DNA of 64,000 bases from a virus. The notes under the pieces were generated by a model. It was given only the letters and a program-made list of their open reading frames with translations. It had not been told where the DNA came from and searched no databases. Below, in pieces: positions 1 through 64,000 of this stretch. The stretch lies in the IMG/VR virus record IMGVR_UViG_3300032242_001192, positions 1 through 64,000 of that record. One strand, 5' to 3'. The translations under genes were made by a program, and so were the position numbers. The stretch's first letter is position 1. Every line of letters begins with the position of its first letter.

Positions 1-519
1 AATTGTGATATATGTAATAAGTTTAATAATAGCTTTCCAAGATCATTTAAGTTATCTAAAAACTTTACTCTCGGACAATTATTGGTTGGTAAGTTTGGCG
101 TTAGTTTACAAGCTCAACGAGGATTACAGGAAAAAGATATTGTATGTAACTTAATTCAATTAGCAGAAAATTGCCTTGAACCTATACGTGCAAAATATCC
201 CGATATGCAAATTAGCAGCGGTTTTAGAGTGGGAACAAATTCTAGTGATCATAATATAGGGGGTGCTGCAGACATTGTTTTTCCCAATAGAAGCGTAAGT
301 TCTGTGAAAGATATTGCAGCATGGATAGTGGATAATGTACCTCATCGTCAGTGTTTACTAGAGTATGAAACATACGCAGGAACAGATAAAATTAGAGTAG
401 TTTGGATACACATAGCATTCTTATCTAGAAACGGATATCTAGTAGAATCTAGTTTCCCTCCAGTACAGACATTTGTAAATCACCAAGCAAAGTATAGTAA
501 ATTGGTAAATCTAGCATAA
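1..519 (+). CDS. 5: Baseplate hub protein gp5-like, C-terminal M15 peptidase domain (5' truncated)
   Basis: The reading frame is open to the first base of the window, so the gene begins upstream and only the C-terminal ~172 residues are present; a TTG at base 82 is not needed as a start. The segment carries the signature of M15 zinc D,D-/L,D-carboxypeptidases: SDHNIGGAAD (base 244 onward; His and Asp as zinc ligands in the family) followed by a final histidine in VWIHIAF. This fold cleaves peptidoglycan cross-bridges. Its position directly before genes 25 and 6 matches the baseplate hub/tail lysozyme gene 5 of T4-like phages, where marine members often carry a peptidase in place of the T4 lysozyme domain. 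The M15 call is firm from the motifs; the gp5 assignment rests on synteny because the hub domains lie outside the window. Confidence 0.75.
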   Translation, partial: NCDICNKFNNSFPRSFKLSKNFTLGQLLVGKFGVSLQAQRGLQEKDIVCNLIQLAENCLEPIRAKYPDMQISSGFRVGTNSSDHNIGGAADIVFPNRSVSSVKDIAAWIVDNVPHRQCLLEYETYAGTDKIRVVWIHIAFLSRNGYLVESSFPPVQTFVNHQAKYSKLVNLA

Positions 520-531
520 TAAATATCAATT

Positions 532-930
532 ATGGCCCTAACAAAATCAGTTAAACAATTTGTAGATTTGGATTTATCGTTTAAAGTAAATCCTTTTACA
601 AAAGATCTTTATCTAAAAACAGATGAGGATGCAATAAAAACCGCCCTAAAAAATTTAATAAAAACTAAAAATTTTGAGCGCGCCTTTCATCCCGAAATAG
701 GTACTCAGGCACATACATTATTATTCGAACCATTTGGTGCCGCGGTCAATGTTGCTATGAAAAGAACCATTGAAGATACTATTAATACATATGAACCTAG
801 AGTAAGGTTAGTGGATGTTGCAGTAACAGAATCCTCTGATACAAATGAACTTATTGTTACGATTAATTTTACCTTAAAGAATTCGGATAGACCCCTAACA
901 ATTACAACTTTACTAAGTAGAGTACGATAA
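532..930 (+). CDS. 25: Baseplate wedge subunit gp25
   Basis: A 132-residue protein of the gp25/GPW family, a small baseplate wedge component whose fold resembles the T4 lysozyme-like gp25 of type VI secretion and contractile tails. Visible family features are the central NFERAFHPEIGTQ stretch (about residues 47-60), corresponding to the conserved turn that closes the wedge around the tube, and the following helix ending in EPRVRLVDV, as in gp25 proteins. Length is normal for the family (T4 gp25 has 132 residues). It lies 12 bases after the gene 5-like protein and its stop overlaps the start of gene 6 (TAATG), so the wedge genes are probably translated together. Confidence 0.93.
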   Translation: MALTKSVKQFVDLDLSFKVNPFTKDLYLKTDEDAIKTALKNLIKTKNFERAFHPEIGTQAHTLLFEPFGAAVNVAMKRTIEDTINTYEPRVRLVDVAVTESSDTNELIVTINFTLKNSDRPLTITTLLSRVR

Positions 931-2771
931 TGGCAAATTACAGATTAGCAGAATTAGACTTTGATGATATTAAAGTCAACCTAAAACAATTTCTAACAAA
1001 TTATAGAGATGCAGATAATAATCTAATTTTTAAAGATTATGATTTTGACGCATCTAGTTTATCTATACTACTAGATATACTATCGTATAATACTCATTAT
1101 AATGCATACTATGCTAACATGGTTGCGAATGAGATGTTTTTGGATTCTGCAGTTAAAAAATCATCAGCAATTTCTTTAGCAAAACATTTAGGTTATACAC
1201 CGTTATCCTACAGAAGTGCAAAGGCTAAACTTAGTTTTGTAGTACCGAATCCAATAGATTCTCCTCCAACATTGACATTGCCAAAATTTTCTCCATTCAC
1301 AACGTCAATTAATAATATCAATTATTCTTTTTGTAACTTAGATCCTGTAACAATTAAACCTGTCAATGGCGTTTATTTATTCTCAGATGTTTCTATCGTT
1401 GAAGGATCTCCACTTTCATATACCTATAGAGTAGATGTATCAGGTCCAGATGAAAGATATATTATACCCAATTTAAATATCGATACTACAACCATTAGAG
1501 TAACAGTTCAAAATTCATATTCAGATTTAACTACTGTCACATATACTCAAGCAGGCGGACTTGAAGCAGTTAACCCATTATCCCAAGTATATTATTTAGA
1601 ACAAAATCCAACAGGATATTATGAAATATTTTTCGGGGACGACACAATAGGTAAAAGACTAAAACCCGGTAATCTTGTTAAGATTGAATATTTGATAAGT
1701 AATGGTACAGCCTGTAATGTATCAAATAACATAGAACAAAATTTTTCATTGGGTATTACTATAGGCGGTGTACAAGTAGGAAGTTCTATTCTAGCAACAC
1801 AAAATTCGTCGGGTGGAAATAACGGCGATACAATAGAACAAATTAAATTTAAGGCACCTAGATTTTTATCATCGTTTAATCGTGCAGTGACTGCAAATGA
1901 TTATAAGGCAATTATTGAATCTAATTATCCATTGGTAGAATCCATAGCTGTTTGGGGCGGGGAAGATAATGTGCCACCCAAATATGGAAAAGTTATTATA
2001 TCATTAAAACCATATGCGGGATATACAATTAATACTGAAATTAAAAATAGAATTAAACAGGATATTCTTCAAGACAAAAAGATGATGACAGTTATACCAG
2101 AATTTGTCGATCCTAATTATTTGTATATTTCATTAGATACCAAAGTAAAATTTGATCCTAAGAATTCAAGATATAATGCAAATGAAATTGCTACATTGGT
2201 TAAGGCAAAAATTAATGATTACTTTAGTACAGACTTACAAAAGTTTAATCAAAGTTTCATATATTCTAAGTTATCTAAAAATATAGATTTAGTAGATTCT
2301 TCAATTATAGGTAATATAACTAATTTTAAAATACAAAAACGAATAGCACCAACTGTTGGAACTACAAACATATATACTGGAACTAATGCTATACAATTTG
2401 CAAATCCTTTAATGTCGGGTAGTATTATATCTACTGCATTTTATTATCGAGTAAATACAGATATAAAAACCGTATATTTAAAAGATATGATAACCACAGA
2501 TAATACAAGTACCTTAAATCTATATGATTTTTATACCGATTCTTTAGTGTCAAAAAATATAGGTACTGTTGACTATATGTCAGGCATATTAAAAATACCC
2601 ACATTAAAAGTAGCAGGATATATAGAAAACAATACAGATATACGAATATATGCAAAAATAGAAGAATTAGATATCAATGCATCTAAGGATTTGATATTGG
2701 TTATAGATGACGGAACCTTGGATACTACATCTAAGAAAATATCCGGATTAGTTGTTACGGTAACAGTGTAA
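930..2771 (+). CDS. 6: Baseplate wedge subunit gp6
   Basis: A 613-residue homologue of T4 gp6, the wedge protein that dimerises to form the inner baseplate ring (gpJ-like family in other contractile tails). The N-terminal DFDASSLSILLDILSYNTHY (around residues 40-60) and NEMFLDSAVKKSSAISLAKH segments are the characteristic start of gp6/gpJ proteins, and FFGDDTIGKRLKPGNLVKIEY (about 233-253, given here in shortened sense) is the conserved core beta region. RFLSSFNRAVTANDYKAI near residue 310 is another family hallmark. Length is close to T4 gp6 (660). It begins on the TAATG overlap with gene 25 and is followed after one base by the next structural gene. Confidence 0.93.
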   Translation: MANYRLAELDFDDIKVNLKQFLTNYRDADNNLIFKDYDFDASSLSILLDILSYNTHYNAYYANMVANEMFLDSAVKKSSAISLAKHLGYTPLSYRSAKAKLSFVVPNPIDSPPTLTLPKFSPFTTSINNINYSFCNLDPVTIKPVNGVYLFSDVSIVEGSPLSYTYRVDVSGPDERYIIPNLNIDTTTIRVTVQNSYSDLTTVTYTQAGGLEAVNPLSQVYYLEQNPTGYYEIFFGDDTIGKRLKPGNLVKIEYLISNGTACNVSNNIEQNFSLGITIGGVQVGSSILATQNSSGGNNGDTIEQIKFKAPRFLSSFNRAVTANDYKAIIESNYPLVESIAVWGGEDNVPPKYGKVIISLKPYAGYTINTEIKNRIKQDILQDKKMMTVIPEFVDPNYLYISLDTKVKFDPKNSRYNANEIATLVKAKINDYFSTDLQKFNQSFIYSKLSKNIDLVDSSIIGNITNFKIQKRIAPTVGTTNIYTGTNAIQFANPLMSGSIISTAFYYRVNTDIKTVYLKDMITTDNTSTLNLYDFYTDSLVSKNIGTVDYMSGILKIPTLKVAGYIENNTDIRIYAKIEELDINASKDLILVIDDGTLDTTSKKISGLVVTVTV

Positions 2772-2772
2772 T

Positions 2773-4149
2773 ATGATAGAAGACGTATTTGTCCCACAAA
2801 AATTATTGGGACCGTTAAAAAAATATGGAGTATCGAAACCTGATACTTACGTAGGAAATTTGGAGGGTTGGTTTTATCCTCTATTTACTACACGCTCCGA
2901 AGCGATACAGGATGATCTCGATAGAGGCGGTAGGGGTATCTATCGAGTTCTTACCTTTTATAGTACAGTTGGAGAATTTTATATTCCCGATAGTTATCAG
3001 AATATTGCAAAAAATAAAGATCCTATCATCTATACCTTATACAATGGTGATGGTGCAGAAAATCCATTCAAAAGAATACAAAATAAACTATCTATTCTAG
3101 TACCGAATCAATTTCCAGAATTCGTACAAGAAGAATATGAGATGTTTGTTACTTTTATAAAAGCATATTATGAGTTTTTAGAACAAGATTATCAGGCACA
3201 AGAAGTACTACAGGATATTACAAAGTATGCAGACATAGATACTACTGCAGAAGAAATGATTGAAAGATTTATTAGTAACTATGCTAACGATTTATCCAAA
3301 TCTAAAATTTCTAATAATCGATTACTTGTAAAAAAGATAAGAGAAATTTATAGTAAAAAGGGAACAGAACCATCTTATAGAATGTTATTCAATATTCTAT
3401 ATAAAGAATCCATAGATTTTTTCTATCCATATGATATTGTATTAAAATCGTCGGACGGTAAATGGACTATACCTGAGGCATTGAGAGTAAAACAATTATC
3501 TGTTCAACAAAATTTATTTGATTTTGAAAATACTATGGTAATGGGATCTACATCAAACGCATCTGCAGTTGTAAGTAAAGTTATTAAAATAGATTTGTCA
3601 GGCAATGATGTGTATGAATTAACATTAGAGCCAGGAAGTATACGAGGTGAATTTTTAAACGAAGAGATTGTGTATGCAACTAAAGTAGTTACATTAAGCA
3701 CAGGCGAAAGAGTTACATCGCAAATAAACGCAAAAACATATTCTGTACTTAGTAGAGTAAAGATTAAGGATGGTGGATTGGGATATGCTAAAGGCACAAA
3801 TTTAAAAGTAACAGACGAAACCGGAATTCTAGCCAGAGCAAAAATTAAAGAAGTTAATAGATACGGATCAATAACTAATATTGAAGTATTAGAGTCTGGG
3901 TTAAATTACTCCGCAAATACTATTATAGATCCTGGTTATCCCACTGTTCCTCTTTTTGGTAAATATGAAATTAAAAAGGGACAAGTCACTGTTACCTTTC
4001 CTTTACCTCATGCAGTAGTAAAAGGAAAAAATATTAGAATAAATTATACAGGCAATATATTCAGTCCTGTAGATAATACTTCTCATACTGCGGTAGTAAC
4101 ATCTATACCAGATGCCAAATCGATTAGATTTAAATATCCAGGATTCTAA
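2773..4149 (+). CDS. Putative baseplate wedge protein (marine T4-like, gp7-region)
   Basis: A 458-residue protein between genes 6 and 8, the place of gene 7 in T4. Two stretches are familiar from large baseplate proteins of marine T4-like phages: FPEFVQEEYEMFVTFIKAYY (about residues 115-134) and the KKGTEPSYRMLFNILYKE segment near 195-212, followed by a YPYDIVLKSSDGKW motif. The C-terminal third is beta-rich with repeated GGLGYAKGTNLKV and SGLNYSANT units. In related phages, as I recall, such an N-terminal part belongs to one longer protein whose end resembles the C-terminus of the next gene here, so the two adjacent genes may be a split version. Start is ATG one base after the gp6 stop. Virion role is well supported by context; the exact T4 counterpart is not. 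Confidence 0.7.
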   Translation: MIEDVFVPQKLLGPLKKYGVSKPDTYVGNLEGWFYPLFTTRSEAIQDDLDRGGRGIYRVLTFYSTVGEFYIPDSYQNIAKNKDPIIYTLYNGDGAENPFKRIQNKLSILVPNQFPEFVQEEYEMFVTFIKAYYEFLEQDYQAQEVLQDITKYADIDTTAEEMIERFISNYANDLSKSKISNNRLLVKKIREIYSKKGTEPSYRMLFNILYKESIDFFYPYDIVLKSSDGKWTIPEALRVKQLSVQQNLFDFENTMVMGSTSNASAVVSKVIKIDLSGNDVYELTLEPGSIRGEFLNEEIVYATKVVTLSTGERVTSQINAKTYSVLSRVKIKDGGLGYAKGTNLKVTDETGILARAKIKEVNRYGSITNIEVLESGLNYSANTIIDPGYPTVPLFGKYEIKKGQVTVTFPLPHAVVKGKNIRINYTGNIFSPVDNTSHTAVVTSIPDAKSIRFKYPGF

Positions 4150-5634
4150 ATGGCAGCAACATATATTTTATCAACACCTAGTGCGTATGTCAACGAAGGC
4201 GATACGATAACTATTAACTTAAATACTACAAATGTTGCCGATGGTACTCGTGTTCCTTTTGCCATTACGGGAACAGGTATAACAAGTCAAGATTTTGTAA
4301 GCAATCCTTCTCTTATAGGAAACTTTGTTGTATATGGAGGATTGGCTTCAATATCATTTGTAGCAAAAAATGATCTTTTAACTGAATATGACGAAACAAT
4401 GGTTTTGACATTGACAGGCACAGGAAACTATGAACGCATAACTGTAACGATTCAAGATACTTCAAGAACTGTAGTAACATCGATTGTTAACTTTTCGATA
4501 ACTGCAAATCCGCCCATTATAAATGAAGGGCAGTATGCGACCTTCAATTTAACTGCTACCGGATTAACTCCAGGAACGGTTGTTCCATATAGATTATTGG
4601 GAGTAAGTCAAGATAGACTTGGCTATGGAAACGTAACAGGATTATTAACTTTTACTGCATCAAATGTTGTTGGTACTACAGCAACTACTATTTCGTTTCC
4701 GATATTGCAAGATCAAAAAACTCAAGGGCTTTCCTCAGCTGTTTTAGTTTTACAACCAGATTTTGCTTATTCTTTAATTGTATCTGGTTCTGTTACTATT
4801 AATGATACTTCCGTAAACATAGTACCTACATATACTTTGACACCAAATAAAGGTGATGTAAGGGAAGGCGAAAGTGTTACAATAACACTTACAACATATA
4901 ATATACCAGATGGCGATGTATATCCATACCAAATAGTTCCATATCCTACGGAAAAGTATCCTGAGATTGTAGATATAAGTAGATTCAATAATCTAACATC
5001 ATTGGATGGAAAATTTCCACCAATAGTAAATAATACTGCAAGTATTACTTTATCTGTAAGAGATAACTTTATTTTTAATCAACCTACATATTTCTATATA
5101 AGTTTACCTGAGCAAGCAGTAACAGGTCCTTTAATACGAATTTTGGATTCAGGAAATACATTCCTATCGTCCGCCGCAACTTCTGGAAATGCATATGTTT
5201 CATTTTTAGACAAAGCAGACCTTGTTTCTAATATAGGTGGTATTACTATAAAAAATGGATATTGGAAAGACACATCTGGTCAATTATCTGAAAGTATATT
5301 TTTACAGGGAAAAACACCTTTCGCACCTGAAGGATCTGCCGCATATTATCAACCATTTTCATATGTAATTAGGTCTTCTAAATCTATAGAGGAATGGGGA
5401 GATGCAATAAAAACAATGCTACACCCCGCAGGACTTAGTATTTTTAGTGAAATAAATAATGAGACATTGCCGTCTAGCACTCCTAAGATTGTAACTGCTG
5501 CTACAAATGATGCAGAAATACAAACATTTGCTGTTATAACTGCAGATATTTCTAAATTGGATGCAAGTGAAACAGCAACACCAAATATACCCGAGCTAAA
5601 AGTAGATGCAGTATCAGCATTGTATAACCTATAA
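4150..5634 (+). CDS. Structural protein with Calx-beta-like repeats and baseplate-type C-terminus
   Basis: A 494-residue protein starting immediately after the preceding stop codon (TAA-ATG, no gap). Three Calx-beta/immunoglobulin-like repeats are visible, each opening with an (V/I)(N/R)EG turn: VNEGDTITINLNTTN (residue ~15), INEGQYATFNLTATG (~124) and VREGESVTITLTTYN (~237). The C-terminal part contains YYQPFSYVIRSSKSIEEW and MLHPAGLSIFSEI (about 398-437), a pattern I associate with the ends of marine T4-like baseplate wedge proteins. The repeats suggest an extended arm that could bind surfaces or other baseplate parts; that is inference. No T4 gene is directly equivalent. Confidence 0.65.
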   Translation: MAATYILSTPSAYVNEGDTITINLNTTNVADGTRVPFAITGTGITSQDFVSNPSLIGNFVVYGGLASISFVAKNDLLTEYDETMVLTLTGTGNYERITVTIQDTSRTVVTSIVNFSITANPPIINEGQYATFNLTATGLTPGTVVPYRLLGVSQDRLGYGNVTGLLTFTASNVVGTTATTISFPILQDQKTQGLSSAVLVLQPDFAYSLIVSGSVTINDTSVNIVPTYTLTPNKGDVREGESVTITLTTYNIPDGDVYPYQIVPYPTEKYPEIVDISRFNNLTSLDGKFPPIVNNTASITLSVRDNFIFNQPTYFYISLPEQAVTGPLIRILDSGNTFLSSAATSGNAYVSFLDKADLVSNIGGITIKNGYWKDTSGQLSESIFLQGKTPFAPEGSAAYYQPFSYVIRSSKSIEEWGDAIKTMLHPAGLSIFSEINNETLPSSTPKIVTAATNDAEIQTFAVITADISKLDASETATPNIPELKVDAVSALYNL

Positions 5635-5644
5635 TAAATAATAA

Positions 5645-6943
5645 ATGCCGAATATAGTAACCAACAAATTCAAATTAGTTAACGCAAAAAACTTTCTCGA
5701 TAGTTTTAATTCTACGAGTAATGTTTCTTTGTATATGTTTTTATCTAAACCTGGTCCTTGGAATGTAAATGAAGACGTTCCTATCCCAATGGATAATTTG
5801 CAATTAGAACCTAGCATTTGGGATAATATTGTTAGTTTGAAACAAATCACATCTGGTAATATGGTAAACGTTGTTAAACGTATTGATTGGGAATTTAAAA
5901 CTGTATATGCAGAATATTCTCACGATGATGAAAATTTATTGGGAAAAAATTTCTATGTTGTGAACAAGGATCTAGATGTATATAAGTGCATAGACAATGC
6001 GGGCGGATCTGAATCTACAGCACAACCCAGCGGACAAAGTTTAAATATATTTAAAACTTCTGATAATTATAAATGGAAATATCTGTATACAATTTCCACG
6101 TCTGATAAATTAAAATTTTTAACTCCTAATTGGATGCCTGTTAGAAAAAATGATAGTGTAGCATCGGTTGCTGTACCTGGCGGAATTGAAAATATTAAAA
6201 TTTATAATGGTGGTACTAATTATTCTGTATTTACAGATGTTATTATTGAGGGCAATGGTGCAAATGCAGATATAACAGCAAGACAAAACTTGGGAGTTTT
6301 ATATGATTTTTCATATAATAATCCTGGACGTAATTATAGTTTTGTTTCTGCAAAATTAAATGATACTCAGAATTCTGGAAGAGCAGGAAACATAAAAGCA
6401 ATTATTAGTCCTGCGTTAGGACATGGTGCTGATCCTATTTTAGAATTAGGTGCGCATTTTGTTATGCTAAATGTTAAAACAGAATACAATGAAGGATATG
6501 GAGATTTCCCCGCAGGGTTTACATTTAGACAATTAGGTCTAGTAAAAAATCCTAAGAATGTTTATAACACCAATGCAAATACAGCAACATTGAGTGGTCT
6601 AGCAGGTTTAAGACTTACTTCAATAAATGGTAGTTTTTCTAATAATGAATTTTTAGAAGGTCAAAATACAAATGCAAATGCGTATGTAGTCACTTCTAAT
6701 GTTGTTTCTGGTAATGGATACTTAAAATATATACAATCTTTTGATTTGACAAGCAATTATAAAAAATTTAGTATAGGCGAAACTGTACTAGGCAAAACTT
6801 CTGGCGCAACGGCGGTCGTTGCAAATACAATCGTAGCAGAAGTAATAAAAAATACCGGCGATATAATCTATGTGGAAAATAAACCCCCGTTAACTAGATT
6901 AATAAACCAAACAGACAATCTACATCTTGTATTAGAATTTTAA
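5645..6943 (+). CDS. 8: Baseplate wedge subunit gp8
   Basis: A 432-residue homologue of T4 gp8, the wedge protein that sits on the outer part of the baseplate and links gp7 with gp10. Recognisable features are the N-terminal TNKFKLVNAKNFLDSFN start (T4: TSKFRTEKMLNFYNS), a central NVVKRIDWEFKTVYAEYS segment matching the gp8 R-x-DW motif, YKWKYLYTIS near residue 147, and the C-terminal IIYVENKPPLTRLINQTD, which aligns with the T4 gp8 end (YMENRPPI...DQTE). It is about 100 residues longer than T4 gp8, mostly from a beta-rich insertion around residues 180-370. It starts 10 bases after the previous gene. Confidence 0.9.
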   Translation: MPNIVTNKFKLVNAKNFLDSFNSTSNVSLYMFLSKPGPWNVNEDVPIPMDNLQLEPSIWDNIVSLKQITSGNMVNVVKRIDWEFKTVYAEYSHDDENLLGKNFYVVNKDLDVYKCIDNAGGSESTAQPSGQSLNIFKTSDNYKWKYLYTISTSDKLKFLTPNWMPVRKNDSVASVAVPGGIENIKIYNGGTNYSVFTDVIIEGNGANADITARQNLGVLYDFSYNNPGRNYSFVSAKLNDTQNSGRAGNIKAIISPALGHGADPILELGAHFVMLNVKTEYNEGYGDFPAGFTFRQLGLVKNPKNVYNTNANTATLSGLAGLRLTSINGSFSNNEFLEGQNTNANAYVVTSNVVSGNGYLKYIQSFDLTSNYKKFSIGETVLGKTSGATAVVANTIVAEVIKNTGDIIYVENKPPLTRLINQTDNLHLVLEF

Positions 6944-6952
6944 GGAAAAGAT

Positions 6953-9900
6953 ATGGCGGATTTAACAAGTGTTTCACCTTACTTTGATGACTTTGACGCA
7001 ACCAAAAATTACGTTAAGGTATTGTTCAAGCCAGGTGTTGCAGTACAATCTAGAGAATTGACGCAATCTCAAAGTATATTACAAAATCAAATAAAGCAAG
7101 TTGGGGATTTTCTATTTACAGATTCTGATAAAGTTTTAGGTCCTAAACCTATAGTAAATCTCAATGTAAGAAACATTAGATTAAATTCTTTGGATAATAG
7201 AGGCGTTCCAATAAATGTAAATGATTTTCTAGGTACATATGTAACAGGCGGAACAACTAAGAATTTGATTGGATATGTAGAATTTGTATATTCTGCAGAT
7301 GATCCTAATTTAGGAGATCCTCCATCTATAGTAATATCTTTAAAGAAATTCAATTCTACAAATAATGGAATGTTTGGTGCATCTGATGCTGAGGATTTAT
7401 ATTTTTATACAGATTACACTGATGCATTAAATGAGGCAACACCTAACTTTAAAGCAAGAACAACTACAGATATTACAAAGAATGCAATATCTACAATATC
7501 ACCATATTCTAGATCTATAACATTTACTAATCCAACTACATTAATTTCAGTTGGGGATTTAGTTGTTCATCCGTTATTAACTACTCCTTTATATGTGACG
7601 GAAATAGTTAATACTTTAGAAGTGCTTGTTAATAATGAACCAGGTGTTGTAATTGGGGGAGAGACAGTTTCATTTGTAACTAAAGCATGCAATCCAACTT
7701 CCATTGTTACACAAGACATTGCTACATTTTATAAGTACGGTTACTTTGTACAAAATACTTTATCTAAAATTGTACCCGATAAAACAACCGCATACCCTAC
7801 AAAATTAATAGCATTTTTATCTAATCAACAAATTATTACTAGTGAAGATGATCCTTCGTTGTTAGATCCCGCTTTTGAAAGTTCTAATTATTTTGCATCA
7901 GGTGCAGATAGATTAAAAATAGAACTGTCCTTAGCAAGTATAGATATACAAAAGAAAAGTATAACTGATTATATAAACACAGGAAATACAACGGGCAAGG
8001 ATATAATTCCTTTACTTAATTTTAATCGAGGGGATATAGAATATCTAAGAGAACTGTCCGTAGATAGTAATCTCGAGAAAAAACTTGCAGAAAGAACATA
8101 TGATCAATCTGGTAGTTATGTTGTAGATCAATTTCATATTACTCCAGGAATAACATATTCTAATAATCCAAATTTACAGTTTAAAATAGGACCAGGTAAA
8201 GCTTATGTGGGCGGATATCCAGTAAAAACAGTAGGAACTACTAATTTTGCTATACCTAAATCTAATAAAACAGAAACGAAAGTTGGATATAATATTAATA
8301 CATTTCAAGGAAATTATTTAAAAGTTTCTAATGTAAAGTATCTTTTAGTTCCTCCGCAAACAACAAATGCAAGTTATAGTTTTTTAGAATTACATAACGT
8401 TAGAAATCCTGCAAATGCAACTACAAGAGTAGGAACAGTCAGTTTTAAAGATTTAGAATATGACACATCTTTGGGGCAGGATACTATATTCAAATTCTTT
8501 TATAACTATTATGCGCCTGTAGCTGAAGCTCCAGCATCTTGGTCTGCATGGTCAACAAAATATAATATACCTTCGGACGAAGGACAATATATTGCAAACG
8601 CATTATACACAAATAATGATTTATTAGGTAACTATGGTACAGCTAGCACACCTCACTATGGTTTATTCAGAGAACCAGATGTTGCAGGAGTAGCTTTTTG
8701 GTGGAGCTATTGGAATTCTAATGGAAGAGATATTGCAAAAGTAAAAGAAGCATTTGCAATTACTGCGGAAAAGAGTAGTACAAGTGATTCCGCAAGAGTT
8801 TTATCAAATACTAAATCATATCTTCAAGTCATAAACAATAGCCCATTTATAGATGGGTTATTGAATGTACAACAGGTAAAAAGTATTGTGGGTGTTGCAA
8901 ATGAACTTACTAGTCAAGGTACATCTGCGACTTATGGTTCTCCATTCTTTTATGCGGATATAGCAGATCCTGCAGGTTTAGATAGTTCTAATAACATTAA
9001 AATATTTGATCCAATATCTGCGGATAAATTAGTATATGATATAAACAAAAAATATGTAACTACATTACGAAATATTAGAACACAATATAATAAAGTTTAT
9101 AATAACGCGATATTTGCAGGTGGAACTTATAGTAAAACACTTTCATTACCAGAAACACTTGCGGTAGGAGATGGAACTATTCCCTCAAGCACAGCAAGAT
9201 CAAATTTCGTTGTATTAGTTAAATCCGGGGCAACATCAAATGTCAAATTAGGAGCATTTAACTTTGAAAGAGGATCTGTAGTAGTTACAGGATCGGGAGC
9301 AACAGTTTCATTTGATTTAGGCGATCCTTCATTTACTGGGGTAGCAGATATCCTATTAAAAATACAAAATGATAATACTCAAATTAGAACAAAAACTTTA
9401 GTTCAAAATGCAATAGTTAATATAGAAGTAAATGCAGCCGAAAAAGAATATAGTTTAGGTATAGCAGACATATATCGTTTTGGAGGAATTTATAAATTAT
9501 CAAATATTGCAAAATATAGAGGTACCTGGTCTTCTGGAACAAATTATAGTTATGAAGATGTAGTGTTAAATTATGGATACATGTATAAATCAATTTATCC
9601 GTCTTCCAATGTTTCAGTGTATAATGCAAACGTATGGTCTCCAATTCCAGCATTATCTTCAAATAATTATGTTTTAAATGATGGCCAAAGAGATAATTTT
9701 TATGATCATGCTTCTATAAAGTATATAGGCGGTACTTCAAGTATACCTGGAAATGTATTAGTAACATTTTCATATTTTAATCATACAGGCGAAGGGCCTT
9801 TAACTGCAGAATCTTATAGTGCAAATTTATACTCAGCAATACCTACATATAAATCTGTTACTGATAGTAGAGAATATAGTTTAAGAGATTCTATAGATTT

Positions 9901-11299
9901 TAGACCAAGAAGAATTGATAATAGTACATATCAAAATTATGATACAGCGGTCATTCCAATTAGTAGTGCTATTACTGAGGCAGATGTCACATACTTACTA
10001 GGTAGAATTGATAGACTATATGTAACAAACACGTTACAAAATTTTAATTCTCCTTATAATAGTTTTTTAATTGAAACAGGAATTCCATCATTATCACCCG
10101 TGGAACCTACTGATAATTCAGATTTAACTAAACTAAGTATAGCAACGATTGCTGTACCTGCATATAGTTATAATGCAACCGAATGTGTTATTTCTTATTC
10201 TGATTACAAACGATATACCATGGTTGATATAGGAAATATACAAAAATTAACAACTAGATTAGATAAACAAATAAAATTACATGCAATAGAAATTGCAAAC
10301 CTTAAGGGCGTTATAACGAACGATAACGGAGATTCTTTATTAAAGACAGGAATTTTGGTTGAGGATTTTACAACTATTGACAGAGGCGATACTGTAAATT
10401 CAGGGTTTCTTTGTGCTATAGATACTGTAAGAAAAGTATGTTCACCGGGGGTGGATATTACAGATGTTAGTTTCTTTATGACTGATCCTAATACTACAAA
10501 TATATCTAGAAGTGCGGATATTATTAGTATGCCTTATGTAGAAGAAATTTTTGCATCTAATTTAGAAGCGAATCACATTATCAATGTAAATCCTGCAGGT
10601 ATAGATGATGGTAGAGGTAGAGCAGTTCTTTCAAGACAAAATGGAAGAGGTGTTAATTTATTATTAACTGGTCTTTTAATCATATCAGGATATTATCTTA
10701 TTACAAGTGGAGTTGGGGCAATAATAGCAGGCGCAATAGGAACCGCTATAACTAGTATAGCAACCACTGCTGCAGCATATTTAATTGTGGGATATAATTC
10801 TTTGATAGCGGCGGGTGCTGCATATTTTCCCGCATTAAGTCAATTAAGTATAACTGTTAACAGCGGAATTCTTGCTCCAGTTTCTGACGCAATTGCTGCA
10901 AGTGGCGGAGGATCATCTGTAGTTATATCGTCAACGGGAGCGAATTCTGTAGCAGGAGGTGCTTCGATTGAAGGTGTGGGTGTTGCGGAAACTGGGGCTT
11001 CTGGAACAGTCGGCGGAGCCACTGCGGTTGAAGGATATGAAGGCGTGGGTGTTGCGGAAACTGGGGCTTCTGGCACAGTAGGCGGAGGAGCTGCCACTGC
11101 AGGCGCTGAAGCTTCTGGTGCCTGGACCGTACCAGAAATAGCACTCGCGGTTGCAGCAACGTATGTGGTAATCAAATATGCTCCAGAAATAGGAGCCGCA
11201 GTAAAACACGTGGGCGATCAGGTACAAAAAACCGGTCAAGATATAGTAAATGGTGTTAATGATTTAGGCGATAGTTTGGCAGATATTGGTGGATGGTAA
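6953..11299 (+). CDS. Very large virion structural protein, DUF4815-type, with DUF4214-like insert and hydrophobic Gly/Ala-rich tail
   Basis: At 1448 residues this is the largest gene in the window. The N-terminus (YFDDFDATKNYVKVLFKPG, then AVQSRELTQSQSILQNQIKQ) is the hallmark of DUF4815 proteins that follow gene 8 in marine T4-like phages and are thought to be baseplate/proximal fibre components. About residues 540-605 contain a segment like the DUF4214 adhesin-associated repeat (YGLFREPDVAGVAFWWSYW). The last ~210 residues are unusual: a long Gly/Ala/Ile-rich hydrophobic stretch (about 1236-1293), two copies of GVGVAETGASGTVGG, a second hydrophobic helix near 1392-1416 and an amphipathic end. 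The hydrophobic stretches could be membrane-interacting. It follows gene 8 after 9 bases with an AAGGAAAAG ribosome site. Confidence 0.8.
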   Translation: MADLTSVSPYFDDFDATKNYVKVLFKPGVAVQSRELTQSQSILQNQIKQVGDFLFTDSDKVLGPKPIVNLNVRNIRLNSLDNRGVPINVNDFLGTYVTGGTTKNLIGYVEFVYSADDPNLGDPPSIVISLKKFNSTNNGMFGASDAEDLYFYTDYTDALNEATPNFKARTTTDITKNAISTISPYSRSITFTNPTTLISVGDLVVHPLLTTPLYVTEIVNTLEVLVNNEPGVVIGGETVSFVTKACNPTSIVTQDIATFYKYGYFVQNTLSKIVPDKTTAYPTKLIAFLSNQQIITSEDDPSLLDPAFESSNYFASGADRLKIELSLASIDIQKKSITDYINTGNTTGKDIIPLLNFNRGDIEYLRELSVDSNLEKKLAERTYDQSGSYVVDQFHITPGITYSNNPNLQFKIGPGKAYVGGYPVKTVGTTNFAIPKSNKTETKVGYNINTFQGNYLKVSNVKYLLVPPQTTNASYSFLELHNVRNPANATTRVGTVSFKDLEYDTSLGQDTIFKFFYNYYAPVAEAPASWSAWSTKYNIPSDEGQYIANALYTNNDLLGNYGTASTPHYGLFREPDVAGVAFWWSYWNSNGRDIAKVKEAFAITAEKSSTSDSARVLSNTKSYLQVINNSPFIDGLLNVQQVKSIVGVANELTSQGTSATYGSPFFYADIADPAGLDSSNNIKIFDPISADKLVYDINKKYVTTLRNIRTQYNKVYNNAIFAGGTYSKTLSLPETLAVGDGTIPSSTARSNFVVLVKSGATSNVKLGAFNFERGSVVVTGSGATVSFDLGDPSFTGVADILLKIQNDNTQIRTKTLVQNAIVNIEVNAAEKEYSLGIADIYRFGGIYKLSNIAKYRGTWSSGTNYSYEDVVLNYGYMYKSIYPSSNVSVYNANVWSPIPALSSNNYVLNDGQRDNFYDHASIKYIGGTSSIPGNVLVTFSYFNHTGEGPLTAESYSANLYSAIPTYKSVTDSREYSLRDSIDFRPRRIDNSTYQNYDTAVIPISSAITEADVTYLLGRIDRLYVTNTLQNFNSPYNSFLIETGIPSLSPVEPTDNSDLTKLSIATIAVPAYSYNATECVISYSDYKRYTMVDIGNIQKLTTRLDKQIKLHAIEIANLKGVITNDNGDSLLKTGILVEDFTTIDRGDTVNSGFLCAIDTVRKVCSPGVDITDVSFFMTDPNTTNISRSADIISMPYVEEIFASNLEANHIINVNPAGIDDGRGRAVLSRQNGRGVNLLLTGLLIISGYYLITSGVGAIIAGAIGTAITSIATTAAAYLIVGYNSLIAAGAAYFPALSQLSITVNSGILAPVSDAIAASGGGSSVVISSTGANSVAGGASIEGVGVAETGASGTVGGATAVEGYEGVGVAETGASGTVGGGAATAGAEASGAWTVPEIALAVAATYVVIKYAPEIGAAVKHVGDQVQKTGQDIVNGVNDLGDSLADIGGW
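10974..11086 (+). repeat. In-frame tandem repeat encoding GVGVAETGASGTVGG twice
   Basis: Two nearly identical ~44-base blocks start 69 bases apart inside the C-terminal part of the large DUF4815-type gene. They differ at only a few third-codon positions, indicating a recent in-frame duplication under protein-level constraint. The encoded units are glycine/alanine/threonine rich and probably form a flexible or beta-helical linker between two hydrophobic segments. Confidence 0.8.
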
Positions 11300-11330
11300 T
11301 TAAATAATAGTATATTAACAGGAAAAATAA

Positions 11331-13064
11331 ATGGCTCAAATTCAAGATCAAAATCAAGTAACACAAAACAATAGTATACTTCCCGTATATTCTAGTGCAC
11401 AAATACTGGGGTTTAGTATTTCATTGATGCCACCTAATACAAAAATTTATGTTTATTGTAACGGAGTGGATATAACTGCTTTTTGTGCACCTGCTACAAA
11501 ATCTCCATTATTAGGAGATCCTATAGTTACAGATCAATTAGGAAATGCATCTGGATATCTTTACATTCCTAGTTTTGAAGGAAAATATAAATTTTTAGCA
11601 GGGGAAATGATGATGACGTTTGGTGATGCACCAAACAGTATTGCTGCATGTAAATATATTTCTGAAGCTATCTTTATGAATCACGGTATTGATTTAGTTG
11701 ATACAGAACAAGGTGGTACTTTATCATTAAGAAGAATGGAGAAACTTAGAACAGATGTTTCTGGTTCTTCTACACAACCAAATACGACACAAGCAAGATT
11801 GGATCCTTTAGCCCAAACGTTTGTGGTTGATGGAACCAAATATCCGTTAGGAATATTTGTTACAGGTATTAATTTATTTTTCTATTCAAAAGACAACACG
11901 TTGCCTATTGCTGTAGAATTAAGACCAATGGTTAACGGTAAACCCTCAACTACAGAATATTTTTCTGGTTCTTTTAGTGTTATGGGGGCTAATGATGTTA
12001 AGGTATATGATCAAGCAACAGGAGATATACAACCAACAATATTTTCTTTTGCCCATTTAATATATTTAAAACCTGGAGAATATGCATTTTGTGTAACAAC
12101 TAAGTCTACCAAGTATCAAATATTTTCAGCAAAGCAAGGAGATGGGTTAACAGTAAAACAGCCATTTGCAGGTTTATTATTTAAGCCACAAAATACAGGA
12201 GATTGGGTAGGTGATAGTACCGAAGACTTGACATTCGTTATACGAAAAGCCAAATTTAAAACTGGCACAACTACCTTTAAGATGAAAAATACTGCTTTAG
12301 ATACAGTAAATGAATATAGTAGACTTCGATTATTAAGCACAGAAATTAATTTTGGTGCAACAGCAACAGTAGGTTATAAAATTCAAACCACTCAAGCAGG
12401 ATCAGGTATAAAATCTGATTTTAAAGAAATAGCAACGGGGGGTTTTGCAACACTCGATTCAAGACAAACAGTTTCAAATGATAGTGATACTGTTTTAGAA
12501 GTATCAATGACAACTAAGAATCAAGATGTAAGTCCAATATTAGATAGACAGTTAATGTCCGCGCAAGTGTTTAATCCTTTAATTAAACCTTATACTTCAG
12601 AAATATCAGCAAGTGAATTATTACCAAATAGCGGAACTGCAAGATCAAGATATATCAGTAAAGTTATATCTTTACAAGAAGGATTTGATTCTACAGGATT
12701 ACAAGTTAAACTAGATGTTAACAGAAAAGTTGGAACAGATATTGAAGTATTTGGTAGAGTTTTGTCTAGAAAAGATAATGCCTTTGTTTCTGGAATTAAA
12801 AATAAACCATGGATTAAGATGCCTTTATATGCGCCACAGCAAAAAACATATGCGGGAACAAGTGATAATAAATTTAATCAAGAAACATATCAGTTGCTTG
12901 AACCTTTGCTTAGTTATACAAATGCAGCAAATATTGCATCAAATGTTGCAATAACAGCATCCTATACAGATTTTGCACAATATCAAATTAAGGTAGTGTT
13001 TTATTCTAATGATTCTATATACTTACCTAAAATTAAAAATCTGACAGCAACTTCGGTAATATAA
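11331..13064 (+). CDS. Virion structural protein (marine T4-like fibre/baseplate family)
   Basis: A 577-residue beta-rich protein. The segment ARLDPLAQTFVVDGTKYPLG followed by IFVTGINLFFYSKD (about residues 155-190) is a conserved block of a structural family found beside the DUF4815 protein in cyanophage-like genomes, usually labelled structural or fibre-related. It may act as a distal baseplate or fibre-attachment component. Start is an ATG with an AGGAAA ribosome site eight bases upstream, in a 31-base gap after the previous gene. No catalytic motif or signal peptide is visible. Role as virion part is inferred from family and context. Confidence 0.65.
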   Translation: MAQIQDQNQVTQNNSILPVYSSAQILGFSISLMPPNTKIYVYCNGVDITAFCAPATKSPLLGDPIVTDQLGNASGYLYIPSFEGKYKFLAGEMMMTFGDAPNSIAACKYISEAIFMNHGIDLVDTEQGGTLSLRRMEKLRTDVSGSSTQPNTTQARLDPLAQTFVVDGTKYPLGIFVTGINLFFYSKDNTLPIAVELRPMVNGKPSTTEYFSGSFSVMGANDVKVYDQATGDIQPTIFSFAHLIYLKPGEYAFCVTTKSTKYQIFSAKQGDGLTVKQPFAGLLFKPQNTGDWVGDSTEDLTFVIRKAKFKTGTTTFKMKNTALDTVNEYSRLRLLSTEINFGATATVGYKIQTTQAGSGIKSDFKEIATGGFATLDSRQTVSNDSDTVLEVSMTTKNQDVSPILDRQLMSAQVFNPLIKPYTSEISASELLPNSGTARSRYISKVISLQEGFDSTGLQVKLDVNRKVGTDIEVFGRVLSRKDNAFVSGIKNKPWIKMPLYAPQQKTYAGTSDNKFNQETYQLLEPLLSYTNAANIASNVAITASYTDFAQYQIKVVFYSNDSIYLPKIKNLTATSVI

Positions 13065-13065
13065 T

Positions 13066-13272
13066 ATGGAAGAAAGATACGTTCCTGTAGAAAATGATCC
13101 TAGATATGTAAAGGATATGTATAATTCTGCTATACTAAATACTGATGTTAATTCTGTGATAGCACACAAACAAAAGAAGAAAGTTTTGAATCAAATTAAT
13201 AGTATGCAAGATGAGATAAATATGCTGAAAGAAGAACTTCAAAAAATTAAAACCCATTTACAGTTAAGTTAA
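13066..13272 (+). CDS. Small coiled-coil protein in the fibre cluster
   Basis: A 68-residue protein whose first half (ENDPRYVKDMYNSAILNTD) resembles small T4-like proteins that begin with a pattern of the form xVRDxxSxAILNxD, and whose second half (about residues 36-64) is a predicted heptad coiled coil, KKVLNQINSMQDEINMLKEE. Such proteins occur beside structural genes in many T4-like phages; their function is unknown to me. It begins one base after the upstream stop and ends two bases before the next fibre gene, so it is co-translated with them. A role as a fibre trimerisation or assembly helper is possible but unproven. Confidence 0.65.
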   Translation: MEERYVPVENDPRYVKDMYNSAILNTDVNSVIAHKQKKKVLNQINSMQDEINMLKEELQKIKTHLQLS

Positions 13273-13274
13273 CT

Positions 13275-14888
13275 ATGCCATCATTAAAAAATCTTTCAAA
13301 CGTAAATGTAGGTACTACTGCCAATGACGGCACAGGCGACCTATTACGAGATTCATTCGTTAAAATAAACAATAGTTTAAACTCCCTATATACCGGAGGA
13401 CAAGTAACTTCGTTTAGTAACGATAATCAATTTGCTCCAGGATACACATGGGAAAATGATAAACGTACAGGATTCTATAATCCTGCAACGGGCGAAATAG
13501 GTGTTGCCTTAAACGGACAAGAAGGATTATATTTAAATCAAGATGGCACTATTACTTGGTTTGGTTCAGCGTTATCTACAAAGGGTTATGTTGATAGTCA
13601 GATTACTAGTTTTACTGGTGGAATAAGTGCAGCTAATATTGTAGTAACCACGGGTACAGGCAATACTACTGTAACGGTTAACGGTGTCCCCGTGGTTTCT
13701 GCATTGCCGACAACAGGAAATTCTCAGGGAAGAATAGTATTTTATTTAGGTGATGTTTGGATATATTCTTCATATCCCGCAGGCAATGGAACAGGATTGG
13801 CTGCAGATGCTGCGATTGCTAGGGCCGCAGGATCAGACTCAAGATGGGTTAAGTTTAGAGGTGATACTGCGATTACTGTTGGTTCAGTTAGACCAGCAAC
13901 TGCACCCGAAGGCACTTTATATTATGAAACAGCAAATGCATTACCATATTTCTTTATATCCGGAGCTTGGAAAACATTATCAAGTGTTATAACATCTAGC
14001 GCTCCGTCTGGATTAGATGTTTTATCTGTATTACCAGGAACAGGAGATCCTTCAAACTACTCAGGTAGAACTGTGGTTGTTGGGTCAGTTGCATACATAT
14101 TCATAGGTGGTGCGTGGAAAACATTGAGTAGTTATGTAAGTGGTGCAGGAGGAAGTGGAAGCGGAATATCCACGGGCGACACTTTACCTGGCACTGCAAA
14201 TGCTTATACACTATTTGCTAAAACAGGAACTAATCCTGGGTTATATATTTACGATGGTACAGCATGGACAACAATACAAAAGTATTCTTCTAACACATCC
14301 ACTGCAAGAATACAAACATTATCGGCATTACCTTCAGATGTAACGTACTACAATTCTGGAGATTTAGTAATTGTATCTGGAAAGAGTTATATCTTAAGAA
14401 CAGACAAATCTGTTTGGGATTTATATTCCCCTGGTGCAAATACTACAGTAACAAATATTGTTTTGAATGCGGGTCAAGTAGGCAATGTGGAATTAGCAGC
14501 AAATTCTGTAACTAATAGTAAAATTGTACTTGGTGCAGTTACAGGAGATAGAATTGCAGATAATACTATTACAGGAAGACAAATATTAGACTTATCTATA
14601 GGCTCTTCAGAATTATCGCCAAATGCTGTGACAACAGGAAAAATTCAAGCTGGGTCTATAACTGATAGAGAAATTGCAGGCAATTCAATTAGTGGCACAA
14701 AAATTATTTCTGGCACTATTACTAAATCTCAACTTTCAGCAAACATATTTAATAATCTAAATGTTACTGCAAATGCGTTATCCGATGTATCTCAAAACTT
14801 AGGTACAATCGTTTCGGGCGCTATACAGTCTATAGATGGAAAAATGGTAATTGATATTAATAATAAAATTATTAGAATTGAGTTATGA
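13275..14888 (+). CDS. Tail fibre protein with phage fibre N-terminal attachment domain
   Basis: A 537-residue fibre protein. The N-terminal VNVGTTANDGTGDLLRDSFV then KINNSLNSLY is the conserved attachment-type start seen in many marine phage fibres. The middle is beta-structured with repeated PSGLDVLSVLPGTG and GDTLPGTANAYTLF-like units, each followed by GAWKTLSS or GTAWTTIQ, i.e. about four copies of a short propeller or beta-strand module. The last ~130 residues contain hexapeptide-like repeats (NSVTNSKIVLGAVTGDRIAD, NTITGRQILDLSIGSSELSP) typical of trimeric fibre shafts. The end overlaps the next gene by four bases (ATGA). Confidence 0.8.
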   Translation: MPSLKNLSNVNVGTTANDGTGDLLRDSFVKINNSLNSLYTGGQVTSFSNDNQFAPGYTWENDKRTGFYNPATGEIGVALNGQEGLYLNQDGTITWFGSALSTKGYVDSQITSFTGGISAANIVVTTGTGNTTVTVNGVPVVSALPTTGNSQGRIVFYLGDVWIYSSYPAGNGTGLAADAAIARAAGSDSRWVKFRGDTAITVGSVRPATAPEGTLYYETANALPYFFISGAWKTLSSVITSSAPSGLDVLSVLPGTGDPSNYSGRTVVVGSVAYIFIGGAWKTLSSYVSGAGGSGSGISTGDTLPGTANAYTLFAKTGTNPGLYIYDGTAWTTIQKYSSNTSTARIQTLSALPSDVTYYNSGDLVIVSGKSYILRTDKSVWDLYSPGANTTVTNIVLNAGQVGNVELAANSVTNSKIVLGAVTGDRIADNTITGRQILDLSIGSSELSPNAVTTGKIQAGSITDREIAGNSISGTKIISGTITKSQLSANIFNNLNVTANALSDVSQNLGTIVSGAIQSIDGKMVIDINNKIIRIEL

Positions 14889-15388
14889 CAACTACAGTAT
14901 TTTATGCAGGTAATGTAAGTACAACAAAAGTTGTTTCTATATTCTCAAATCCAACAGGGTTGTCGGGAAATAATGCACCTCTACTAAATCCAACTCAAAA
15001 TTTGGATAGAATATATTTCGATTCAAGATTTGATTATTTGAATATAGTATACAACGGCACATTTACTACAGTATATAATCCAATTAATACTAATTCAACC
15101 GATCCAACAACTATAGTAAAAGGTGAGAATTATAAGACAACCGTTATTCATAATTTTGGTTATACTCCTGCAGCAATTTTATTAGACTTTGATAGTAAAG
15201 AAGTTATAGGAGCACAAACTTTTATACAATCAGTAAATAGTTCTTTTAGAGTGGCTTCGTTGCAGATGGATTCAAATAATTTTTATATTAAAGAAAGATA
15301 TCATGTTGTCAACGATCCTTTGCCATCTATAACTAGACGTTATATTATATTAGCATTTAAACACCCTGCAACCGTTCCTAGTTTCTAA
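14885..15388 (+). CDS. Putative fibre tip or structural protein
   Basis: A 167-residue protein linked by an ATGA overlap to the preceding fibre gene. The sequence is beta-rich and includes VIHNFGYTPAAILLDFDSK (about residues 88-106), a pattern common near the C-terminal tip of phage fibres and fibre-associated proteins. No catalytic residues are apparent. It could be a fibre-tip subunit, or a chaperone for the upstream fibre. I do not recognise a named family. Confidence 0.55.
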   Translation: MTTTVFYAGNVSTTKVVSIFSNPTGLSGNNAPLLNPTQNLDRIYFDSRFDYLNIVYNGTFTTVYNPINTNSTDPTTIVKGENYKTTVIHNFGYTPAAILLDFDSKEVIGAQTFIQSVNSSFRVASLQMDSNNFYIKERYHVVNDPLPSITRRYIILAFKHPATVPSF

Positions 15389-15390
15389 TC

Positions 15391-16548
15391 ATGGCTAATG
15401 TAACACTTTTAAACATAACAGGACAATTAGTTACATTTGGAGCTAATGCAAATGTAGGATTAAGTTTTAATTCTGATAATGGATTTATCTATAAAAAAGA
15501 TAATCAATATATTAGTACATCTGGTTCTGCTTTTACTAAAACATTATACTCTACGAGTTTAACATTATATCAGGAAACAGATGTTGGAATATCGTATGTA
15601 GATTATAGCCAATTATCTAAAAGACAATCGTTAGGTCCACAAGTACCAAAGTCTGGGCCTTTTATAGAAAATTATTCTGTTAACGGTGATTTGAATACTA
15701 ATAATTTTATAGAATTACTTTTAATAGATAAGCCACCTATTAGAACAGGTGAATTTCAATTTACTATTGGAACTGTTACGTTTACAGGAACTATAACTAA
15801 GCAAACAACATATACTCAATATAATTGGCAACGTGTAGGTGGTGTATATACCTATGTTGAAAGTGCAACACCATTGGGATATGGAATAGAAATAAGTAGA
15901 AGTTCTTTGTACACTGTTAGTTTAGTAAATGGTTCGTATGTTTATACACCAACAGATTTATTAAACTTTTTAAATACCCTCAAAGGTGGGGAAGAAATAA
16001 CATCTACATCCAATACAGGAAATCCAAATAGCGGTGGGGGAATTATATCCACATTTTCCTCATCTATTACTGCACTGCCTATAACATCTTATTATATTCC
16101 ACCTGCGGATGCGTTAAGATATATTGCAAGTTATCCAGATTTAATAGTTGCATATGGTACGGATTATACAAAAGGACAACAGGATTATGCAAACTCTGCA
16201 GGTGCAAGACCTATATTGTTTGATCCCATTGCATATTTAAACAAATACCCTGACGTAAGACAATTGTATGGATATGACACATACAATGCAACAATAGATT
16301 TCATTACTACGGGATATTATCAGGGAAGAACGGCAGATGCTAGTTCAGTGAATCCCTTGACAGGCGGTTTGTATGATGAAAGATATAGTGCAGTTACACT
16401 TGCTGATGATTTAATTATTTGGCCAGAAGGCGAAACTTTAGCAGGATCAGGGTCTTCTCTTACTTACAAATATAATACTACAAATTACTTTATTAATGGT
16501 AGTGTACCTGTAACAGGTAATGTAAAATATTTAGGAATTTTAGTATGA
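15391..16548 (+). CDS. Structural/fibre protein with bacterial surface-protein repeats
   Basis: A 385-residue protein. Residues about 237-316 hold a duplicated module known from large secreted and calcium-binding proteins of Alphaproteobacteria: ALRYIASYPDLIVAYGTDYT followed by IAYLNKYPDVRQLYGYDTYN and then GYYQGRTAD. The consensus is an (x)YIASYxDLIxAFG ... GxxEGR unit. The remainder is beta-rich without recognisable motifs. It starts two bases after the previous stop and overlaps the next gene by four bases. The repeat probably helps cell-surface or polymer binding; that is inference from where the module is usually found. Confidence 0.6.
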   Translation: MANVTLLNITGQLVTFGANANVGLSFNSDNGFIYKKDNQYISTSGSAFTKTLYSTSLTLYQETDVGISYVDYSQLSKRQSLGPQVPKSGPFIENYSVNGDLNTNNFIELLLIDKPPIRTGEFQFTIGTVTFTGTITKQTTYTQYNWQRVGGVYTYVESATPLGYGIEISRSSLYTVSLVNGSYVYTPTDLLNFLNTLKGGEEITSTSNTGNPNSGGGIISTFSSSITALPITSYYIPPADALRYIASYPDLIVAYGTDYTKGQQDYANSAGARPILFDPIAYLNKYPDVRQLYGYDTYNATIDFITTGYYQGRTADASSVNPLTGGLYDERYSAVTLADDLIIWPEGETLAGSGSSLTYKYNTTNYFINGSVPVTGNVKYLGILV

Positions 16549-17027
16549 GTTTTTTATTCAATTCTACAGAATTAACAGTAAAAGATAGTAGGGGAAAAAT
16601 AAAATTTTCTTTAGATAAACAAATGCCTCATATCTTGTATAATACAACTGGGATAATACAAGTACCATCAATATTATCCGGAGATAGAAATGCAGCATTC
16701 GTCAATAGAGTTGACGAATTTCCAATCATTTCAAACGATTTAATAAATACTAATGACTACTTTATTATGCCCTTTTATGCAATAAATGGCGGGATTTCTG
16801 ACAATACAGGATATGTTACTAGCGGTCAAGGTTCGATACAGATCAGAGAAATAACTCAGCCTAGTACAGGAGAATACTTAGGTTGCTCCATAATGACAAC
16901 GATTGCAGAAAATGGAGTATTAAAAATTGTGTGTAAACATAATTTAAACAGAGGGCAGTATAGTAATATTGCTGGAGACGATGCAGTAAATATTGCATAC
17001 AGAATATATTACGGGAGATTTAATTGA
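16545..17027 (+). CDS. Hypothetical structural protein of the fibre cluster
   Basis: A 160-residue protein overlapping the preceding gene by four bases (ATGA). It is beta-rich and ends in DDAVNIAYRIYYGRFN, a terminus similar in style to small fibre-tip proteins in marine phages. No cysteine-rich, membrane or catalytic motif is visible. Its place between two fibre-type genes suggests a distal fibre or receptor-binding component. I cannot name a family. Confidence 0.5.
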   Translation: MSFLFNSTELTVKDSRGKIKFSLDKQMPHILYNTTGIIQVPSILSGDRNAAFVNRVDEFPIISNDLINTNDYFIMPFYAINGGISDNTGYVTSGQGSIQIREITQPSTGEYLGCSIMTTIAENGVLKIVCKHNLNRGQYSNIAGDDAVNIAYRIYYGRFN

Positions 17028-17065
17028 AATCTCTAGATGTTAAGAATAACTAATTACGGATTAAA

Positions 17066-20000
17066 ATGTCGTTAATCAAAAATATAGAACTAACACAAGG
17101 TATAACATTTTCCGATACGGTACAATATCTGGATGACAATAAGAATCCAATTCCGTTAACGGGAAATGTAGTATACGGACAAATACAAAAATCTACAGGC
17201 GGTAATGTCATATCGGCATTTACTGCAACAATTACTGACTATGGTAATAGTATAATTAGTTATGGAATAACTGCACATAATAGTGCGAATATTGCTTTTG
17301 GTAGATATGTATATGTTTTAAATGCGACGGATGGTAATGTAGTTTTAGGAATATCCTCAGGTTTTGCTACAGTTAATCAAGGTTCGATTCCTGGTAGAAT
17401 TAGTGTACAACCAGAAACTCCTGCAGCATTTAATCCAATATTTTTATATGTTGGTGCAACAGGGTTAACGGGCAATATTGGCGCATCTGGAGCAACAGGA
17501 TCATTAGGAGCAACAGGTGCAACGGGCGCAGGAGCCACAGGTGCGACAGGTTTAATCGGTTCTACAGGCTTAACAGGTAATGTTGGTGCGACAGGATTGG
17601 GTGCAACAGGTGCGACAGGTTTAATTGGTGCATCTGGAGCAACAGGATTACGAGGACTGACAGGTAATGTTGGTTCTACAGGTGTACAAGGTGCCACAGG
17701 TATTGTAGGGGGTACTGGTGCTACGGGCGTACAAGGATCCACAGGTTTGTATGGTGCAACGGGTTCTACGGGTATTGCTGGTTCTGCAGGAGCAACAGGG
17801 TCAACAGGCGTACAAGGTGCTACAGGAGTTCAAGGATCAACAGGAGCAAATAGTACAGTTGCAGGACCTACGGGTGCAACAGGCATTCAAGGTGCTACAG
17901 GTATTCAAGGCGCTACAGGAATATTAGGAGCAACAGGATTAACAGGTAATATTGGTGCTACAGGAGTTCAAGGAGCAACCGGTCTAACAGGCGCTACAGG
18001 TTCTTTAGGATCCACGGGTGCTACAGGTTTAACAGGTGCAACTGGTCTAACAGGATCAACAGGTTTATTGGGTGCCACAGGTATTATTGGTTCTACGGGT
18101 GCTACAGGGTTTGGTGCTACAGGAGTACAGGGTGCTACAGGATCAACAGGTCCCGTAGGAGCAACAGGACTTTACATTGTATCAGGAAATGTTTCTCTTG
18201 GCGTTTTAACACTAAATCTTAATAATGGAAATACATTAACATTATCAGGATCTTTCTTAGGATCAACAGGCGCAACAGGTATTCAAGGCATTCCCGGAAC
18301 AGCGGTTGCGGTTGGTGCTACAGGTGCAACTATAGTATCTGCAAATGTATCTACAGGAAGTTTAATATTTACATTAAATACGGGTAATACAATAACAACT
18401 ACAGGTTCCATATTAGGTGCTACGGGAGCTACAGGTGTTAGAGGATTTGTAGGAAATACAGGTTTAACAGGTAATGTTGGTGCAACAGGATTAACGGGTA
18501 ATATTGGCGCAACTGGTCTTCAAGGCAATGTTGGTGCTACGGGCATTTCTGGAAATATCGGAGCAACAGGTGCATCTGGTATATACATAGCATCTGCGGC
18601 CGTTATATCTGGAAATTTAAGATTATTATTTAGTGACGGAAATACATTAATTGCGTTTGGTTCTGTATTGGGTGCAACAGGACCAATTGGTTTAACAGGT
18701 AATGCTGGTCCACAAGGTAATATAGGATCTACAGGATTATACATAACTGCTGCCAATATCATAAGTGGTAATTTACGATTAACATTCAACGATAGTAGCA
18801 ATTTAACTGTTATAGGTTCTTTACTTGGTGCTACAGGAGCATCAGGAGCAAATAGTACAATAGCAGGACCTGCAGGTAATGTTGGTGCTACAGGCGCTAC
18901 AGGATTACAAGGTGCTACAGGCTTAACAGGAGCAAATAGTACAATAGCAGGGTCAACAGGATCTACAGGCGCAACAGGACTTACTGGTAATGTTGGTATA
19001 ACGGGTGCTACAGGATTAACAGGTAATGTTGGTATAACAGGTGCTACAGGTTTAACAGGTAATGTTGGTGCTACAGGAGCAACTGGTCTAACAGGTAATG
19101 TTGGTGCTACAGGAGTTCAAGGAGCAACTGGTCTAACAGGTAATGTTGGTATAACGGGTGCTACAGGATTAACAGGTAATGTTGGTGCTACAGGTGTTGC
19201 TGGAGCAACTGGTCTAACAGGTAATGTTGGTGCTACAGGACCTTCAGCAAATGCATACATTCTTCCTACAGCAAATAGTACAGTTTTAGGTGGTGTTAAG
19301 GTAGATGGTAATACTATCTATATTAGCGGGGGTGGGTTAATTTCTCTTCCTCAGGATATATCAACAACTGCTAACGTAACATTTAAAACTCTAACGGTAA
19401 CAAACAACCTATTTGTATACGGCGGTGTAGAAACATTTGCTGCAAATAACTTAACTGTTTCAGATAATATGATTTATTTGAACAGCGGATCTCAAAACAG
19501 CAATCCCGATTTAGGTATCGCATTTAACTATAATGATGGTATTTACCATCACGCAGGATTCTTTAGAGATCATACAGATGGTGTGTTTAAAGTATTTGAT
19601 AATTACACACCGGAACCAGATGCTAATATCTTTATTAATACTGCAGATGCAAGTTTTAGATTAGCAAATCTTCGTGCAACTACATTCACAGGTAATCTGG
19701 TAGGTAGTATTTTATCTACAACAATAAACAACACTGCTAACATAGTTTCAAGTGGATTATCTGGTAATGTGGTATTAACAAGTCCTGCGAGTACAACAAG
19801 TATTGGTTATTTAGGTATACCGCAAAATTTACAAACATCTAATTATACTTTTACCTTAGCAGATCAAGGTAAACATATATACAATACAGGAACAACAGGA
19901 CAAATATTAACGATTCCTTTAAATTCAAGTGTACCTTTCCCAATAGGAACAGCAGTAACATTTATATACCAATCCTCGACAGGTGCATCGTATGTGAATG

Positions 20001-20140
20001 CAACAGGCGGAGTAACATTATATTTAGCAGCAAATACTTCAGGCTCAAGATCTAATGTTACTATATCACCTTATGGTATGGGAACAATACTAAAAGTAGC
20101 AAATGATACCTGGTTTATCAGTGGTGCGGGAGTTTATTAA
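17066..20140 (+). CDS. Collagen-like tail fibre protein
   Basis: A 1024-residue fibre. Residues ~1-127 form a beta-rich head domain. From about 128 to 726 the protein is built of Gly-x-y triplets dominated by GATGxxG units (for example [13 protein letters not shown]), i.e. a collagen-like triple helix that is almost free of proline. Four non-collagen modules of about 30 residues interrupt it; each has a YI(V/T)(S/A)-type strand, an NLRL(T/L)F-type strand and ends in LGATG or LGSTG. The C-terminal ~300 residues begin with a [20 protein letters not shown]-type fibre motif and include [20 protein letters not shown], seen in marine phage fibre tips. It overlaps the next adhesin by one base (TAATG). 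Confidence 0.85.
17450..19245 (+). repeat. Collagen-like coding repeat region
   Basis: Irregular 9- and 18-base periodic DNA encoding Gly-Ala-Thr-Gly triplets. The last part (about 18960-19240) is the most homogeneous, with near-identical blocks containing GGTAATGTTGGTATAACGGG and GGTAATGTTGGTGCTACAGG, which indicates recent expansion by unequal exchange or slippage. Antisense frames through this region stay open only because of the repeat composition. Confidence 0.85.
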
Positions 20141-22794
20141 TGGGTGGAATTTTAGGAGTAGTTTTTTCAAACTACGTAAAGGCAGTAGGTGCGGCTGCTG
20201 CAGCAAATGCTAATATAACTGTATCCACGTATCCTTCTATAGTTTCTTCAAATGTATTGTTTAACTTTAAAATGGATGCTATACCCAATTTCGGGGGTTA
20301 TGGAACAACTGCAGAATATATAGCTGACGATAGCGATTATAAGTGGGCTAACGTAATGTTTGGATTTTCCACAGGATCCGGACATACTTACTTAAAACAA
20401 ACTCGAGGCGGGCCATATAAAGATAGTGTTTATTATCTTGATAGTTCAGGAGTAAGTTATGGATATGAATGTATAGGTACTTTACTAGGCAATGGCACGT
20501 ACTCACCATATTCGAACGTACACAATGCTACTATTGGTACTAGCAGTAATAGTTGGGCATTGGAATTTAACGTTTTCATTAATAATTTGCCTGCATATAA
20601 TTCTCAAACAGGCATCCATCCATATTATTCAGGATTGAATAATGTCTTGATTAGGCAAAATCCATCGGATAATGTATCTTATGTAGTAACCGTAAGTTAT
20701 GGTGACGCGGCAAACGCAGGTAGTGGTACTACAGGTCCCGTTATAAATCTACCAGACCTTAAGGGAGAATCCTGGAAACATGTCGTTGTACAGGCTCAGA
20801 GAAATTCTCCTAATACGCATACAATATGGGCATTTGTTGATGGGGTATTACAAAATCCTGGAGGCAATGTATATAAAGTATATGGTTCATCTTTGTCTAC
20901 ATTATTCTCCGATTCTGTGGGAGGAACGAGTATTGGTCGAGGAATTGGCGGAGCTGGCACATATCTTGCCCATAGATTAGATAACATTAGATTAATCAAT
21001 GGCATTGGTAATGTTGCAATCTTTCCTATATCAGGATTTCCTGTTCCAGATAATGCAGCATACACGGCACCTACATCATATTATTCAAATACATTAATTG
21101 TAGATATTACAGGAAGAGTGGCAAATACATACGTAACAAATGTATTCCAATCTAATTTACATCCGCGCGGTAATTTAACAAACTCTTTATGGTTTAATAA
21201 AAATTCGAATTCTTTAATTATATCATCTCCTTCATTACAATATACTGGAAATATTAATATTGAAATGTGGGTATATCCCACTGCATATAAGGATATGATT
21301 CTGTGTACATTAGAAGGAAAATCCCCAGCTCGGGCACCTGCAGGATATCCAAACGTAAATGCACTTATAGTAAGATTAACTCTTCCTTCATCTGTGGGAT
21401 ATACATCTAATTTAGATTCTGTATATCGTATATCTAATACTGCGATGCTATTAACAGTTATTGCTTCTAACTGTGCATATGTTACAGGATCATTCTTTGC
21501 GCCTGCTACAGGATTTCAGGCAAATGTTACTTTGAATACGTGGAATAAAATTACATTAACATATTGTAGTACTCAACCGGGATTTACAACTTCCGGTATT
21601 ACAGGATACGTTGGAAATATAATAACAGTAAATAACCAAGACTTAGGCAATTATGGTTTGGCAAGGGCAAATACTTTTTCAAATATCTATATTTCTGGCG
21701 GGGATACATCGGAGGATTTACTCGCAAGGAATGCAAGATATCAAAAATTTGAAGGTTATATAAGTGATATTTTAATATCTAACGGACAACCTGTGTACAA
21801 TAATACTTATGATTATACTGCTTCATCTAATCCAAATAAACCTGTAAATGAAACAGATTTGTTTAATGTCAAGGCAAACACTTTAGTTTATATATCAGCA
21901 GCACCTGGCATTCTTGCGTCAAATATTCAATATTTAGTCTTAGCAGGCGGCGGTGGTGGCGGTTCTGGAGGAGGTGGCGGTGGAGGAAGTGGAGGTTTAT
22001 TAGAAGGTAATCTAATAATAACTTCAAATACTACATATACAATTACTGTAGGTAGTGGCGGTTCTGCAGCAACACCTTCTGCTGTAGCAACCAACGGAGG
22101 AAATACAACCTTCATCGGTGGATCTTTATCGTTTATAGCAGTAGGCGGTGGAGGCGGTGGCGGTCAACCTCTAGGTAGAAGTACTGGTTTAGCGGGTGGT
22201 GGTGGCGGAGGTTCCAATAATAATAATCCTGGAGGCGCAGGATTTGGTTATCCTGGAATAGCAAGAGTAACACAACAAGGATTTCCTGGAGGTGCTGGAT
22301 ATTCGAACCCGGTCGCTCCATTTAATAGCGGGGGTGGTGGTGGCGGAGGTACTCAATCATACGCAATTCCGTTAGACGCATTCCCGAGTACCTCATCGCC
22401 TTCAGGCGGTAACGGCGGCCCAGGTAACGTATCATCCATTTCTGGATATATTACAACTTACGGTGGAGGCGGAGGTGGAGGTGCTACGAACTCTATAGGT
22501 AGCTCGGGTGGTGGCAGAGGAGGCAGTAGTGGTAATGCTCCGCCTTTTGGAGCTACTCCTGGAGGATCCGGAGAAACAAATGGTGGAGGTGGCGGTGGCG
22601 GCGGAGGTGGCGGCACTTCTCCTAGTCCTTCGAATGGAACCATCGGAGGTGCAGGTGGTTCAGGTATTGTGATACTATCACATCCTCAAGCATATATTCG
22701 AGGAACAGCAACAGGATCTAATGTGACAACAGGCATAAGTCCGTCGGGTCAAGTTGTGTATACTTTCTACACCTCGGGTACAATCTCATTCTAA
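20140..22794 (+). CDS. Adhesin with two LamG/concanavalin-like domains and a glycine-rich C-terminal domain
   Basis: An 884-residue probable receptor-binding protein. Two lectin-like domains are visible: residues ~40-300 (SWALEFNVFINNLP, ESWKHVVVQAQRN, TIWAFVDGVLQ, LDNIRLINGIGNV) and ~345-590 (NINIEMWVYPTAYKDM, TLNTWNKITLTYC, FEGYISDILISNG), both with the strand pattern of LamG/Laminin_G_3 folds. From ~596 to the end is a glycine-rich domain starting YLVLAGGGGGGSGG with at least six poly-Gly runs and ending VYTFYTSGTISF. Such domains occur in phage fibres, and poly-Gly sandwiches form the tip of T-even gp38 adhesins. Position after the collagen-like fibre suggests it caps it. Confidence 0.8.
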   Translation: MGGILGVVFSNYVKAVGAAAAANANITVSTYPSIVSSNVLFNFKMDAIPNFGGYGTTAEYIADDSDYKWANVMFGFSTGSGHTYLKQTRGGPYKDSVYYLDSSGVSYGYECIGTLLGNGTYSPYSNVHNATIGTSSNSWALEFNVFINNLPAYNSQTGIHPYYSGLNNVLIRQNPSDNVSYVVTVSYGDAANAGSGTTGPVINLPDLKGESWKHVVVQAQRNSPNTHTIWAFVDGVLQNPGGNVYKVYGSSLSTLFSDSVGGTSIGRGIGGAGTYLAHRLDNIRLINGIGNVAIFPISGFPVPDNAAYTAPTSYYSNTLIVDITGRVANTYVTNVFQSNLHPRGNLTNSLWFNKNSNSLIISSPSLQYTGNINIEMWVYPTAYKDMILCTLEGKSPARAPAGYPNVNALIVRLTLPSSVGYTSNLDSVYRISNTAMLLTVIASNCAYVTGSFFAPATGFQANVTLNTWNKITLTYCSTQPGFTTSGITGYVGNIITVNNQDLGNYGLARANTFSNIYISGGDTSEDLLARNARYQKFEGYISDILISNGQPVYNNTYDYTASSNPNKPVNETDLFNVKANTLVYISAAPGILASNIQYLVLAGGGGGGSGGGGGGGSGGLLEGNLIITSNTTYTITVGSGGSAATPSAVATNGGNTTFIGGSLSFIAVGGGGGGGQPLGRSTGLAGGGGGGSNNNNPGGAGFGYPGIARVTQQGFPGGAGYSNPVAPFNSGGGGGGGTQSYAIPLDAFPSTSSPSGGNGGPGNVSSISGYITTYGGGGGGGATNSIGSSGGGRGGSSGNAPPFGATPGGSGETNGGGGGGGGGGGTSPSPSNGTIGGAGGSGIVILSHPQAYIRGTATGSNVTTGISPSGQVVYTFYTSGTISF
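21940..22670 (+). repeat. Poly-glycine coding region in adhesin
   Basis: GGN-codon-rich stretch encoding six or more runs of 5-11 glycines separated by 15-40 residue loops. Codons alternate between GGT, GGC and GGA rather than a single triplet, so the runs are kept by selection on protein and not by simple slippage. The loops between runs are the likely variable receptor-contact surfaces if the fold is like gp38-type poly-Gly sandwiches. Confidence 0.75.
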
Positions 22795-22800
22795 TAAATA
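22793..22800 (+). promoter_or_regulatory. Possible degenerate late promoter before gene 13
   Basis: AATAAATA, one base off the T4 late octamer TATAAATA, lies at the end of the adhesin gene, 17 bases before the gene 13 start. The same off-by-one form also occurs before gene 8 (5633-5640). Activity is uncertain because AT-rich DNA gives such octamers by chance. Confidence 0.3.
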
Positions 22801-22816
22801 TACAAAAGGATAAGAC

Positions 22817-23560
22817 ATGGCAATAGTAACATCTAGACAAGAGTTAAAAGATTACTGCTTACGTAATCTAGGTGCGCCTGTCATTGAAATAAACGTCGAC
22901 GATGACCAAGTTGAGGATCGTATAGATGAAGCGTTTCAATTTTACAGAGAATATCATTATGATGCTGTAGAATTGGTATATTTAAAACACCAAATTACTG
23001 CAGATGATTTAACAAACAAATATATTTCCTTGCCAGATTCTGTTGTAGGTGTTACTAGAATATTTCCGTTTTCTAATAAATCAGATGGTACTAATATTTT
23101 TAGTATCAGATACCAAATCTTAGTCAACGACTTATATAGTTTGATGTCTACAAACTTAATATACTATTATCAGGTTAAACAGGAATTAGAACTAATTAAC
23201 CAAGTACTTACAGGCGTTAAACCAATTAGATTCAATAGACATATGAATCGTCTATACGTGGATTTGGATTGGACTGCGGATACAGTACAAGGTCAATATA
23301 TCATTGTAGAATGCTATAGAATATTAGACCCAGAAACATACCGAGATGTTTATAACGATATGTTCCTTAAAAGATACTGCACAGCGTTAATTAAAAGACA
23401 ATGGGGATTGAACTTGAAGAAGTTTGTCGGAGTACAACTTCCTGGAGGTGTAACACTTAATGCAGATCAGATATATGCTGACGCATTAGATGAAATAAAA
23501 CAGATAGAAGCAGAAATGCAATCTAGATTCGAATTGCCTGTAGACTTTTTCTCAGGATAA
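22817..23560 (+). CDS. 13: Neck protein gp13 (head completion)
   Basis: A 247-residue homologue of T4 gp13, which forms the head-completion ring under the portal together with gp14 and allows the tail to dock. The N-terminal SRQELKDYCLRNLGAPVIEI and the following DDDQVEDRIDEAFQFYREYH are strongly conserved in gp13 proteins, as is the C-terminal RYCTALIKRQWGLNLKKFVG segment near 190-210. Length is somewhat short of T4 gp13 (309), normal for marine T4-like phages. It is preceded by an AAAGGA ribosome site. Gene order 13-14-15 follows. Confidence 0.92.
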   Translation: MAIVTSRQELKDYCLRNLGAPVIEINVDDDQVEDRIDEAFQFYREYHYDAVELVYLKHQITADDLTNKYISLPDSVVGVTRIFPFSNKSDGTNIFSIRYQILVNDLYSLMSTNLIYYYQVKQELELINQVLTGVKPIRFNRHMNRLYVDLDWTADTVQGQYIIVECYRILDPETYRDVYNDMFLKRYCTALIKRQWGLNLKKFVGVQLPGGVTLNADQIYADALDEIKQIEAEMQSRFELPVDFFSG

Positions 23561-23628
23561 TTAGTTATTTTTATTAACCCGGTACATAGCAAATGATAAC
23601 ACCTGGTCAATAGAAAGTCAATAGTAAA

Positions 23629-24375
23629 ATGGCAACAGTTAATCAATATTTCCAGAGTGGTAGGTCTATAGGTAACGCTAACGAGCAGTTACTATATGAG
23701 GATTTGATTATCGAATCCATGAAGATCTACGGTATCCAAACCTATTATATTCCTAGGAAACCGTTTAATCAGGATCCTATTTTGGCTGAAGATCCATATA
23801 ACAGTTTTGAGTATGCTTATCCGATTGAAATGTATATGGAAAATGTTACGGGGTACGCAGGCGAGGACGAGATAATTACTAAGTTTGGTTTGGACATTCG
23901 AGATTCAGCAACCTTTGTAGTATCAAGAAGACGCTGGAGAGATGCTATTGGTAACCATGGTCAAACTATATTAAATTTTAGACCAACAGAAGGTGACCTT
24001 ATCTATATGCCTTTGACTCAATCCTTTATGGAAATTCGCAAGGTTGATAGTGAGACTCCGTTTTTCCAAATAGGTAAGTTGTACGTGTTTAGAATGAATA
24101 CAGAATTATTTCAGTATTCTAATGAAGTCTTTAATACTGGGGTAGATGAAATAGATAACTTGTTTACACAATTTTCTCAATCTTTGGACAAATATGAATT
24201 GCTAGATGAAAATGGAAATGCTTTACTATCAGAAGCAGGTGTGTTGATGCCTTTAATGTCTGAAGGTTATACAACTAATAATGATCCTGGTAATGCAGAC
24301 AATGATAGTTTTACACTTGAAAGAAATAATACGTTAGATTTCTCAGAAAGAAATCCATTTGGAGATCCGGGATAA
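23629..24375 (+). CDS. 14: Neck protein gp14 (head completion)
   Basis: A 248-residue homologue of T4 gp14, the partner of gp13 in the neck. NEQLLYEDLIIESMKIYGIQ followed by TYYIPRK (residues ~18-45) is the family signature; FVVSRRRW (~97-105) and GDLIYMPLTQSFMEIRKVD (~124-142) are also conserved. The C-terminal ~40 residues are polar and end in DFSERNPFGDPG. It is separated from gene 13 by a 68-base gap without a recognisable promoter, and its stop lies one base before the gene 15 start. Confidence 0.92.
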   Translation: MATVNQYFQSGRSIGNANEQLLYEDLIIESMKIYGIQTYYIPRKPFNQDPILAEDPYNSFEYAYPIEMYMENVTGYAGEDEIITKFGLDIRDSATFVVSRRRWRDAIGNHGQTILNFRPTEGDLIYMPLTQSFMEIRKVDSETPFFQIGKLYVFRMNTELFQYSNEVFNTGVDEIDNLFTQFSQSLDKYELLDENGNALLSEAGVLMPLMSEGYTTNNDPGNADNDSFTLERNNTLDFSERNPFGDPG

Positions 24376-24376
24376 T

Positions 24377-25126
24377 ATGTTAGATCAAACCTTTTATTGG
24401 GGTACTATTAGAAAGTCAATTGTTGCGTTTGGTAATATGTTTAATAATATTACTATCGAACGCAAGGATGCTAGCGGAAATGTAGTACAAATACAAAAAG
24501 TACCTTTGGCATATTCTCCAAAGCAAAAGTTTTTAATGAAAATTAGGCAGCAACCTAATGTCGATACTCAGAACATACAAATTGTTTTGCCTAGAATGGG
24601 ATTTGAATTAGTATCTTTGGATTACGATCCTACAAGAAAAGTTGGTACTCAACAGCAAACAAGAACTATAAACAGCCCAAATCTTGCTAAATCTTTATAT
24701 GCGCCTACGCCATATAATTTAAATGTATTATTATACATCTATGCTAGAAATCAAGATGATGGTCTACAAATTATAGAACAAATAATTCCGTACTTTAATC
24801 CAGATTATAATCTTACACTAAAGGCAATACCTGAGTTAAACCTACAAAATGATTTGCCAATTCTTTTATCTTCAATAGGATTTGAAGATGATTATGAGGG
24901 AGATCTAAGTACCAGACGATCCATTATATGGACATTAAGTTTTACTATGAAACTTAATTTCTATGGTCCTGCTACTAACAGAGGACTTATTAAAAAGGTT
25001 ACTGCAACTACATTTAATGATCCTACATTGACTGTGGCACAACAACAAGGTGTTGTACAACCCAATCCACCTACTGCAAATGTTACTGACACTTATGGTT
25101 ACATAAATAGTTTTACGGATTTTTAA
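24377..25126 (+). CDS. 15: Tail sheath stabiliser / completion protein gp15
   Basis: A 249-residue homologue of T4 gp15, the hexameric tail terminator that stabilises the contracted-tail end and joins it to the neck. The start MLDQTFYWGTIRKSIVAFGN and the later RMGFELVSLDYDPTRK (about 73-90) are characteristic, as is PYNLNVLLYIYARNQDDGLQ (~112-131). I chose the ATG one base after the gene 14 stop; an in-frame TTG 18 bases upstream lies inside gene 14 and adds only six non-conserved residues. The protein ends in a short Pro/Gln-rich tail. Confidence 0.92.
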   Translation: MLDQTFYWGTIRKSIVAFGNMFNNITIERKDASGNVVQIQKVPLAYSPKQKFLMKIRQQPNVDTQNIQIVLPRMGFELVSLDYDPTRKVGTQQQTRTINSPNLAKSLYAPTPYNLNVLLYIYARNQDDGLQIIEQIIPYFNPDYNLTLKAIPELNLQNDLPILLSSIGFEDDYEGDLSTRRSIIWTLSFTMKLNFYGPATNRGLIKKVTATTFNDPTLTVAQQQGVVQPNPPTANVTDTYGYINSFTDF

Positions 25127-25127
25127 A

Positions 25128-25556
25128 ATGAAAAATATACAAAATTTGAATGACATCTTTGATATAAATGCGCAGGAAGAAACTCCTGCTCTACCTATGG
25201 TTCCTGAGACAATGAATGCTAATAAGGAAATGGATCAGGAAGATGATTACCAATTAGCAAGACAAACTATGAGAAAACTTCTAATGAAGGGTGAAACCAC
25301 ATTAGATGAACTTATAGAATTATCTAAAAATTCTGAGCATCCTAGAACATATGAGGTTGCAGGACAATTCATGAAGACAATGTCTGACGTATCCAAAGAT
25401 CTTTTAAACTTACAAAAACAAGTTAAAGAATTAAAGGCAGACGAAGTTCAACAAAAAATTGGAACGCAGAATAATGTAGTATTTGCAGGATCAACTGCAG
25501 AGCTATTTAAAGCATTGAAACAAAATAAAGATAGTGGAAATATAATTGAGCAATAA
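25128..25556 (+). CDS. 16: Terminase small subunit gp16
   Basis: A 142-residue protein at the gene 16 position. DDYQLARQTMRKLLMKGETT and LDELIELSKNSEHPRTYEV (about residues 39-79) match the conserved N-core of T4 gp16-type small terminases, and the following helix (VSKDLLNLQKQVKELKAD, ~91-108) is a coiled coil as in the family's ring-forming central domain. Gp16 binds DNA and stimulates the gp17 motor. Length is near T4 gp16 (164). It overlaps gene 17 by 11 bases, consistent with coupled translation. Confidence 0.88.
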   Translation: MKNIQNLNDIFDINAQEETPALPMVPETMNANKEMDQEDDYQLARQTMRKLLMKGETTLDELIELSKNSEHPRTYEVAGQFMKTMSDVSKDLLNLQKQVKELKADEVQQKIGTQNNVVFAGSTAELFKALKQNKDSGNIIEQ

Positions 25557-27219
25557 ACCTACATCATATAACGGTAATCCCAATCTAAAACAGATTGGTA
25601 CGGTTATCTCGTACACCAAAGAACAAGTAAATGAGATTATTAAGTGCAGCTTAGATCCAATTTACTTTATTGAAAACTATTGTCAAATAGTTTCTTTGGA
25701 CAGAGGTTTAGTACCTTTCAAATTATACGATTGCCAAAAAGAAAAAGTACATACTATTTTAAATAATCGTAAAGTTATTTTGATGGAAGGTCGCCAACAA
25801 GGTAAGACCATTACTTCGGCAGCATGTATTCTATGGTACACACTTTTTCAAGAAAATAAAACAGTTGCTATTCTAGCTAACAAATCCTCAGCTGCTCGCG
25901 AGGTTTTATCCCGATATGAACTGATGTATGAAATGCTTCCAATATGGATGCAACAAGGCGTTAAGACATTTAACAAAGGTGATATCGAACTTGAAAACGG
26001 ATCTAAAGTATTTACAGCAGCAACAAGTTCTTCGGGTATTCGAGGTAAATCTGTAAATTGGTTATACATTGATGAAGCGGCAATTATTCCAAATAACGTA
26101 GCCGAGGATTTCTTTACATCTGTTTACCCAACAATTTCTGCGGGTCAAACTACAAAGATTCTTCTGACATCTACGCCCTTAGGATATAATCATTTCTGGA
26201 AATTCTGGAATGAAGCTGAACAAGGATTGAATGGATTTGTTCCAATGTTTATTCCTTATAACAGAATTCCTGGACGCGATGATAAATGGGCTGAAGAACA
26301 AAGATCAATGCTCGGTGAACTTAAGTTCAACCAAGAGGTTTTATGTAATTTCCTAGGTTCATCTAATACACTTATCAATCCCGATACTATTGGTAGAATG
26401 TCGGTTAAACCGTATGTTTATAGTAAAGACGGATTGGACGTATTCGTTGAACCTGAAGAAGACCATATCTATATGTTAGTTGCAGATACTTCTCGTGGAG
26501 TCGGTGGAGATTACTCAGCGTTTACGGTTTTAGATATTACAGCATATCCATATTCAGTTGTTGCAAAGTACAGAAACAATAAAATCAGTCCATTACTATT
26601 CCCAAATATCATATACAAGGTCGCAAAGGATTATCATAAGGCATATTGCTTAATTGAAATCAACGACAACGGTCAACAAGTGGCGGATACTTTGTATATG
26701 GACTTAGAATATGAAAACGTATTCTTTGTCGGAAGTAATAGTAAATCCGGACAGTATCTTTCTGGAGGATTCTCCAACGGAGCGACTCTGGGTGTAAGAA
26801 CAACAAAACAAGTAAAACGCTTAGGTTGTACATCTTTCAAGAGTTTGGTTGAGGGTACTAAATTACTTATTCATGACCCAGACATTATTAACGAAATATC
26901 TACATTTATTGAAGTTCGAGGAACTCATAAGGCAGACGAAGGATACCAGGACGATTTGGTAATGTGTTTGGTCCTGTTCTCTTGGGCTACTAACGAATCA
27001 TTCTTCAAGGATCTAACTGACAGTAATTTGAGAAAAGCTCTTTACGAAGATCAGATGAAGCAGATCGAGGAAAACCTGACTCCTTTTGGAATTATAGAAA
27101 ATGGATTACCTGAAGAACTTCAACCCATTATCGCCAAAGATCAGATTTGGTTCTCACTTGGCGAAAAATCTAAGGATGACATAGAGGAATTACAAAGAAA
27201 ATGGCTGGAAAATGTCTAA
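25546..27219 (+). CDS. 17: Terminase large subunit gp17
   Basis: The 557-residue DNA-packaging motor. Walker A is visible as EGRQQGKT (residues 81-88, the adenine/phosphate-binding loop of phage terminases), Walker B as WLYIDEAAII near 168-177, and a coupling motif LLTSTPLG near 205. The C-terminal RNase H-like nuclease begins with VADTSRGVGGDYSAF (~310-325), whose aspartate is the first metal ligand. The start must be TTG: an in-frame TAA lies directly before it and the next methionine is in the Walker A strand. Translation is probably coupled to gene 16. Length is slightly shorter than T4 gp17 (610). Confidence 0.95.
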   Translation: MSNKPTSYNGNPNLKQIGTVISYTKEQVNEIIKCSLDPIYFIENYCQIVSLDRGLVPFKLYDCQKEKVHTILNNRKVILMEGRQQGKTITSAACILWYTLFQENKTVAILANKSSAAREVLSRYELMYEMLPIWMQQGVKTFNKGDIELENGSKVFTAATSSSGIRGKSVNWLYIDEAAIIPNNVAEDFFTSVYPTISAGQTTKILLTSTPLGYNHFWKFWNEAEQGLNGFVPMFIPYNRIPGRDDKWAEEQRSMLGELKFNQEVLCNFLGSSNTLINPDTIGRMSVKPYVYSKDGLDVFVEPEEDHIYMLVADTSRGVGGDYSAFTVLDITAYPYSVVAKYRNNKISPLLFPNIIYKVAKDYHKAYCLIEINDNGQQVADTLYMDLEYENVFFVGSNSKSGQYLSGGFSNGATLGVRTTKQVKRLGCTSFKSLVEGTKLLIHDPDIINEISTFIEVRGTHKADEGYQDDLVMCLVLFSWATNESFFKDLTDSNLRKALYEDQMKQIEENLTPFGIIENGLPEELQPIIAKDQIWFSLGEKSKDDIEELQRKWLENV

Positions 27220-27230
27220 ATGCTGATACT

Positions 27231-27238
27231 TATAAATA
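27231..27238 (+). promoter_or_regulatory. T4-type late promoter before gene 18
   Basis: Exact TATAAATA octamer, the complete -10 element used by T4-type gp55 sigma, in the 70-base gap between genes 17 and 18 and 52 bases before the sheath ATG. The gap also has an AAGGAG ribosome site just before the ATG. A gp55 gene is present in this window, which makes use of the octamer plausible. Confidence 0.75.
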
Positions 27239-27289
27239 AATAGAAAATCATATTATAGAGCTATCTATAAAATTATCAAGGAGAAGAAG

Positions 27290-29947
27290 ATGGCATTTCA
27301 GCTTTCACCCGGCGTATTAGTTACCGAAATCGACAACACCGCGGGTGTTCCTTCTGTAGCAACAACTGCTGGAGCATTTTCGGGAGCCTTTCAATGGGGA
27401 CCTGTTGAAGAAGTTACAACAATAGATACAGAGAAAAATCTAGTAACAAAATTTGGAAATCCTGACGACACTACTGCAGGGTATTTCTTTACTGCAGCAA
27501 ACTTTTTGTCTTATGGAAACAATCTAAAAATTGTTCGTGTTGCAGACAACGGCGTTGCAAGAAACGCAGTTTCAACCCCATCGGGCAAAGTTACAGGCGT
27601 AACAATTTTAAATTCACCAAATACTTATACTACAGTTAATGACGTAGTTGTAAACTTTAGTGCATCTCAGCGTGGCACTACTGCAACAGGTAATGCTATT
27701 ATTTCCCCATATGGAAGATTGCAGGCAATTAATATGTCTGCCAGAGGATATGGATATAATGAGGCTCCGACTGTTCTTTTAAGTGGCGGAAATGGTACTG
27801 CGGTTAATACTGTCGCACTTAGTGCAGGACAATTACAAACAATTAGTGTATTATATGGCGGTAATAATTATAGTAGTCTATCTAATGCTGTTATTAGTGG
27901 CGGCACAGGTGCAACAGCATCATTAGAAGTACATTACAAATTAAAAGACCTACAGATAAATTCTGGCGGTACAAACTATGGTCCTGCAACAACGGGTGCT
28001 AATATTCGTTTCTCAGGCAATTTAGTTGTAGGCGGTACACACGCTACAGCCACACTTGTAGTTACAGGAAACGTAATTACGGGATATTCGATACTAACAA
28101 ATGGTAATGGATATATAGGTGCTCCAAACGTAATCATTACTAGACTTGATGGTAATACAGGTAGTGCTGCATCATTTACAGCAAATCTAGGATATGGATA
28201 TGTTAATACTGTAACAGTTACTGCAAATGGAACTTCTACTTTCACAGCTGCTCCAACAGTAACACTAAATAAAAACAGTGCTACATATTCAAATATTAAT
28301 GAAACTGCTATAGCATCTGCTCGCATCGCAGCACAGTTAGATTCTATAACTGTTGTACTTTCATCTGATAATTGGACAAGCACACCTTCAGTGCAAATAG
28401 TTCCTGCAACAAATGATGTAAATTATGTTACTAGTAATGCGATAGCAATTGCGTCTGTTGGTTATTCACTTATTGGTGTAACTATGCAGAATCAAGGATC
28501 GGGATATACTTCTGCTCCTACTGTAGATATCAGAAATGGCGCAGGTCTAATAACAACAGCAACACCAATTGTTGATTTTACTGCTCCACTAATAAAGAAT
28601 ACAGATAACTATATTTCCAATTATAGTTCAGGTGGATTAGCATATGGAGAATTTGCTGCTAAGTATGCGGGTTCTTTAGGAAATTCAATTCTTGTATCTT
28701 ACGCAGATAAAGATTCGTTTACAGGTTGGCAGTATGCTAGTCAGTTTAATTCTGCTCCTAGTAAATCTGCATATGTTTCAGCAAGAGGTGGTGCTGACGA
28801 TGAATTACATATCGTAGTAGTAGATGCAAACGGTTCATGGACAGGTACTGCTGGTTCTATCCTAGAAAAATTCTCATATGTATCTAAAGCATCTGATGCT
28901 AAGAACTCTGACAATTCTACAAACTACTATAAGGATGTGATTAATAATCAATCCAAGTATATTGTTTGGTTGAACCATAAAAATACAGATTGGGGTGGAG
29001 TATCTACAACAGACTTCACTACACTAACATCTAATGTAACGTATACATTGACAGGTGGTCGCGACGGTAATCAAGTGTCCGCAGCTAATGTCCAAGCAGG
29101 TTATTCGTTGTTTAGTAACGATGAGTTGTATGACGTAAGTTTAATTCCTATGGGTCCAACAACAGACGTTGGTGTAGTAAATACAGTTATTGGAATTGCT
29201 GAATCAAGAAGAGATTGTGTAGTGTTCGCATCTCCTCCATATACAAGTGTTGTTAATGCAACGAACCAATCAACTAATATTATTTCTTACAGAAATCAAT
29301 TAACAAATTCATCATTTGCTGTTTTAGATTCTGGTTGGAAATATCAGTATGATCGTTACAACGATAAGTATCGTTATGTCCCATTGAATGGAGACGTCGC
29401 AGGCTTATCCGCAAGAACAGATTATATTGCTGATCCTTGGTTCTCTCCTGCAGGATATAACAGAGGCGTAATCAAGAATGTTGTTAAACTAGCATATTCT
29501 CCATCTAAGACAGACAGAGACGATCTATATAAAATAGGTATTAACCCAGTTGTTACGTTCCCAGGACAAGGTACCTTGTTATTTGGTGACAAGACATTGT
29601 TAGCAAGACCTAGCGCATTTGATCGTATTAATGTTCGTAGATTGTTTATTGTTCTAGAGAAGGCAATTTCTACAGCATCTAAATTCCAGTTGTTTGAATT
29701 CAACGATCCATTTACAAGAGCACAGTTTAGAAATCTTGTAGAACCATTCTTAAGAGATGTTCAAGGTCGTCGTGGTATTACAGACTTCAGAGTTGTGTGC
29801 GATGAAACAAATAACACTGCAGACATTGTAGATCGTAACGAATTTGTTGCGGATATTTACATTAAACCTGCAAGAGCAATCAACTTTATTCAGTTGAATT
29901 TTGTGGCTACAAGAACAGGCGTTTCCTTCGAAGAAGTCGGCGCTTAA
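27290..29947 (+). CDS. 18: Tail sheath protein gp18 with expanded variable domain
   Basis: An 885-residue contractile sheath subunit. The N-terminal SPGVLVTEIDNTAGVPSVAT and GAFQWGPVEEVTTI, and the C-terminal half with TGGRDGN (~605), DPWFSPAGYNRGVIK (~718-732) and RTGVSFEEVGA at the end, are diagnostic of gp18. It exceeds T4 gp18 (659) by about 225 residues, because roughly residues 100-430 are replaced by a repetitive beta-rich insertion with recurrent GGxNY, GYxxAPTV and GSGYTSAPTVDI units. In T4 the corresponding outer domains are dispensable for the sheath core and exposed. It has a strong AAGGAG site and its own late promoter. Confidence 0.94.
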   Translation: MAFQLSPGVLVTEIDNTAGVPSVATTAGAFSGAFQWGPVEEVTTIDTEKNLVTKFGNPDDTTAGYFFTAANFLSYGNNLKIVRVADNGVARNAVSTPSGKVTGVTILNSPNTYTTVNDVVVNFSASQRGTTATGNAIISPYGRLQAINMSARGYGYNEAPTVLLSGGNGTAVNTVALSAGQLQTISVLYGGNNYSSLSNAVISGGTGATASLEVHYKLKDLQINSGGTNYGPATTGANIRFSGNLVVGGTHATATLVVTGNVITGYSILTNGNGYIGAPNVIITRLDGNTGSAASFTANLGYGYVNTVTVTANGTSTFTAAPTVTLNKNSATYSNINETAIASARIAAQLDSITVVLSSDNWTSTPSVQIVPATNDVNYVTSNAIAIASVGYSLIGVTMQNQGSGYTSAPTVDIRNGAGLITTATPIVDFTAPLIKNTDNYISNYSSGGLAYGEFAAKYAGSLGNSILVSYADKDSFTGWQYASQFNSAPSKSAYVSARGGADDELHIVVVDANGSWTGTAGSILEKFSYVSKASDAKNSDNSTNYYKDVINNQSKYIVWLNHKNTDWGGVSTTDFTTLTSNVTYTLTGGRDGNQVSAANVQAGYSLFSNDELYDVSLIPMGPTTDVGVVNTVIGIAESRRDCVVFASPPYTSVVNATNQSTNIISYRNQLTNSSFAVLDSGWKYQYDRYNDKYRYVPLNGDVAGLSARTDYIADPWFSPAGYNRGVIKNVVKLAYSPSKTDRDDLYKIGINPVVTFPGQGTLLFGDKTLLARPSAFDRINVRRLFIVLEKAISTASKFQLFEFNDPFTRAQFRNLVEPFLRDVQGRRGITDFRVVCDETNNTADIVDRNEFVADIYIKPARAINFIQLNFVATRTGVSFEEVGA

Positions 29948-29962
29948 TAGGAGTATAGAAAA

Positions 29963-30538
29963 ATGGCAATACCATTTAATGTAGAAAGATTTAAGTCGGA
30001 ACTAACGAATGGTGGGGCACGTCCCAATCAGTTTGCGGTTCAATTGACATTTCCAAACTATGTCACATCCAGAGCATCTGCTGTAACTAAGTCGCCATTC
30101 TTGGTAACTGTTGCAGAACTTCCTGGACAGACTATTGGAGTTACTCCTGTTTATTACCGTGGTCGTTTAATTAAAATGGCAGGTGATAGAGAGTTTGCTC
30201 CATTCCAAATTACAGTTCTAAACGATTCAGGATTTACAATTAGATCCGCTATTGAACAGTGGATGAACGGAATAGAAAATCTAGCAAATAAGACAGGTGC
30301 TTTACAGCCTGCAACTTATCAAACAGATATGTTTGTTTCTCAATTAGATCGCAATGGCGCAGTTCTGAAGCAATATAAATTAATAGGTGCATTCCCAGTC
30401 GATATCGGCGCAGTTGGATTGGATTTTGGTTCTAACGATCAATTATCAACATTCTCAGTTTCATTCCAATATCAAACTTTTGAATTTACAAATAATCCTG
30501 CAGCACAGTTAATCGACGCATTAACAACAATTGGTTAA
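29963..30538 (+). CDS. 19: Tail tube protein gp19
   Basis: A 191-residue tube subunit that stacks as hexamers inside the sheath and forms the DNA channel. RPNQFAVQLTFPNYV (about 20-34), TVAELPGQTIGVTPVYYRGR (~49-68) and FQITVLNDSGFTIRSAIEQW (~82-101) are typical of gp19, and the C-terminal TFSVSFQYQTFEF beta-strand matches the family end. Length is near T4 gp19 (163). A GGAG ribosome site precedes the ATG, 15 bases after the sheath stop. Confidence 0.94.
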   Translation: MAIPFNVERFKSELTNGGARPNQFAVQLTFPNYVTSRASAVTKSPFLVTVAELPGQTIGVTPVYYRGRLIKMAGDREFAPFQITVLNDSGFTIRSAIEQWMNGIENLANKTGALQPATYQTDMFVSQLDRNGAVLKQYKLIGAFPVDIGAVGLDFGSNDQLSTFSVSFQYQTFEFTNNPAAQLIDALTTIG

Positions 30539-30558
30539 TTTTATAAGTGATTTAAATT

Positions 30559-32133
30559 ATGGCAGTTAAACTATTTGGTTTTACCTTTGGTAAGGAAGAA
30601 GACCCCATTGATAGAAAAATGCAGGGGTTCGCTACACCTGTATCTGACGATGGAGCATCCACAGTACAGGCAGGTGGATATTTTGGAACGTATGTTGATT
30701 TAGATGCAACCGCAAAATCTGAGTATGAATTAATTACCAGATATAGAGAAGCATCTTTATATGCGGATTGTGCGGGAGCAGTTGACGAAATTTTAACTGA
30801 GGCAATAGCAGCAGTTGATGATGAGGCAGCGGTACAAATTAATTTAGATCAGCTGGATATTCCAGAAGATATTAAAGATACAATTATTAATGAATTTGAT
30901 TATCTATATAAATTAATAGATTTTAATGAAAAGGGAATGGATTATTTTAGACGTTGGTATATCGACGGCAGAATATATCTTCAGAAAATAATTGATACTA
31001 AAAATCCAAAAAGAGGAATTTTAGAAACTCTAATTATTGATCCTAGAAAAATTAAAAAGATTCGTGAAGTTAAAAAAGAAAGAGATAAAGATTCAGGTAT
31101 TGATATTATCAAATCTACTGAAGAGTTTTTCTTATATAATGAAAAAGGGATTACATATAACCAAGGTTATACAGCAACAACTGCTCCTAACTCTGGTATA
31201 AAAATTGCAACTGACGCTATTACATTCGTACCATCTGGATTAATGGATTTGGATAAGAATGTAGTGTTAGGTTATTTACATAAGGCTATTAAGCCTGTGA
31301 ATCAATTAAAGATGATGGAAGATTCTTTAGTAATCTATAGATTAGCTAGAGCTCCTGAAAGAAGAATATTTTATATTGATGTTGGTAATTTACCAAAGAT
31401 TAAAGCCGAACAATATTTAAAAGATATTATGGCGAGATATCGTAACAAGATTGTATACGATTCAAATACTGGTGAAGTTAGAGACGATAGAAAAATGATG
31501 ACAATGCTTGAGGATTTCTGGCTACCAAGACGTGAAGGTGGTAAAGGTACAGAAATTACTACATTGCCAGGTGGAGAAAGTTTAGGGCAGATTGAGGATA
31601 TCAATTATTTTCAGACTAAATTATATCAATCGTTAAATGTACCTATTTCAAGATTGCAGCCACAGACAGGTATATCGTTTGGTAGAGCAACAGAGATAAC
31701 AAGAGACGAATTAAAATTTGCTAAGTTTGTTGGAAGATTAAGAAAGAAGTTTAATGAGCTATTTCAAGATTTATTGAAAACTCAACTTATTTTAAAGGGT
31801 GTTATAACAGACAAAGATTGGAACCAAATTAAGGCAGGCATTCAATATAGATATGCGCAGGATCAGTATTTTGAAGAAATGAAAAATGCTGAGAATTTGA
31901 GAAACAGAATAGATTTATTGACACAGATGCAACCATTTGTAGGTGCATATTACAGTCAAGAATATGTTATGAAAAATATCTTAAGAATGTCTGATAAGGA
32001 AATGCAAGCGATGAAGGCACAGATTGAGTCTGAACCTCCACCGCCGCAAGTAGGTATGCCGGGTATGCCACCAGGTCAGATGCCTGCGGGGCAAGCTCCA
32101 GGAGCACCCGAAGGCTATACCCAACAAGGTTAA
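30559..32133 (+). CDS. 20: Portal protein gp20
   Basis: The 524-residue portal, forming the dodecameric ring through which DNA is packaged. YREASLYADCAGAVDEILTE (about 62-81), FRRWYIDGRIYLQKIID (~130-146), PRKIKKIREVKKERD and VPISRLQPQTGISFGRATEI (~363-382) are conserved blocks of gp20. The C-terminal ~35 residues are Pro/Gly/Met rich and probably disordered in the capsid. Length equals T4 gp20 (524). A late promoter follows immediately after the stop. Confidence 0.95.
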   Translation: MAVKLFGFTFGKEEDPIDRKMQGFATPVSDDGASTVQAGGYFGTYVDLDATAKSEYELITRYREASLYADCAGAVDEILTEAIAAVDDEAAVQINLDQLDIPEDIKDTIINEFDYLYKLIDFNEKGMDYFRRWYIDGRIYLQKIIDTKNPKRGILETLIIDPRKIKKIREVKKERDKDSGIDIIKSTEEFFLYNEKGITYNQGYTATTAPNSGIKIATDAITFVPSGLMDLDKNVVLGYLHKAIKPVNQLKMMEDSLVIYRLARAPERRIFYIDVGNLPKIKAEQYLKDIMARYRNKIVYDSNTGEVRDDRKMMTMLEDFWLPRREGGKGTEITTLPGGESLGQIEDINYFQTKLYQSLNVPISRLQPQTGISFGRATEITRDELKFAKFVGRLRKKFNELFQDLLKTQLILKGVITDKDWNQIKAGIQYRYAQDQYFEEMKNAENLRNRIDLLTQMQPFVGAYYSQEYVMKNILRMSDKEMQAMKAQIESEPPPPQVGMPGMPPGQMPAGQAPGAPEGYTQQG

Positions 32134-32141
32134 TATAAATA
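32134..32141 (+). promoter_or_regulatory. T4-type late promoter before prohead core genes
   Basis: Exact TATAAATA directly after the gene 20 stop codon and 26 bases before the likely start of the small prohead-core gene. It would drive the core/protease segment separately from the portal. Confidence 0.65.
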
Positions 32142-32166
32142 AATAATGATCAGTAAAGGAATAATT

Positions 32167-32346
32167 ATGGAATCGACAGCAATACAACAAATGGTTGACA
32201 ATATTATTTTAGGCAACCAACACGATGCGATTAAGAATTTTAATGATGCAATGGGTTTCAAATTATCAGATGCACTTGATGCTAAGAAAACGGAAATTGC
32301 ATCCTCAATAGGAAAAACGGAAGTAACCGACGATGAAACAGTTTAA
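32167..32346 (+). CDS. Small prohead core protein (gp67-like position)
   Basis: A 59-residue protein between portal and protease, the place of the T4 core gene 67. The pattern IILGNQHDAIKNFNDAMGFK then LSDALDAKKTEIASSI (about residues 13-48) is shared with small proteins at this place in marine T4-like phages. I chose the second ATG because an AAAGGA ribosome site sits seven bases before it; an ATG 21 bases upstream lacks one. The end overlaps the next gene by 14 bases. Prohead core role is inferred from place; the sequence is too short for a firm homology call. Confidence 0.65.
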   Translation: MESTAIQQMVDNIILGNQHDAIKNFNDAMGFKLSDALDAKKTEIASSIGKTEVTDDETV

Positions 32347-33253
32347 ATCTTTAAGAGAAGAAACTTTAGAAGAAAAATTAAAAGCATCGGATCCTGCTGG
32401 AACGTACATTCACGATTTTGTACATTCTGACAATCCTAAGTTTGCAGGTAAGTCTAAAGCTAAACGTATTCAAATGGCTTTGGCTGCTTCTTATGCAGCT
32501 AAAGGTAAATCAAGAAACGAAGACGTTGAGCTGGATGAAGAAACAAAGACTATGAGTCGCGCTGCCAAAGGTGTAATGAAGTATGGCAAAGATGGTATGC
32601 AAGCTCTATCTAAGGCAGGCAAAGAAGGAAAGAACTTAGACAAGGTTCGTAGCAAATACAATAAGTATGATGAGTCCGTAGATGAAGGAATGATGGATGC
32701 CGTTAAAACAATGGCCAAGAAAGCAACTAAAGCTTTGACAGGCGGCTCAGATGAAGATCAATTAAAGAATTTACAAAAGAAGATGGGCGTGCCTCAAACA
32801 GGCAAGAAACCTACATCTGAAGAAACAGAATTAGACGAGGCGTCTTATTCAGCAAAAGCAGCTCGTGCAGGTAAAGACATTGGCAAGCCAGGAAAAAACT
32901 TTTCTAAGATTGCAAAAGATGCAGGTAAGCGTTATGGTTCTAAGGCAGCAGGTAATCGCGTAGCCGGAGCAATACTAGCAAAACTAAGAAAAGAAGAAAC
33001 AGAATTAGATGAAGTTAATATGACTGCTCACATTAAGCGTCAAGCAACCAAATTAAGAATGAAAGCTGGTGGTATCAAAATAAACCAACCAACTACAAGA
33101 GCTCCTTTTCCGGCACCAACTTCTACAAGCGAAGGAACAGTTCAAGATGTTGCAGACGCTTCTATGAATCTTATTGGACAAAGTGCAAGTGCTTTAAATA
33201 AAGTTACTAAAGGAAAAGATCCTAGTTCATTGGTTGGCAAGAAAACAAAATAA
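32333..33253 (+). CDS. Lysine-rich protein with repeated gp21-type LxE sites (putative internal/core protein)
   Basis: A 306-residue protein, rich in Lys and Ala (visibly basic segments), between the small core gene and the protease. Acidic punctuation marks recur: VELDE (residues 66-70 region), ETELDE (165-169) and ETELDE (223-227). Each contains L-D-E, which fits the (L/I)-x-E cleavage rule of the T4 prohead protease gp21, so the protein may be cut into basic peptides that stay with DNA in the head. The N-terminus (MKQFKSLREETLEEKLKASD) also contains an LEE site. Processing is inference; what is seen is repeat spacing, charge and location. I do not recognise a named family beyond similar proteins in marine phages. 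Confidence 0.6.
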   Translation: MKQFKSLREETLEEKLKASDPAGTYIHDFVHSDNPKFAGKSKAKRIQMALAASYAAKGKSRNEDVELDEETKTMSRAAKGVMKYGKDGMQALSKAGKEGKNLDKVRSKYNKYDESVDEGMMDAVKTMAKKATKALTGGSDEDQLKNLQKKMGVPQTGKKPTSEETELDEASYSAKAARAGKDIGKPGKNFSKIAKDAGKRYGSKAAGNRVAGAILAKLRKEETELDEVNMTAHIKRQATKLRMKAGGIKINQPTTRAPFPAPTSTSEGTVQDVADASMNLIGQSASALNKVTKGKDPSSLVGKKTK

Positions 33254-33262
33254 GAGAATCAA

Positions 33263-33664
33263 ATGGCAGTAACAACAACTATTCTTAAAAATACAAGACA
33301 GCAAACTATAGTTAAGTTTGTTGGAGATGGTCAAGCTAATCTAACATACCTTGATGCTATGTATGCTGGCGATGTTATGGACATGCCAAATATTTCTATG
33401 CCAATTACTCAGTTAGCATGGTCTACATCTGACGCAAACTTTAATCCAATTTATATTAAGAGACCTTTTACTGCTACAGCGAATACTCATATTTTACATA
33501 GTGCAGATAATTGGTCATTGGCACAAGCATATGGAATAGCAGATACATCAAACGCAAGTTCAAATATTAATGTTATATTACCTGCAGGTGGAGCTACACT
33601 ATACTTAACAATTTCTAAACCAGGTGGTTTCGTTGCACCTGATCTACAAGCTAATAGAAAATAA
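33263..33664 (+). CDS. Hypothetical head-cluster protein
   Basis: A 133-residue beta-rich protein between the LxE-repeat protein and the gp21 protease. It starts TTTILKNTRQQTIVKFVGDG and ends with a Gly-rich ILPAGGATLYLTISKPGGF segment. No T4 counterpart sits here. Similar proteins occur in pelagic T4-like genomes, and the compact single beta domain with no enzyme motif would fit a head decoration or vertex protein, but that is only a guess from location. An AAGAG ribosome site precedes the ATG. Confidence 0.55.
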   Translation: MAVTTTILKNTRQQTIVKFVGDGQANLTYLDAMYAGDVMDMPNISMPITQLAWSTSDANFNPIYIKRPFTATANTHILHSADNWSLAQAYGIADTSNASSNINVILPAGGATLYLTISKPGGFVAPDLQANRK

Positions 33665-33677
33665 CTAAGAGAACTAT

Positions 33678-34328
33678 ATGAAACTAATTAAAGAAGTTGC
33701 ACAGGATTTAAATTATCTTGTAGAAGCAAAAGAAGGTGGAGGAAAGAATGTCTATATCGAAGGCATCTTTGCTCAGTCGGATACACCAAATAGAAACAAG
33801 CGTACATATGGTAAAGATATCATGGAACGTGAAGTTAGCAACTATCAAAAGTTAATTGGGGAAAAGCGTTCTTTAGGAGAGCTTGGTCATCCGGAGAATC
33901 CTTCTATCAACCTTCATCAGGTTTCCCACCTAATAACTAGCCTAAGAATGGAAGGCAAAGATGTTATTGGTAGAGCAAAAATTTTAGAAACTCCAATGGG
34001 AGTTATTGCAAAGAATTTAATAGAAAATGAAGTTCGTTTGGGCGTATCTACAAGAGGCTTGGGATCGTTAAAAATGAACTCTGAAGGTATCAATGAAGTG
34101 CAAGATGACTTTTATCTAGCAACAGTTGATATCGTCGCTGACCCGTCCGCCCCAGACGCCTTTGTGCAAGGAATAATGGAAAATGCAGAATGGGTGCTAG
34201 AGAATGGCGTATGGAAAGCGATGGATGTTGAAATTGCACAAAGACAAATCAAGAAGACTTCTGCTAAGAATTTAGACGAAGTTAAATTACAAATATTTGA
34301 AAAGTTTGTTAATCAATTGTCTAGGTAA
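33678..34328 (+). CDS. 21: Prohead core protease gp21
   Basis: The 216-residue serine protease that cleaves scaffold and capsid proteins during head maturation. The family histidine is in GELGHPENPSIN (His71) and the catalytic serine in RLGVSTRGLGS (Ser124), with the typical DIVADPSAPDAF segment near 150-162. These match herpes-protease-fold prohead proteases of T4 type. Length agrees with T4 gp21 (212). The neighbours (LxE-containing core protein, scaffold, capsid) are its likely substrates. Confidence 0.94.
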   Translation: MKLIKEVAQDLNYLVEAKEGGGKNVYIEGIFAQSDTPNRNKRTYGKDIMEREVSNYQKLIGEKRSLGELGHPENPSINLHQVSHLITSLRMEGKDVIGRAKILETPMGVIAKNLIENEVRLGVSTRGLGSLKMNSEGINEVQDDFYLATVDIVADPSAPDAFVQGIMENAEWVLENGVWKAMDVEIAQRQIKKTSAKNLDEVKLQIFEKFVNQLSR

Positions 34329-34335
34329 CTAGAAT

Positions 34336-34343
34336 TATAAATA
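34336..34343 (+). promoter_or_regulatory. T4-type late promoter before gene 22
   Basis: Exact TATAAATA in the 50-base gap between genes 21 and 22, 36 bases before the scaffold start; a TTTAGGAGA ribosome site follows. Confidence 0.72.
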
Positions 34344-34378
34344 TTGATTGAGAATATTCATACATTTAGGAGACACTA

Positions 34379-35572
34379 ATGTCAGTAGAAAGTAAAGTTA
34401 AGGAATTGCTAAATCGCGTTTCTGAAAAGGCTTCATTAAATGAAGACTTAGGCCAACCGCGCCAAGGTGATTCGAAGGATGCCCCAAAGGCTGGCCAAAT
34501 GGTTCCAACCAGCGGCAAGGATTCAACTCTTAGCCCAGCAAACTCTGGCGATCATAGTCAGCCTAAGCAGGGTGATTCAAAGGAAGCATCTTTTGAAACA
34601 CGTGAAGGTTCTGATGATAACCAAGGAGCGAAAGTATCCGGCGGTATATCTAAGAACGATATCCAAATGAAGGGTCCTGTTGGTGCAGCACCAAACTTCA
34701 CAACAACAAAAGATTTAAAACAGATTCCTCAGAACACAGGTATTCATATGCAACATGAAGATACTGAAGAAGATGAAAATCTAGAAGTTGTTGCAGAAGA
34801 AGAACAAGTGGAAGATGAAGAGACAACAGAAACTACTGTTGAACCTATTGATCTTTCTCCAATTTTCGGTGAAGATTTATCCGAAGATTTCAGACAAAAG
34901 GCAACATCCATTTTCGAGGCAGCAGTTATTGCTCGCGTAAATAACGAAATGGAAAAAGTTGCTGAGGCATTAGAAGAAAAATATGCTGAAGAATTTGCAG
35001 AATACAAAGACAGTATTGTAGAAAAAGTAGATGCATACATGAACTATGTGGTTGAAAGCTACATGGAAGAAAACAAATTAGCGATTGAAAATGGTCTTCG
35101 CACTGAGATTGCAGAAGATTTCATGTCGGGTCTAAAGGCGCTCTTCAAAGAACATTACATTGAAGTGCCTGAAGAAAAATATGATGTAATAGGTGAATTA
35201 CAAGCTAAGGTAACAGAGTTGGAAGAAAGCTTAAATGCTCAGGTAGACAACAATGTGGGATTAAATACCGAAGTAACAGATTTAAAGCGTTCTCTTATTA
35301 TCAAGGAAATGTCTAGCGATCTAGCAGATACAGAAGTAAGTAAACTAACAAAACTTTTAGAAGGTGTTGATTTCGAAAATGCAGAAATCTACAAAGAAAA
35401 AGTTTCCGTTATTAAGGAAAATTATTTCCCTAAAGAGGCTGCTGCAAAAACAGCGAAAAAAGAGTCTCGCACATTGTTAGAAGACACAAGCATTGAGCCT
35501 AAGTTCACTGAAAGCAACGATGTTGTTTCAGCGTATGCAAGCGCCTTATCAAGAACAATCAAAAGAACATAA
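34379..35572 (+). CDS. 22: Prohead scaffold protein gp22
   Basis: The 397-residue main scaffold at the canonical place between protease and capsid. The first ~130 residues are polar and low in complexity (repeated QPRQGDSKDAPK / QPKQGDSKEASF units), followed by a highly acidic stretch (EEDENLEVVAEEEQVEDEE) and then long charged helices with coiled-coil character from about 170 to 330, as expected of gp22. The segment SPIFGEDLSEDFRQKATSIF (~160-180) is conserved among T4-like scaffolds. It contains (L/I)xE sites for gp21. Length is larger than T4 gp22 (269) because of the N-terminal repeat-like part. Confidence 0.9.
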   Translation: MSVESKVKELLNRVSEKASLNEDLGQPRQGDSKDAPKAGQMVPTSGKDSTLSPANSGDHSQPKQGDSKEASFETREGSDDNQGAKVSGGISKNDIQMKGPVGAAPNFTTTKDLKQIPQNTGIHMQHEDTEEDENLEVVAEEEQVEDEETTETTVEPIDLSPIFGEDLSEDFRQKATSIFEAAVIARVNNEMEKVAEALEEKYAEEFAEYKDSIVEKVDAYMNYVVESYMEENKLAIENGLRTEIAEDFMSGLKALFKEHYIEVPEEKYDVIGELQAKVTELEESLNAQVDNNVGLNTEVTDLKRSLIIKEMSSDLADTEVSKLTKLLEGVDFENAEIYKEKVSVIKENYFPKEAAAKTAKKESRTLLEDTSIEPKFTESNDVVSAYASALSRTIKRT

Positions 35573-35574
35573 CT

Positions 35575-35582
35575 TATAAATA
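35575..35582 (+). promoter_or_regulatory. T4-type late promoter before gene 23
   Basis: Exact TATAAATA immediately after the gene 22 stop, 39 bases before the capsid ATG, with a strong AAAGGAGA ribosome site between. Capsid genes need the highest late expression, which fits a dedicated promoter and the terminator after the gene. Confidence 0.78.
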
Positions 35583-35620
35583 AATAAGTCCAATTTAAAA
35601 AGTCACTAAAGGAGACATAA

Positions 35621-36916
35621 ATGTTTTTATCCGAAAACATCCAAGAAAAATGGTCAGCCATTTTGGATCACGCAGATCTTCCACAGATCAAAGACAACTA
35701 CAAGCGTCAAGTAACAGCAATTTTGCTTGAGAATCAAGAAAAGTCTTTACGCGAAGAGCGTCAAGCACTATTCGAAACACCAACAAACAACATCAGCGCA
35801 ACATCTGGTATTGACAAGTATGACCCAATCCTAATCGGTTTGGTTCGTCGTGCTATGCCAAACCTAATGGCTTATGACATTTGCGGTGTACAACCAATGA
35901 CAGGCCCAACAGGTTTGATCTTCGCAATGAGATCTCTATACCAAGGTTCTGGCGCAACAGGTCGTTCTGATACTACGAATCGTCGTGAGGCATTGTTCAA
36001 CGAAGCCAACACAGCGTTCTCTAGCTCATTCACTGATGCTACAGGCAACAACCCAGTAAGCGGTACTTATAATACTGGTAACGCTACAACAACAGGCTCA
36101 ATGGAAGGTCAAACAGACTTTGCTGAGATGTCATTCTCAATTGACAAGACAACAGTAACTGCTAAGTCACGTGCTTTAAAGGCAGAGTACACTGTTGAAT
36201 TGGCACAAGACTTAAAAGCAATTCACGGTCTTGATGCAGAAGCAGAATTATCAAACATCTTGTCACAAGAATTCATGTTTGAAATCAACAGAGAAATCGT
36301 TAGAACAATCTACAAGGTTGCTAAGAACGGTTCTCCAGCAACAGCAACAGCAGGTACATTTGACCTAGACGTTGACTCTAACGGTCGCTGGTCTGTTGAG
36401 CGTTTCAAAGGTCTATTGTTCAACATTGAACGTGATGCTAACCACATTGCACAAGATACTCGTAGAGGAAAAGGTAACTTCATCGTTTGTTCTGCAGACG
36501 TTGCAAGTGCATTAGCTATGTCTGGTGTTCTAGACTATACTCCAGCTCTATCGACAAACTTAAATGTTGACGATACAGGCAACACATTCGCAGGTGTATT
36601 GAACGGTCGTTTCCGTGTTTACATTGATCCATATTCTGCAAACCTAGGTGCAGCAAACCAGTTCTACATGGTCGGTTATAAGGGTACTAGCCCATATGAC
36701 GCAGGTATGTTCTATTGCCCATATGTACCACTGCAAATGGTTCGTGCTATCGACCCTAACAGCTTCCAGCCAAAGATCGGCTTCAAGACACGTTATGGTT
36801 TGATTGCTAACCCATATGTAACATCTGCAGATGGTTTATCAGATGCAGACGCAGACAAATTCACATCAGCTCGCAACCAATATTATCGCAAGACTAAGGT
36901 TGTGAACTTAATGTAA
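35621..36916 (+). CDS. 23: Major capsid protein gp23
   Basis: The 431-residue capsid subunit (HK97 fold). KYDPILIGLVRRAMPNLMAY (about 66-85), CGVQPMTGPTGLIFAMRSLY (~88-107) and the C-terminal KIGFKTRYGLIANPYV are standard gp23 signatures. The N-terminal ~52 residues form the charged helix removed by gp21 in T4-like phages; a matching (L/I)xE site is visible at L50-F51-E52, so the mature protein probably begins at Thr53. Codon use is notably richer in C-ending codons than the neighbouring fibre genes, consistent with high expression. It has its own late promoter and a downstream terminator. Confidence 0.97.
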   Translation: MFLSENIQEKWSAILDHADLPQIKDNYKRQVTAILLENQEKSLREERQALFETPTNNISATSGIDKYDPILIGLVRRAMPNLMAYDICGVQPMTGPTGLIFAMRSLYQGSGATGRSDTTNRREALFNEANTAFSSSFTDATGNNPVSGTYNTGNATTTGSMEGQTDFAEMSFSIDKTTVTAKSRALKAEYTVELAQDLKAIHGLDAEAELSNILSQEFMFEINREIVRTIYKVAKNGSPATATAGTFDLDVDSNGRWSVERFKGLLFNIERDANHIAQDTRRGKGNFIVCSADVASALAMSGVLDYTPALSTNLNVDDTGNTFAGVLNGRFRVYIDPYSANLGAANQFYMVGYKGTSPYDAGMFYCPYVPLQMVRAIDPNSFQPKIGFKTRYGLIANPYVTSADGLSDADADKFTSARNQYYRKTKVVNLM

Positions 36917-36943
36917 TTAAGTAGCCGACAAAGATCGGAATTT

Positions 36944-36970
36944 AAAGGGGGAAGCAATTCCCCCTTTTTT
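36944..36970 (+). terminator. Intrinsic terminator after gene 23
   Basis: A perfect 10-base-pair stem, AAAGGGGGAA / TTCCCCCTTT, with a GCAA tetraloop, followed by further T residues, begins 28 bases after the capsid stop. It is the clearest rho-independent terminator in the window and separates the capsid transcript from the tube-like gene, which has its own late promoter. Confidence 0.92.
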
Positions 36971-36985
36971 AACCTTTGTAACGGC

Positions 36986-36993
36986 TATAAATA
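36986..36993 (+). promoter_or_regulatory. T4-type late promoter before the tube-like gene
   Basis: Exact TATAAATA 16 bases after the terminator T-run and 23 bases before the ATG. The terminator-promoter arrangement resets transcription after the capsid gene. Confidence 0.72.
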
Positions 36994-37015
36994 TATAAGA
37001 TGAAAGAGAGAATAA

Positions 37016-37603
37016 ATGTCATATACAGCAAACATTAGTTATATACAAGATAGTTTGGTTAAATCCCATACTACTAGTTATGATTTCTTAAGACCGAATG
37101 CATTCAAATTCAGTATTAAGGATTTGCCAAGGACATCGTTTTCGTGTCAATCTGCAAACATACCTGATTTGCAATTAGGGTTTGCAACACAACCAACTCC
37201 ATTTTCGGACGTACCGACTATAGGAGACAAATTGAACTTTGGTGAGTTTACTATTCGGTTTATTATTGCGGAGGATATGTCCAATTATATAGAAATGTAT
37301 CGTTGGTTAGTTGCTTTGGGTTTCCCGGACAATTACAAACAGTTCCAAACATTCACAAAAGATAGACCAAGTAGATTTCCATTTGTAACAAAATCAAGTG
37401 GAAAAGAAGAAGTTTTGGCTTACTCGGATGGAGTATTGACTATTCTCGACTCGACAAACACGCCTAAAGTAAATATAATATTTAAAAACCTGTTCCCAAC
37501 ATCTTTACAGGCCTTAGATTTTGACATATCGTCAGCAACCGTAGAATATTTTACCGCGATCGCATCGTTCAAATATACTATTTTCGAAGTAGAACCTTTA
37601 TAA
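37016..37603 (+). CDS. Tail-tube-like virion structural protein
   Basis: A 195-residue protein with the pattern FKFSIKDLPRTSFSCQSANI then PDLQLGFATQPTPFSDVP (about residues 30-68) and FGEFTIRFIIAEDMSNY (~75-92). This resembles the tube/tube-cap fold (gp19, gp48 and gp54 share it), and such proteins are common in marine T4-like phages near this locus. It could be a tube-initiating or baseplate-tube junction protein. The exact T4 counterpart is uncertain. A late promoter directly upstream and a terminator before it make it a separate late unit. Confidence 0.65.
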   Translation: MSYTANISYIQDSLVKSHTTSYDFLRPNAFKFSIKDLPRTSFSCQSANIPDLQLGFATQPTPFSDVPTIGDKLNFGEFTIRFIIAEDMSNYIEMYRWLVALGFPDNYKQFQTFTKDRPSRFPFVTKSSGKEEVLAYSDGVLTILDSTNTPKVNIIFKNLFPTSLQALDFDISSATVEYFTAIASFKYTIFEVEPL

Positions 37604-37620
37604 TATAACTTGGAGTTATT

Positions 37621-38514
37621 ATGGATAAAAAGAAATTAAACAAAGTTACGCCAATGGCGCTACCAAAAGTACCGTCATTGCCAAAGGCGGGACAACCTCA
37701 AGCACCTACACAAAATGATGGTAAGCTTGAAGTAAAATTAGAAGATCTTCGCAAAGAAAGAATCTTTATCGCAACACCTTGTTATGGTGGACAACTAACA
37801 GAAGCATACTTCCGTTCAACAATTAGATTGTTAACATTCTGTAATCAACATCAAATCCCAGTTGCATTTGGTACTATTGCAAATGAGTCATTAGTTACTC
37901 GTGCTCGCAATGTGCTTGTTGCATATTTCCTACAAAGCGATTTTACTCGTTTAATGTTTATTGATGCGGACATTGAATTCCAAGTAGAAGACGTAATTAA
38001 ATTAATTGCGCATAATAAAGATGTAGCAGTAGGTGCCTATCCTAAGAAGGGTGTTAATTGGCAACGCATTCGCGAATCTGTTAAGGCAACAAATGAGCCA
38101 TATACAGATCAACAGATTGCATCTTTCGGTAGTGACTATGCTATTAACTTCAAGTTCGTTAATCGCGAGGCAAAGCAAATCGCTATTGAGAATGGTCTAA
38201 TTCGTTTGCACGATGGAGCAACAGGATTCATGATGATTAAGCGTGAAGTTATTGATAAGATGATTAAGCAATATCCTGAGCTTAAGTATAACAACGATTT
38301 GAACACACCTCCAGAATTGAATCCTCATTTCTATGCGTTCTTTGATACTATGATTGATCCTAAAGATAAGCGTTACTTATCTGAGGATTATACCTTCTCA
38401 CGCAGATGGCAAGACATGGGCGGTGAGATTTGGCTTGATCCTTCAATCTCATTGAACCACTATGGTTCATTCAACTTCCAAGGCAATCCTCAGCAAATTA
38501 TCCAAATCGGTTAA
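37621..38514 (+). CDS. GT-A type glycosyltransferase
   Basis: A 297-residue enzyme of a glycosyltransferase family common in marine myoviruses. After a Pro/Lys-rich N-terminal tail (about 40 residues), RIFIATPCYGGQLTEAYFRS and LMFIDADIEF (~113-122, with the D-x-D metal/nucleotide-sugar motif) define the GT-A nucleotide-binding half. The acceptor half includes DGATGFMMIKREVID (~196-212) and EDYTFSRRWQDMGGEIWLD (~262-280), as in GT2-like enzymes. The sugar and target are unknown; DNA, virion proteins or host surface glycans are all possible. An AACTTGGAG ribosome site precedes the start. Confidence 0.75.
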   Translation: MDKKKLNKVTPMALPKVPSLPKAGQPQAPTQNDGKLEVKLEDLRKERIFIATPCYGGQLTEAYFRSTIRLLTFCNQHQIPVAFGTIANESLVTRARNVLVAYFLQSDFTRLMFIDADIEFQVEDVIKLIAHNKDVAVGAYPKKGVNWQRIRESVKATNEPYTDQQIASFGSDYAINFKFVNREAKQIAIENGLIRLHDGATGFMMIKREVIDKMIKQYPELKYNNDLNTPPELNPHFYAFFDTMIDPKDKRYLSEDYTFSRRWQDMGGEIWLDPSISLNHYGSFNFQGNPQQIIQIG

Positions 38515-38529
38515 TCCCGATTCTATATT

Positions 38530-38970
38530 ATGAAATTGACAGAGCTCCAAGATGAGTGGGCGAAGGATTGTAAAATCAATGAATTGAATCTAGGGCAGGA
38601 GTCTATAAAAACTCCTAACCTACATTCAAAGTATTTGAACTTTCTTTCATCTACTAGATTAAATCTTCGTAAAGCAGAATCTGATTATTTAAATTGCCGA
38701 CGTAAAAAGTATCGCTATTACAGAGGTGAAATGACACAAGAAGAGCTTGACGAAGAAGGTTGGGATCAATGGTTAGGAAATAAACCGTTAAAGAATGAAA
38801 TGGATGAGTTCTTAACTGTAGATACACATCTTGTTCAATATCAAGATAAAGTTGAATACTTTAAAACAGTATTATATCAGTTGGAACAAATTGTTCGCTC
38901 TATTAACAGTAGAGGTTGGGATATTAAAAATGCTATTGAATGGCAAAAATTTACTAACGGTATGATGTGA
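38530..38970 (+). CDS. uvsY: Recombination mediator UvsY
   Basis: A 146-residue homologue of T4 UvsY, which loads the UvsX recombinase on gp32-covered single-stranded DNA. LQDEWAKDCKINELNL (residues ~5-20), TPNLHSKYLNFLSSTRLNLR (28-47) and RRKKYRYYRGEMTQEEL (~57-73) are family blocks; the C-terminal SINSRGWDIKNAIEWQKFTN is nearly invariant in T4-like phages. Length is close to T4 UvsY (137). Its stop overlaps the uvsW start, the same coupling as in T4-like relatives. Confidence 0.94.
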   Translation: MKLTELQDEWAKDCKINELNLGQESIKTPNLHSKYLNFLSSTRLNLRKAESDYLNCRRKKYRYYRGEMTQEELDEEGWDQWLGNKPLKNEMDEFLTVDTHLVQYQDKVEYFKTVLYQLEQIVRSINSRGWDIKNAIEWQKFTNGMM

Positions 38971-40454
38971 TGGCAGATATCTTTTTATCCAAAAAGGATG
39001 AGGTGCATCTCAAGGTTAAATGTGAACCTTCAATTGGACAAGAATTGAACGATCATTTTGCCTTTGATGTACCGGGTGCTAAGTTTCATCCTTTATATAA
39101 AGCAAGAATGTGGGACGGCAAAGTTCGTCTCTATTCTATGTTTACGCAAGAACTTTATGTTGGATTAAAAGAATATCTGGAGCGTTTCTGTGAAGAGCGA
39201 GATTATACTATAGATTATGAAAACTATATTCACACTGCAGATTCAGCAACGTATGATATAGTTAGAAAATTTTGTGAGGATTTAAATCTCGGATCAAAGG
39301 GCAAGCCTTTAGAAATACGAGATTATCAAATTGATGCTGTTTATAAAGCAATTGAAAATGGAAGACAATTATTACTATCCCCTACAGGATCGGGTAAATC
39401 TTTAATCATATATTGCTTACTCCGCTGGAATGAACGATTCAATAGAAGACAATTAATACTTGTTCCAACAACCTCCCTTGTAGAACAAATGTACTCAGAC
39501 TTTCAAGACTATTCTTGTCTTAATGGTTGGAAAACATCTGAGCATTGCCATCGCATTTATGGTGGTCATGAAAAATCAAATGAATATGATGTTGTCATTA
39601 GTACATGGCAATCATTATATAAATTACCAAAACCTTTCTTTAAAGACTTTAAAGTAATTTATGGCGACGAAGCCCATAATTTTAAAGCAAAATCCTTAAC
39701 AAGCATACTATCCAAATGTACAACTACTCCTTACAGAGTAGGTACAACGGGAACACTTGACGGAACTAAAACTCATAAACTAGTATTAGAAGGATTGTTT
39801 GGTCCTGTATATAAAGTAACAACAACTAAGAAACTAATTTCGGATAAGACATTAGCTGATCTTGAAATCTTTAATATAGTTTTAGAATATACTGATGAAA
39901 TTCGCAAGGCATCTAAATCGTTATCTTATCAAGATGAAATGGATTTTATAGTTCAATATGAACCTAGAAATAAATTTATTAGAAATCTTGCTCTAAAACA
40001 AGAAGGCAACACTTTAGTGTTGTTTCAGTATGTTGAAAAACACGGTAAACCTTTATCTGAAATGATTAAGGAAAAAGCAGGAAACAGAAAAGTGTTTTTT
40101 GTTTACGGCGGGACAGATACAGAACAACGAGAGAATATACGAAAGATAACAGAATTGGAAAATGATGCTATTATCGTAGCAAGCTATGGAACATTCTCTA
40201 CGGGAATAAATATTAAAAACCTACATAATATCATTTTTGCTTCTCCTTCGAAATCTCGTATTAGAAATTTACAATCTATTGGACGAGGACTTAGAACAAG
40301 TGAAAGTAAAACATCATGTAAATTATATGATATTGCTGATGATTTGAGTTGGAAGAATAAAAAGAACTATACATTATTGCATATGATTGAAAGAATTAAA
40401 ATTTATAATGATGAGCATTTCAACTATAAATTAGTAAAGGTACCGTTACAATGA
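38970..40454 (+). CDS. uvsW: DNA/RNA helicase UvsW
   Basis: A 494-residue superfamily 2 helicase acting in fork regression, R-loop removal and branch migration. The N-terminal double-stranded-DNA-binding module is followed by motif I SPTGSGKS (about residue 136-143), a DEAH motif II in YGDEAHNF (~231-238), TGTL motif III, and motif VI QSIGRGLRTSE near 432-442. I chose the ATG overlapping the uvsY stop (TGATG); an in-frame GTG three bases earlier is possible. Length agrees with T4 UvsW. Confidence 0.94.
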   Translation: MADIFLSKKDEVHLKVKCEPSIGQELNDHFAFDVPGAKFHPLYKARMWDGKVRLYSMFTQELYVGLKEYLERFCEERDYTIDYENYIHTADSATYDIVRKFCEDLNLGSKGKPLEIRDYQIDAVYKAIENGRQLLLSPTGSGKSLIIYCLLRWNERFNRRQLILVPTTSLVEQMYSDFQDYSCLNGWKTSEHCHRIYGGHEKSNEYDVVISTWQSLYKLPKPFFKDFKVIYGDEAHNFKAKSLTSILSKCTTTPYRVGTTGTLDGTKTHKLVLEGLFGPVYKVTTTKKLISDKTLADLEIFNIVLEYTDEIRKASKSLSYQDEMDFIVQYEPRNKFIRNLALKQEGNTLVLFQYVEKHGKPLSEMIKEKAGNRKVFFVYGGTDTEQRENIRKITELENDAIIVASYGTFSTGINIKNLHNIIFASPSKSRIRNLQSIGRGLRTSESKTSCKLYDIADDLSWKNKKNYTLLHMIERIKIYNDEHFNYKLVKVPLQ

Positions 40455-40939
40455 CAGATACTACATACTACAAATATTTAAAATTAACTAACGGTGACAA
40501 TATAATTTGCAAGACGACTAAAGAATATAAATCTTTAACTCGTAGTAAATCTATTACAGTAAAGCAGCCTGTAGTTCTAAGTCAAATTAGAATGCCAAGA
40601 AATAATGTTCTTGTAGAATCGTATATAATGTATCCCCTATTTAGTTTTGCCGTGGATGATACATATGAAATACCAGTAAGTCAAATTGTAGTTGCTACAA
40701 ATATTAAAGAATCTCTAAAAGAAAATTATGAGGAATATTTGTCACAACGAGAAGAATCAGATAAAGACATGACTGAGGAATTTACTACGGACATAAATGA
40801 ATTAGAAGCATCTGAAGAAGATGAAGATTTAGATATTGATGAATTAGAAGATGAATTAATTACCAGAATACTTGAAGGAGATAATGATGAAAACACAGAT
40901 ACCAAAATCGGTAGATCAAATCGAAGAACAATCCATTGA
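40451..40939 (+). CDS. Small acidic-tailed protein upstream of gp55
   Basis: A 162-residue protein overlapping uvsW by four bases. Residues 1-100 look like a small beta-barrel of Sm-like style (YYKYLKLTNGDNIICKTTKE, then ITVKQPVVLSQIRM), a kind of protein often found in marine T4-like phages. The last 60 residues are very acidic (SEEDEDLDIDELEDELITRI). It overlaps gp55 by more than 50 bases in another frame. A link to late transcription is suggested by position only. I do not recognise a named function. Confidence 0.6.
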   Translation: MTDTTYYKYLKLTNGDNIICKTTKEYKSLTRSKSITVKQPVVLSQIRMPRNNVLVESYIMYPLFSFAVDDTYEIPVSQIVVATNIKESLKENYEEYLSQREESDKDMTEEFTTDINELEASEEDEDLDIDELEDELITRILEGDNDENTDTKIGRSNRRTIH

Positions 40940-41543
40940 TGATGATTTGATAACTGAGCCTGCTCTTACTGCAGTAAAAGCGCCAGCGCACTATGTTGAT
41001 AATAAGAAATTTTTAGCAGCATTAATTGATTATAAAAATAGTATAGATGCCGCAAAGGCAAATGGTGAGGAACAGCCTAGGGTACCTCATTATATAGGTG
41101 AATGCTTTATTAAAATTGCGACGCATTTATCTTATAAATCTAATTTTATTAATTATACTTTTAGAGATGATATGGTTTCAGATGGTATTGAAAACTGTCT
41201 TACAGCAGCTGCAAAATTTGATCCTACAAAATCATCTAATCCGTTTGCATACTATACGCAGATTATTTACTTTGCCTTTATCCGCAGGATTCAAAAAGAA
41301 AAGAAACAACAGGCGACTAAATATAAATTGATTGAGAATATGGATTTGGATTCTATTCTCATGAACTCAGAAGATACAGAATCTGGAAGACAAATCATTG
41401 ATTATTTGAAGAAGCAACTAGACACGATCGATCCCGAAAGACGGGAAACCCCAGCACAAACCAAAGCTCGCAAGAAGAAAAAAGCTGCGGATGATTTGGC
41501 AGAAAAAGATCAAGAATTTGTTGACTTTCCAGATGAAGAATAA
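40887..41543 (+). CDS. 55: Late transcription sigma factor gp55
   Basis: A 218-residue homologue of the T4 late sigma subunit, which directs host RNA polymerase to TATAAATA promoters. The core VPHYIGECFIKIATHLSYKS, FRDDMVSDGIENCLTAAAKF and NPFAYYTQIIYFAFIRRIQK segments (about 65-145) form the sigma region 2-like domain and are highly conserved. I start at the second of two tandem ATGs because AAGGAG lies six bases before it. The C-terminus QEFVDFPDEE resembles sliding-clamp-binding tails of T4 proteins (for example DMFDF of gp43), as expected for a clamp-activated sigma. Five exact octamers in this window are its probable targets. Confidence 0.92.
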   Translation: MKTQIPKSVDQIEEQSIDDDLITEPALTAVKAPAHYVDNKKFLAALIDYKNSIDAAKANGEEQPRVPHYIGECFIKIATHLSYKSNFINYTFRDDMVSDGIENCLTAAAKFDPTKSSNPFAYYTQIIYFAFIRRIQKEKKQQATKYKLIENMDLDSILMNSEDTESGRQIIDYLKKQLDTIDPERRETPAQTKARKKKKAADDLAEKDQEFVDFPDEE

Positions 41544-41549
41544 TATAAT
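41521..41549 (+). promoter_or_regulatory. Sigma70-type promoter for the queE cassette
   Basis: TTGACT (-35) and TATAAT (-10) separated by exactly 17 bases. The -35 lies in the last codons of gene 55 and the -10 overlaps its stop region; the queE start is 32 bases after the -10. Only the last -35 base departs from consensus, so early or constitutive transcription of the modification genes by the host holoenzyme is likely. Confidence 0.75.
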
Positions 41550-41580
41550 TAAGCATTAATGAAACTGATGAAATTCATAT

Positions 41581-42420
41581 ATGAGCAAACTAAAAATATC
41601 TGAACTATTTTATAGTATACAGGGTGAGGGTCGTTATATGGGCGTACCCTCTGTCTTTCTAAGAACCTTTGGATGTAACTTCACATGCGGAGGTTTTGGT
41701 ATGCCTAAAGGGGAATTAAGCAATGAACGCTTTAAGGTCGATGGGGAGAGTTATAGTAAATATACTGACTTACCGCTGGTCCATACTGGATGCGATAGCT
41801 ATGCTTCTTGGGATCCTAGGTTTAAGCATCTTAGTCCCGTTCTTGATAGTAATGATATTGCCGAGGCAATTATTGAAATGCTTCCTCACAAGGAATGGAA
41901 AGACGAACATCTCGTAATTACTGGGGGCGAACCTTTATTGGGATGGCAAAGGGCATATCCTGACCTTTTAGACAATCCTAAGATGTTTAAACTAAAAGAA
42001 TTAACATTTGAAACAAATGGCACTCAACCTATAAGTGAGGAATTTGCCATATACTTAACAGAATGGGGCCGTTGGCATAATAGAGAAATTACATTTAGTG
42101 TAAGTGCAAAGTTGCCATGCTCAGGCGAGTTATGGGAAAATGCTATTATTCCAGAAGCAGTTATACAATATCAATCTCTTGGCACGACATATTTAAAATT
42201 TGTCATTGCTACAGAAGAGGATTATAAAGATGCAGAATGTGCAATTGGTGCGTATCGTAAAGCGGGTTTTAAAGGTCATGTTTATCTTATGCCTGTCGGT
42301 GGTACTGAGCAGTTGTACAGTCTTAATAATAGGTCCGTGGCTGAAATCGCAATGCGAAACGGATATAGATACTCGGACCGATTACAAATACCTCTGTTCA
42401 AAAATGCATGGGGAACTTAA
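41581..42420 (+). CDS. queE: 7-carboxy-7-deazaguanine synthase QueE
   Basis: A 279-residue radical-SAM enzyme converting 6-carboxytetrahydropterin to 7-carboxy-7-deazaguanine (CDG). The N-terminal ELFYSIQGEGRYMGVPSVFL is diagnostic for QueE. Cluster cysteines are probably Cys32 and Cys36 in FGCNFTCGGFG plus Cys71 in TGCDSYASW, the last matching the family's C-D-(T/S); the 34-residue spacing is a longer insertion than in the usual CX3CX2C or CX14CX2C arrangements but resembles other phage enzymes. The GGE SAM motif is in LVITGGEPLL (111-120). It works with FolE and QueD encoded downstream and opens the cassette after its own promoter. Confidence 0.9.
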   Translation: MSKLKISELFYSIQGEGRYMGVPSVFLRTFGCNFTCGGFGMPKGELSNERFKVDGESYSKYTDLPLVHTGCDSYASWDPRFKHLSPVLDSNDIAEAIIEMLPHKEWKDEHLVITGGEPLLGWQRAYPDLLDNPKMFKLKELTFETNGTQPISEEFAIYLTEWGRWHNREITFSVSAKLPCSGELWENAIIPEAVIQYQSLGTTYLKFVIATEEDYKDAECAIGAYRKAGFKGHVYLMPVGGTEQLYSLNNRSVAEIAMRNGYRYSDRLQIPLFKNAWGT

Positions 42421-42437
42421 CAATAAAGGAAATTAAA

Positions 42438-42632
42438 ATGAGCGCACACGAAGATATTAAAAAACATTTCGACGAATACTTAATGGAAAACGAAAAATTT
42501 GCAAAAGGTAATAATGCTGCAGGAACACGTGCTCGTAAAGCACTAGCAGAAATGTCAAAATCGGTTAAAGCCCGTAGAAATGAGATTACCGAAGAGAAGA
42601 ATGCTCGCGCTGAGGCTAAAGCAAAGGCATAA
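42438..42632 (+). CDS. Small histone H1-like basic protein
   Basis: A 64-residue protein with the pattern NNAAGTRARKALAEMSKSVK then ARRNEITEEK (about 25-55), a lysine/alanine/arginine-rich helix resembling the H1/Hc1-like or AraC-type small DNA-associated proteins seen in phages and bacteria. The N-terminal part (HEDIKKHFDEYLMENEKF) is amphipathic. I start at the ATG preceded by AAAGGA; a frame extension 30 bases upstream overlaps queE without need. Nucleoid binding is inferred from composition. Confidence 0.65.
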   Translation: MSAHEDIKKHFDEYLMENEKFAKGNNAAGTRARKALAEMSKSVKARRNEITEEKNARAEAKAKA

Positions 42633-42696
42633 ATATTAATGTTACGCAAAGGTAACAAAATTCAATTATCATATCCGCGTAAGGAAGGATTCAAAA

Positions 42697-43377
42697 ATGT
42701 CATACAACAAAACAAAAACCGACCCTGAGTTAGGTCAAAAGGTACATGAACACCTAGTTAAAATGGGTGTAGAAACTCCAACAACTCCTAACAGTTTTGA
42801 CCGCAAGGAAAAAATTGAAGCAATCGAAGGATATTTTCATCAAATTATGAAAACACTTGGATTGGACCTGTCTGACGATAGTCTAATTGAAACACCTAAG
42901 CGTGTTGCCAAGATGTATGTTAATGAAATTTTCTGGGGACTAGATTATGATGCATTTCCAAAGTGTACGACTGTTGATAACAAGATGCATTACAATGAAA
43001 TGGTCGTTGAACGCAACGTCAATGTCCAAAGTAACTGTGAACATCACTTTGTTGTTATTGATGGTTTGGCTACCGTTGCTTATGTTCCTAAACAGAAAGT
43101 CCTCGGACTATCTAAAATTAACCGCATTGTTGAGTATTTCAGTAAGCGCCCTCAGATCCAAGAACGACTCACTGAACAGATCTTCCATACTCTCCAATTT
43201 ATATTGGCGACTGAAGATGTTGCGGTAATGATTGATGCACAACACTATTGTGTTAAATCTAGAGGAGTCGAAGATACAGGTAGTAGTACGGTTACTTGTC
43301 GTTTAGGTGGCGGATTTAAAACTGATCCTGCCGCAAGAACAGAGTTTCTAAATATTGCAAACAAGGGTTGTAAATGA
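42697..43377 (+). CDS. folE: GTP cyclohydrolase I FolE
   Basis: A 226-residue type I GTP cyclohydrolase making dihydroneopterin triphosphate, the first step of both folate and 7-deazaguanine synthesis. Signature residues are visible: zinc-binding CEHHF (Cys108-His111 region) and the later HYCVKSRGVEDTGSSTVT (about 184-201), together with VLGLSKINRIVEYFSKRPQI. Length matches bacterial FolE (~222). Its place among queE, dpdA and queD argues that it feeds the deazaguanine route in the infected cell. A GGAAGGA ribosome site precedes the start; a CATAAATA octamer 62 bases upstream is one base off the late consensus. Confidence 0.94.
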   Translation: MSYNKTKTDPELGQKVHEHLVKMGVETPTTPNSFDRKEKIEAIEGYFHQIMKTLGLDLSDDSLIETPKRVAKMYVNEIFWGLDYDAFPKCTTVDNKMHYNEMVVERNVNVQSNCEHHFVVIDGLATVAYVPKQKVLGLSKINRIVEYFSKRPQIQERLTEQIFHTLQFILATEDVAVMIDAQHYCVKSRGVEDTGSSTVTCRLGGGFKTDPAARTEFLNIANKGCK

Positions 43378-43496
43378 TGGTATTGGAAATATTTGTTGCT
43401 GGAATGATTACCGCCTTCGGGTGGTGGACTTCTACACATTATATTATCGAACCATATTTCCCTCCGCCTATTGAAAAGAAAATAGATGAAAAATGA
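43374..43496 (+). CDS. Small single-pass membrane protein (40 residues)
   Basis: A 40-residue protein not obvious at first glance because of its size. It starts at the ATG overlapping the folE stop (ATGA) and ends overlapping the next ATG by four bases, so both junctions fit translational coupling. The sequence has one hydrophobic helix (VLEIFVAGMITAFGWW, residues ~3-18), then HYIIEPYFPPPIEKK, a membrane-proximal pattern common to tiny proteins in marine T4-like phages. Function unknown; perhaps inner-membrane located. Confidence 0.65.
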   Translation: MMVLEIFVAGMITAFGWWTSTHYIIEPYFPPPIEKKIDEK

Positions 43497-44134
43497 AACC
43501 GACTATTGCTTTATTCATAGCAGATCCTAAATGTTCTGTACAAAGCAGTAACGGCATTATCAAAGCCTTAGGCAACAAGTATACATTTAAAATATTTAGC
43601 AGAAACGAATTAGAAGAAAACTTTTTCGATGATGTTGAATTGATAATTGTTCCTGGAGGCTTTGGTGATTCTAGTTCATATAAAAATATTTTTAGACATA
43701 ATGCTAAACGAGTTAGAAAATTTGTTAAGCAAGGTGGAAAATATTTAGGCATCTGTATGGGTGGCTATTGGGCAGGAAAGCATTATCTAAATATACTAGA
43801 TAATATAGATACAGTACAATATATAAGAAGACCAAATACTGATACGAGGAGACCCCATGCGAAAAACCTTAAAATTAACTGGGATGGTTATGATACAACG
43901 ATGTTTTTTTACGATGGTTGTGCTGTGGTTGGCGATGGAGATTATGAAACAATCGCTACGTATGCAAATGGTGACCCTATGGCAATCATACAAAAGAACA
44001 TCGGAATAATAGGATGCCATCCTGAGAGCGAAGCATTTTGGTATGATAGTTACAGTTGGCTAAAGGGCAAGTATCACAACGGCGAACATAGAAAATTGTT
44101 ATTGGAATTTACGAATAGATTAATGGAAAAATAA
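43493..44134 (+). CDS. Class I glutamine amidotransferase-like protein
   Basis: A 213-residue flavodoxin-like domain with a complete class I amidotransferase triad: nucleophile Cys88 in the elbow YLGICMGGYWAG, and His176 with Glu178 in IIGCHPESEAF. IIVPGGFGD (51-59) matches the oxyanion region, and the overall pattern is closest to the BPL_N/GATase1-like group. Such domains release ammonia from glutamine or act as hydrolases. No synthetase domain is fused. In a deazaguanine cassette, supplying nitrogen to convert CDG to an amide is an attractive idea, but only inferred. It is ATGA-linked to the small membrane gene. Confidence 0.75.
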   Translation: MKPTIALFIADPKCSVQSSNGIIKALGNKYTFKIFSRNELEENFFDDVELIIVPGGFGDSSSYKNIFRHNAKRVRKFVKQGGKYLGICMGGYWAGKHYLNILDNIDTVQYIRRPNTDTRRPHAKNLKINWDGYDTTMFFYDGCAVVGDGDYETIATYANGDPMAIIQKNIGIIGCHPESEAFWYDSYSWLKGKYHNGEHRKLLLEFTNRLMEK

Positions 44135-44135
44135 T

Positions 44136-44645
44136 ATGGCAGTTAATGTTATGGTTGACTTGGAAACAATGTCAACAAGATCGCATGCAGCAATTTGTTC
44201 TATTGGTGCAGTGAAGTTTGAGGGTAAAGAAATTCTTGATACTTTTTACTGTACAATTGATTTAAAGACCTGCAAAGAAGCAGGTATGCATATATCTAAA
44301 GACACAATCAAATGGTGGTCTGAGCAAAACAAAGACGCTCTGCGAGAACTTACTCGTAATAACATACCACTGAAACAAGCATTAGATGATTTCGAAGAAT
44401 GGTTCGGTCCTAAGAGTCTAGCTGTCTGGGGCAATGGTGCAGTGTTTGATAACACTATATTAGCAAATGCTTATTTCAATACTAACAGAGAACCACCTTG
44501 GAAATGCTGGGATGATCGTTGCTATCGTACAGTAAAGGCTTTGTTCCATTGGGTCCCTGCAGATGCAAGAGAAGGAACATATCATAATGCTCTAGATGAT
44601 GCTATGCATCAAACTAAACACTTGATTAAAATACTAGGTGAATAA
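44136..44645 (+). CDS. DEDDh-type 3'-5' exonuclease (DexA/RNase T-like)
   Basis: A 169-residue exonuclease domain. Exo I motif VDLETMSTRSHAAICSIGAV provides Asp8 and Glu10; Exo II includes GNGAVFDNTILANAY; Exo III is YHNALDDAMHQ with the His-x(4)-Asp arrangement of DEDDh enzymes. It is close to small phage DexA-like nucleases, though DexA of T4 is longer (227 residues). Substrate may be DNA or RNA. Its location beside DNA-modification genes and not with replication genes is noteworthy. It starts one base after the amidotransferase-like stop. Confidence 0.82.
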   Translation: MAVNVMVDLETMSTRSHAAICSIGAVKFEGKEILDTFYCTIDLKTCKEAGMHISKDTIKWWSEQNKDALRELTRNNIPLKQALDDFEEWFGPKSLAVWGNGAVFDNTILANAYFNTNREPPWKCWDDRCYRTVKALFHWVPADAREGTYHNALDDAMHQTKHLIKILGE

Positions 44646-46018
44646 TGAATACATATAAGAAGCGTATTGCTTTTTGTTTAAGTGATCAACATACTATTCC
44701 TCACGGAGGATTAGGTCAATTTGCTAAAAGTTTTATTGAGACTTTTACGCCTCTAGGTTATAAGATAGATATCATCACTGATAAGCCTACTTCTAATTTA
44801 GCATTTAAAGATTATCTAGAATCAGTAGGAGCCAATTTTATATGGTCTCCTGCACCAAGATCCTATAGTGCACATACTAAAACATTCATGTTTGAGGACT
44901 CTTATAACTTTGAAAAGATGTCTTCATTTAGAGATGCTATGATGTATGCACTGAATAAGAATCTCTATGATATTATTATTTGTAATACTTTAGAATCATT
45001 CCCTGGCATTTACGCCTTGAATCTACATAAGACTGTACAGGTAATCTATTATACTCATAATGAGAGTATGGTCTTTCTAGATGACAGATCATGGAAAAAC
45101 GAATTTACAGAATCATTCAATGAGGTATTTAATGCGTTGATGCGAGTTAAAGGCATTACTATTGGCACACAAACTTTACGTAATCGTAATGAACTGCTTG
45201 CTCAAAAATTGTTTAATTCGTATGAGCTTCGAATCCCAATGACAGAAAAATCATTATTAGAACCACACGACAATCCAAATCGAGAAGGCGTTCTTTGGAT
45301 TGGTCGCTGGGAGCCTAGAAAGAATCCTGAGGAATTTATTCGTGTTATTAAGGAAACAGGGTTACCTGCGAAAGTTATTACTAACACTAACGGAGCTAAA
45401 AAATTTGAAGAAGCTCTAAAAGCAATAGGCGCTAAATATGAAATAAAGATAGGCGTCTATGGTCAAGAAAAAGTTGACTTTATTACTTCTGCTAGAGTTG
45501 CTTATAATCCCGCAATTAGAGAAAGCTTTGGTTTAGCGTTTTATGAATGTATGGGACAGTTGCCAACAGTTGCTATAAAGGGTATGTCCTGGTTAGATAA
45601 CTTTAGCAATCAATGGTATTGGTGTGAAGAAAAGAAAAACATTTCTAAATTAATTTTAAAACTCTATGAAGACTTTGGTCCTGATTCTAGAGTTTGGTAT
45701 AGTAAATCCCCTTTAAACAGTATAAAGAACGAACATGCAGCAGGAATACAAGCTTGGATAGATGTATTTGAATCATTCAAACCTGCAGAATCAAATTCGG
45801 ATAGAGCAACAATCAATGATTATGACAATATTAATTATTCAGATTTTATAATTAAATTAAATAGGAAAGATTTATCTGTGGATGATGTCCGTTCTGTATT
45901 GACAAACAAGACAAAATTTAATATAATTTATACAGATGAGAACACCTATCTATCTAAGGATCCAAACTTTGTTCCAAAAGAAGATAAGGCACACACTTTA
46001 GAAAGTTTATTTTCATGA
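44645..46018 (+). CDS. GT-B (GT4-like) glycosyltransferase
   Basis: A 457-residue retaining glycosyltransferase. The N-terminal half has HGGLGQFAKSFIETFTPLGY (residues ~21-40), the glycine loop typical of GT4/GT5 folds. The C-terminal half has GVLWIGRWEPRKNPEEFIRV (~218-237) and the donor-binding E-x7-E pattern in IRESFGLAFYECMG (~297-310). A ~100-residue polar extension follows the catalytic domain. It overlaps dpdA by four bases. Target could be DNA, virion or host glycan; the overlap with dpdA makes a sugar added to modified DNA worth considering, but that is speculative. Confidence 0.75.
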   Translation: MNTYKKRIAFCLSDQHTIPHGGLGQFAKSFIETFTPLGYKIDIITDKPTSNLAFKDYLESVGANFIWSPAPRSYSAHTKTFMFEDSYNFEKMSSFRDAMMYALNKNLYDIIICNTLESFPGIYALNLHKTVQVIYYTHNESMVFLDDRSWKNEFTESFNEVFNALMRVKGITIGTQTLRNRNELLAQKLFNSYELRIPMTEKSLLEPHDNPNREGVLWIGRWEPRKNPEEFIRVIKETGLPAKVITNTNGAKKFEEALKAIGAKYEIKIGVYGQEKVDFITSARVAYNPAIRESFGLAFYECMGQLPTVAIKGMSWLDNFSNQWYWCEEKKNISKLILKLYEDFGPDSRVWYSKSPLNSIKNEHAAGIQAWIDVFESFKPAESNSDRATINDYDNINYSDFIIKLNRKDLSVDDVRSVLTNKTKFNIIYTDENTYLSKDPNFVPKEDKAHTLESLFS

Positions 46019-47304
46019 GCAGACAATTAGAATACGTTATATCAGGTCCCGCATATCTTAGACTAGGATCTGAGCAGTGTGAAGATCCTGACACTTTAAA
46101 AATGATTACTGATATGATGTTGAAGACTGTTCATAATAAGAACAATCATCAGTTTTCATTATTGTATAATGGATTTACAGAAAAGAACTTTGGTAAGAAA
46201 TTACAAAAGTACAGACCTGCTATTAAAAACATTCATGCTGACTCTGGAGGCTTGCAGATTATTACTAGAGGTTTACCTAATACTCCAGAAACACGTAATA
46301 AGGTTTATGAGAATCAAGGAGCATGGGCAGATATTGGAATGGCGTTTGATGAGATTCCTGTAAAGTCTACATCTGCAGATGGCACTTCGGCAAAGATTGA
46401 TACCAAGCGTCGCTATGTAGATATGGAAAATTTTGAGACATACGCAAGACAAACAGGCAAGAACGTCAAAGATCAAATTTTAAAATTCGATTCATTGAAT
46501 AGCAAATGTAGACCATTTATTATTCTTCAAGGTTCAGGTGCAGATACCTATAAGCAATGGGGCGAATTTTTATTGGATGAGGTTCCAAAAGAACTACATC
46601 ATCGTATTGGTGGTGTTGCCATGGGATCAGCTGCACTAGGTATGGGACCACTTGAAGATGTTAAAAGAGCATTCTATGTTAACTCGGTTCCATTAGCTAG
46701 ACCATTTCATTTACACGTATTAGGTGTTGGTGCACTTAAACGTATTTTACCATATCTATTGTTTAGTCAAACTGGTCTATATGAAGGCATTGATATTTCA
46801 TATGACTCAACTACACATTCTATGTCATTGGATAATGGATTGTTTTATTTCTCACACAGCAAGAAAAAGAATCCAGGTGACTATGGTGGTTCTTCAGTAA
46901 AAATGGGAAGAGAATATTCTAACATTTACAGAACAGTTGTTAACGAGATTAACTCAGTATGTGATACAGACTATACACCTGAAGAATATCATAAGTTAAT
47001 GAACATTTCTGTTGGCCTATATTTAGAACAGGGTGGAAAATTTATAGATGTTATGCGAGCAAGATTAGCATTTATCTTAACTAACGTGCATAATTTTACT
47101 TTGGATGTTTCTAATCTAATGAACAGCAAAGAAGAATTTTTGAGATTCTGCAGAGATAAAGGTTGTGAGAACGAGTATGCAACTTTATTTGATGTAAGGA
47201 CAAATGATGATTTTATTCATTGGGAAAAGAATGTTGGTAGATTCATGGATTCGGAACCTGTCAACGCAGTAGCACCATCTTCACTTGAGGACTTATTCGC
47301 ATGA
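46015..47304 (+). CDS. dpdA: Deazaguanine DNA transglycosylase, DpdA-like (TGT superfamily)
   Basis: A 429-residue member of the tRNA-guanine transglycosylase superfamily. The first catalytic aspartate lies in HADSGGLQ (Asp76, compare TDSGGYQ of TGT), the base-binding glycine loop is IGGVAMGSAA (198-207), the second loop HVLGVGALK (234-242), and the nucleophile candidate is Asp264 in ISYDSTTHS (compare the FDSASY-type motif of archaeal TGT). TGT enzymes swap guanine for a deazaguanine base; phage DpdA proteins do so on DNA. The surrounding folE, queD and queE supply the base. No zinc-binding C-terminal CxCxxC of bacterial Tgt is visible, which favours DpdA over tRNA enzyme. Confidence 0.82.
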   Translation: MSRQLEYVISGPAYLRLGSEQCEDPDTLKMITDMMLKTVHNKNNHQFSLLYNGFTEKNFGKKLQKYRPAIKNIHADSGGLQIITRGLPNTPETRNKVYENQGAWADIGMAFDEIPVKSTSADGTSAKIDTKRRYVDMENFETYARQTGKNVKDQILKFDSLNSKCRPFIILQGSGADTYKQWGEFLLDEVPKELHHRIGGVAMGSAALGMGPLEDVKRAFYVNSVPLARPFHLHVLGVGALKRILPYLLFSQTGLYEGIDISYDSTTHSMSLDNGLFYFSHSKKKNPGDYGGSSVKMGREYSNIYRTVVNEINSVCDTDYTPEEYHKLMNISVGLYLEQGGKFIDVMRARLAFILTNVHNFTLDVSNLMNSKEEFLRFCRDKGCENEYATLFDVRTNDDFIHWEKNVGRFMDSEPVNAVAPSSLEDLFA

Positions 47305-47726
47305 TGTTAAAAACAGATAGTTATATTTGGGTTACCTTTCAGAAAGAAGGTATCCATAAGTATCCTGCAGCTGCAACTGATCCAAAGTTGGCTACAGGTG
47401 ATTGGTTAGATGTTTCATTCTTAGGAACACCTCATAGACATATCTTTCATTTCAGAGTTGAAATGCAAGTATTTCATGATGATAGAGATGTTGAATTTAT
47501 TCAAGCAAAGCGTATTATGGAACGCTGGTATGCGGATGGAACATTACAATTAGATTATAAGTCCTGTGAAATGATGGCAAAGGATTTATATGATAAGTGT
47601 ATAAGTACATGGCCAGATAGAGACTATGTAATTGAGGTATCAGAAGATGGAGAGAATGGATGCAGAATGTATTTCTCACATCATAAAGGCAAAGATATTA
47701 CACCAAGGATGTATGTAAATGAGTAA
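47301..47726 (+). CDS. QueD-fold (6-pyruvoyl-tetrahydropterin synthase-like) paralogue next to dpdA
   Basis: A 141-residue protein whose secondary structure and key residues fit the T-fold of QueD/PTPS: His19 in the first strand (KEGIHKYPAA, compare FxAAHRL), His45 and His47 in GTPHRHIFHF (compare LHGHSY), and a C-terminal helix-strand pair SCEMMAKDLYDKC then DYVIEVSEDG like the xENLAxxI...V.V.E pattern. Thus the three zinc-ligand histidines seem present. A clear queD lies 2.6 kb downstream, so this is a divergent second copy. It overlaps dpdA by four bases and may tailor the base after QueE; no activity can be read directly. Confidence 0.6.
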   Translation: MMLKTDSYIWVTFQKEGIHKYPAAATDPKLATGDWLDVSFLGTPHRHIFHFRVEMQVFHDDRDVEFIQAKRIMERWYADGTLQLDYKSCEMMAKDLYDKCISTWPDRDYVIEVSEDGENGCRMYFSHHKGKDITPRMYVNE

Positions 47727-48888
47727 ACTATATTATATGGGTTTGGAACCCTATGAAGGTCGATATACACTACAACTTCAGCATTGGAGCGAAGATGCTT
47801 TTAAGCGTCGCGGTATTGATTATGAAGTTATTCATGGCGATCTGTTGGATAGTTCTAAATCTATTGTGACAGGTCAAGTATTAGATGCGCATGGTCGTAG
47901 TTATTATTCTTTGACACAAATGGCAAAACTTGTAGCAAAAATGAAAGCAGGCGAAATTACTTGGCAGGATACTATTTTCTTTGAAGATATGTTTACACCT
48001 GGTATGGAGGTGTTGCCTTATATTATGGATCAAATGGATTGGGAATATCATCCTCGTATTTTTGTACGTTGTTTGGCTCAGACAATCGATCCAGATGATT
48101 TCTTGCATGTATGGGATATGCAGAAATGGATGGGTTTCTATGAGAAAATGACAGATCATTTTGTCACAGGCATTCTTGCTTCTAATGAAGAGATGGTTGC
48201 GCATATGAAAATTGCAGGTTGGGAAGCACCAATCTTTAATATCTCAGGTTTAGCTTTTGATAAAGACGAAGTTCAAAGCAGAGTGCAAGAAATTAAACCT
48301 TTTATTAATCGCAAAAAGCGAGTAGTATTTGCCGCAAGATTCGATCAAGAAAAACAACCGGGTTTCTTTATGGACTTGATTGAAGAATATGGTAAGTATC
48401 ATAGAGATGTAGAGTTTGCTGTTCTATCAGGCGGACCTTTACGCAGTAACGATCAAAAGTATTTGGATCGTGCAAGAGAATTAGAAAAGACTGCTAATTT
48501 TAAAATCTATGAAAACCTCAAGAAGAATGAGTATTATGAATTACTATCAGATTCTCGGGTATTGTTTAATTGCGCTTTACAGGATTGGGTAAGTAATACA
48601 GCATCAGAAGCAGATGCTTTAGGTACAAATTGTTTATATCCTGCGTATAGATCCTTCCCTGAGACATTTGCAAATGATGCAGAATGTTTATATGTTCCTT
48701 GGTCAATGGATGATGCTTGTCAGAAATTAGATCATTTGCTAGTTAAGCCAAGAAAAAGAATGGGACAATTATCTAATTGGACAACAGGTACTATTGATAG
48801 ATGTTTAGACATCATGTTTGATAGTAATGAGCATTGGTATCGCAATACTAAAAACTATAGAAACTATGTCCCAGAGTCAAAATACTAA
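47719..48888 (+). CDS. Putative GT-B glycosyltransferase
   Basis: A 389-residue protein with two Rossmann-like halves. KKRVVFAARFDQEKQPGFFM (about residues 195-214) is the GT4-type start of the donor half, followed by EFAVLSGGPLRSNDQKY and a region SNTASEADALGTNCLYPAYR (~294-313) that replaces the usual EGFG motif. The N-terminal half includes DTIFFEDMFTPGMEVLPYI. Similar enzymes occur in marine T4-like phages next to other glycosyltransferases. It overlaps the QueD-like gene by eight bases and galE by 23. Donor and acceptor unknown. Confidence 0.68.
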   Translation: MSKLYYMGLEPYEGRYTLQLQHWSEDAFKRRGIDYEVIHGDLLDSSKSIVTGQVLDAHGRSYYSLTQMAKLVAKMKAGEITWQDTIFFEDMFTPGMEVLPYIMDQMDWEYHPRIFVRCLAQTIDPDDFLHVWDMQKWMGFYEKMTDHFVTGILASNEEMVAHMKIAGWEAPIFNISGLAFDKDEVQSRVQEIKPFINRKKRVVFAARFDQEKQPGFFMDLIEEYGKYHRDVEFAVLSGGPLRSNDQKYLDRARELEKTANFKIYENLKKNEYYELLSDSRVLFNCALQDWVSNTASEADALGTNCLYPAYRSFPETFANDAECLYVPWSMDDACQKLDHLLVKPRKRMGQLSNWTTGTIDRCLDIMFDSNEHWYRNTKNYRNYVPESKY

Positions 48889-49900
48889 AACTGTTATAGT
48901 AACAGGTGCTGCAGGTTATATCGGCGGCGCTACATGTATTGCATTAAAGGAAAAAGGATATAGAGTAATAGGAGTTGATAGAAGAAAACTACATAAGCAT
49001 ATGGAGTATTATGTAGATCAATTTGTCAATGAATGTTTTACTCATCCATTCTCATTAGAACATCTTGAACGCAGTCCTGTTGCAGTTGTACATTGCGCAG
49101 GCACAAGTTTAGTTGGGCCTAGTGTAGAAAAGCCTTCAGACTACTTTGATAATAATGTGGCAAAGACATTAAAGTATTTGGATTATATTCGTCGCTGGGC
49201 ACCCAATGTTAAGTTTATTTTTAGTAGCAGTGCATCGGTATATGGTGATCCAATTGGTATGATTCTAACAGAAGGGTCTGAAACTAAACCAATATCTGCA
49301 TATGGCGAATCTAAGCTAATGACAGAAATGATGCTAAATAGATTTAAAATTGCATATGGTTTAAAATATGTTTCCTATAGATATTTTAACGCATGTGGCG
49401 CAGTCGAAGGCGGAGAGCATGGTCAGGAGCCTGATGCTACACATATTTTTGCTAGACTATTTGAAGCAGCATTGGATGGTAATGATTTCACTATTAATGG
49501 TGCAGACTTTCCGACGCGAGATGGCACTTGTGTAAGAGATTATATTCATGTATCCGATATAGCCGAAGCTCACGTATTGGCTATTGACAAAGATATTGAA
49601 GGGATATATAATATAGGAACATTAAAGGGTCATTCTAATCTTGAAGTGTTTACTGCAGTTGAAAATTTCTTAATTGATAATGAAGCAATAAACAATAGAA
49701 TTGTATGTCATGTAGATGTACGAAGAGAAGGTGATCCTGCAACATTGATTGCTAGTGCAGAAAAATTACTAGCAGATACAGGATGGAAACCTCAAAGAAA
49801 ATTAAATGATATTATAGAAAGCTTATACGATTGGTATAACTCTAAATATTATCATAGACTAAAACAGCGGTCTTCAAACGTCATTCAACCCGCTATATAA
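48866..49900 (+). CDS. galE: UDP-glucose 4-epimerase-like SDR, GalE
   Basis: A 344-residue short-chain dehydrogenase of the GalE type. The NAD-binding VTGAAGYIGGATC (residues ~11-23), Ser-Tyr-Lys active site in FSSSASVYG ... SAYGESKLMTE, and the diagnostic GTCVRDYIHVSDIAEAHVL all fit UDP-glucose/UDP-GlcNAc 4-epimerases. Start is the ATG whose protein begins MSQSQNTKTVIVTGA; it overlaps the upstream gene by 23 bases, while a longer frame would add 16 non-homologous residues. It probably provides the nucleotide sugar for one of the two adjacent glycosyltransferases. Confidence 0.88.
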   Translation: MSQSQNTKTVIVTGAAGYIGGATCIALKEKGYRVIGVDRRKLHKHMEYYVDQFVNECFTHPFSLEHLERSPVAVVHCAGTSLVGPSVEKPSDYFDNNVAKTLKYLDYIRRWAPNVKFIFSSSASVYGDPIGMILTEGSETKPISAYGESKLMTEMMLNRFKIAYGLKYVSYRYFNACGAVEGGEHGQEPDATHIFARLFEAALDGNDFTINGADFPTRDGTCVRDYIHVSDIAEAHVLAIDKDIEGIYNIGTLKGHSNLEVFTAVENFLIDNEAINNRIVCHVDVRREGDPATLIASAEKLLADTGWKPQRKLNDIIESLYDWYNSKYYHRLKQRSSNVIQPAI

Positions 49901-49939
49901 ATTCTGCATGTCGTCAAACTTACTCATTGGAGGCAAGAG

Positions 49940-50395
49940 ATGGCTAAATATTTCTCAACAAAACATTACGGACATAATCTTGGGCTAAGTGCCGTATTTA
50001 GACAACCTAACGCTGACCATAGTCATTGCCATTTGTTGCATGGTTATAGTTTAGCATTTACGTTTACGTTTGGATGTGAACATCTAGATAATAAAAATTG
50101 GGCAGTAGATTTTGGTGGGCTTAAACCGCTTAAGGCTTGGTTAGAAGATAATTTTGATCATAAGTTAGCATTGGATATTGCTGATCCTCATCTAGCTAAA
50201 TTTCGAGAACTAGAAGAATTGGGCTTAGCTGAAATTAGAATTTTTGATGGTGTTGGTGCAGAAAAATTTGCAGAACATGCATTTAATTTTGCAGATAAAC
50301 TGATTCGAGAAAAGACTAATAATCGTTGTTATTGTGTTCGTGTAGAATGCGCAGAGCATGGGGCTAATAGCGCTATCTATGAAGTATATAACTAA
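49940..50395 (+). CDS. queD: 6-carboxytetrahydropterin synthase QueD
   Basis: A 151-residue QueD-family protein converting dihydroneopterin triphosphate into 6-carboxy-5,6,7,8-tetrahydropterin. Recognisable are HCHLLHGYSLAFTFTFGCEH (about 29-48; family C-x3-HGHSY), WAVDFGGLKPLKAWL (54-68; VVDFGxLK), DHKLALD (73-79) and the C-terminal VECAEHGANSAIYE with the conserved glutamate. The second His of the canonical HGHSY is Tyr here, a change I have seen as common in marine phage QueD versions. A very strong TTGGAGG ribosome site precedes the start after a 39-base gap. Confidence 0.85.
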   Translation: MAKYFSTKHYGHNLGLSAVFRQPNADHSHCHLLHGYSLAFTFTFGCEHLDNKNWAVDFGGLKPLKAWLEDNFDHKLALDIADPHLAKFRELEELGLAEIRIFDGVGAEKFAEHAFNFADKLIREKTNNRCYCVRVECAEHGANSAIYEVYN

Positions 50396-50495
50396 TAAAG
50401 ATAGATCAGTAAACCTTCCATATGAAGAGGGTTTACTAGAATGGTTACAACAACAGTATCCATTTTCTAAATACTACATTGTGGAATTATTATGA
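50379..50495 (+). CDS. Possible tiny protein (38 residues) overlapping queD
   Basis: A short frame beginning at an ATG inside the last codons of queD and ending in an ATGA overlap with the next small gene. It would encode MKYITNKDRSVNLPYEEGLL and a hydrophobic/aromatic end YPFSKYYIVELL. Without it a ~96-base gap would remain in an otherwise gapless cluster, and the ATGA junction fits the local coupling pattern. No clear ribosome site is seen at the start. Function unknown. Confidence 0.45.
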   Translation: MKYITNKDRSVNLPYEEGLLEWLQQQYPFSKYYIVELL

Positions 50496-50698
50496 TAGAG
50501 ATTGCATTAATTGTTGCTGGTATAATAATAGGTATGACTATAAAGCAAGAACACTTGCAAAATAGATTCAACAAAACCTATGAACAATTAGATAAAGAAA
50601 TGAGAGATGAACTAAACTATTATCGTAATTTATCAAATAGTTTACGCGAGGATGTTAAAGTATTACGATTGAAAATTAAAGTATTGGATAAAAAATGA
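50492..50698 (+). CDS. Small N-terminally anchored coiled-coil protein
   Basis: A 68-residue protein with one hydrophobic helix (IEIALIVAGIIIGMTI, residues 2-17) followed by a charged coiled coil (about 20-65; TYEQLDKEMRDELNYYRNLS, LREDVKVLRLKIKVLD). The layout resembles small membrane-tethered phage proteins, for example spanin-like or inhibitor types, but no lipobox or other deciding feature is present. It is ATGA-linked to the next gene. Function unknown. Confidence 0.6.
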   Translation: MIEIALIVAGIIIGMTIKQEHLQNRFNKTYEQLDKEMRDELNYYRNLSNSLREDVKVLRLKIKVLDKK

Positions 50699-50880
50699 GG
50701 CAACTTGCTGAATTTAGTAATAATCAAAATATTGCTACAATTAAGAGTGACGGTGGAAAATATATTGTAGAAATGTATACCAATAAAGAATTGATAGATA
50801 CTAAAATATTTAATGAACACACCTTGCGCATTGTTGAGAATTTTGCCAAGGCATGGATACATAATGAGGAAACTAAATGA
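50695..50880 (+). CDS. Small hypothetical protein
   Basis: A 61-residue alpha/beta protein with no recognised motif; the pattern GGKYIVEMYTNKELID suggests a short beta-hairpin and the end (LRIVENFAKAWIHNEE) an amphipathic helix. It is flanked by ATGA overlaps on both sides, which supports translation. Function unknown. Confidence 0.55.
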   Translation: MRQLAEFSNNQNIATIKSDGGKYIVEMYTNKELIDTKIFNEHTLRIVENFAKAWIHNEETK

Positions 50881-51335
50881 ATTGGTTTTTAAATTGGCTT
50901 GATAATATTGGTCGCAAGCGTATAGTCATGGATCGTATAGACAATGAACCATATCTTGAACGATACTATCTCTTTCTAAAAGACAGAAAGAAATTTCCCT
51001 TTAATATATTTTTACATAAATTCCTAAAAGGAGACCCTGATGATGTACATGATCACCCATGGCCGTACTGCACTTTCATACTTAAAGGCGGTTACTACGA
51101 ATGGGTTCCGCAGTTTAATTCCGATGGCACAAAATATTGCGAGATTCGTAAGTGGCGTGGACCCGGCCATTTCCGCATTTGTGGTTCTAATAGTTATCAC
51201 CGCATTGAATTAAAAGAAGGGGTAACCGCTTGGACATTGTTTATGCCTGGCCCTCAAAAAAGAGACTGGGGATTTTTAGTTAATAATAAATGGATACAGC
51301 ATGAGCAGTATCTAAAGGAACGATATGTCAAGTAA
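50877..51335 (+). CDS. Cupin-fold protein (putative metal-binding)
   Basis: A 152-residue single-domain cupin. The metal-binding pattern DDVHDHPWPYCTFILKGGYY (about residues 55-74, His58 and His60) with Glu75, and the later His108 in SNSYHRIELKEG, correspond to the two conserved cupin motifs. The first 45 residues (DRIDNEPYLERYYLF) are a helical lead typical of this phage/bacterial group. It could be an isomerase, a dioxygenase or a binding protein. It overlaps its neighbours by 4 and 11 bases. Confidence 0.68.
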   Translation: MNWFLNWLDNIGRKRIVMDRIDNEPYLERYYLFLKDRKKFPFNIFLHKFLKGDPDDVHDHPWPYCTFILKGGYYEWVPQFNSDGTKYCEIRKWRGPGHFRICGSNSYHRIELKEGVTAWTLFMPGPQKRDWGFLVNNKWIQHEQYLKERYVK

Positions 51336-51807
51336 TGTGATGAAGGGTGTTAATAGCAAAGATGCTATTATCGACGGAACACTAGTTCCATTCATTAATC
51401 GTAATAGTAGTGAATATCCTGTCGAGGTTGGGGCATCATTCTTTGCTCCCGTAAAGGTTGAGGATCAAAAAGATTTATCATTGAATATAGCAAAAGAACA
51501 TGCTAAACAAGAATATGATAGAATCATGCAGATGGTTGAGATTCTTAAAGAACAAGCAAAACAACTAGTAAGCAGACTTGATGCAACAGACTTAGTGCAT
51601 GATACATCTTTTTCTTTTAATCCTGTGCACGGTAAAGAATATCATATCTATTTAAATTCTTATCTTAATAAAAATCAATTAGGTTTAATTGGTCCAACAG
51701 ATTGGGCAGGTGGGAAACCTCCAGAACATTTGACATTTGTTGCATCCGTAATTAAAAAGGGAGATTCAACTTGGGAGTACGTAGATGAAGATAGCGTTAG
51801 TAACTGA
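51325..51807 (+). CDS. DUF2452-type protein
   Basis: A 160-residue protein with the pattern FNPVHGKEYHIYLNSYLNKN (~99-118) followed by LGLIGPTDWAG, characteristic of DUF2452, a family found in bacteria and phages with unknown function. The N-terminal half contains a long helix (AKQEYDRIMQMVEILKEQAK). Located upstream of 47/46, as in several marine T4-like phages, it may be co-expressed with recombination genes. Overlaps gp47 by 23 bases. Confidence 0.65.
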   Translation: MSSNVMKGVNSKDAIIDGTLVPFINRNSSEYPVEVGASFFAPVKVEDQKDLSLNIAKEHAKQEYDRIMQMVEILKEQAKQLVSRLDATDLVHDTSFSFNPVHGKEYHIYLNSYLNKNQLGLIGPTDWAGGKPPEHLTFVASVIKKGDSTWEYVDEDSVSN

Positions 51808-52849
51808 TACTCATTTTGGAGCAAGATCCGATTCTCAAGCGTTTGATTTATATTTTAAAAAATTCTATGATGAAGTATTTTTTCCAGAATTAGACAAGCG
51901 CAAAATACAGCAAATTATTCATTTGGGTGATTGCTTTGATAGACGAAAATATATTAACTTTAATACATTAAGTACATGTAAACAGTACTTCTTTGAAGAA
52001 GCAGTCAATCGTGGTATTGATATGGATATGATTATTGGTAACCACGATACATTCTATAAAAATACTAATGATATAAATTCTCCAACTTTATTGTTGGGAG
52101 AATATCCTAATCTTACTTGCTATAGTAAACCAACAATCGTAGAATATGATGGACTAAAGATTCTTTTACAGCCATGGATATGCGCCGACAACTATGAGGA
52201 TTCAATTAAACTAATTGAAAGCAAAGTGGCAAAGGTTTGTTTTGGACACTTAGAATTGTCTGGGTTTATTATGTTCAAGGGACAAGAAGCTCAAATAGAA
52301 CATGGTGGTTTAGATCCTTCGTTGTTTAAAGATTTTAAATTAGTATGTTCTGGACATTTCCATCACAAGCATGGCAGAGGCAATGTTGAGTATATAGGCA
52401 ATCCCTATCAGTTATTCTGGAACGATTTTGAGGATGATCGAGGATTCCATATCTTTGATACTAAAACACTACAGTTAGAATTTATTAGAAATCCAAATAC
52501 TATATTTGAGAAATATTATTACGACGATGAAAAAGAAGATCCTATGTCTATTGACATTACTAGATTCGCATCCAAAGTAATTAAATTGATTGTAGTAAAT
52601 AAAAAAGATTTTATTAAGTTTGATAAATTTATAGAAGCAATCTATAAACAAACTCCAATCGAATTAAAAATCATTGAAGATTTTTCTGAATTTGAATCTG
52701 AAGCAATAGACGAATCTGTCGACTTAGAGGACACGATGACACTATTATCTAATTATGTTGATAGTGTAGAAACAGATGCAGATAAAGATAGATTAAAAAG
52801 TTTGCTAAAAGCATTATATGTCGAAGCACAACATTATGAGGAAGTATGA
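51785..52849 (+). CDS. 47: Recombination nuclease subunit gp47 (SbcD/Mre11-like)
   Basis: A 354-residue metallophosphoesterase. Phosphoesterase motifs are visible: VTDTHFG (Asp8/His10), IIHLGDCFDRR (~44-54), IIGNHD (~78-83) and CSGHFHHKHG (~190-199) with GNPYQLFW. Gp47 with gp46 forms the Mre11/Rad50-type complex needed for recombination-dependent replication and DNA end resection. Length equals T4 gp47 (339) within limits. Its stop overlaps the 46 start (ATGA). Confidence 0.95.
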   Translation: MKIALVTDTHFGARSDSQAFDLYFKKFYDEVFFPELDKRKIQQIIHLGDCFDRRKYINFNTLSTCKQYFFEEAVNRGIDMDMIIGNHDTFYKNTNDINSPTLLLGEYPNLTCYSKPTIVEYDGLKILLQPWICADNYEDSIKLIESKVAKVCFGHLELSGFIMFKGQEAQIEHGGLDPSLFKDFKLVCSGHFHHKHGRGNVEYIGNPYQLFWNDFEDDRGFHIFDTKTLQLEFIRNPNTIFEKYYYDDEKEDPMSIDITRFASKVIKLIVVNKKDFIKFDKFIEAIYKQTPIELKIIEDFSEFESEAIDESVDLEDTMTLLSNYVDSVETDADKDRLKSLLKALYVEAQHYEEV

Positions 52850-54561
52850 TAAGATTTCACGCAGTTAGATGGAAAAATTTTTTATCGACAGGTGGACAAT
52901 TTACGGAAGTCAAATTAGATAAAGCAACAACTACACTTATTGTGGGTGAGAATGGTGCAGGCAAGAGTACTATTCTAGATGCTATTTGTTTCTGTTTGTT
53001 TAATAAACCTTTTAGGAATATTAATAAGCCTCAGTTGATGAATAGTATCAACGGTAAAGGCTTACAAGTTGAGATTGAATTTAGTATAGGTCCTAAAGAA
53101 TACAAAGTTGTTAGGGGTAGCAGACCTGGTATTTTTGAAATCTATGTCAACGGAGATCTGTTAAATCAAGATGCCGCATCTAAAGATTATCAAAAATATC
53201 TTGAAGACAACATTCTAAAGTTAAACTATAAATCTTTTACTCAAATCGTTATCCTGGGTAGCGCATCCTTTACTCCTTTTATGCAATTACCGCAAGGACA
53301 TAGAAGAGAAATTATTGAGGATATTTTAGACATTCAAATCTTTACAGTAATGAATTCTGTATTAAAAGATAAGAATGCAGAAATTAAAAATCAAATTACA
53401 AACATTGATACTCAAATTGAAATCGGTAAAAATAAAGTTAAAATGCAACAGCAGTACATAGCTACGCTGGAGAATGATAAACAGAAGAAAGTTGAAGATG
53501 TACAAAAGCGAATACTTGAAACGTCTGCAGAAATATCACAACTTAATGCAAGTGTCACTGCAGAAAAAGATGCCGAGAATACTCTTAAATCCTCGATATC
53601 GGATGCGAAGGAAAAACGCAACAAACGAACGGAAATGGGATCTTTGCTTAGAAAACTTTCCGAACGCGTTACTGCGCAAGAGGGGCATATTCACTTCTAT
53701 CACGACCACGATGTTTGTCCGACTTGTAGTCAGAATCTTGATGAAGAAGTCAAAAAGGATGCAATACAATCTCACACGCTCAAGGTCGGAGAGATTACCA
53801 AGGCTATCGAGGAACTCAACAATCAACTTATCGATATTGAAACAAGACTTGCAGAGATTGATTCTATTGAAGAGAAAATATCTGAACATCAAAGCAATAT
53901 CATTGCCCTCAACACAAGCATTATCGCAAACCAAAACTACGTACAAAAATTACAAGACGATATATCTAGTTCCACATCATCATCGGGCGATATTGAAGGG
54001 GAAAAGGCTAAGCTCAAAGCTCTTGCTAAAGAAGTCGTCGCTCATGCAGATCAAAAAAGCAAAGCCTCGGAGGAAAAACATTATTTAGATATTGCTAGTA
54101 TTTTATTAAAAGATACAGGTATTAAGACAAAGATTATTCGTCAATACTTACCTGTCATTAATAAATTAGTAAATAAGTATCTTGTGGCAATGGATTTCTT
54201 TTGTCATTTTGAATTGGATGAGGCATTTAATGAGAAAATTAAATCTAGACACAGAGACGAATTTTCGTATGCCTCATTTAGTGAAGGTGAAAAACAGCGC
54301 ATAGATTTGGCGTTAGTATTTACTTGGAGAACAATCGCAAAGATGAAGAATTGTGCTAGCACAAACCTTTTGTTACTTGATGAGGTTTTTGATTCTTCTT
54401 TAGATGTCAATGGTACAGATTATGTAATGAACCTTATAAATACTTTAGGAGATGAGACTAATGTATTTGTTATTAGTCACAAAGGAGATCTTCTCTTTGA
54501 CAAATTTAGAAGTGTCATAAAGTTTGAGAAGCATCAAAATTTTTCAAGAATATCAGTATAG
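52846..54561 (+). CDS. 46: Recombination nuclease subunit gp46 (SbcC/Rad50-like)
   Basis: A 571-residue SMC-like ATPase. Walker A is IVGENGAGKST (residues 32-42), the zinc hook CPTC at about 291-294 in the centre of two antiparallel coiled coils, signature motif FSEGEKQRIDLAL near 478-490, and Walker B LLLLDEVFDSSLD near 507-519. It pairs with gp47. Length agrees with T4 gp46 (560). Codons around the hook (about 53560-53960) use more C-ending codons than nearby sequence, a minor local oddity. Confidence 0.95.
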   Translation: MIRFHAVRWKNFLSTGGQFTEVKLDKATTTLIVGENGAGKSTILDAICFCLFNKPFRNINKPQLMNSINGKGLQVEIEFSIGPKEYKVVRGSRPGIFEIYVNGDLLNQDAASKDYQKYLEDNILKLNYKSFTQIVILGSASFTPFMQLPQGHRREIIEDILDIQIFTVMNSVLKDKNAEIKNQITNIDTQIEIGKNKVKMQQQYIATLENDKQKKVEDVQKRILETSAEISQLNASVTAEKDAENTLKSSISDAKEKRNKRTEMGSLLRKLSERVTAQEGHIHFYHDHDVCPTCSQNLDEEVKKDAIQSHTLKVGEITKAIEELNNQLIDIETRLAEIDSIEEKISEHQSNIIALNTSIIANQNYVQKLQDDISSSTSSSGDIEGEKAKLKALAKEVVAHADQKSKASEEKHYLDIASILLKDTGIKTKIIRQYLPVINKLVNKYLVAMDFFCHFELDEAFNEKIKSRHRDEFSYASFSEGEKQRIDLALVFTWRTIAKMKNCASTNLLLLDEVFDSSLDVNGTDYVMNLINTLGDETNVFVISHKGDLLFDKFRSVIKFEKHQNFSRISV

Positions 54562-54569
54562 GAATTATT

Positions 54570-55160
54570 ATGAATAAATGGGAATTACAAGTACATCAGG
54601 TCAACGCATATTGCTACTACGAGAATATATTTGACGATGATATGATTAACGGCATTATAGAAGCAGGCGAAAAGCTTGGCACAGATAAAGCATATGTTGG
54701 TGGGGATTTACAAACACCTGGAAGGGTAGCTGAAGAAATCCGAAAAACGGATATTGCTTGGTTAAATGGAACTCAAGAAAATGCTTGGATTTTTAGAAAA
54801 CTAACAGATGTAATTTTACAAGCAAACGCACAATGGTTTGGATTTGATCTTAATACTATCGAAGCTCTTCAGTATTCTGTTTATAATGTAGGTGATTTTT
54901 ATGATTCGCATGTAGATCATCACTTTCAAGGTGCAGGTCAATATCCAAGAAAACTAAGTTTTACTATGCAACTAACTGATCCTAGTGAATATGAAGGTGG
55001 TAATACTAGATTAATCACATCTCAAGAACCTTTCGATATTCCAAAGACAAAAGGATCCATTACTTTCTTCCCTTCATATACATTACATGATGTACAACCA
55101 GTAACTAAAGGTACTCGCAAAGCATTAGTAGGTTGGATATTAGGACCACGTTGGAAATAA
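54570..55160 (+). CDS. 2-oxoglutarate/Fe(II) dioxygenase (prolyl-4-hydroxylase-like)
   Basis: A 196-residue 2OG oxygenase. The iron ligands are in YDSHVDHHF (His114, Asp116) and TLHDVQPVTKGTRKALVGW (His173, with Arg183 as 2-oxoglutarate anchor). The layout follows PKHD/P4H-type enzymes found often in cyanophage and pelagiphage genomes. Substrate unknown; oxidation of protein, nucleobase or small molecule is possible. A preceding GGAATTATT ribosome-like site sits nine bases after gp46. Confidence 0.85.
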   Translation: MNKWELQVHQVNAYCYYENIFDDDMINGIIEAGEKLGTDKAYVGGDLQTPGRVAEEIRKTDIAWLNGTQENAWIFRKLTDVILQANAQWFGFDLNTIEALQYSVYNVGDFYDSHVDHHFQGAGQYPRKLSFTMQLTDPSEYEGGNTRLITSQEPFDIPKTKGSITFFPSYTLHDVQPVTKGTRKALVGWILGPRWK

Positions 55161-55161
55161 A

Positions 55162-55437
55162 ATGGCTACAAAGATTCCGTTAGAGTATTTAGATTTAGAT
55201 AACGATTTCGGTTTCAACGCTGTACATGAAACAGACGTTACAGAACCTTTAGTCAATCAAGTAAATCAAAATGCGGATATCAAAATAAAACAACAATTAG
55301 CTTCTGTTGAAAAATTGATTTTGCCCCTTTTGGTTAACTTGATGAAGAATCCTGAGAAGGATTACATACATTGGCCGAATAGAGTACCGGCGATTGAGAA
55401 ACAGATTGAACGCATACTGGCGATAACCCGTAGTTAA
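55162..55437 (+). CDS. Small conserved phage protein
   Basis: A 91-residue mostly helical protein with the pattern LVNLMKNPEKDYIHWPNRVP then AIEKQIERILAITRS (residues ~58-91), which I recognise as recurrent in T4-like marine phages (xPxKxYIxWPNR). Function unknown. It starts one base after the dioxygenase stop and is the last gene of that transcription unit before a strong promoter. Confidence 0.65.
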   Translation: MATKIPLEYLDLDNDFGFNAVHETDVTEPLVNQVNQNADIKIKQQLASVEKLILPLLVNLMKNPEKDYIHWPNRVPAIEKQIERILAITRS

Positions 55438-55452
55438 TGGCTTACTGAGGGC

Positions 55453-55481
55453 TTGACTTCTTGTACTAAAGGTGTTATAAT
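55453..55481 (+). promoter_or_regulatory. Strong sigma70 promoter before the VWA gene
   Basis: TTGACT and TATAAT with an exact 17-base spacer, plus an extended -10 (TGTTATAAT). The -10 neighbourhood AAAGGTGTTATAAT is identical to that of the promoter before the downstream AAA+ gene. A GTACAAAGGAG ribosome region follows before the ATG at 55506. Confidence 0.9.
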
Positions 55482-55505
55482 TAAGGCTAGTACAAAGGAG
55501 TCTCG

Positions 55506-57764
55506 ATGTTAGTTCAATCAAAATCTCTTCTAGCAAAATTGCTTGCCGCAGAAAACATCACTGTCGAGCATCGCAAAACACAAACAGCATATTTCGATCC
55601 TAAGAATAGAGTCATGGTTCTTCCTATATGGAAAGAAATGACTCCTGATGTCTATGACTTACTACTTGGTCATGAGACAGGACATGCTTTATTCACACCT
55701 TCCGAGGGTTGGCATAATGCAATTATATCCTCACAAAGCAGAGCGTTCAAAACATTCTTAAATGTTATCGAAGACGTACGCATTGAAAAGAAGGTTCAAG
55801 AAAAATTCCCAGGCCTTAAAGCATGTTTCACACGAGGTTATAATGACTTCATGAAGAGGGATTTCTTTGGCATTGAAAATATTGCAAGTCAACTAGATAT
55901 ACTACCATTTATTGATCGTATCAATCTTCACTATAAAGTTGGCTCTTATTTAAATATCAAATTCTCAGATAAAGAACAAGTTTATCTAAAGCGTTTAGAC
56001 AATCTTAAGAAATGGGAAGATGTAGAAAAGCTTGCTCGAGAATTATTTGCTATGGCAAAAGATGATCTTAGACAACAGCTTATGGATCAGTTTGCTAACT
56101 ATGAGGAGGGCGAAGGCGATCCCGACGAACAAGAGTTTGATTACGACGGCGAGTTCGAAGAAGATGCAGATGAGTTTGGTACAAAGCGCAAGGCGCGCTC
56201 ATTCTTCGGAGGCAGTAATAGAATTGCAGAAGATGAACCTTATTCTAGAACAGATGATTATTTCCGTAGAAAAGAAACAGAACTTTTAGCTGACGACGTA
56301 AAACCATATTATTATGCGAATTTGCCTTTAGCTAATTTGAAACAGATCATTGTTCCTTATAAGAATATGAAATTGCATTATAATGATTTTGCATATTACG
56401 ATCCTTCACTGGGAATGAAAAAAGATGTATCTGAGGATCCTAAATTACTAGGATATGTAGAGTCTGCTAAGAACAAATACTACAAGGAATTCACAGATAC
56501 AAATAAAAAGTATATCTCATATCTTGTCAAAGAGTTTGAGTTGCGTCGTAATGCTAGACAATTTGCTCGAGCAAGTATTGCTAAAACAGGTGCACTTGAT
56601 GTTAAGAAAATTTATTCTTATAAAATCAACGATGACTTGTTCAAACGAATCTCAGTAGTTCCTAACGGAAAATCTCATGGACTAGTTATGTTCATTGATT
56701 ACTCTGGGTCTATGACAGAAAATATTGATGCAACAATTGAACAAACTATTGTATTAGCGACATTCTGTAAAAAGGTAAATATTCCATTCCGAGTATATGC
56801 ATTCACAGATGATTTTCTTTCACCTGAAGATTTAATGTCCGAATTGAGTATTACTGATGCAGAAGGGTATCGTAGATATTTTGAATCGAATCACAATGGT
56901 AGAAAATCTGTATACAATAAATTCTCAAGTGAAAATGGTGAGCTTGATCTAAATGGGTCCAAGGCTTTTAGATTGCGAGAATATCTTTCTAGTGAGATGT
57001 CTGGAACAGAATTCAGAGAAGGAGTTAAGTTTTGGTTATTGGCAGGCAAACTGCATAATGCACGAAGCTGGAGCAGACGCACAGATACGATGAATATAAA
57101 TGAGCCTATGACATGTATTCGAAATACTAGATTTGAATCGTTGAATGGTACACCTTTGAATGAAGCAATTGTTGCTAGTGTTGAGATTGTAAAACAATTT
57201 AGAAAACAATATCGGTTAGATGTAGTTAATACTGTGTTCTTAACTGATGGTGATGCTAATGAAAACAATTCAATATATAGTGAAACTGCTTCATCGGGTT
57301 CTGAATATTTCCAAAGGTACAATAGTACTGATAGAAATCTAGTTATTAGAAACTTACGAGATGGTACTCAGGCAGTAGCACCACCTAGAACAGCATTGAC
57401 ACAAGGTCTCTTATCTTTACTAAAAGAAACTACAGGTTCTAATGTTATTGGATTCTTTATAACAGGTGGCTACAGTATCAAGGGTACTATCAGGGGTAAG
57501 ATGGCAAAGCATGGTCTAGATTCAACTTTAGACATTGACAATATAATGAAAAGTTTTAGAAAGAACAAATTCGTCATGCTAAATGATGTTGGATATGATG
57601 ATTTTTATATCATACCTGGAGGTAAGGATCTTGTAATTGAAGAGGATAAGCTTGAGGTTGAGGGAACCTCTAAAAACGATTTCAAGAAAGCCTTTATGAA
57701 AATGCAAAAGGGCAAGGTCACGAACCGCGTGCTTTTGAGTAGATTTGTCGAGAAAATTGCTTGA
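55506..57764 (+). CDS. HExxH metallopeptidase-motif / VWA (CobT-like) protein
   Basis: A 752-residue protein. Residues 1-110 hold a gluzincin-like motif: HETGH (56-60) with VIEDVRIEKK (87-96), the NxxEDxRxE type seen in CobT-like and related proteins. After an acidic, low-complexity linker (~200-230) and a middle helical domain, a von Willebrand A domain begins near 390; its MIDAS is FIDYSGSMTEN (Asp398, Ser400, Ser402) with a later TDGDANEN (~583). It is paired with the AAA+ gene immediately downstream, the usual arrangement of MoxR-VWA (CobS/CobT) remodelling systems. Whether the HETGH is proteolytically active is unknown. It has its own promoter. Confidence 0.78.
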   Translation: MLVQSKSLLAKLLAAENITVEHRKTQTAYFDPKNRVMVLPIWKEMTPDVYDLLLGHETGHALFTPSEGWHNAIISSQSRAFKTFLNVIEDVRIEKKVQEKFPGLKACFTRGYNDFMKRDFFGIENIASQLDILPFIDRINLHYKVGSYLNIKFSDKEQVYLKRLDNLKKWEDVEKLARELFAMAKDDLRQQLMDQFANYEEGEGDPDEQEFDYDGEFEEDADEFGTKRKARSFFGGSNRIAEDEPYSRTDDYFRRKETELLADDVKPYYYANLPLANLKQIIVPYKNMKLHYNDFAYYDPSLGMKKDVSEDPKLLGYVESAKNKYYKEFTDTNKKYISYLVKEFELRRNARQFARASIAKTGALDVKKIYSYKINDDLFKRISVVPNGKSHGLVMFIDYSGSMTENIDATIEQTIVLATFCKKVNIPFRVYAFTDDFLSPEDLMSELSITDAEGYRRYFESNHNGRKSVYNKFSSENGELDLNGSKAFRLREYLSSEMSGTEFREGVKFWLLAGKLHNARSWSRRTDTMNINEPMTCIRNTRFESLNGTPLNEAIVASVEIVKQFRKQYRLDVVNTVFLTDGDANENNSIYSETASSGSEYFQRYNSTDRNLVIRNLRDGTQAVAPPRTALTQGLLSLLKETTGSNVIGFFITGGYSIKGTIRGKMAKHGLDSTLDIDNIMKSFRKNKFVMLNDVGYDDFYIIPGGKDLVIEEDKLEVEGTSKNDFKKAFMKMQKGKVTNRVLLSRFVEKIA

Positions 57765-57789
57765 CAAGAAGCATAAAAGGTGTTATAAT
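57761..57789 (+). promoter_or_regulatory. Consensus sigma70 promoter before the AAA+ gene
   Basis: TTGACA and TATAAT, both perfect, with a 17-base spacer and an extended -10 (TGTTATAAT); the -35 overlaps the stop of the VWA gene. The shared AAAGGTGTTATAAT with the preceding promoter suggests co-regulated, strong early expression of both genes. The ATG follows 37 bases after the -10. Confidence 0.93.
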
Positions 57790-57825
57790 ATAGTATGAAT
57801 TGTTTGAAACCACAGGAGTTATATT

Positions 57826-59004
57826 ATGTCTAAATCGCACTTCACCGAAGATCAGCGCAAAGAATTGATTACTACATTGATTACGCAATATGGTAATCGA
57901 GTATCTAAAGATGCTATTATTGATTTTTGTTCGAAGCAGAATTTGCCGAATCCTCATTTCCTGATCTCTCGGCGTGACATCAAGGCAGGAAAAGATTATA
58001 TGTTAGATCTATTTTATGAAAAAGGTGAAGAAATGAAACGTGAAGATACTCCAGTAAATGCACCAGCATTGCAAGCACAAGTAATGCAGTTTAAACCAAA
58101 ACGTGTAGCAGTAGAAGCAGATAGTACTATTCCTCAAAAGGATAATACTTATGTTCCGTTTGGATTCTTTAGACAGTTAGAACAGATTATCAAATCGCAG
58201 ACATTCTATCCAGTCTTTATTACTGGCCTATCAGGCAATGGCAAGACTACTATGGTAGAACAAGTTGCAGCTAAACTTAAGCGTGAGTGTATTCGAGTTA
58301 ATATTAGTATTGAAACAGATGAAGATGATCTAATCGGTGGTAATACTTTGCATGACGGTAACGTAATTTATCGTGAGGGTCCTGTTCTTATGGCAATGCG
58401 TCGAGGTGCAGTACTTCTAATTGACGAAATTGATCGTGGATCTAATAAATTGATGTGCCTACAAAGTATTCTAGAAGGCAAGCCATTCTTTAATAAGAAA
58501 ACAGGTGAGATGGTCTATCCTGAAAAAGGATTCACAATTATCGCAACTGCTAATACTAAAGGTCGTGGTACTGAGGATGGTCGTTTTATTGCAGCACAGA
58601 TTTTGGATGAGGCATTCTTAGAGCGCTTCCCTATTACAGTTGAACAAGAGTATCCTAGCGCTGCTGTTGAAAAGAAAATTGTAAACAATAAAATGGAATT
58701 CTATGGTCGTGTAGATACCGACTTTGCAGAGAAGCTTGTTAACTGGGCAGAGATTATTCGTAAGACATTTGTAGAAGGTGGCGTAGACGAGATTGTCAGT
58801 ACACGTCGTTTGGTAAATATCGTACAGGCATATTCAATCTTCGAAGATCGTGAGGAAGCAATTAAGTATTGTATTAATCGATTTGATGACGATACAAAGA
58901 CAGCATTTATGGATTTGTATTCTAAAATGAATGCTCCTGTAGAACAAGCAGTTAAGGCAAATCCTGATAGCGAAAGCAATCTAGATGATGAGGTTCCATT
59001 CTAA
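57826..59004 (+). CDS. MoxR/CobS-type AAA+ ATPase
   Basis: A 392-residue AAA+ ATPase. Walker A is GLSGNGKTT (134-142), Walker B VLLIDEIDRG (about 196-205), a sensor 1-type stretch IIATANTKGRG (~242-252), and an arginine-rich sensor/finger region DEAFLERFP. TDEDDLIGG (~162-172) and the LIGG/REGP insert match MoxR/CobS. CobS-type genes are frequent in cyanophages, where they were labelled cobaltochelatase, but the neighbouring VWA partner here supports a general chaperone-like remodelling role. The N-terminal ~60 residues (HFTEDQRKELITTLITQYGN) are an additional helical domain. Confidence 0.85.
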   Translation: MSKSHFTEDQRKELITTLITQYGNRVSKDAIIDFCSKQNLPNPHFLISRRDIKAGKDYMLDLFYEKGEEMKREDTPVNAPALQAQVMQFKPKRVAVEADSTIPQKDNTYVPFGFFRQLEQIIKSQTFYPVFITGLSGNGKTTMVEQVAAKLKRECIRVNISIETDEDDLIGGNTLHDGNVIYREGPVLMAMRRGAVLLIDEIDRGSNKLMCLQSILEGKPFFNKKTGEMVYPEKGFTIIATANTKGRGTEDGRFIAAQILDEAFLERFPITVEQEYPSAAVEKKIVNNKMEFYGRVDTDFAEKLVNWAEIIRKTFVEGGVDEIVSTRRLVNIVQAYSIFEDREEAIKYCINRFDDDTKTAFMDLYSKMNAPVEQAVKANPDSESNLDDEVPF

Positions 59005-59020
59005 TAATAATATAATCTAA

Positions 59021-59043
59021 GCAAGGGCGCTTCGGCGCCCTGC
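59021..59043 (+). terminator. Hairpin with UUCG loop after the AAA+ gene
   Basis: AGGGCGC-TTCG-GCGCCCT, seven base pairs with the extra-stable UUCG tetraloop, extended by GC pairs around one bulged base. It lies 17 bases after the stop. The following sequence is not a good T-run, so it may be a weak terminator or an RNA 3'-end stabiliser. Confidence 0.6.
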
Positions 59044-59053
59044 TCCTATCTTT

Positions 59054-59884
59054 ATGCACACTAATGAAATAGTCCATGACACCTTTATTCCTAGATGGTT
59101 CGGTAGGCTAGGAAATAACATACAACAAATATCTAATGCCATTTACTTTTGTAGAAATAATAGCATTAATTTTTCCTCACCTGAGAGCGTTTATCTTAAT
59201 GAAATTAATGAACAGTTTGGTCCAAGTACATATAAAATAAAAGAAGATTCTAATAATTGGTTTTACTTTTTTAATGGACCGGATGCAGATTTTACTGTCG
59301 ATATAGATGATCTAAATAGAAAAAGAAAAGAAATATGTTTAGAATACATTCTACCTGCTCTAAAAATTAACCATGAAGAATTGAACACTCCTGTAGAAGA
59401 ATTAGTTATTCATATTCGAAGCGGTGATCTATATACTAGATGGCCTGCAACACATACACAAAATCCGCTAGCATATTATCTACATTTATATCTAACCCAT
59501 AATGGCAAGGTTATATTTGTAGCTGAGGATGATAACAATCCAATCGTTTATTTTCTAAGCAAAATGCCAAGCGTAGACATTCGATTATTGAATGAGATGG
59601 ATAGTTACACTTTATTATTACGAGCAAAAAATTTAGCAACATCTGGTGCAGGTTCTTTTGCAATATCTGCAGCTTTCTGTTCGCCTAATTTAGAAAATTT
59701 ATACTGTACAGATTTATACTTGGAAAATAGTTTGAATCCGACTATGTTAAAAGAGCAACTTAATGTTCTTATGGCGGATGTCTCAGGCAATAAATATTTT
59801 AAAGTAGGTGAGTGGAATACTGCGCAACACGACATTAATAAGATCTTGAAATACGAAGATCATATATCATTTAGGAGACTATAG
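59054..59884 (+). CDS. Fucosyltransferase-like glycosyltransferase (GT11-type)
   Basis: A 276-residue protein. [15 protein letters not shown] (residues ~16-30) matches the G-x-LGN-x(2)-Q N-terminal motif of GT11, and [14 protein letters not shown] (117-130) contains the H-x-R-(R/S)-G-D GDP-fucose-binding motif of alpha-1,2/alpha-1,6-fucosyltransferases. The C-terminal half is less conserved. The neighbouring gmd and fcl genes make GDP-fucose-type donors, which supports the call. It starts 11 bases after the hairpin, without a clear ribosome site. Confidence 0.72.
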
Positions 59885-59885
59885 C

Positions 59886-60899
59886 ATGGCAAACAAAGTT
59901 GCTCTAATTACGGGCATTACTGGGCAAGACGGTTCTTATCTTGCAGAATTACTATTAGAAAAAGGTTATGAGGTTCATGGAATTGTTCGTCGCAGTTCTT
60001 CTATGAACACAAGCCGTATTAATCATATCTATAGTAATCCAAATCTTCATCTTCACTATGGTGACGTAACAGATTCTTTATCTATTATGAATGTATTGAA
60101 GAAACATAATCCTAGCGAGATCTATAATCTGGCAGCACAAAGTCATGTGAAGGTTTCTTTTGAAACTCCTGAGTATACAGCAATGGTTGATGGCTTAGGT
60201 ACATTAAAGATTTTAGAGTCAGTTAGATTATTAGGAATGGAAAAAACAACTAAGATCTATCAAGCATCTACATCTGAACTATATGGTTTAGTTCAGGAAA
60301 TCCCACAAAGAGAAACAACTCCGTTCTATCCTAGATCACCATATGGTGTTGCTAAGTTATATGCATACTGGATTGTTAAGAATTATCGAGAATCATATAA
60401 TATGTTCTGTTGTTCAGGTATTCTATTTAATCACGAATCTCCCCGCAGAGGTTTCAACTTCGTTACTAAGAAGATTGTAAATGGATTAGAAGCGGTTAGT
60501 TCTGGTCGTCAAGAATGTTTGACATTAGGTAATCTAACAGCATTAAGAGATTGGGGACATGCTAAAGATTATGTCGAAGCAATGTGGTTAATGTTACAAC
60601 AGGATACTCCCGATGACTATGTTATTGCTACAGGTGAGCAATATACAGTTAAACAATTCGTAGAACATTGTGCTCCATATTTCGCATTGAAGATTCGCTG
60701 GGAAGGTGAAGGCTTAAATGAAGTAGGTATTGATGTTAACACTAATAGAGTTGTAGTAAGAGTTGATCCTAAATACTTCCGACCCGCAGAAGTTCAAACC
60801 TTATTGGGAGATTCTACAAAAGCTAGAAGTGTCCTCGGTTGGCAACCTAAACATTCTTTCGACGACTTGGTCGAAGATATGTGCATAAACTTTGAATAA
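59886..60899 (+). CDS. gmd: GDP-mannose 4,6-dehydratase
   Basis: A 337-residue SDR producing GDP-4-keto-6-deoxy-D-mannose. [20 protein letters not shown] (7-26), [14 protein letters not shown] (~33-46), [20 protein letters not shown] and [15 protein letters not shown] (catalytic Tyr/Lys) with FNHESPRRG are specific to Gmd. Length fits bacterial enzymes (~345-370). The product is the common precursor for GDP-fucose, colitose and perosamine, and the next genes suggest which is made. It begins one base after the fucosyltransferase-like gene. Confidence 0.95.
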
Positions 60900-60900
60900 T

Positions 60901-61590
60901 ATGCAAGGCAATAGTGTAAAGGTTCAGGGGATAGGAGGGTTTCCTCCATCCATGAATGATGTAAACAGAATTGTCACTGAGAAATATTTAAACTATGATA
61001 ATGGTTTCTTTATTGAAGTAGGTGGTGCAGATGGTTACACTCAAAGTAATACTTGGTACTTAGAAAAATATAAAAATTGGACAGGTATTTTAGTTGAACC
61101 TAATACAGAATCTGCTATAGTTTGTCGCAATAATAGAGAAAACTCTTTAGTATATAATTATGCTTTAGTTAGTGAGGATTTTGAGGAAGACGAAATTAAA
61201 ATGATGCGGCGTGTTGTATACAACGGCGACCCAGGTTTGATGACTTCTACCGCAGATTCTCCAATTCGTCAAGTATCGGATTGGATCAATCCTATAACAG
61301 ATTCAGATATCACTGAAGAATTTACAGTACAGACAGCAACACTAAATAGTATTCTTGAAGCACAGGATGTTAAGACAATAGATTTCTTTTCACTTGATGT
61401 TGAGGGATATGAATTAGAAGTACTCAAAGGATTAGATCTAAAAAGATTTTGTCCTAAAGTTATATTGATAGAATGGCATCTTGATATAGAAGATGTTAAA
61501 AAGTTACTAGATGAAACACACGAATTCAAAGAACAGTTATCTAAGCATGACTATGTTTTTATAGCAAGGGAACAAAATGGAAAAAAATAG
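60901..61590 (+). CDS. FkbM-type SAM-dependent methyltransferase
   Basis: A 229-residue enzyme. FFIEVGGADGYTQSNTWYLE (about 37-56) is the SAM-binding region, GILVEPNTES (~65-74) the acidic loop, and DFFSLDVEGYELEVLKGLDL (~165-184) the hallmark of the FkbM family, which methylates sugar hydroxyls or related groups. I start at the ATG two bases after the gmd stop; a TTG nine bases upstream lies within gmd. Context in a sugar cluster points to O-methylation of a glycan. Overlaps fcl by 14 bases. Confidence 0.85.
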   Translation: MQGNSVKVQGIGGFPPSMNDVNRIVTEKYLNYDNGFFIEVGGADGYTQSNTWYLEKYKNWTGILVEPNTESAIVCRNNRENSLVYNYALVSEDFEEDEIKMMRRVVYNGDPGLMTSTADSPIRQVSDWINPITDSDITEEFTVQTATLNSILEAQDVKTIDFFSLDVEGYELEVLKGLDLKRFCPKVILIEWHLDIEDVKKLLDETHEFKEQLSKHDYVFIAREQNGKK

Positions 61591-62512
61591 TAAGATATTT
61601 GTAGCAGGACATAATGGATTAGTAGGTTCTGCTATTGTAAGAAAGTTAAATGAAGAAGGTTACACTAATCTTATTTTAAGATCAAAAGCGGAATTAGATC
61701 TTAGAGACCAAAGAGCAGTGAAAAATTTCTTTAGTACAGAACTTCCTGAATATGTATTTTTGTGTGCTGCCAAAGTAGGTGGCATTAATTGGAACTGGAC
61801 AAATCCTGGTGAGTTTATTTACGATAACTTACAGATTCAAACGAATGTTATAGATGCAGCTTATAGAAATGGTGCTAAGAAATTATTGTTCTTAGGTTCT
61901 GCTTGTATCTATCCAAAGGTTACCCCTCAACCTATCAAGGAAGAATATCTTCTTACTGCTCCACTTGAGCCGACGAACGAGGGGTATGCATTAGCAAAAA
62001 TTACTGGTCTACGTATGTGCGAATACTACAGACGCCAGTATGGATTTAATGCCATTAGTTGTATGCCTGCAAACTTATATGGCATTAATGATAACTTTAT
62101 TCCTGAGCATGGTCATGTTATTCCCGGTATTATTACTAAGATGCATAATGCTATGAAGAACGGAGAAGATAGTATTGAATGTTGGGGCGATGGAACACCT
62201 ACAAGAGAATTCTTATACGTTGATGATCTTGCAGATGCTTGTTTTTGGTTGATGCAAAATTACGATGAAAAAGAATTTGTTAATGTAGGAAGCGACGAAG
62301 AACTTACTATCAAAGAACTAGTAAATAAACTCAAGAAAGAGTTTGGATTCAAAGGTAAGATTGTTTGGAATAAAGATAAACCAAATGGTACTCCAAGACG
62401 TAAAATGGATAATAGTAAATTAAAATCCCTTGGATGGAATGCTAAAGTTAATTTTGACGAAGGACTAAAGCGCACAATCGCTTGGTATAAAAAAGAAAAG
62501 GGATTATTATGA
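61577..62512 (+). CDS. fcl: GDP-L-fucose synthase-like epimerase/reductase
   Basis: A 311-residue SDR of the WcaG/Fcl type. Signature segments: VAGHNGLVGSAIVRKL (~8-23), CAAKVGGINWNWTNPGEFIY (~60-79), LGSACIYPKVTPQPIKEEYL (~106-125) and the active-site Tyr-Lys in YALAKITGLRMCEYYRRQYG. Fcl epimerises and reduces GDP-4-keto-6-deoxymannose to GDP-L-fucose. Because a ColD-like gene follows, this enzyme could also act like ColC (colitose). Length is normal (~315). Confidence 0.92.
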   Translation: MEKNSKIFVAGHNGLVGSAIVRKLNEEGYTNLILRSKAELDLRDQRAVKNFFSTELPEYVFLCAAKVGGINWNWTNPGEFIYDNLQIQTNVIDAAYRNGAKKLLFLGSACIYPKVTPQPIKEEYLLTAPLEPTNEGYALAKITGLRMCEYYRRQYGFNAISCMPANLYGINDNFIPEHGHVIPGIITKMHNAMKNGEDSIECWGDGTPTREFLYVDDLADACFWLMQNYDEKEFVNVGSDEELTIKELVNKLKKEFGFKGKIVWNKDKPNGTPRRKMDNSKLKSLGWNAKVNFDEGLKRTIAWYKKEKGLL

Positions 62513-63690
62513 GATGGCCTTTAATGGGTGAGACAATCACCTTTGGTGATAGACTTAAAATAGCTTACTTTGCTTTAACAGCAAAGAGATTTACTTTTGG
62601 CGAAAAGGTAAAACAATTTGAAGCCGAATGGAGCGATTGGGTTAATCCTAAATCATATGGAACATACTCATTATATGTGTCTTCAGGTAGTACAGCAAAT
62701 TTCCTATTGGTTGCTGCAGCAATCGAATTGTATGGATTAAGGAAAGGTGATAAAGTATTGTTGCCCGCTTGTACTTGGATGACTAATGTTGCCCCTATTA
62801 TTCAGCTAGGTCTTACTCCAGTATTCTGTGATGTAAATTTAAAGAACTTTAGTTTTGATTTAGATGAAGCGAAATTGCTAGCAAAGAAGCATAATATTAA
62901 AATGATATTTGTTACTCATCTATTAGGGTTCTCTGCTGATAATGAAGAATTGAGAAAGATTTTTCCTAAGGCAATTATTATAGATGACGTCTGTGAATCT
63001 CATGGATGTACTGATCCATTAGGTAATAAGCGTGGCGCTAACAGCACAGGTGCTACATTTAGTTTCTATTTTGGTCATCATATGTCTACGGTCGAAGGTG
63101 GTATGGTAACAACCAATGACAAAGATTTATATGATCTAATGAAGGTTAAACGTAGTCATGGTATGGCAAGAGAGTCTACTAGATTTGAAGACTATGCTCA
63201 ATTATATCCTGAGATTGATAAACAATTCTTATTTGTTACTGATGGATATAATTTTAGAAATCATGAGATTTGTGCGGTACTAGGTTCTTCTCAATTAAAA
63301 CGTTTGGATAAAATGATTGAGATTAGAAACAGAAATCATGATTTATTTACTAGTATCATTGACAAATATCCGCATCTATTTTATAATATAGACAATCCTG
63401 AAACGAACAGTAGTTTCAGCTTACCCTTCATTTGCAAGTCTAGAGAAATTATGCTAGCAATGAAAGAGACATTTGCTGAAAACGGTATTGAATATAGACC
63501 AGTTGTTGCAGGTAACTTATTATCACAGCCATTCTTAAAAGATTATGCGATTGATACACAAAAAGAAAGAACCAACGCTGATATTATTCAGAGTCAAGGT
63601 GTCTACATTGGAAACAATCATTTCGTAAACGATATAGATATGGAATTCTTAAAACAAGTAGTGGAGAAAATAGATGCCAAATTTAGGTAA
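62509..63690 (+). CDS. DegT-family enzyme with His-for-Lys: GDP-4-keto-6-deoxymannose 3-dehydratase (ColD-like)
   Basis: A 393-residue PLP enzyme. The fold signature includes YVSSGSTANFLLVAAAIELY (about 56-75), ACTWMTNVAPIIQLGLTPVF (~87-106) and IIIDDVCESHG (156-166, PLP-binding Asp). At the site that normally holds the PLP lysine the sequence reads FGHHMSTVEGG (His190, His191); a histidine here is the defining change of 3-dehydratases ColD and RfbH rather than aminotransferases. ColD acts on the Gmd product, made by the gene 1.6 kb upstream. Thus a 3,6-dideoxyhexose such as GDP-colitose may be made. Overlaps fcl by four bases. Confidence 0.8.
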   Translation: MRWPLMGETITFGDRLKIAYFALTAKRFTFGEKVKQFEAEWSDWVNPKSYGTYSLYVSSGSTANFLLVAAAIELYGLRKGDKVLLPACTWMTNVAPIIQLGLTPVFCDVNLKNFSFDLDEAKLLAKKHNIKMIFVTHLLGFSADNEELRKIFPKAIIIDDVCESHGCTDPLGNKRGANSTGATFSFYFGHHMSTVEGGMVTTNDKDLYDLMKVKRSHGMARESTRFEDYAQLYPEIDKQFLFVTDGYNFRNHEICAVLGSSQLKRLDKMIEIRNRNHDLFTSIIDKYPHLFYNIDNPETNSSFSLPFICKSREIMLAMKETFAENGIEYRPVVAGNLLSQPFLKDYAIDTQKERTNADIIQSQGVYIGNNHFVNDIDMEFLKQVVEKIDAKFR

Positions 63691-64000
63691 TAGTATTGAA
63701 GAAGTAATTGAGAAAACAGTTAAGCGTGTATTGAGTCAAGGTGACCTACCTGATTCTACATACGTTGAAACTGATAACCTAGGTGAGGTAATTGAAAAGC
63801 TTGCTATTATCCATATTCGTATGTGGATGTTGGAAGATGCTATTCAGGCAGCTAAGTCGGATGCCGAGATTGCTGAACTAAAACGTAAATGCGACATTTG
63901 CTTTAAAGTAAAGCGTCCTCGCTATGTACAGGCAATTAATCTAATGGTTGATACAGCAATTAAACAAAACAGATCGTTGGTAGAAGATTCTGTTAAATTA
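63674..64000 (+). CDS. Hypothetical protein, 3' truncated by the window end
   Basis: A frame of 109 codons open to the last base; it starts at an ATG overlapping the end of the ColD-like gene by 17 bases, just after GTGGAGAAA. The visible part is helical: IEEVIEKTVKRVLSQGDLPD at the start and EKLAIIHIRMWMLEDAIQAA (about 41-60), followed by LKRKCDICFKVKRPRYVQAI. The W-x-x-ED and K-x-x-D-x-x-x-x-x-x-R spacing recalls DUF4254-type proteins of glycan clusters, but the match is loose. Function unknown. Confidence 0.6.
   Translation, partial: MPNLGNSIEEVIEKTVKRVLSQGDLPDSTYVETDNLGEVIEKLAIIHIRMWMLEDAIQAAKSDAEIAELKRKCDICFKVKRPRYVQAINLMVDTAIKQNRSLVEDSVKL

Follow-up and report, generated by a model that had tools for sequence, protein, structure and literature searches.

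On balance, the two adjacent genes examined here, which encode a 752-residue protein and a 392-residue ATPase, are best explained as specifying an early-expressed AAA+/VWA remodelling machine of the NorQD/midasin kind that carries a metallopeptidase head and is not a cobaltochelatase. This reading draws on the strict association of the two genes, a peptidase motif and a MIDAS conserved in their sequences, a modelled VWA fold resembling those of NorD and midasin, the pattern of promoters, and a position between gp46 and gp45. The pair is already catalogued as the 'peptidase' and 'CobS' block (phrog_459 and phrog_249) that lies between these two genes in T4-like cyanophages, and it is present in nearly all marine members of that group; it is therefore not a newly seen module, and its architecture has also been described before (PMC7824862, PMC8651126). 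New here are the counts of HExxH conservation, the contrast with cellular CobT, the clade formed by the phage ATPases, the absence of CobT from 81 genomes of the Synechococcus family, and the survey of promoters.

Genes and motifs

The window (the whole 64-kb stretch of DNA analysed) derives from a T4-like virus, as indicated by its genes for a major head protein and a scaffold protein, and is part of a record of 72,165 bases that may be a fragment. Homologues of uvsW, gp55, gp47 and gp46 precede the pair, the SbcC/gp46 gene (52846-54561) being followed by a 2OG oxygenase gene, a 91-codon open reading frame and then the pair itself (Table 1). The open reading frames, their motifs and their profile matches bear out the initial description of a MoxR-type ATPase next to a VWA protein with a HETGH motif and a full MIDAS. 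HETGH occupies residues 56-60 of the 752-residue protein and NVIEDVRIE residues 86-94, and the MIDAS (DxSxS-T-D) is complete (DYSGS at 398-402, T549, and TDG at 580-582). The ATPase has a Walker A motif (GLSGNGKT at 134) and a Walker B motif (LIDE at 198), and matches AAA_5 (6.8e-18) and CbbQ_C in Pfam. For the 752-residue protein, the Pfam and NCBIfam profiles gave no usable match and sequence searches of the PDB with the protein or its profile gave nothing convincing; it matches the phrog_459 'peptidase' family at 9e-181 over residues 5-752, and the ATPase matches phrog_249, labelled 'porphyrin biosynthesis', at 3e-116.

Table 1. Coordinates in the window of the two genes, the domains of the larger product and the predicted promoters.
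Feature	Position	Strand	Basis
Zincin-VWA protein ('peptidase', phrog_459; viral 'CobT'), 752 aa	55506..57764	+	Open reading frame, phrog_459 match, motifs, structure model
N-terminal HExxH metallopeptidase-like domain, residues 1-206	55506..56123	+	Invariant residues; fold matches mostly HExxH proteins
C-terminal VWA domain with long helical extension, residues 268-752	56307..57761	+	MIDAS D398/S400/S402/T549/D581; structural matches to NorD and midasin
MoxR/CobS-like AAA+ ATPase, 392 aa	57826..59004	+	Pfam, phrog_249 and PDB matches; tree
Predicted sigma-70-type promoter of the peptidase-VWA gene (TTGACT, 17 nt, TATAAT, extended -10)	55453..55481	+	11/12 consensus
Predicted sigma-70-type promoter of the ATPase gene (TTGACA, 17 nt, TATAAT, extended -10)	57761..57789	+	12/12 consensus

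Distribution and gene order

With full-length profile matches, adjacent genes and gp46 upstream, the pair in the window belongs to the cyanophage peptidase/CobS block, and because of the matches to phrog_459 and phrog_249 and the presence of the peptidase in 463 phage records, almost all of them cyanophages, it is not a chance occurrence. The ATPase was found at a strict cut-off in 460 phage records, and the three main groups by organism name contain 365, 61 and 24 records, the same as for the peptidase. A survey of co-occurrence, proposed when the pair was first noted, confirms the association: among environmental viral contigs seeded by the ATPase, the peptidase gene lies upstream in 71 of 79, and the remaining eight contigs end at most 0.9 kb upstream. 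The gene order gp47-gp46-peptidase-CobS-gp45 is found in phages S-PM2, Syn9, P-HM2, S-SSM4 and S-CAM7, with a few small genes intervening in some, and among informative contigs gp46 precedes the pair in 69 of 102, while gp45 follows it in 84 of 105. The pair is also present in DLP6 and in Ochrobactrum phage OC. Staphylococcus phages have a matching AAA ATPase gene, but the one that follows it encodes a DUF7192 protein with no recognisable VWA domain. Nearly all cellular matches of the peptidase profile are on MAG contigs that are probably viral, and the only isolate chromosome among them is that of Turicimonas muris.

Predicted structures

The structure of the 752-residue protein was modelled with a mean pLDDT of 81.6, and in fold searches with this model the VWA part is closest to the VWA domain of NorD (Z 15.7 over 240 residues, rmsd 4.3) and also matches the MIDAS domain of midasin (Z 14.7); in this single-protein model the VWA domain together with its helical extension resembles NorD. 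CobT structures were not among the best 50 matches listed in either PDB search with the full model, which excludes nothing. As the whole-protein search was filled by VWA domains, the N-terminal domain was modelled separately (pLDDT 90.2), and most of its highest-ranking matches are HExxH proteins (ArdC, BlaR1, minigluzincins, BepA, IrrE, ZMPSTE24, selecase and Wss1, with the M48 family also represented), the best being the anti-restriction protein ArdC at Z 6.7. Since the Z scores of the N-terminal domain are modest (6.7 or less), a zincin fold is likely rather than demonstrated, and the domain could instead be a non-catalytic metal site. The best PDB matches of the ATPase are midasin, CobS, CbbQ and NorQ.

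Conservation of the peptidase site and comparison with cellular CobT

Scans seeded with the HExxH pattern favour proteins that contain it, so loci picked out by their ATPase were used for a second count of conservation. HExxH is intact in all 54 full-length proteins found through the ATPase alone, and in 136 of 136 full-length relatives overall (some of whose contigs overlap), all of which also have the DxSxS of the MIDAS. Residues H56, E57, H60, N86, E89, D90 and R92, together with those of the MIDAS, are invariant in an alignment of 74 sequences, and E89 is probably the third metal ligand of the HExxH site. The motif is likewise present in 8 of 8 plasmid, ICE or chromosomal relatives and in 5 of 6 other viral 'CobT' proteins, having been lost in nickie, whereas it is absent from 12 of 12 cellular CobT proteins, in which the corresponding region reads CHDxxxH...VEQARVE.

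Comparison of profiles of the N-terminal domain gave probabilities of 98.8% for the plasmid group and 97.2% for the other viral proteins, as against 1.8% for cellular CobT. The full-length profile matches cellular CobT at 88.3% over 93 columns, so that distant homology between the phage protein and CobT is likely, and the change that separates them would have been a loss of HExxH in CobT. A first-pass annotation of the DNA had described the HETGH motif as an addition to a CobT-like protein; the motif is there, but it is no addition, HExxH being usual in phage and plasmid relatives. Judged by sequence, 'peptidase' appears to be the better label for the family and 'CobT' the worse, and the case for this at the sequence level is what the present analysis adds.

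Promoters and timing of expression

The only sites on the plus strand of the window that match at least 10 of 12 consensus positions and carry the TG of an extended -10 are the two before the genes of the pair, and none at 11/12 with TG turned up in randomised DNA of equal dinucleotide composition. Among relatives, a sigma-70-like promoter (at least 10/12) precedes the peptidase gene in 75 of 101 and the ATPase gene in 84 of 107; by the same criterion such sites precede gp46, gp45 and gp44 in 11 of 38, 32 of 76 and 9 of 63 cases, respectively, and other genes, which served as controls, in 112 of 657, and they occur in 6 of 138 shuffled sequences. The T4-type late motif NATAAATA is found before the genes of the pair in about 4% of relatives. 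A scan of the window for the late motif TATAAATA located it before the scaffold and capsid genes and not before the pair. In cyanomyoviruses, sigma-70-like motifs precede early genes and NATAAATA precedes late genes (reviewed in PMC2984593); the cyanophage transcription literature examined does not mention the genes of the pair. Because sigma-70-like promoters are frequent and late promoters almost absent before both genes, there is good reason to infer that expression of the pair is early or at least not late, in keeping with the initial impression that its strong promoters fit early action.

Possible functions

Pairs of this kind received conflicting interpretations in 2021, as helpers of a cobaltochelatase (PMC8651126) or as a chaperone-protease for virion assembly (PMC7824862). 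As a remodelling machine with a peptidase head, the pair may work as follows: the AAA+ protein would form a ring, with the VWA protein's helical extension lodged in its pore, as in NorQD; the metal of the MIDAS would bind an acidic residue on a target protein; ATP hydrolysis would turn or pull the VWA domain, opening the target; and the N-terminal HExxH domain would clip it. The two products would be expected to form a complex, to be proteolytic, to act early, and to have a target other than cobalt-corrin chemistry.

The most attractive guess for this target is a DNA-associated protein complex, because recombination and replication genes adjoin the pair in unrelated elements. In most relatives the pair is flanked by gp47-gp46 and gp45-gp44, a recombination/replication block; related modules of an ATPase and a HExxH-VWA protein adjoin bet or RecT together with an exonuclease of the lambda type in five of seven plasmid or ICE loci, among them those of MOBH plasmids and an SXT-like ICE; and in SSU5 and nickie the related module is located between DNA ligase and DNA polymerase. 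These neighbourhoods hint at a DNA-linked target and no more. A narrower version of the preferred explanation can be put forward only tentatively: the pair would be a remodelling protease for DNA-bound proteins that works together with phage recombination or replication functions and clears such proteins, for example, from DNA ends or from the replisome. The fold neighbours of the peptidase domain that would suit this version are ArdC, Wss1 and IrrE/PprI, a regulator of the response to DNA damage. Replication-block genes of most phages cluster for reasons of timing, which makes neighbourhood weak evidence of function; the low fold scores do not single out the three peptidases named; and the extra DUF3150 gene of the plasmid modules is not seen in phages. 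It is also a speculative proposal, and a rather doubtful one, that the pair represents a widespread machine of mobile elements, with a MoxR motor that sets a zinc peptidase to work on DNA-bound proteins and with ties to recombination and replication not only in T4-like phages but also in phage-plasmids and conjugative elements, CobST being its cellular relative in which CobT has lost the peptidase site. If so, the cyanophage 'cobS' would be no vitamin gene at all.

A role in virion assembly, with the motor and VWA protein assembling heads or tails and the peptidase trimming structural proteins, has been proposed for the same domain architecture, and a MoxR-VWA pair has been credited with assembling the tail of an archaeal virus (PMC7824862). 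This role is unlikely for the cyanophage pair, since its probable early or non-late expression weighs against a purely late function in assembly: sigma-70-like promoters predominate, the late motif of the window stands before the scaffold and capsid genes instead, and the pair lies among recombination and replication genes and not among structural ones.

Less probable still is the first-pass suggestion of an anti-defence or host-takeover protease directed against an immune or metabolic complex of the host. The early-type promoters and the match of the peptidase domain to ArdC would suit it, but that match reaches only Z 6.7, and among the PADLOC models there was none for the peptidase and only a weak match of the ATPase through its generic AAA+ domain. 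The distribution of anti-defence genes tends to be patchy, whereas the pair occurs in almost all cyanomyoviruses and keeps a fixed position.

The remaining proposal is that viral CobST joins a host CobN and so raises the supply of cobalamin for nucleotide synthesis (PMC8651126). Among the curated NCBIfam models, CobS (TIGR01650) matches the ATPase best (7e-25). CobN was not found in the 72-kb record, but a host CobN could serve. In genomes of the Synechococcus family, CobN exceeds the cut-off in 49 of 61 and CobT was found in 0 of 81 (compared with a CobT above the cut-off in 58 of 199 genomes from the proteobacterial phylum), so that a vacancy for a viral partner exists and host gene content leaves room for such a hijack. 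The ATPase, however, reaches 87.8 bits where the cut-off for CobS is 558.55, and neither the 752-residue protein nor the 72-kb record has a match to CobT (TIGR01651). In a tree of the ATPases, the T4-like clade (support 99/95) is separate from that of cellular CobS (100/99), with some long branches and the order among groups not resolved. Along with the contrast in HExxH and in the N-terminal profile, these results make a helper of cobaltochelatase very improbable, and the pair is probably not a cobaltochelatase. The earlier doubt about a vitamin role was thus well placed, and the accompanying remark that no other cobalamin gene is nearby holds for CobT and CobN, the two genes looked for, in a record that may be a fragment.

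The question matters in view of the standing of cobS: this core gene of the T4-like cyanophages serves as a community marker and is regularly counted among the genes for vitamin B12. If the pair is an ATPase with a metallopeptidase-VWA partner and acts early on proteins, a large body of literature carries the wrong label; a core gene that abundant marine phages share has probably been misnamed.

Comparison with known systems

The 'peptidase' (T4-GC 146) and CobS (T4-GC 150) of T4-like cyanophages belong to the same families as the proteins of the window and have the same order and place after gp46, but identity to this core block is only about 33% for the peptidase and about 50% for the ATPase over its full length, and genes of sugar-nucleotide type follow the pair in the window whereas gp45-gp44 follow it in other cyanophages. 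The cyanophage pair has been counted as cobST, with the 'peptidase' label called mistaken and a hijacking of host CobN suggested (PMC8651126); in contrast, the peptidase motif is universal here in the phage family and absent from cellular CobT. Group 2.2 jumbo phages encode a MoxR AAA+ protein with a vWA protein fused to an N-terminal metallopeptidase, for which virion assembly was suggested (PMC7824862), and these have the same architecture and pairing as the cyanophage proteins when compared by described domains. SXT-like ICEs and MOBH plasmids carry an AAA-DUF3150-VWA module that likewise combines an AAA_5 ATPase with a HExxH-VWA protein whose N-terminal profile matches closely, but this module has the extra DUF3150 gene, places the ATPase first and resides in other elements. 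NorQ-NorD is similarly a MoxR ATPase with a VWA partner that has a MIDAS, and NorD is the closest VWA fold; a finger of the VWA protein lies in the pore of the ATPase, and the VWA domain is rotated when ATP is hydrolysed (PMC13036017). NorQD acts in the insertion of iron into NO reductase, and the two NorQ/NorD papers examined do not mention HExxH, which the phage partner possesses.

Relatives of the pair

A recurring trio, comprising an AAA_5 ATPase, a DUF3150 protein (identified as such by annotation on the plasmids) and a HExxH-VWA protein, is found on conjugative plasmids and an SXT-like ICE (L194, 3414-7425; L196-L202), often adjoined by bet/RecT and exonuclease genes. A comparable pair of ATPase and HExxH-VWA protein is encoded on the chromosome of Turicimonas muris. 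The relatives in genome collections (L172-L193) are located on contigs of MAGs assigned to a wide range of bacteria and to one archaeon; these contigs are probably viral and were binned with the named organisms. The HExxH zinc-peptidase motif is gone from the CobT-like protein of Pseudomonas phage nickie (L010, 2358-4442), whereas the relatives of this protein in SSU5 and RHph_X66 have retained it.

Genomic surroundings

The late promoters of the window (see table) lie 23-52 bases upstream of virion-region genes, and the genes downstream of the sites at 34336 and 35575 encode the scaffold and major head proteins.

Features of the window flanking the pair, and late promoters
Feature	Position	Location	Remark
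T4-type late promoter TATAAATA	27231, 34336, 35575, 36986	ahead of virion-region genes	
2OG-Fe(II) oxygenase	54570-55160	after gp46, ahead of the pair	
91-aa ORF	55162-55437	between the oxygenase and the pair	without clear family
Sugar-nucleotide/surface-glycan-type genes	59054-63690	after the pair	called by reading only

The genes after the pair read as GDP-mannose dehydratase-like, FkbM-like, GDP-fucose synthase-like and DegT-like. A profile search of the 64-kb window gave no match to gp45 or gp44, the genes that cyanophages carry, as gp45-gp44, at the place occupied here by these sugar-nucleotide/surface-glycan-type genes.
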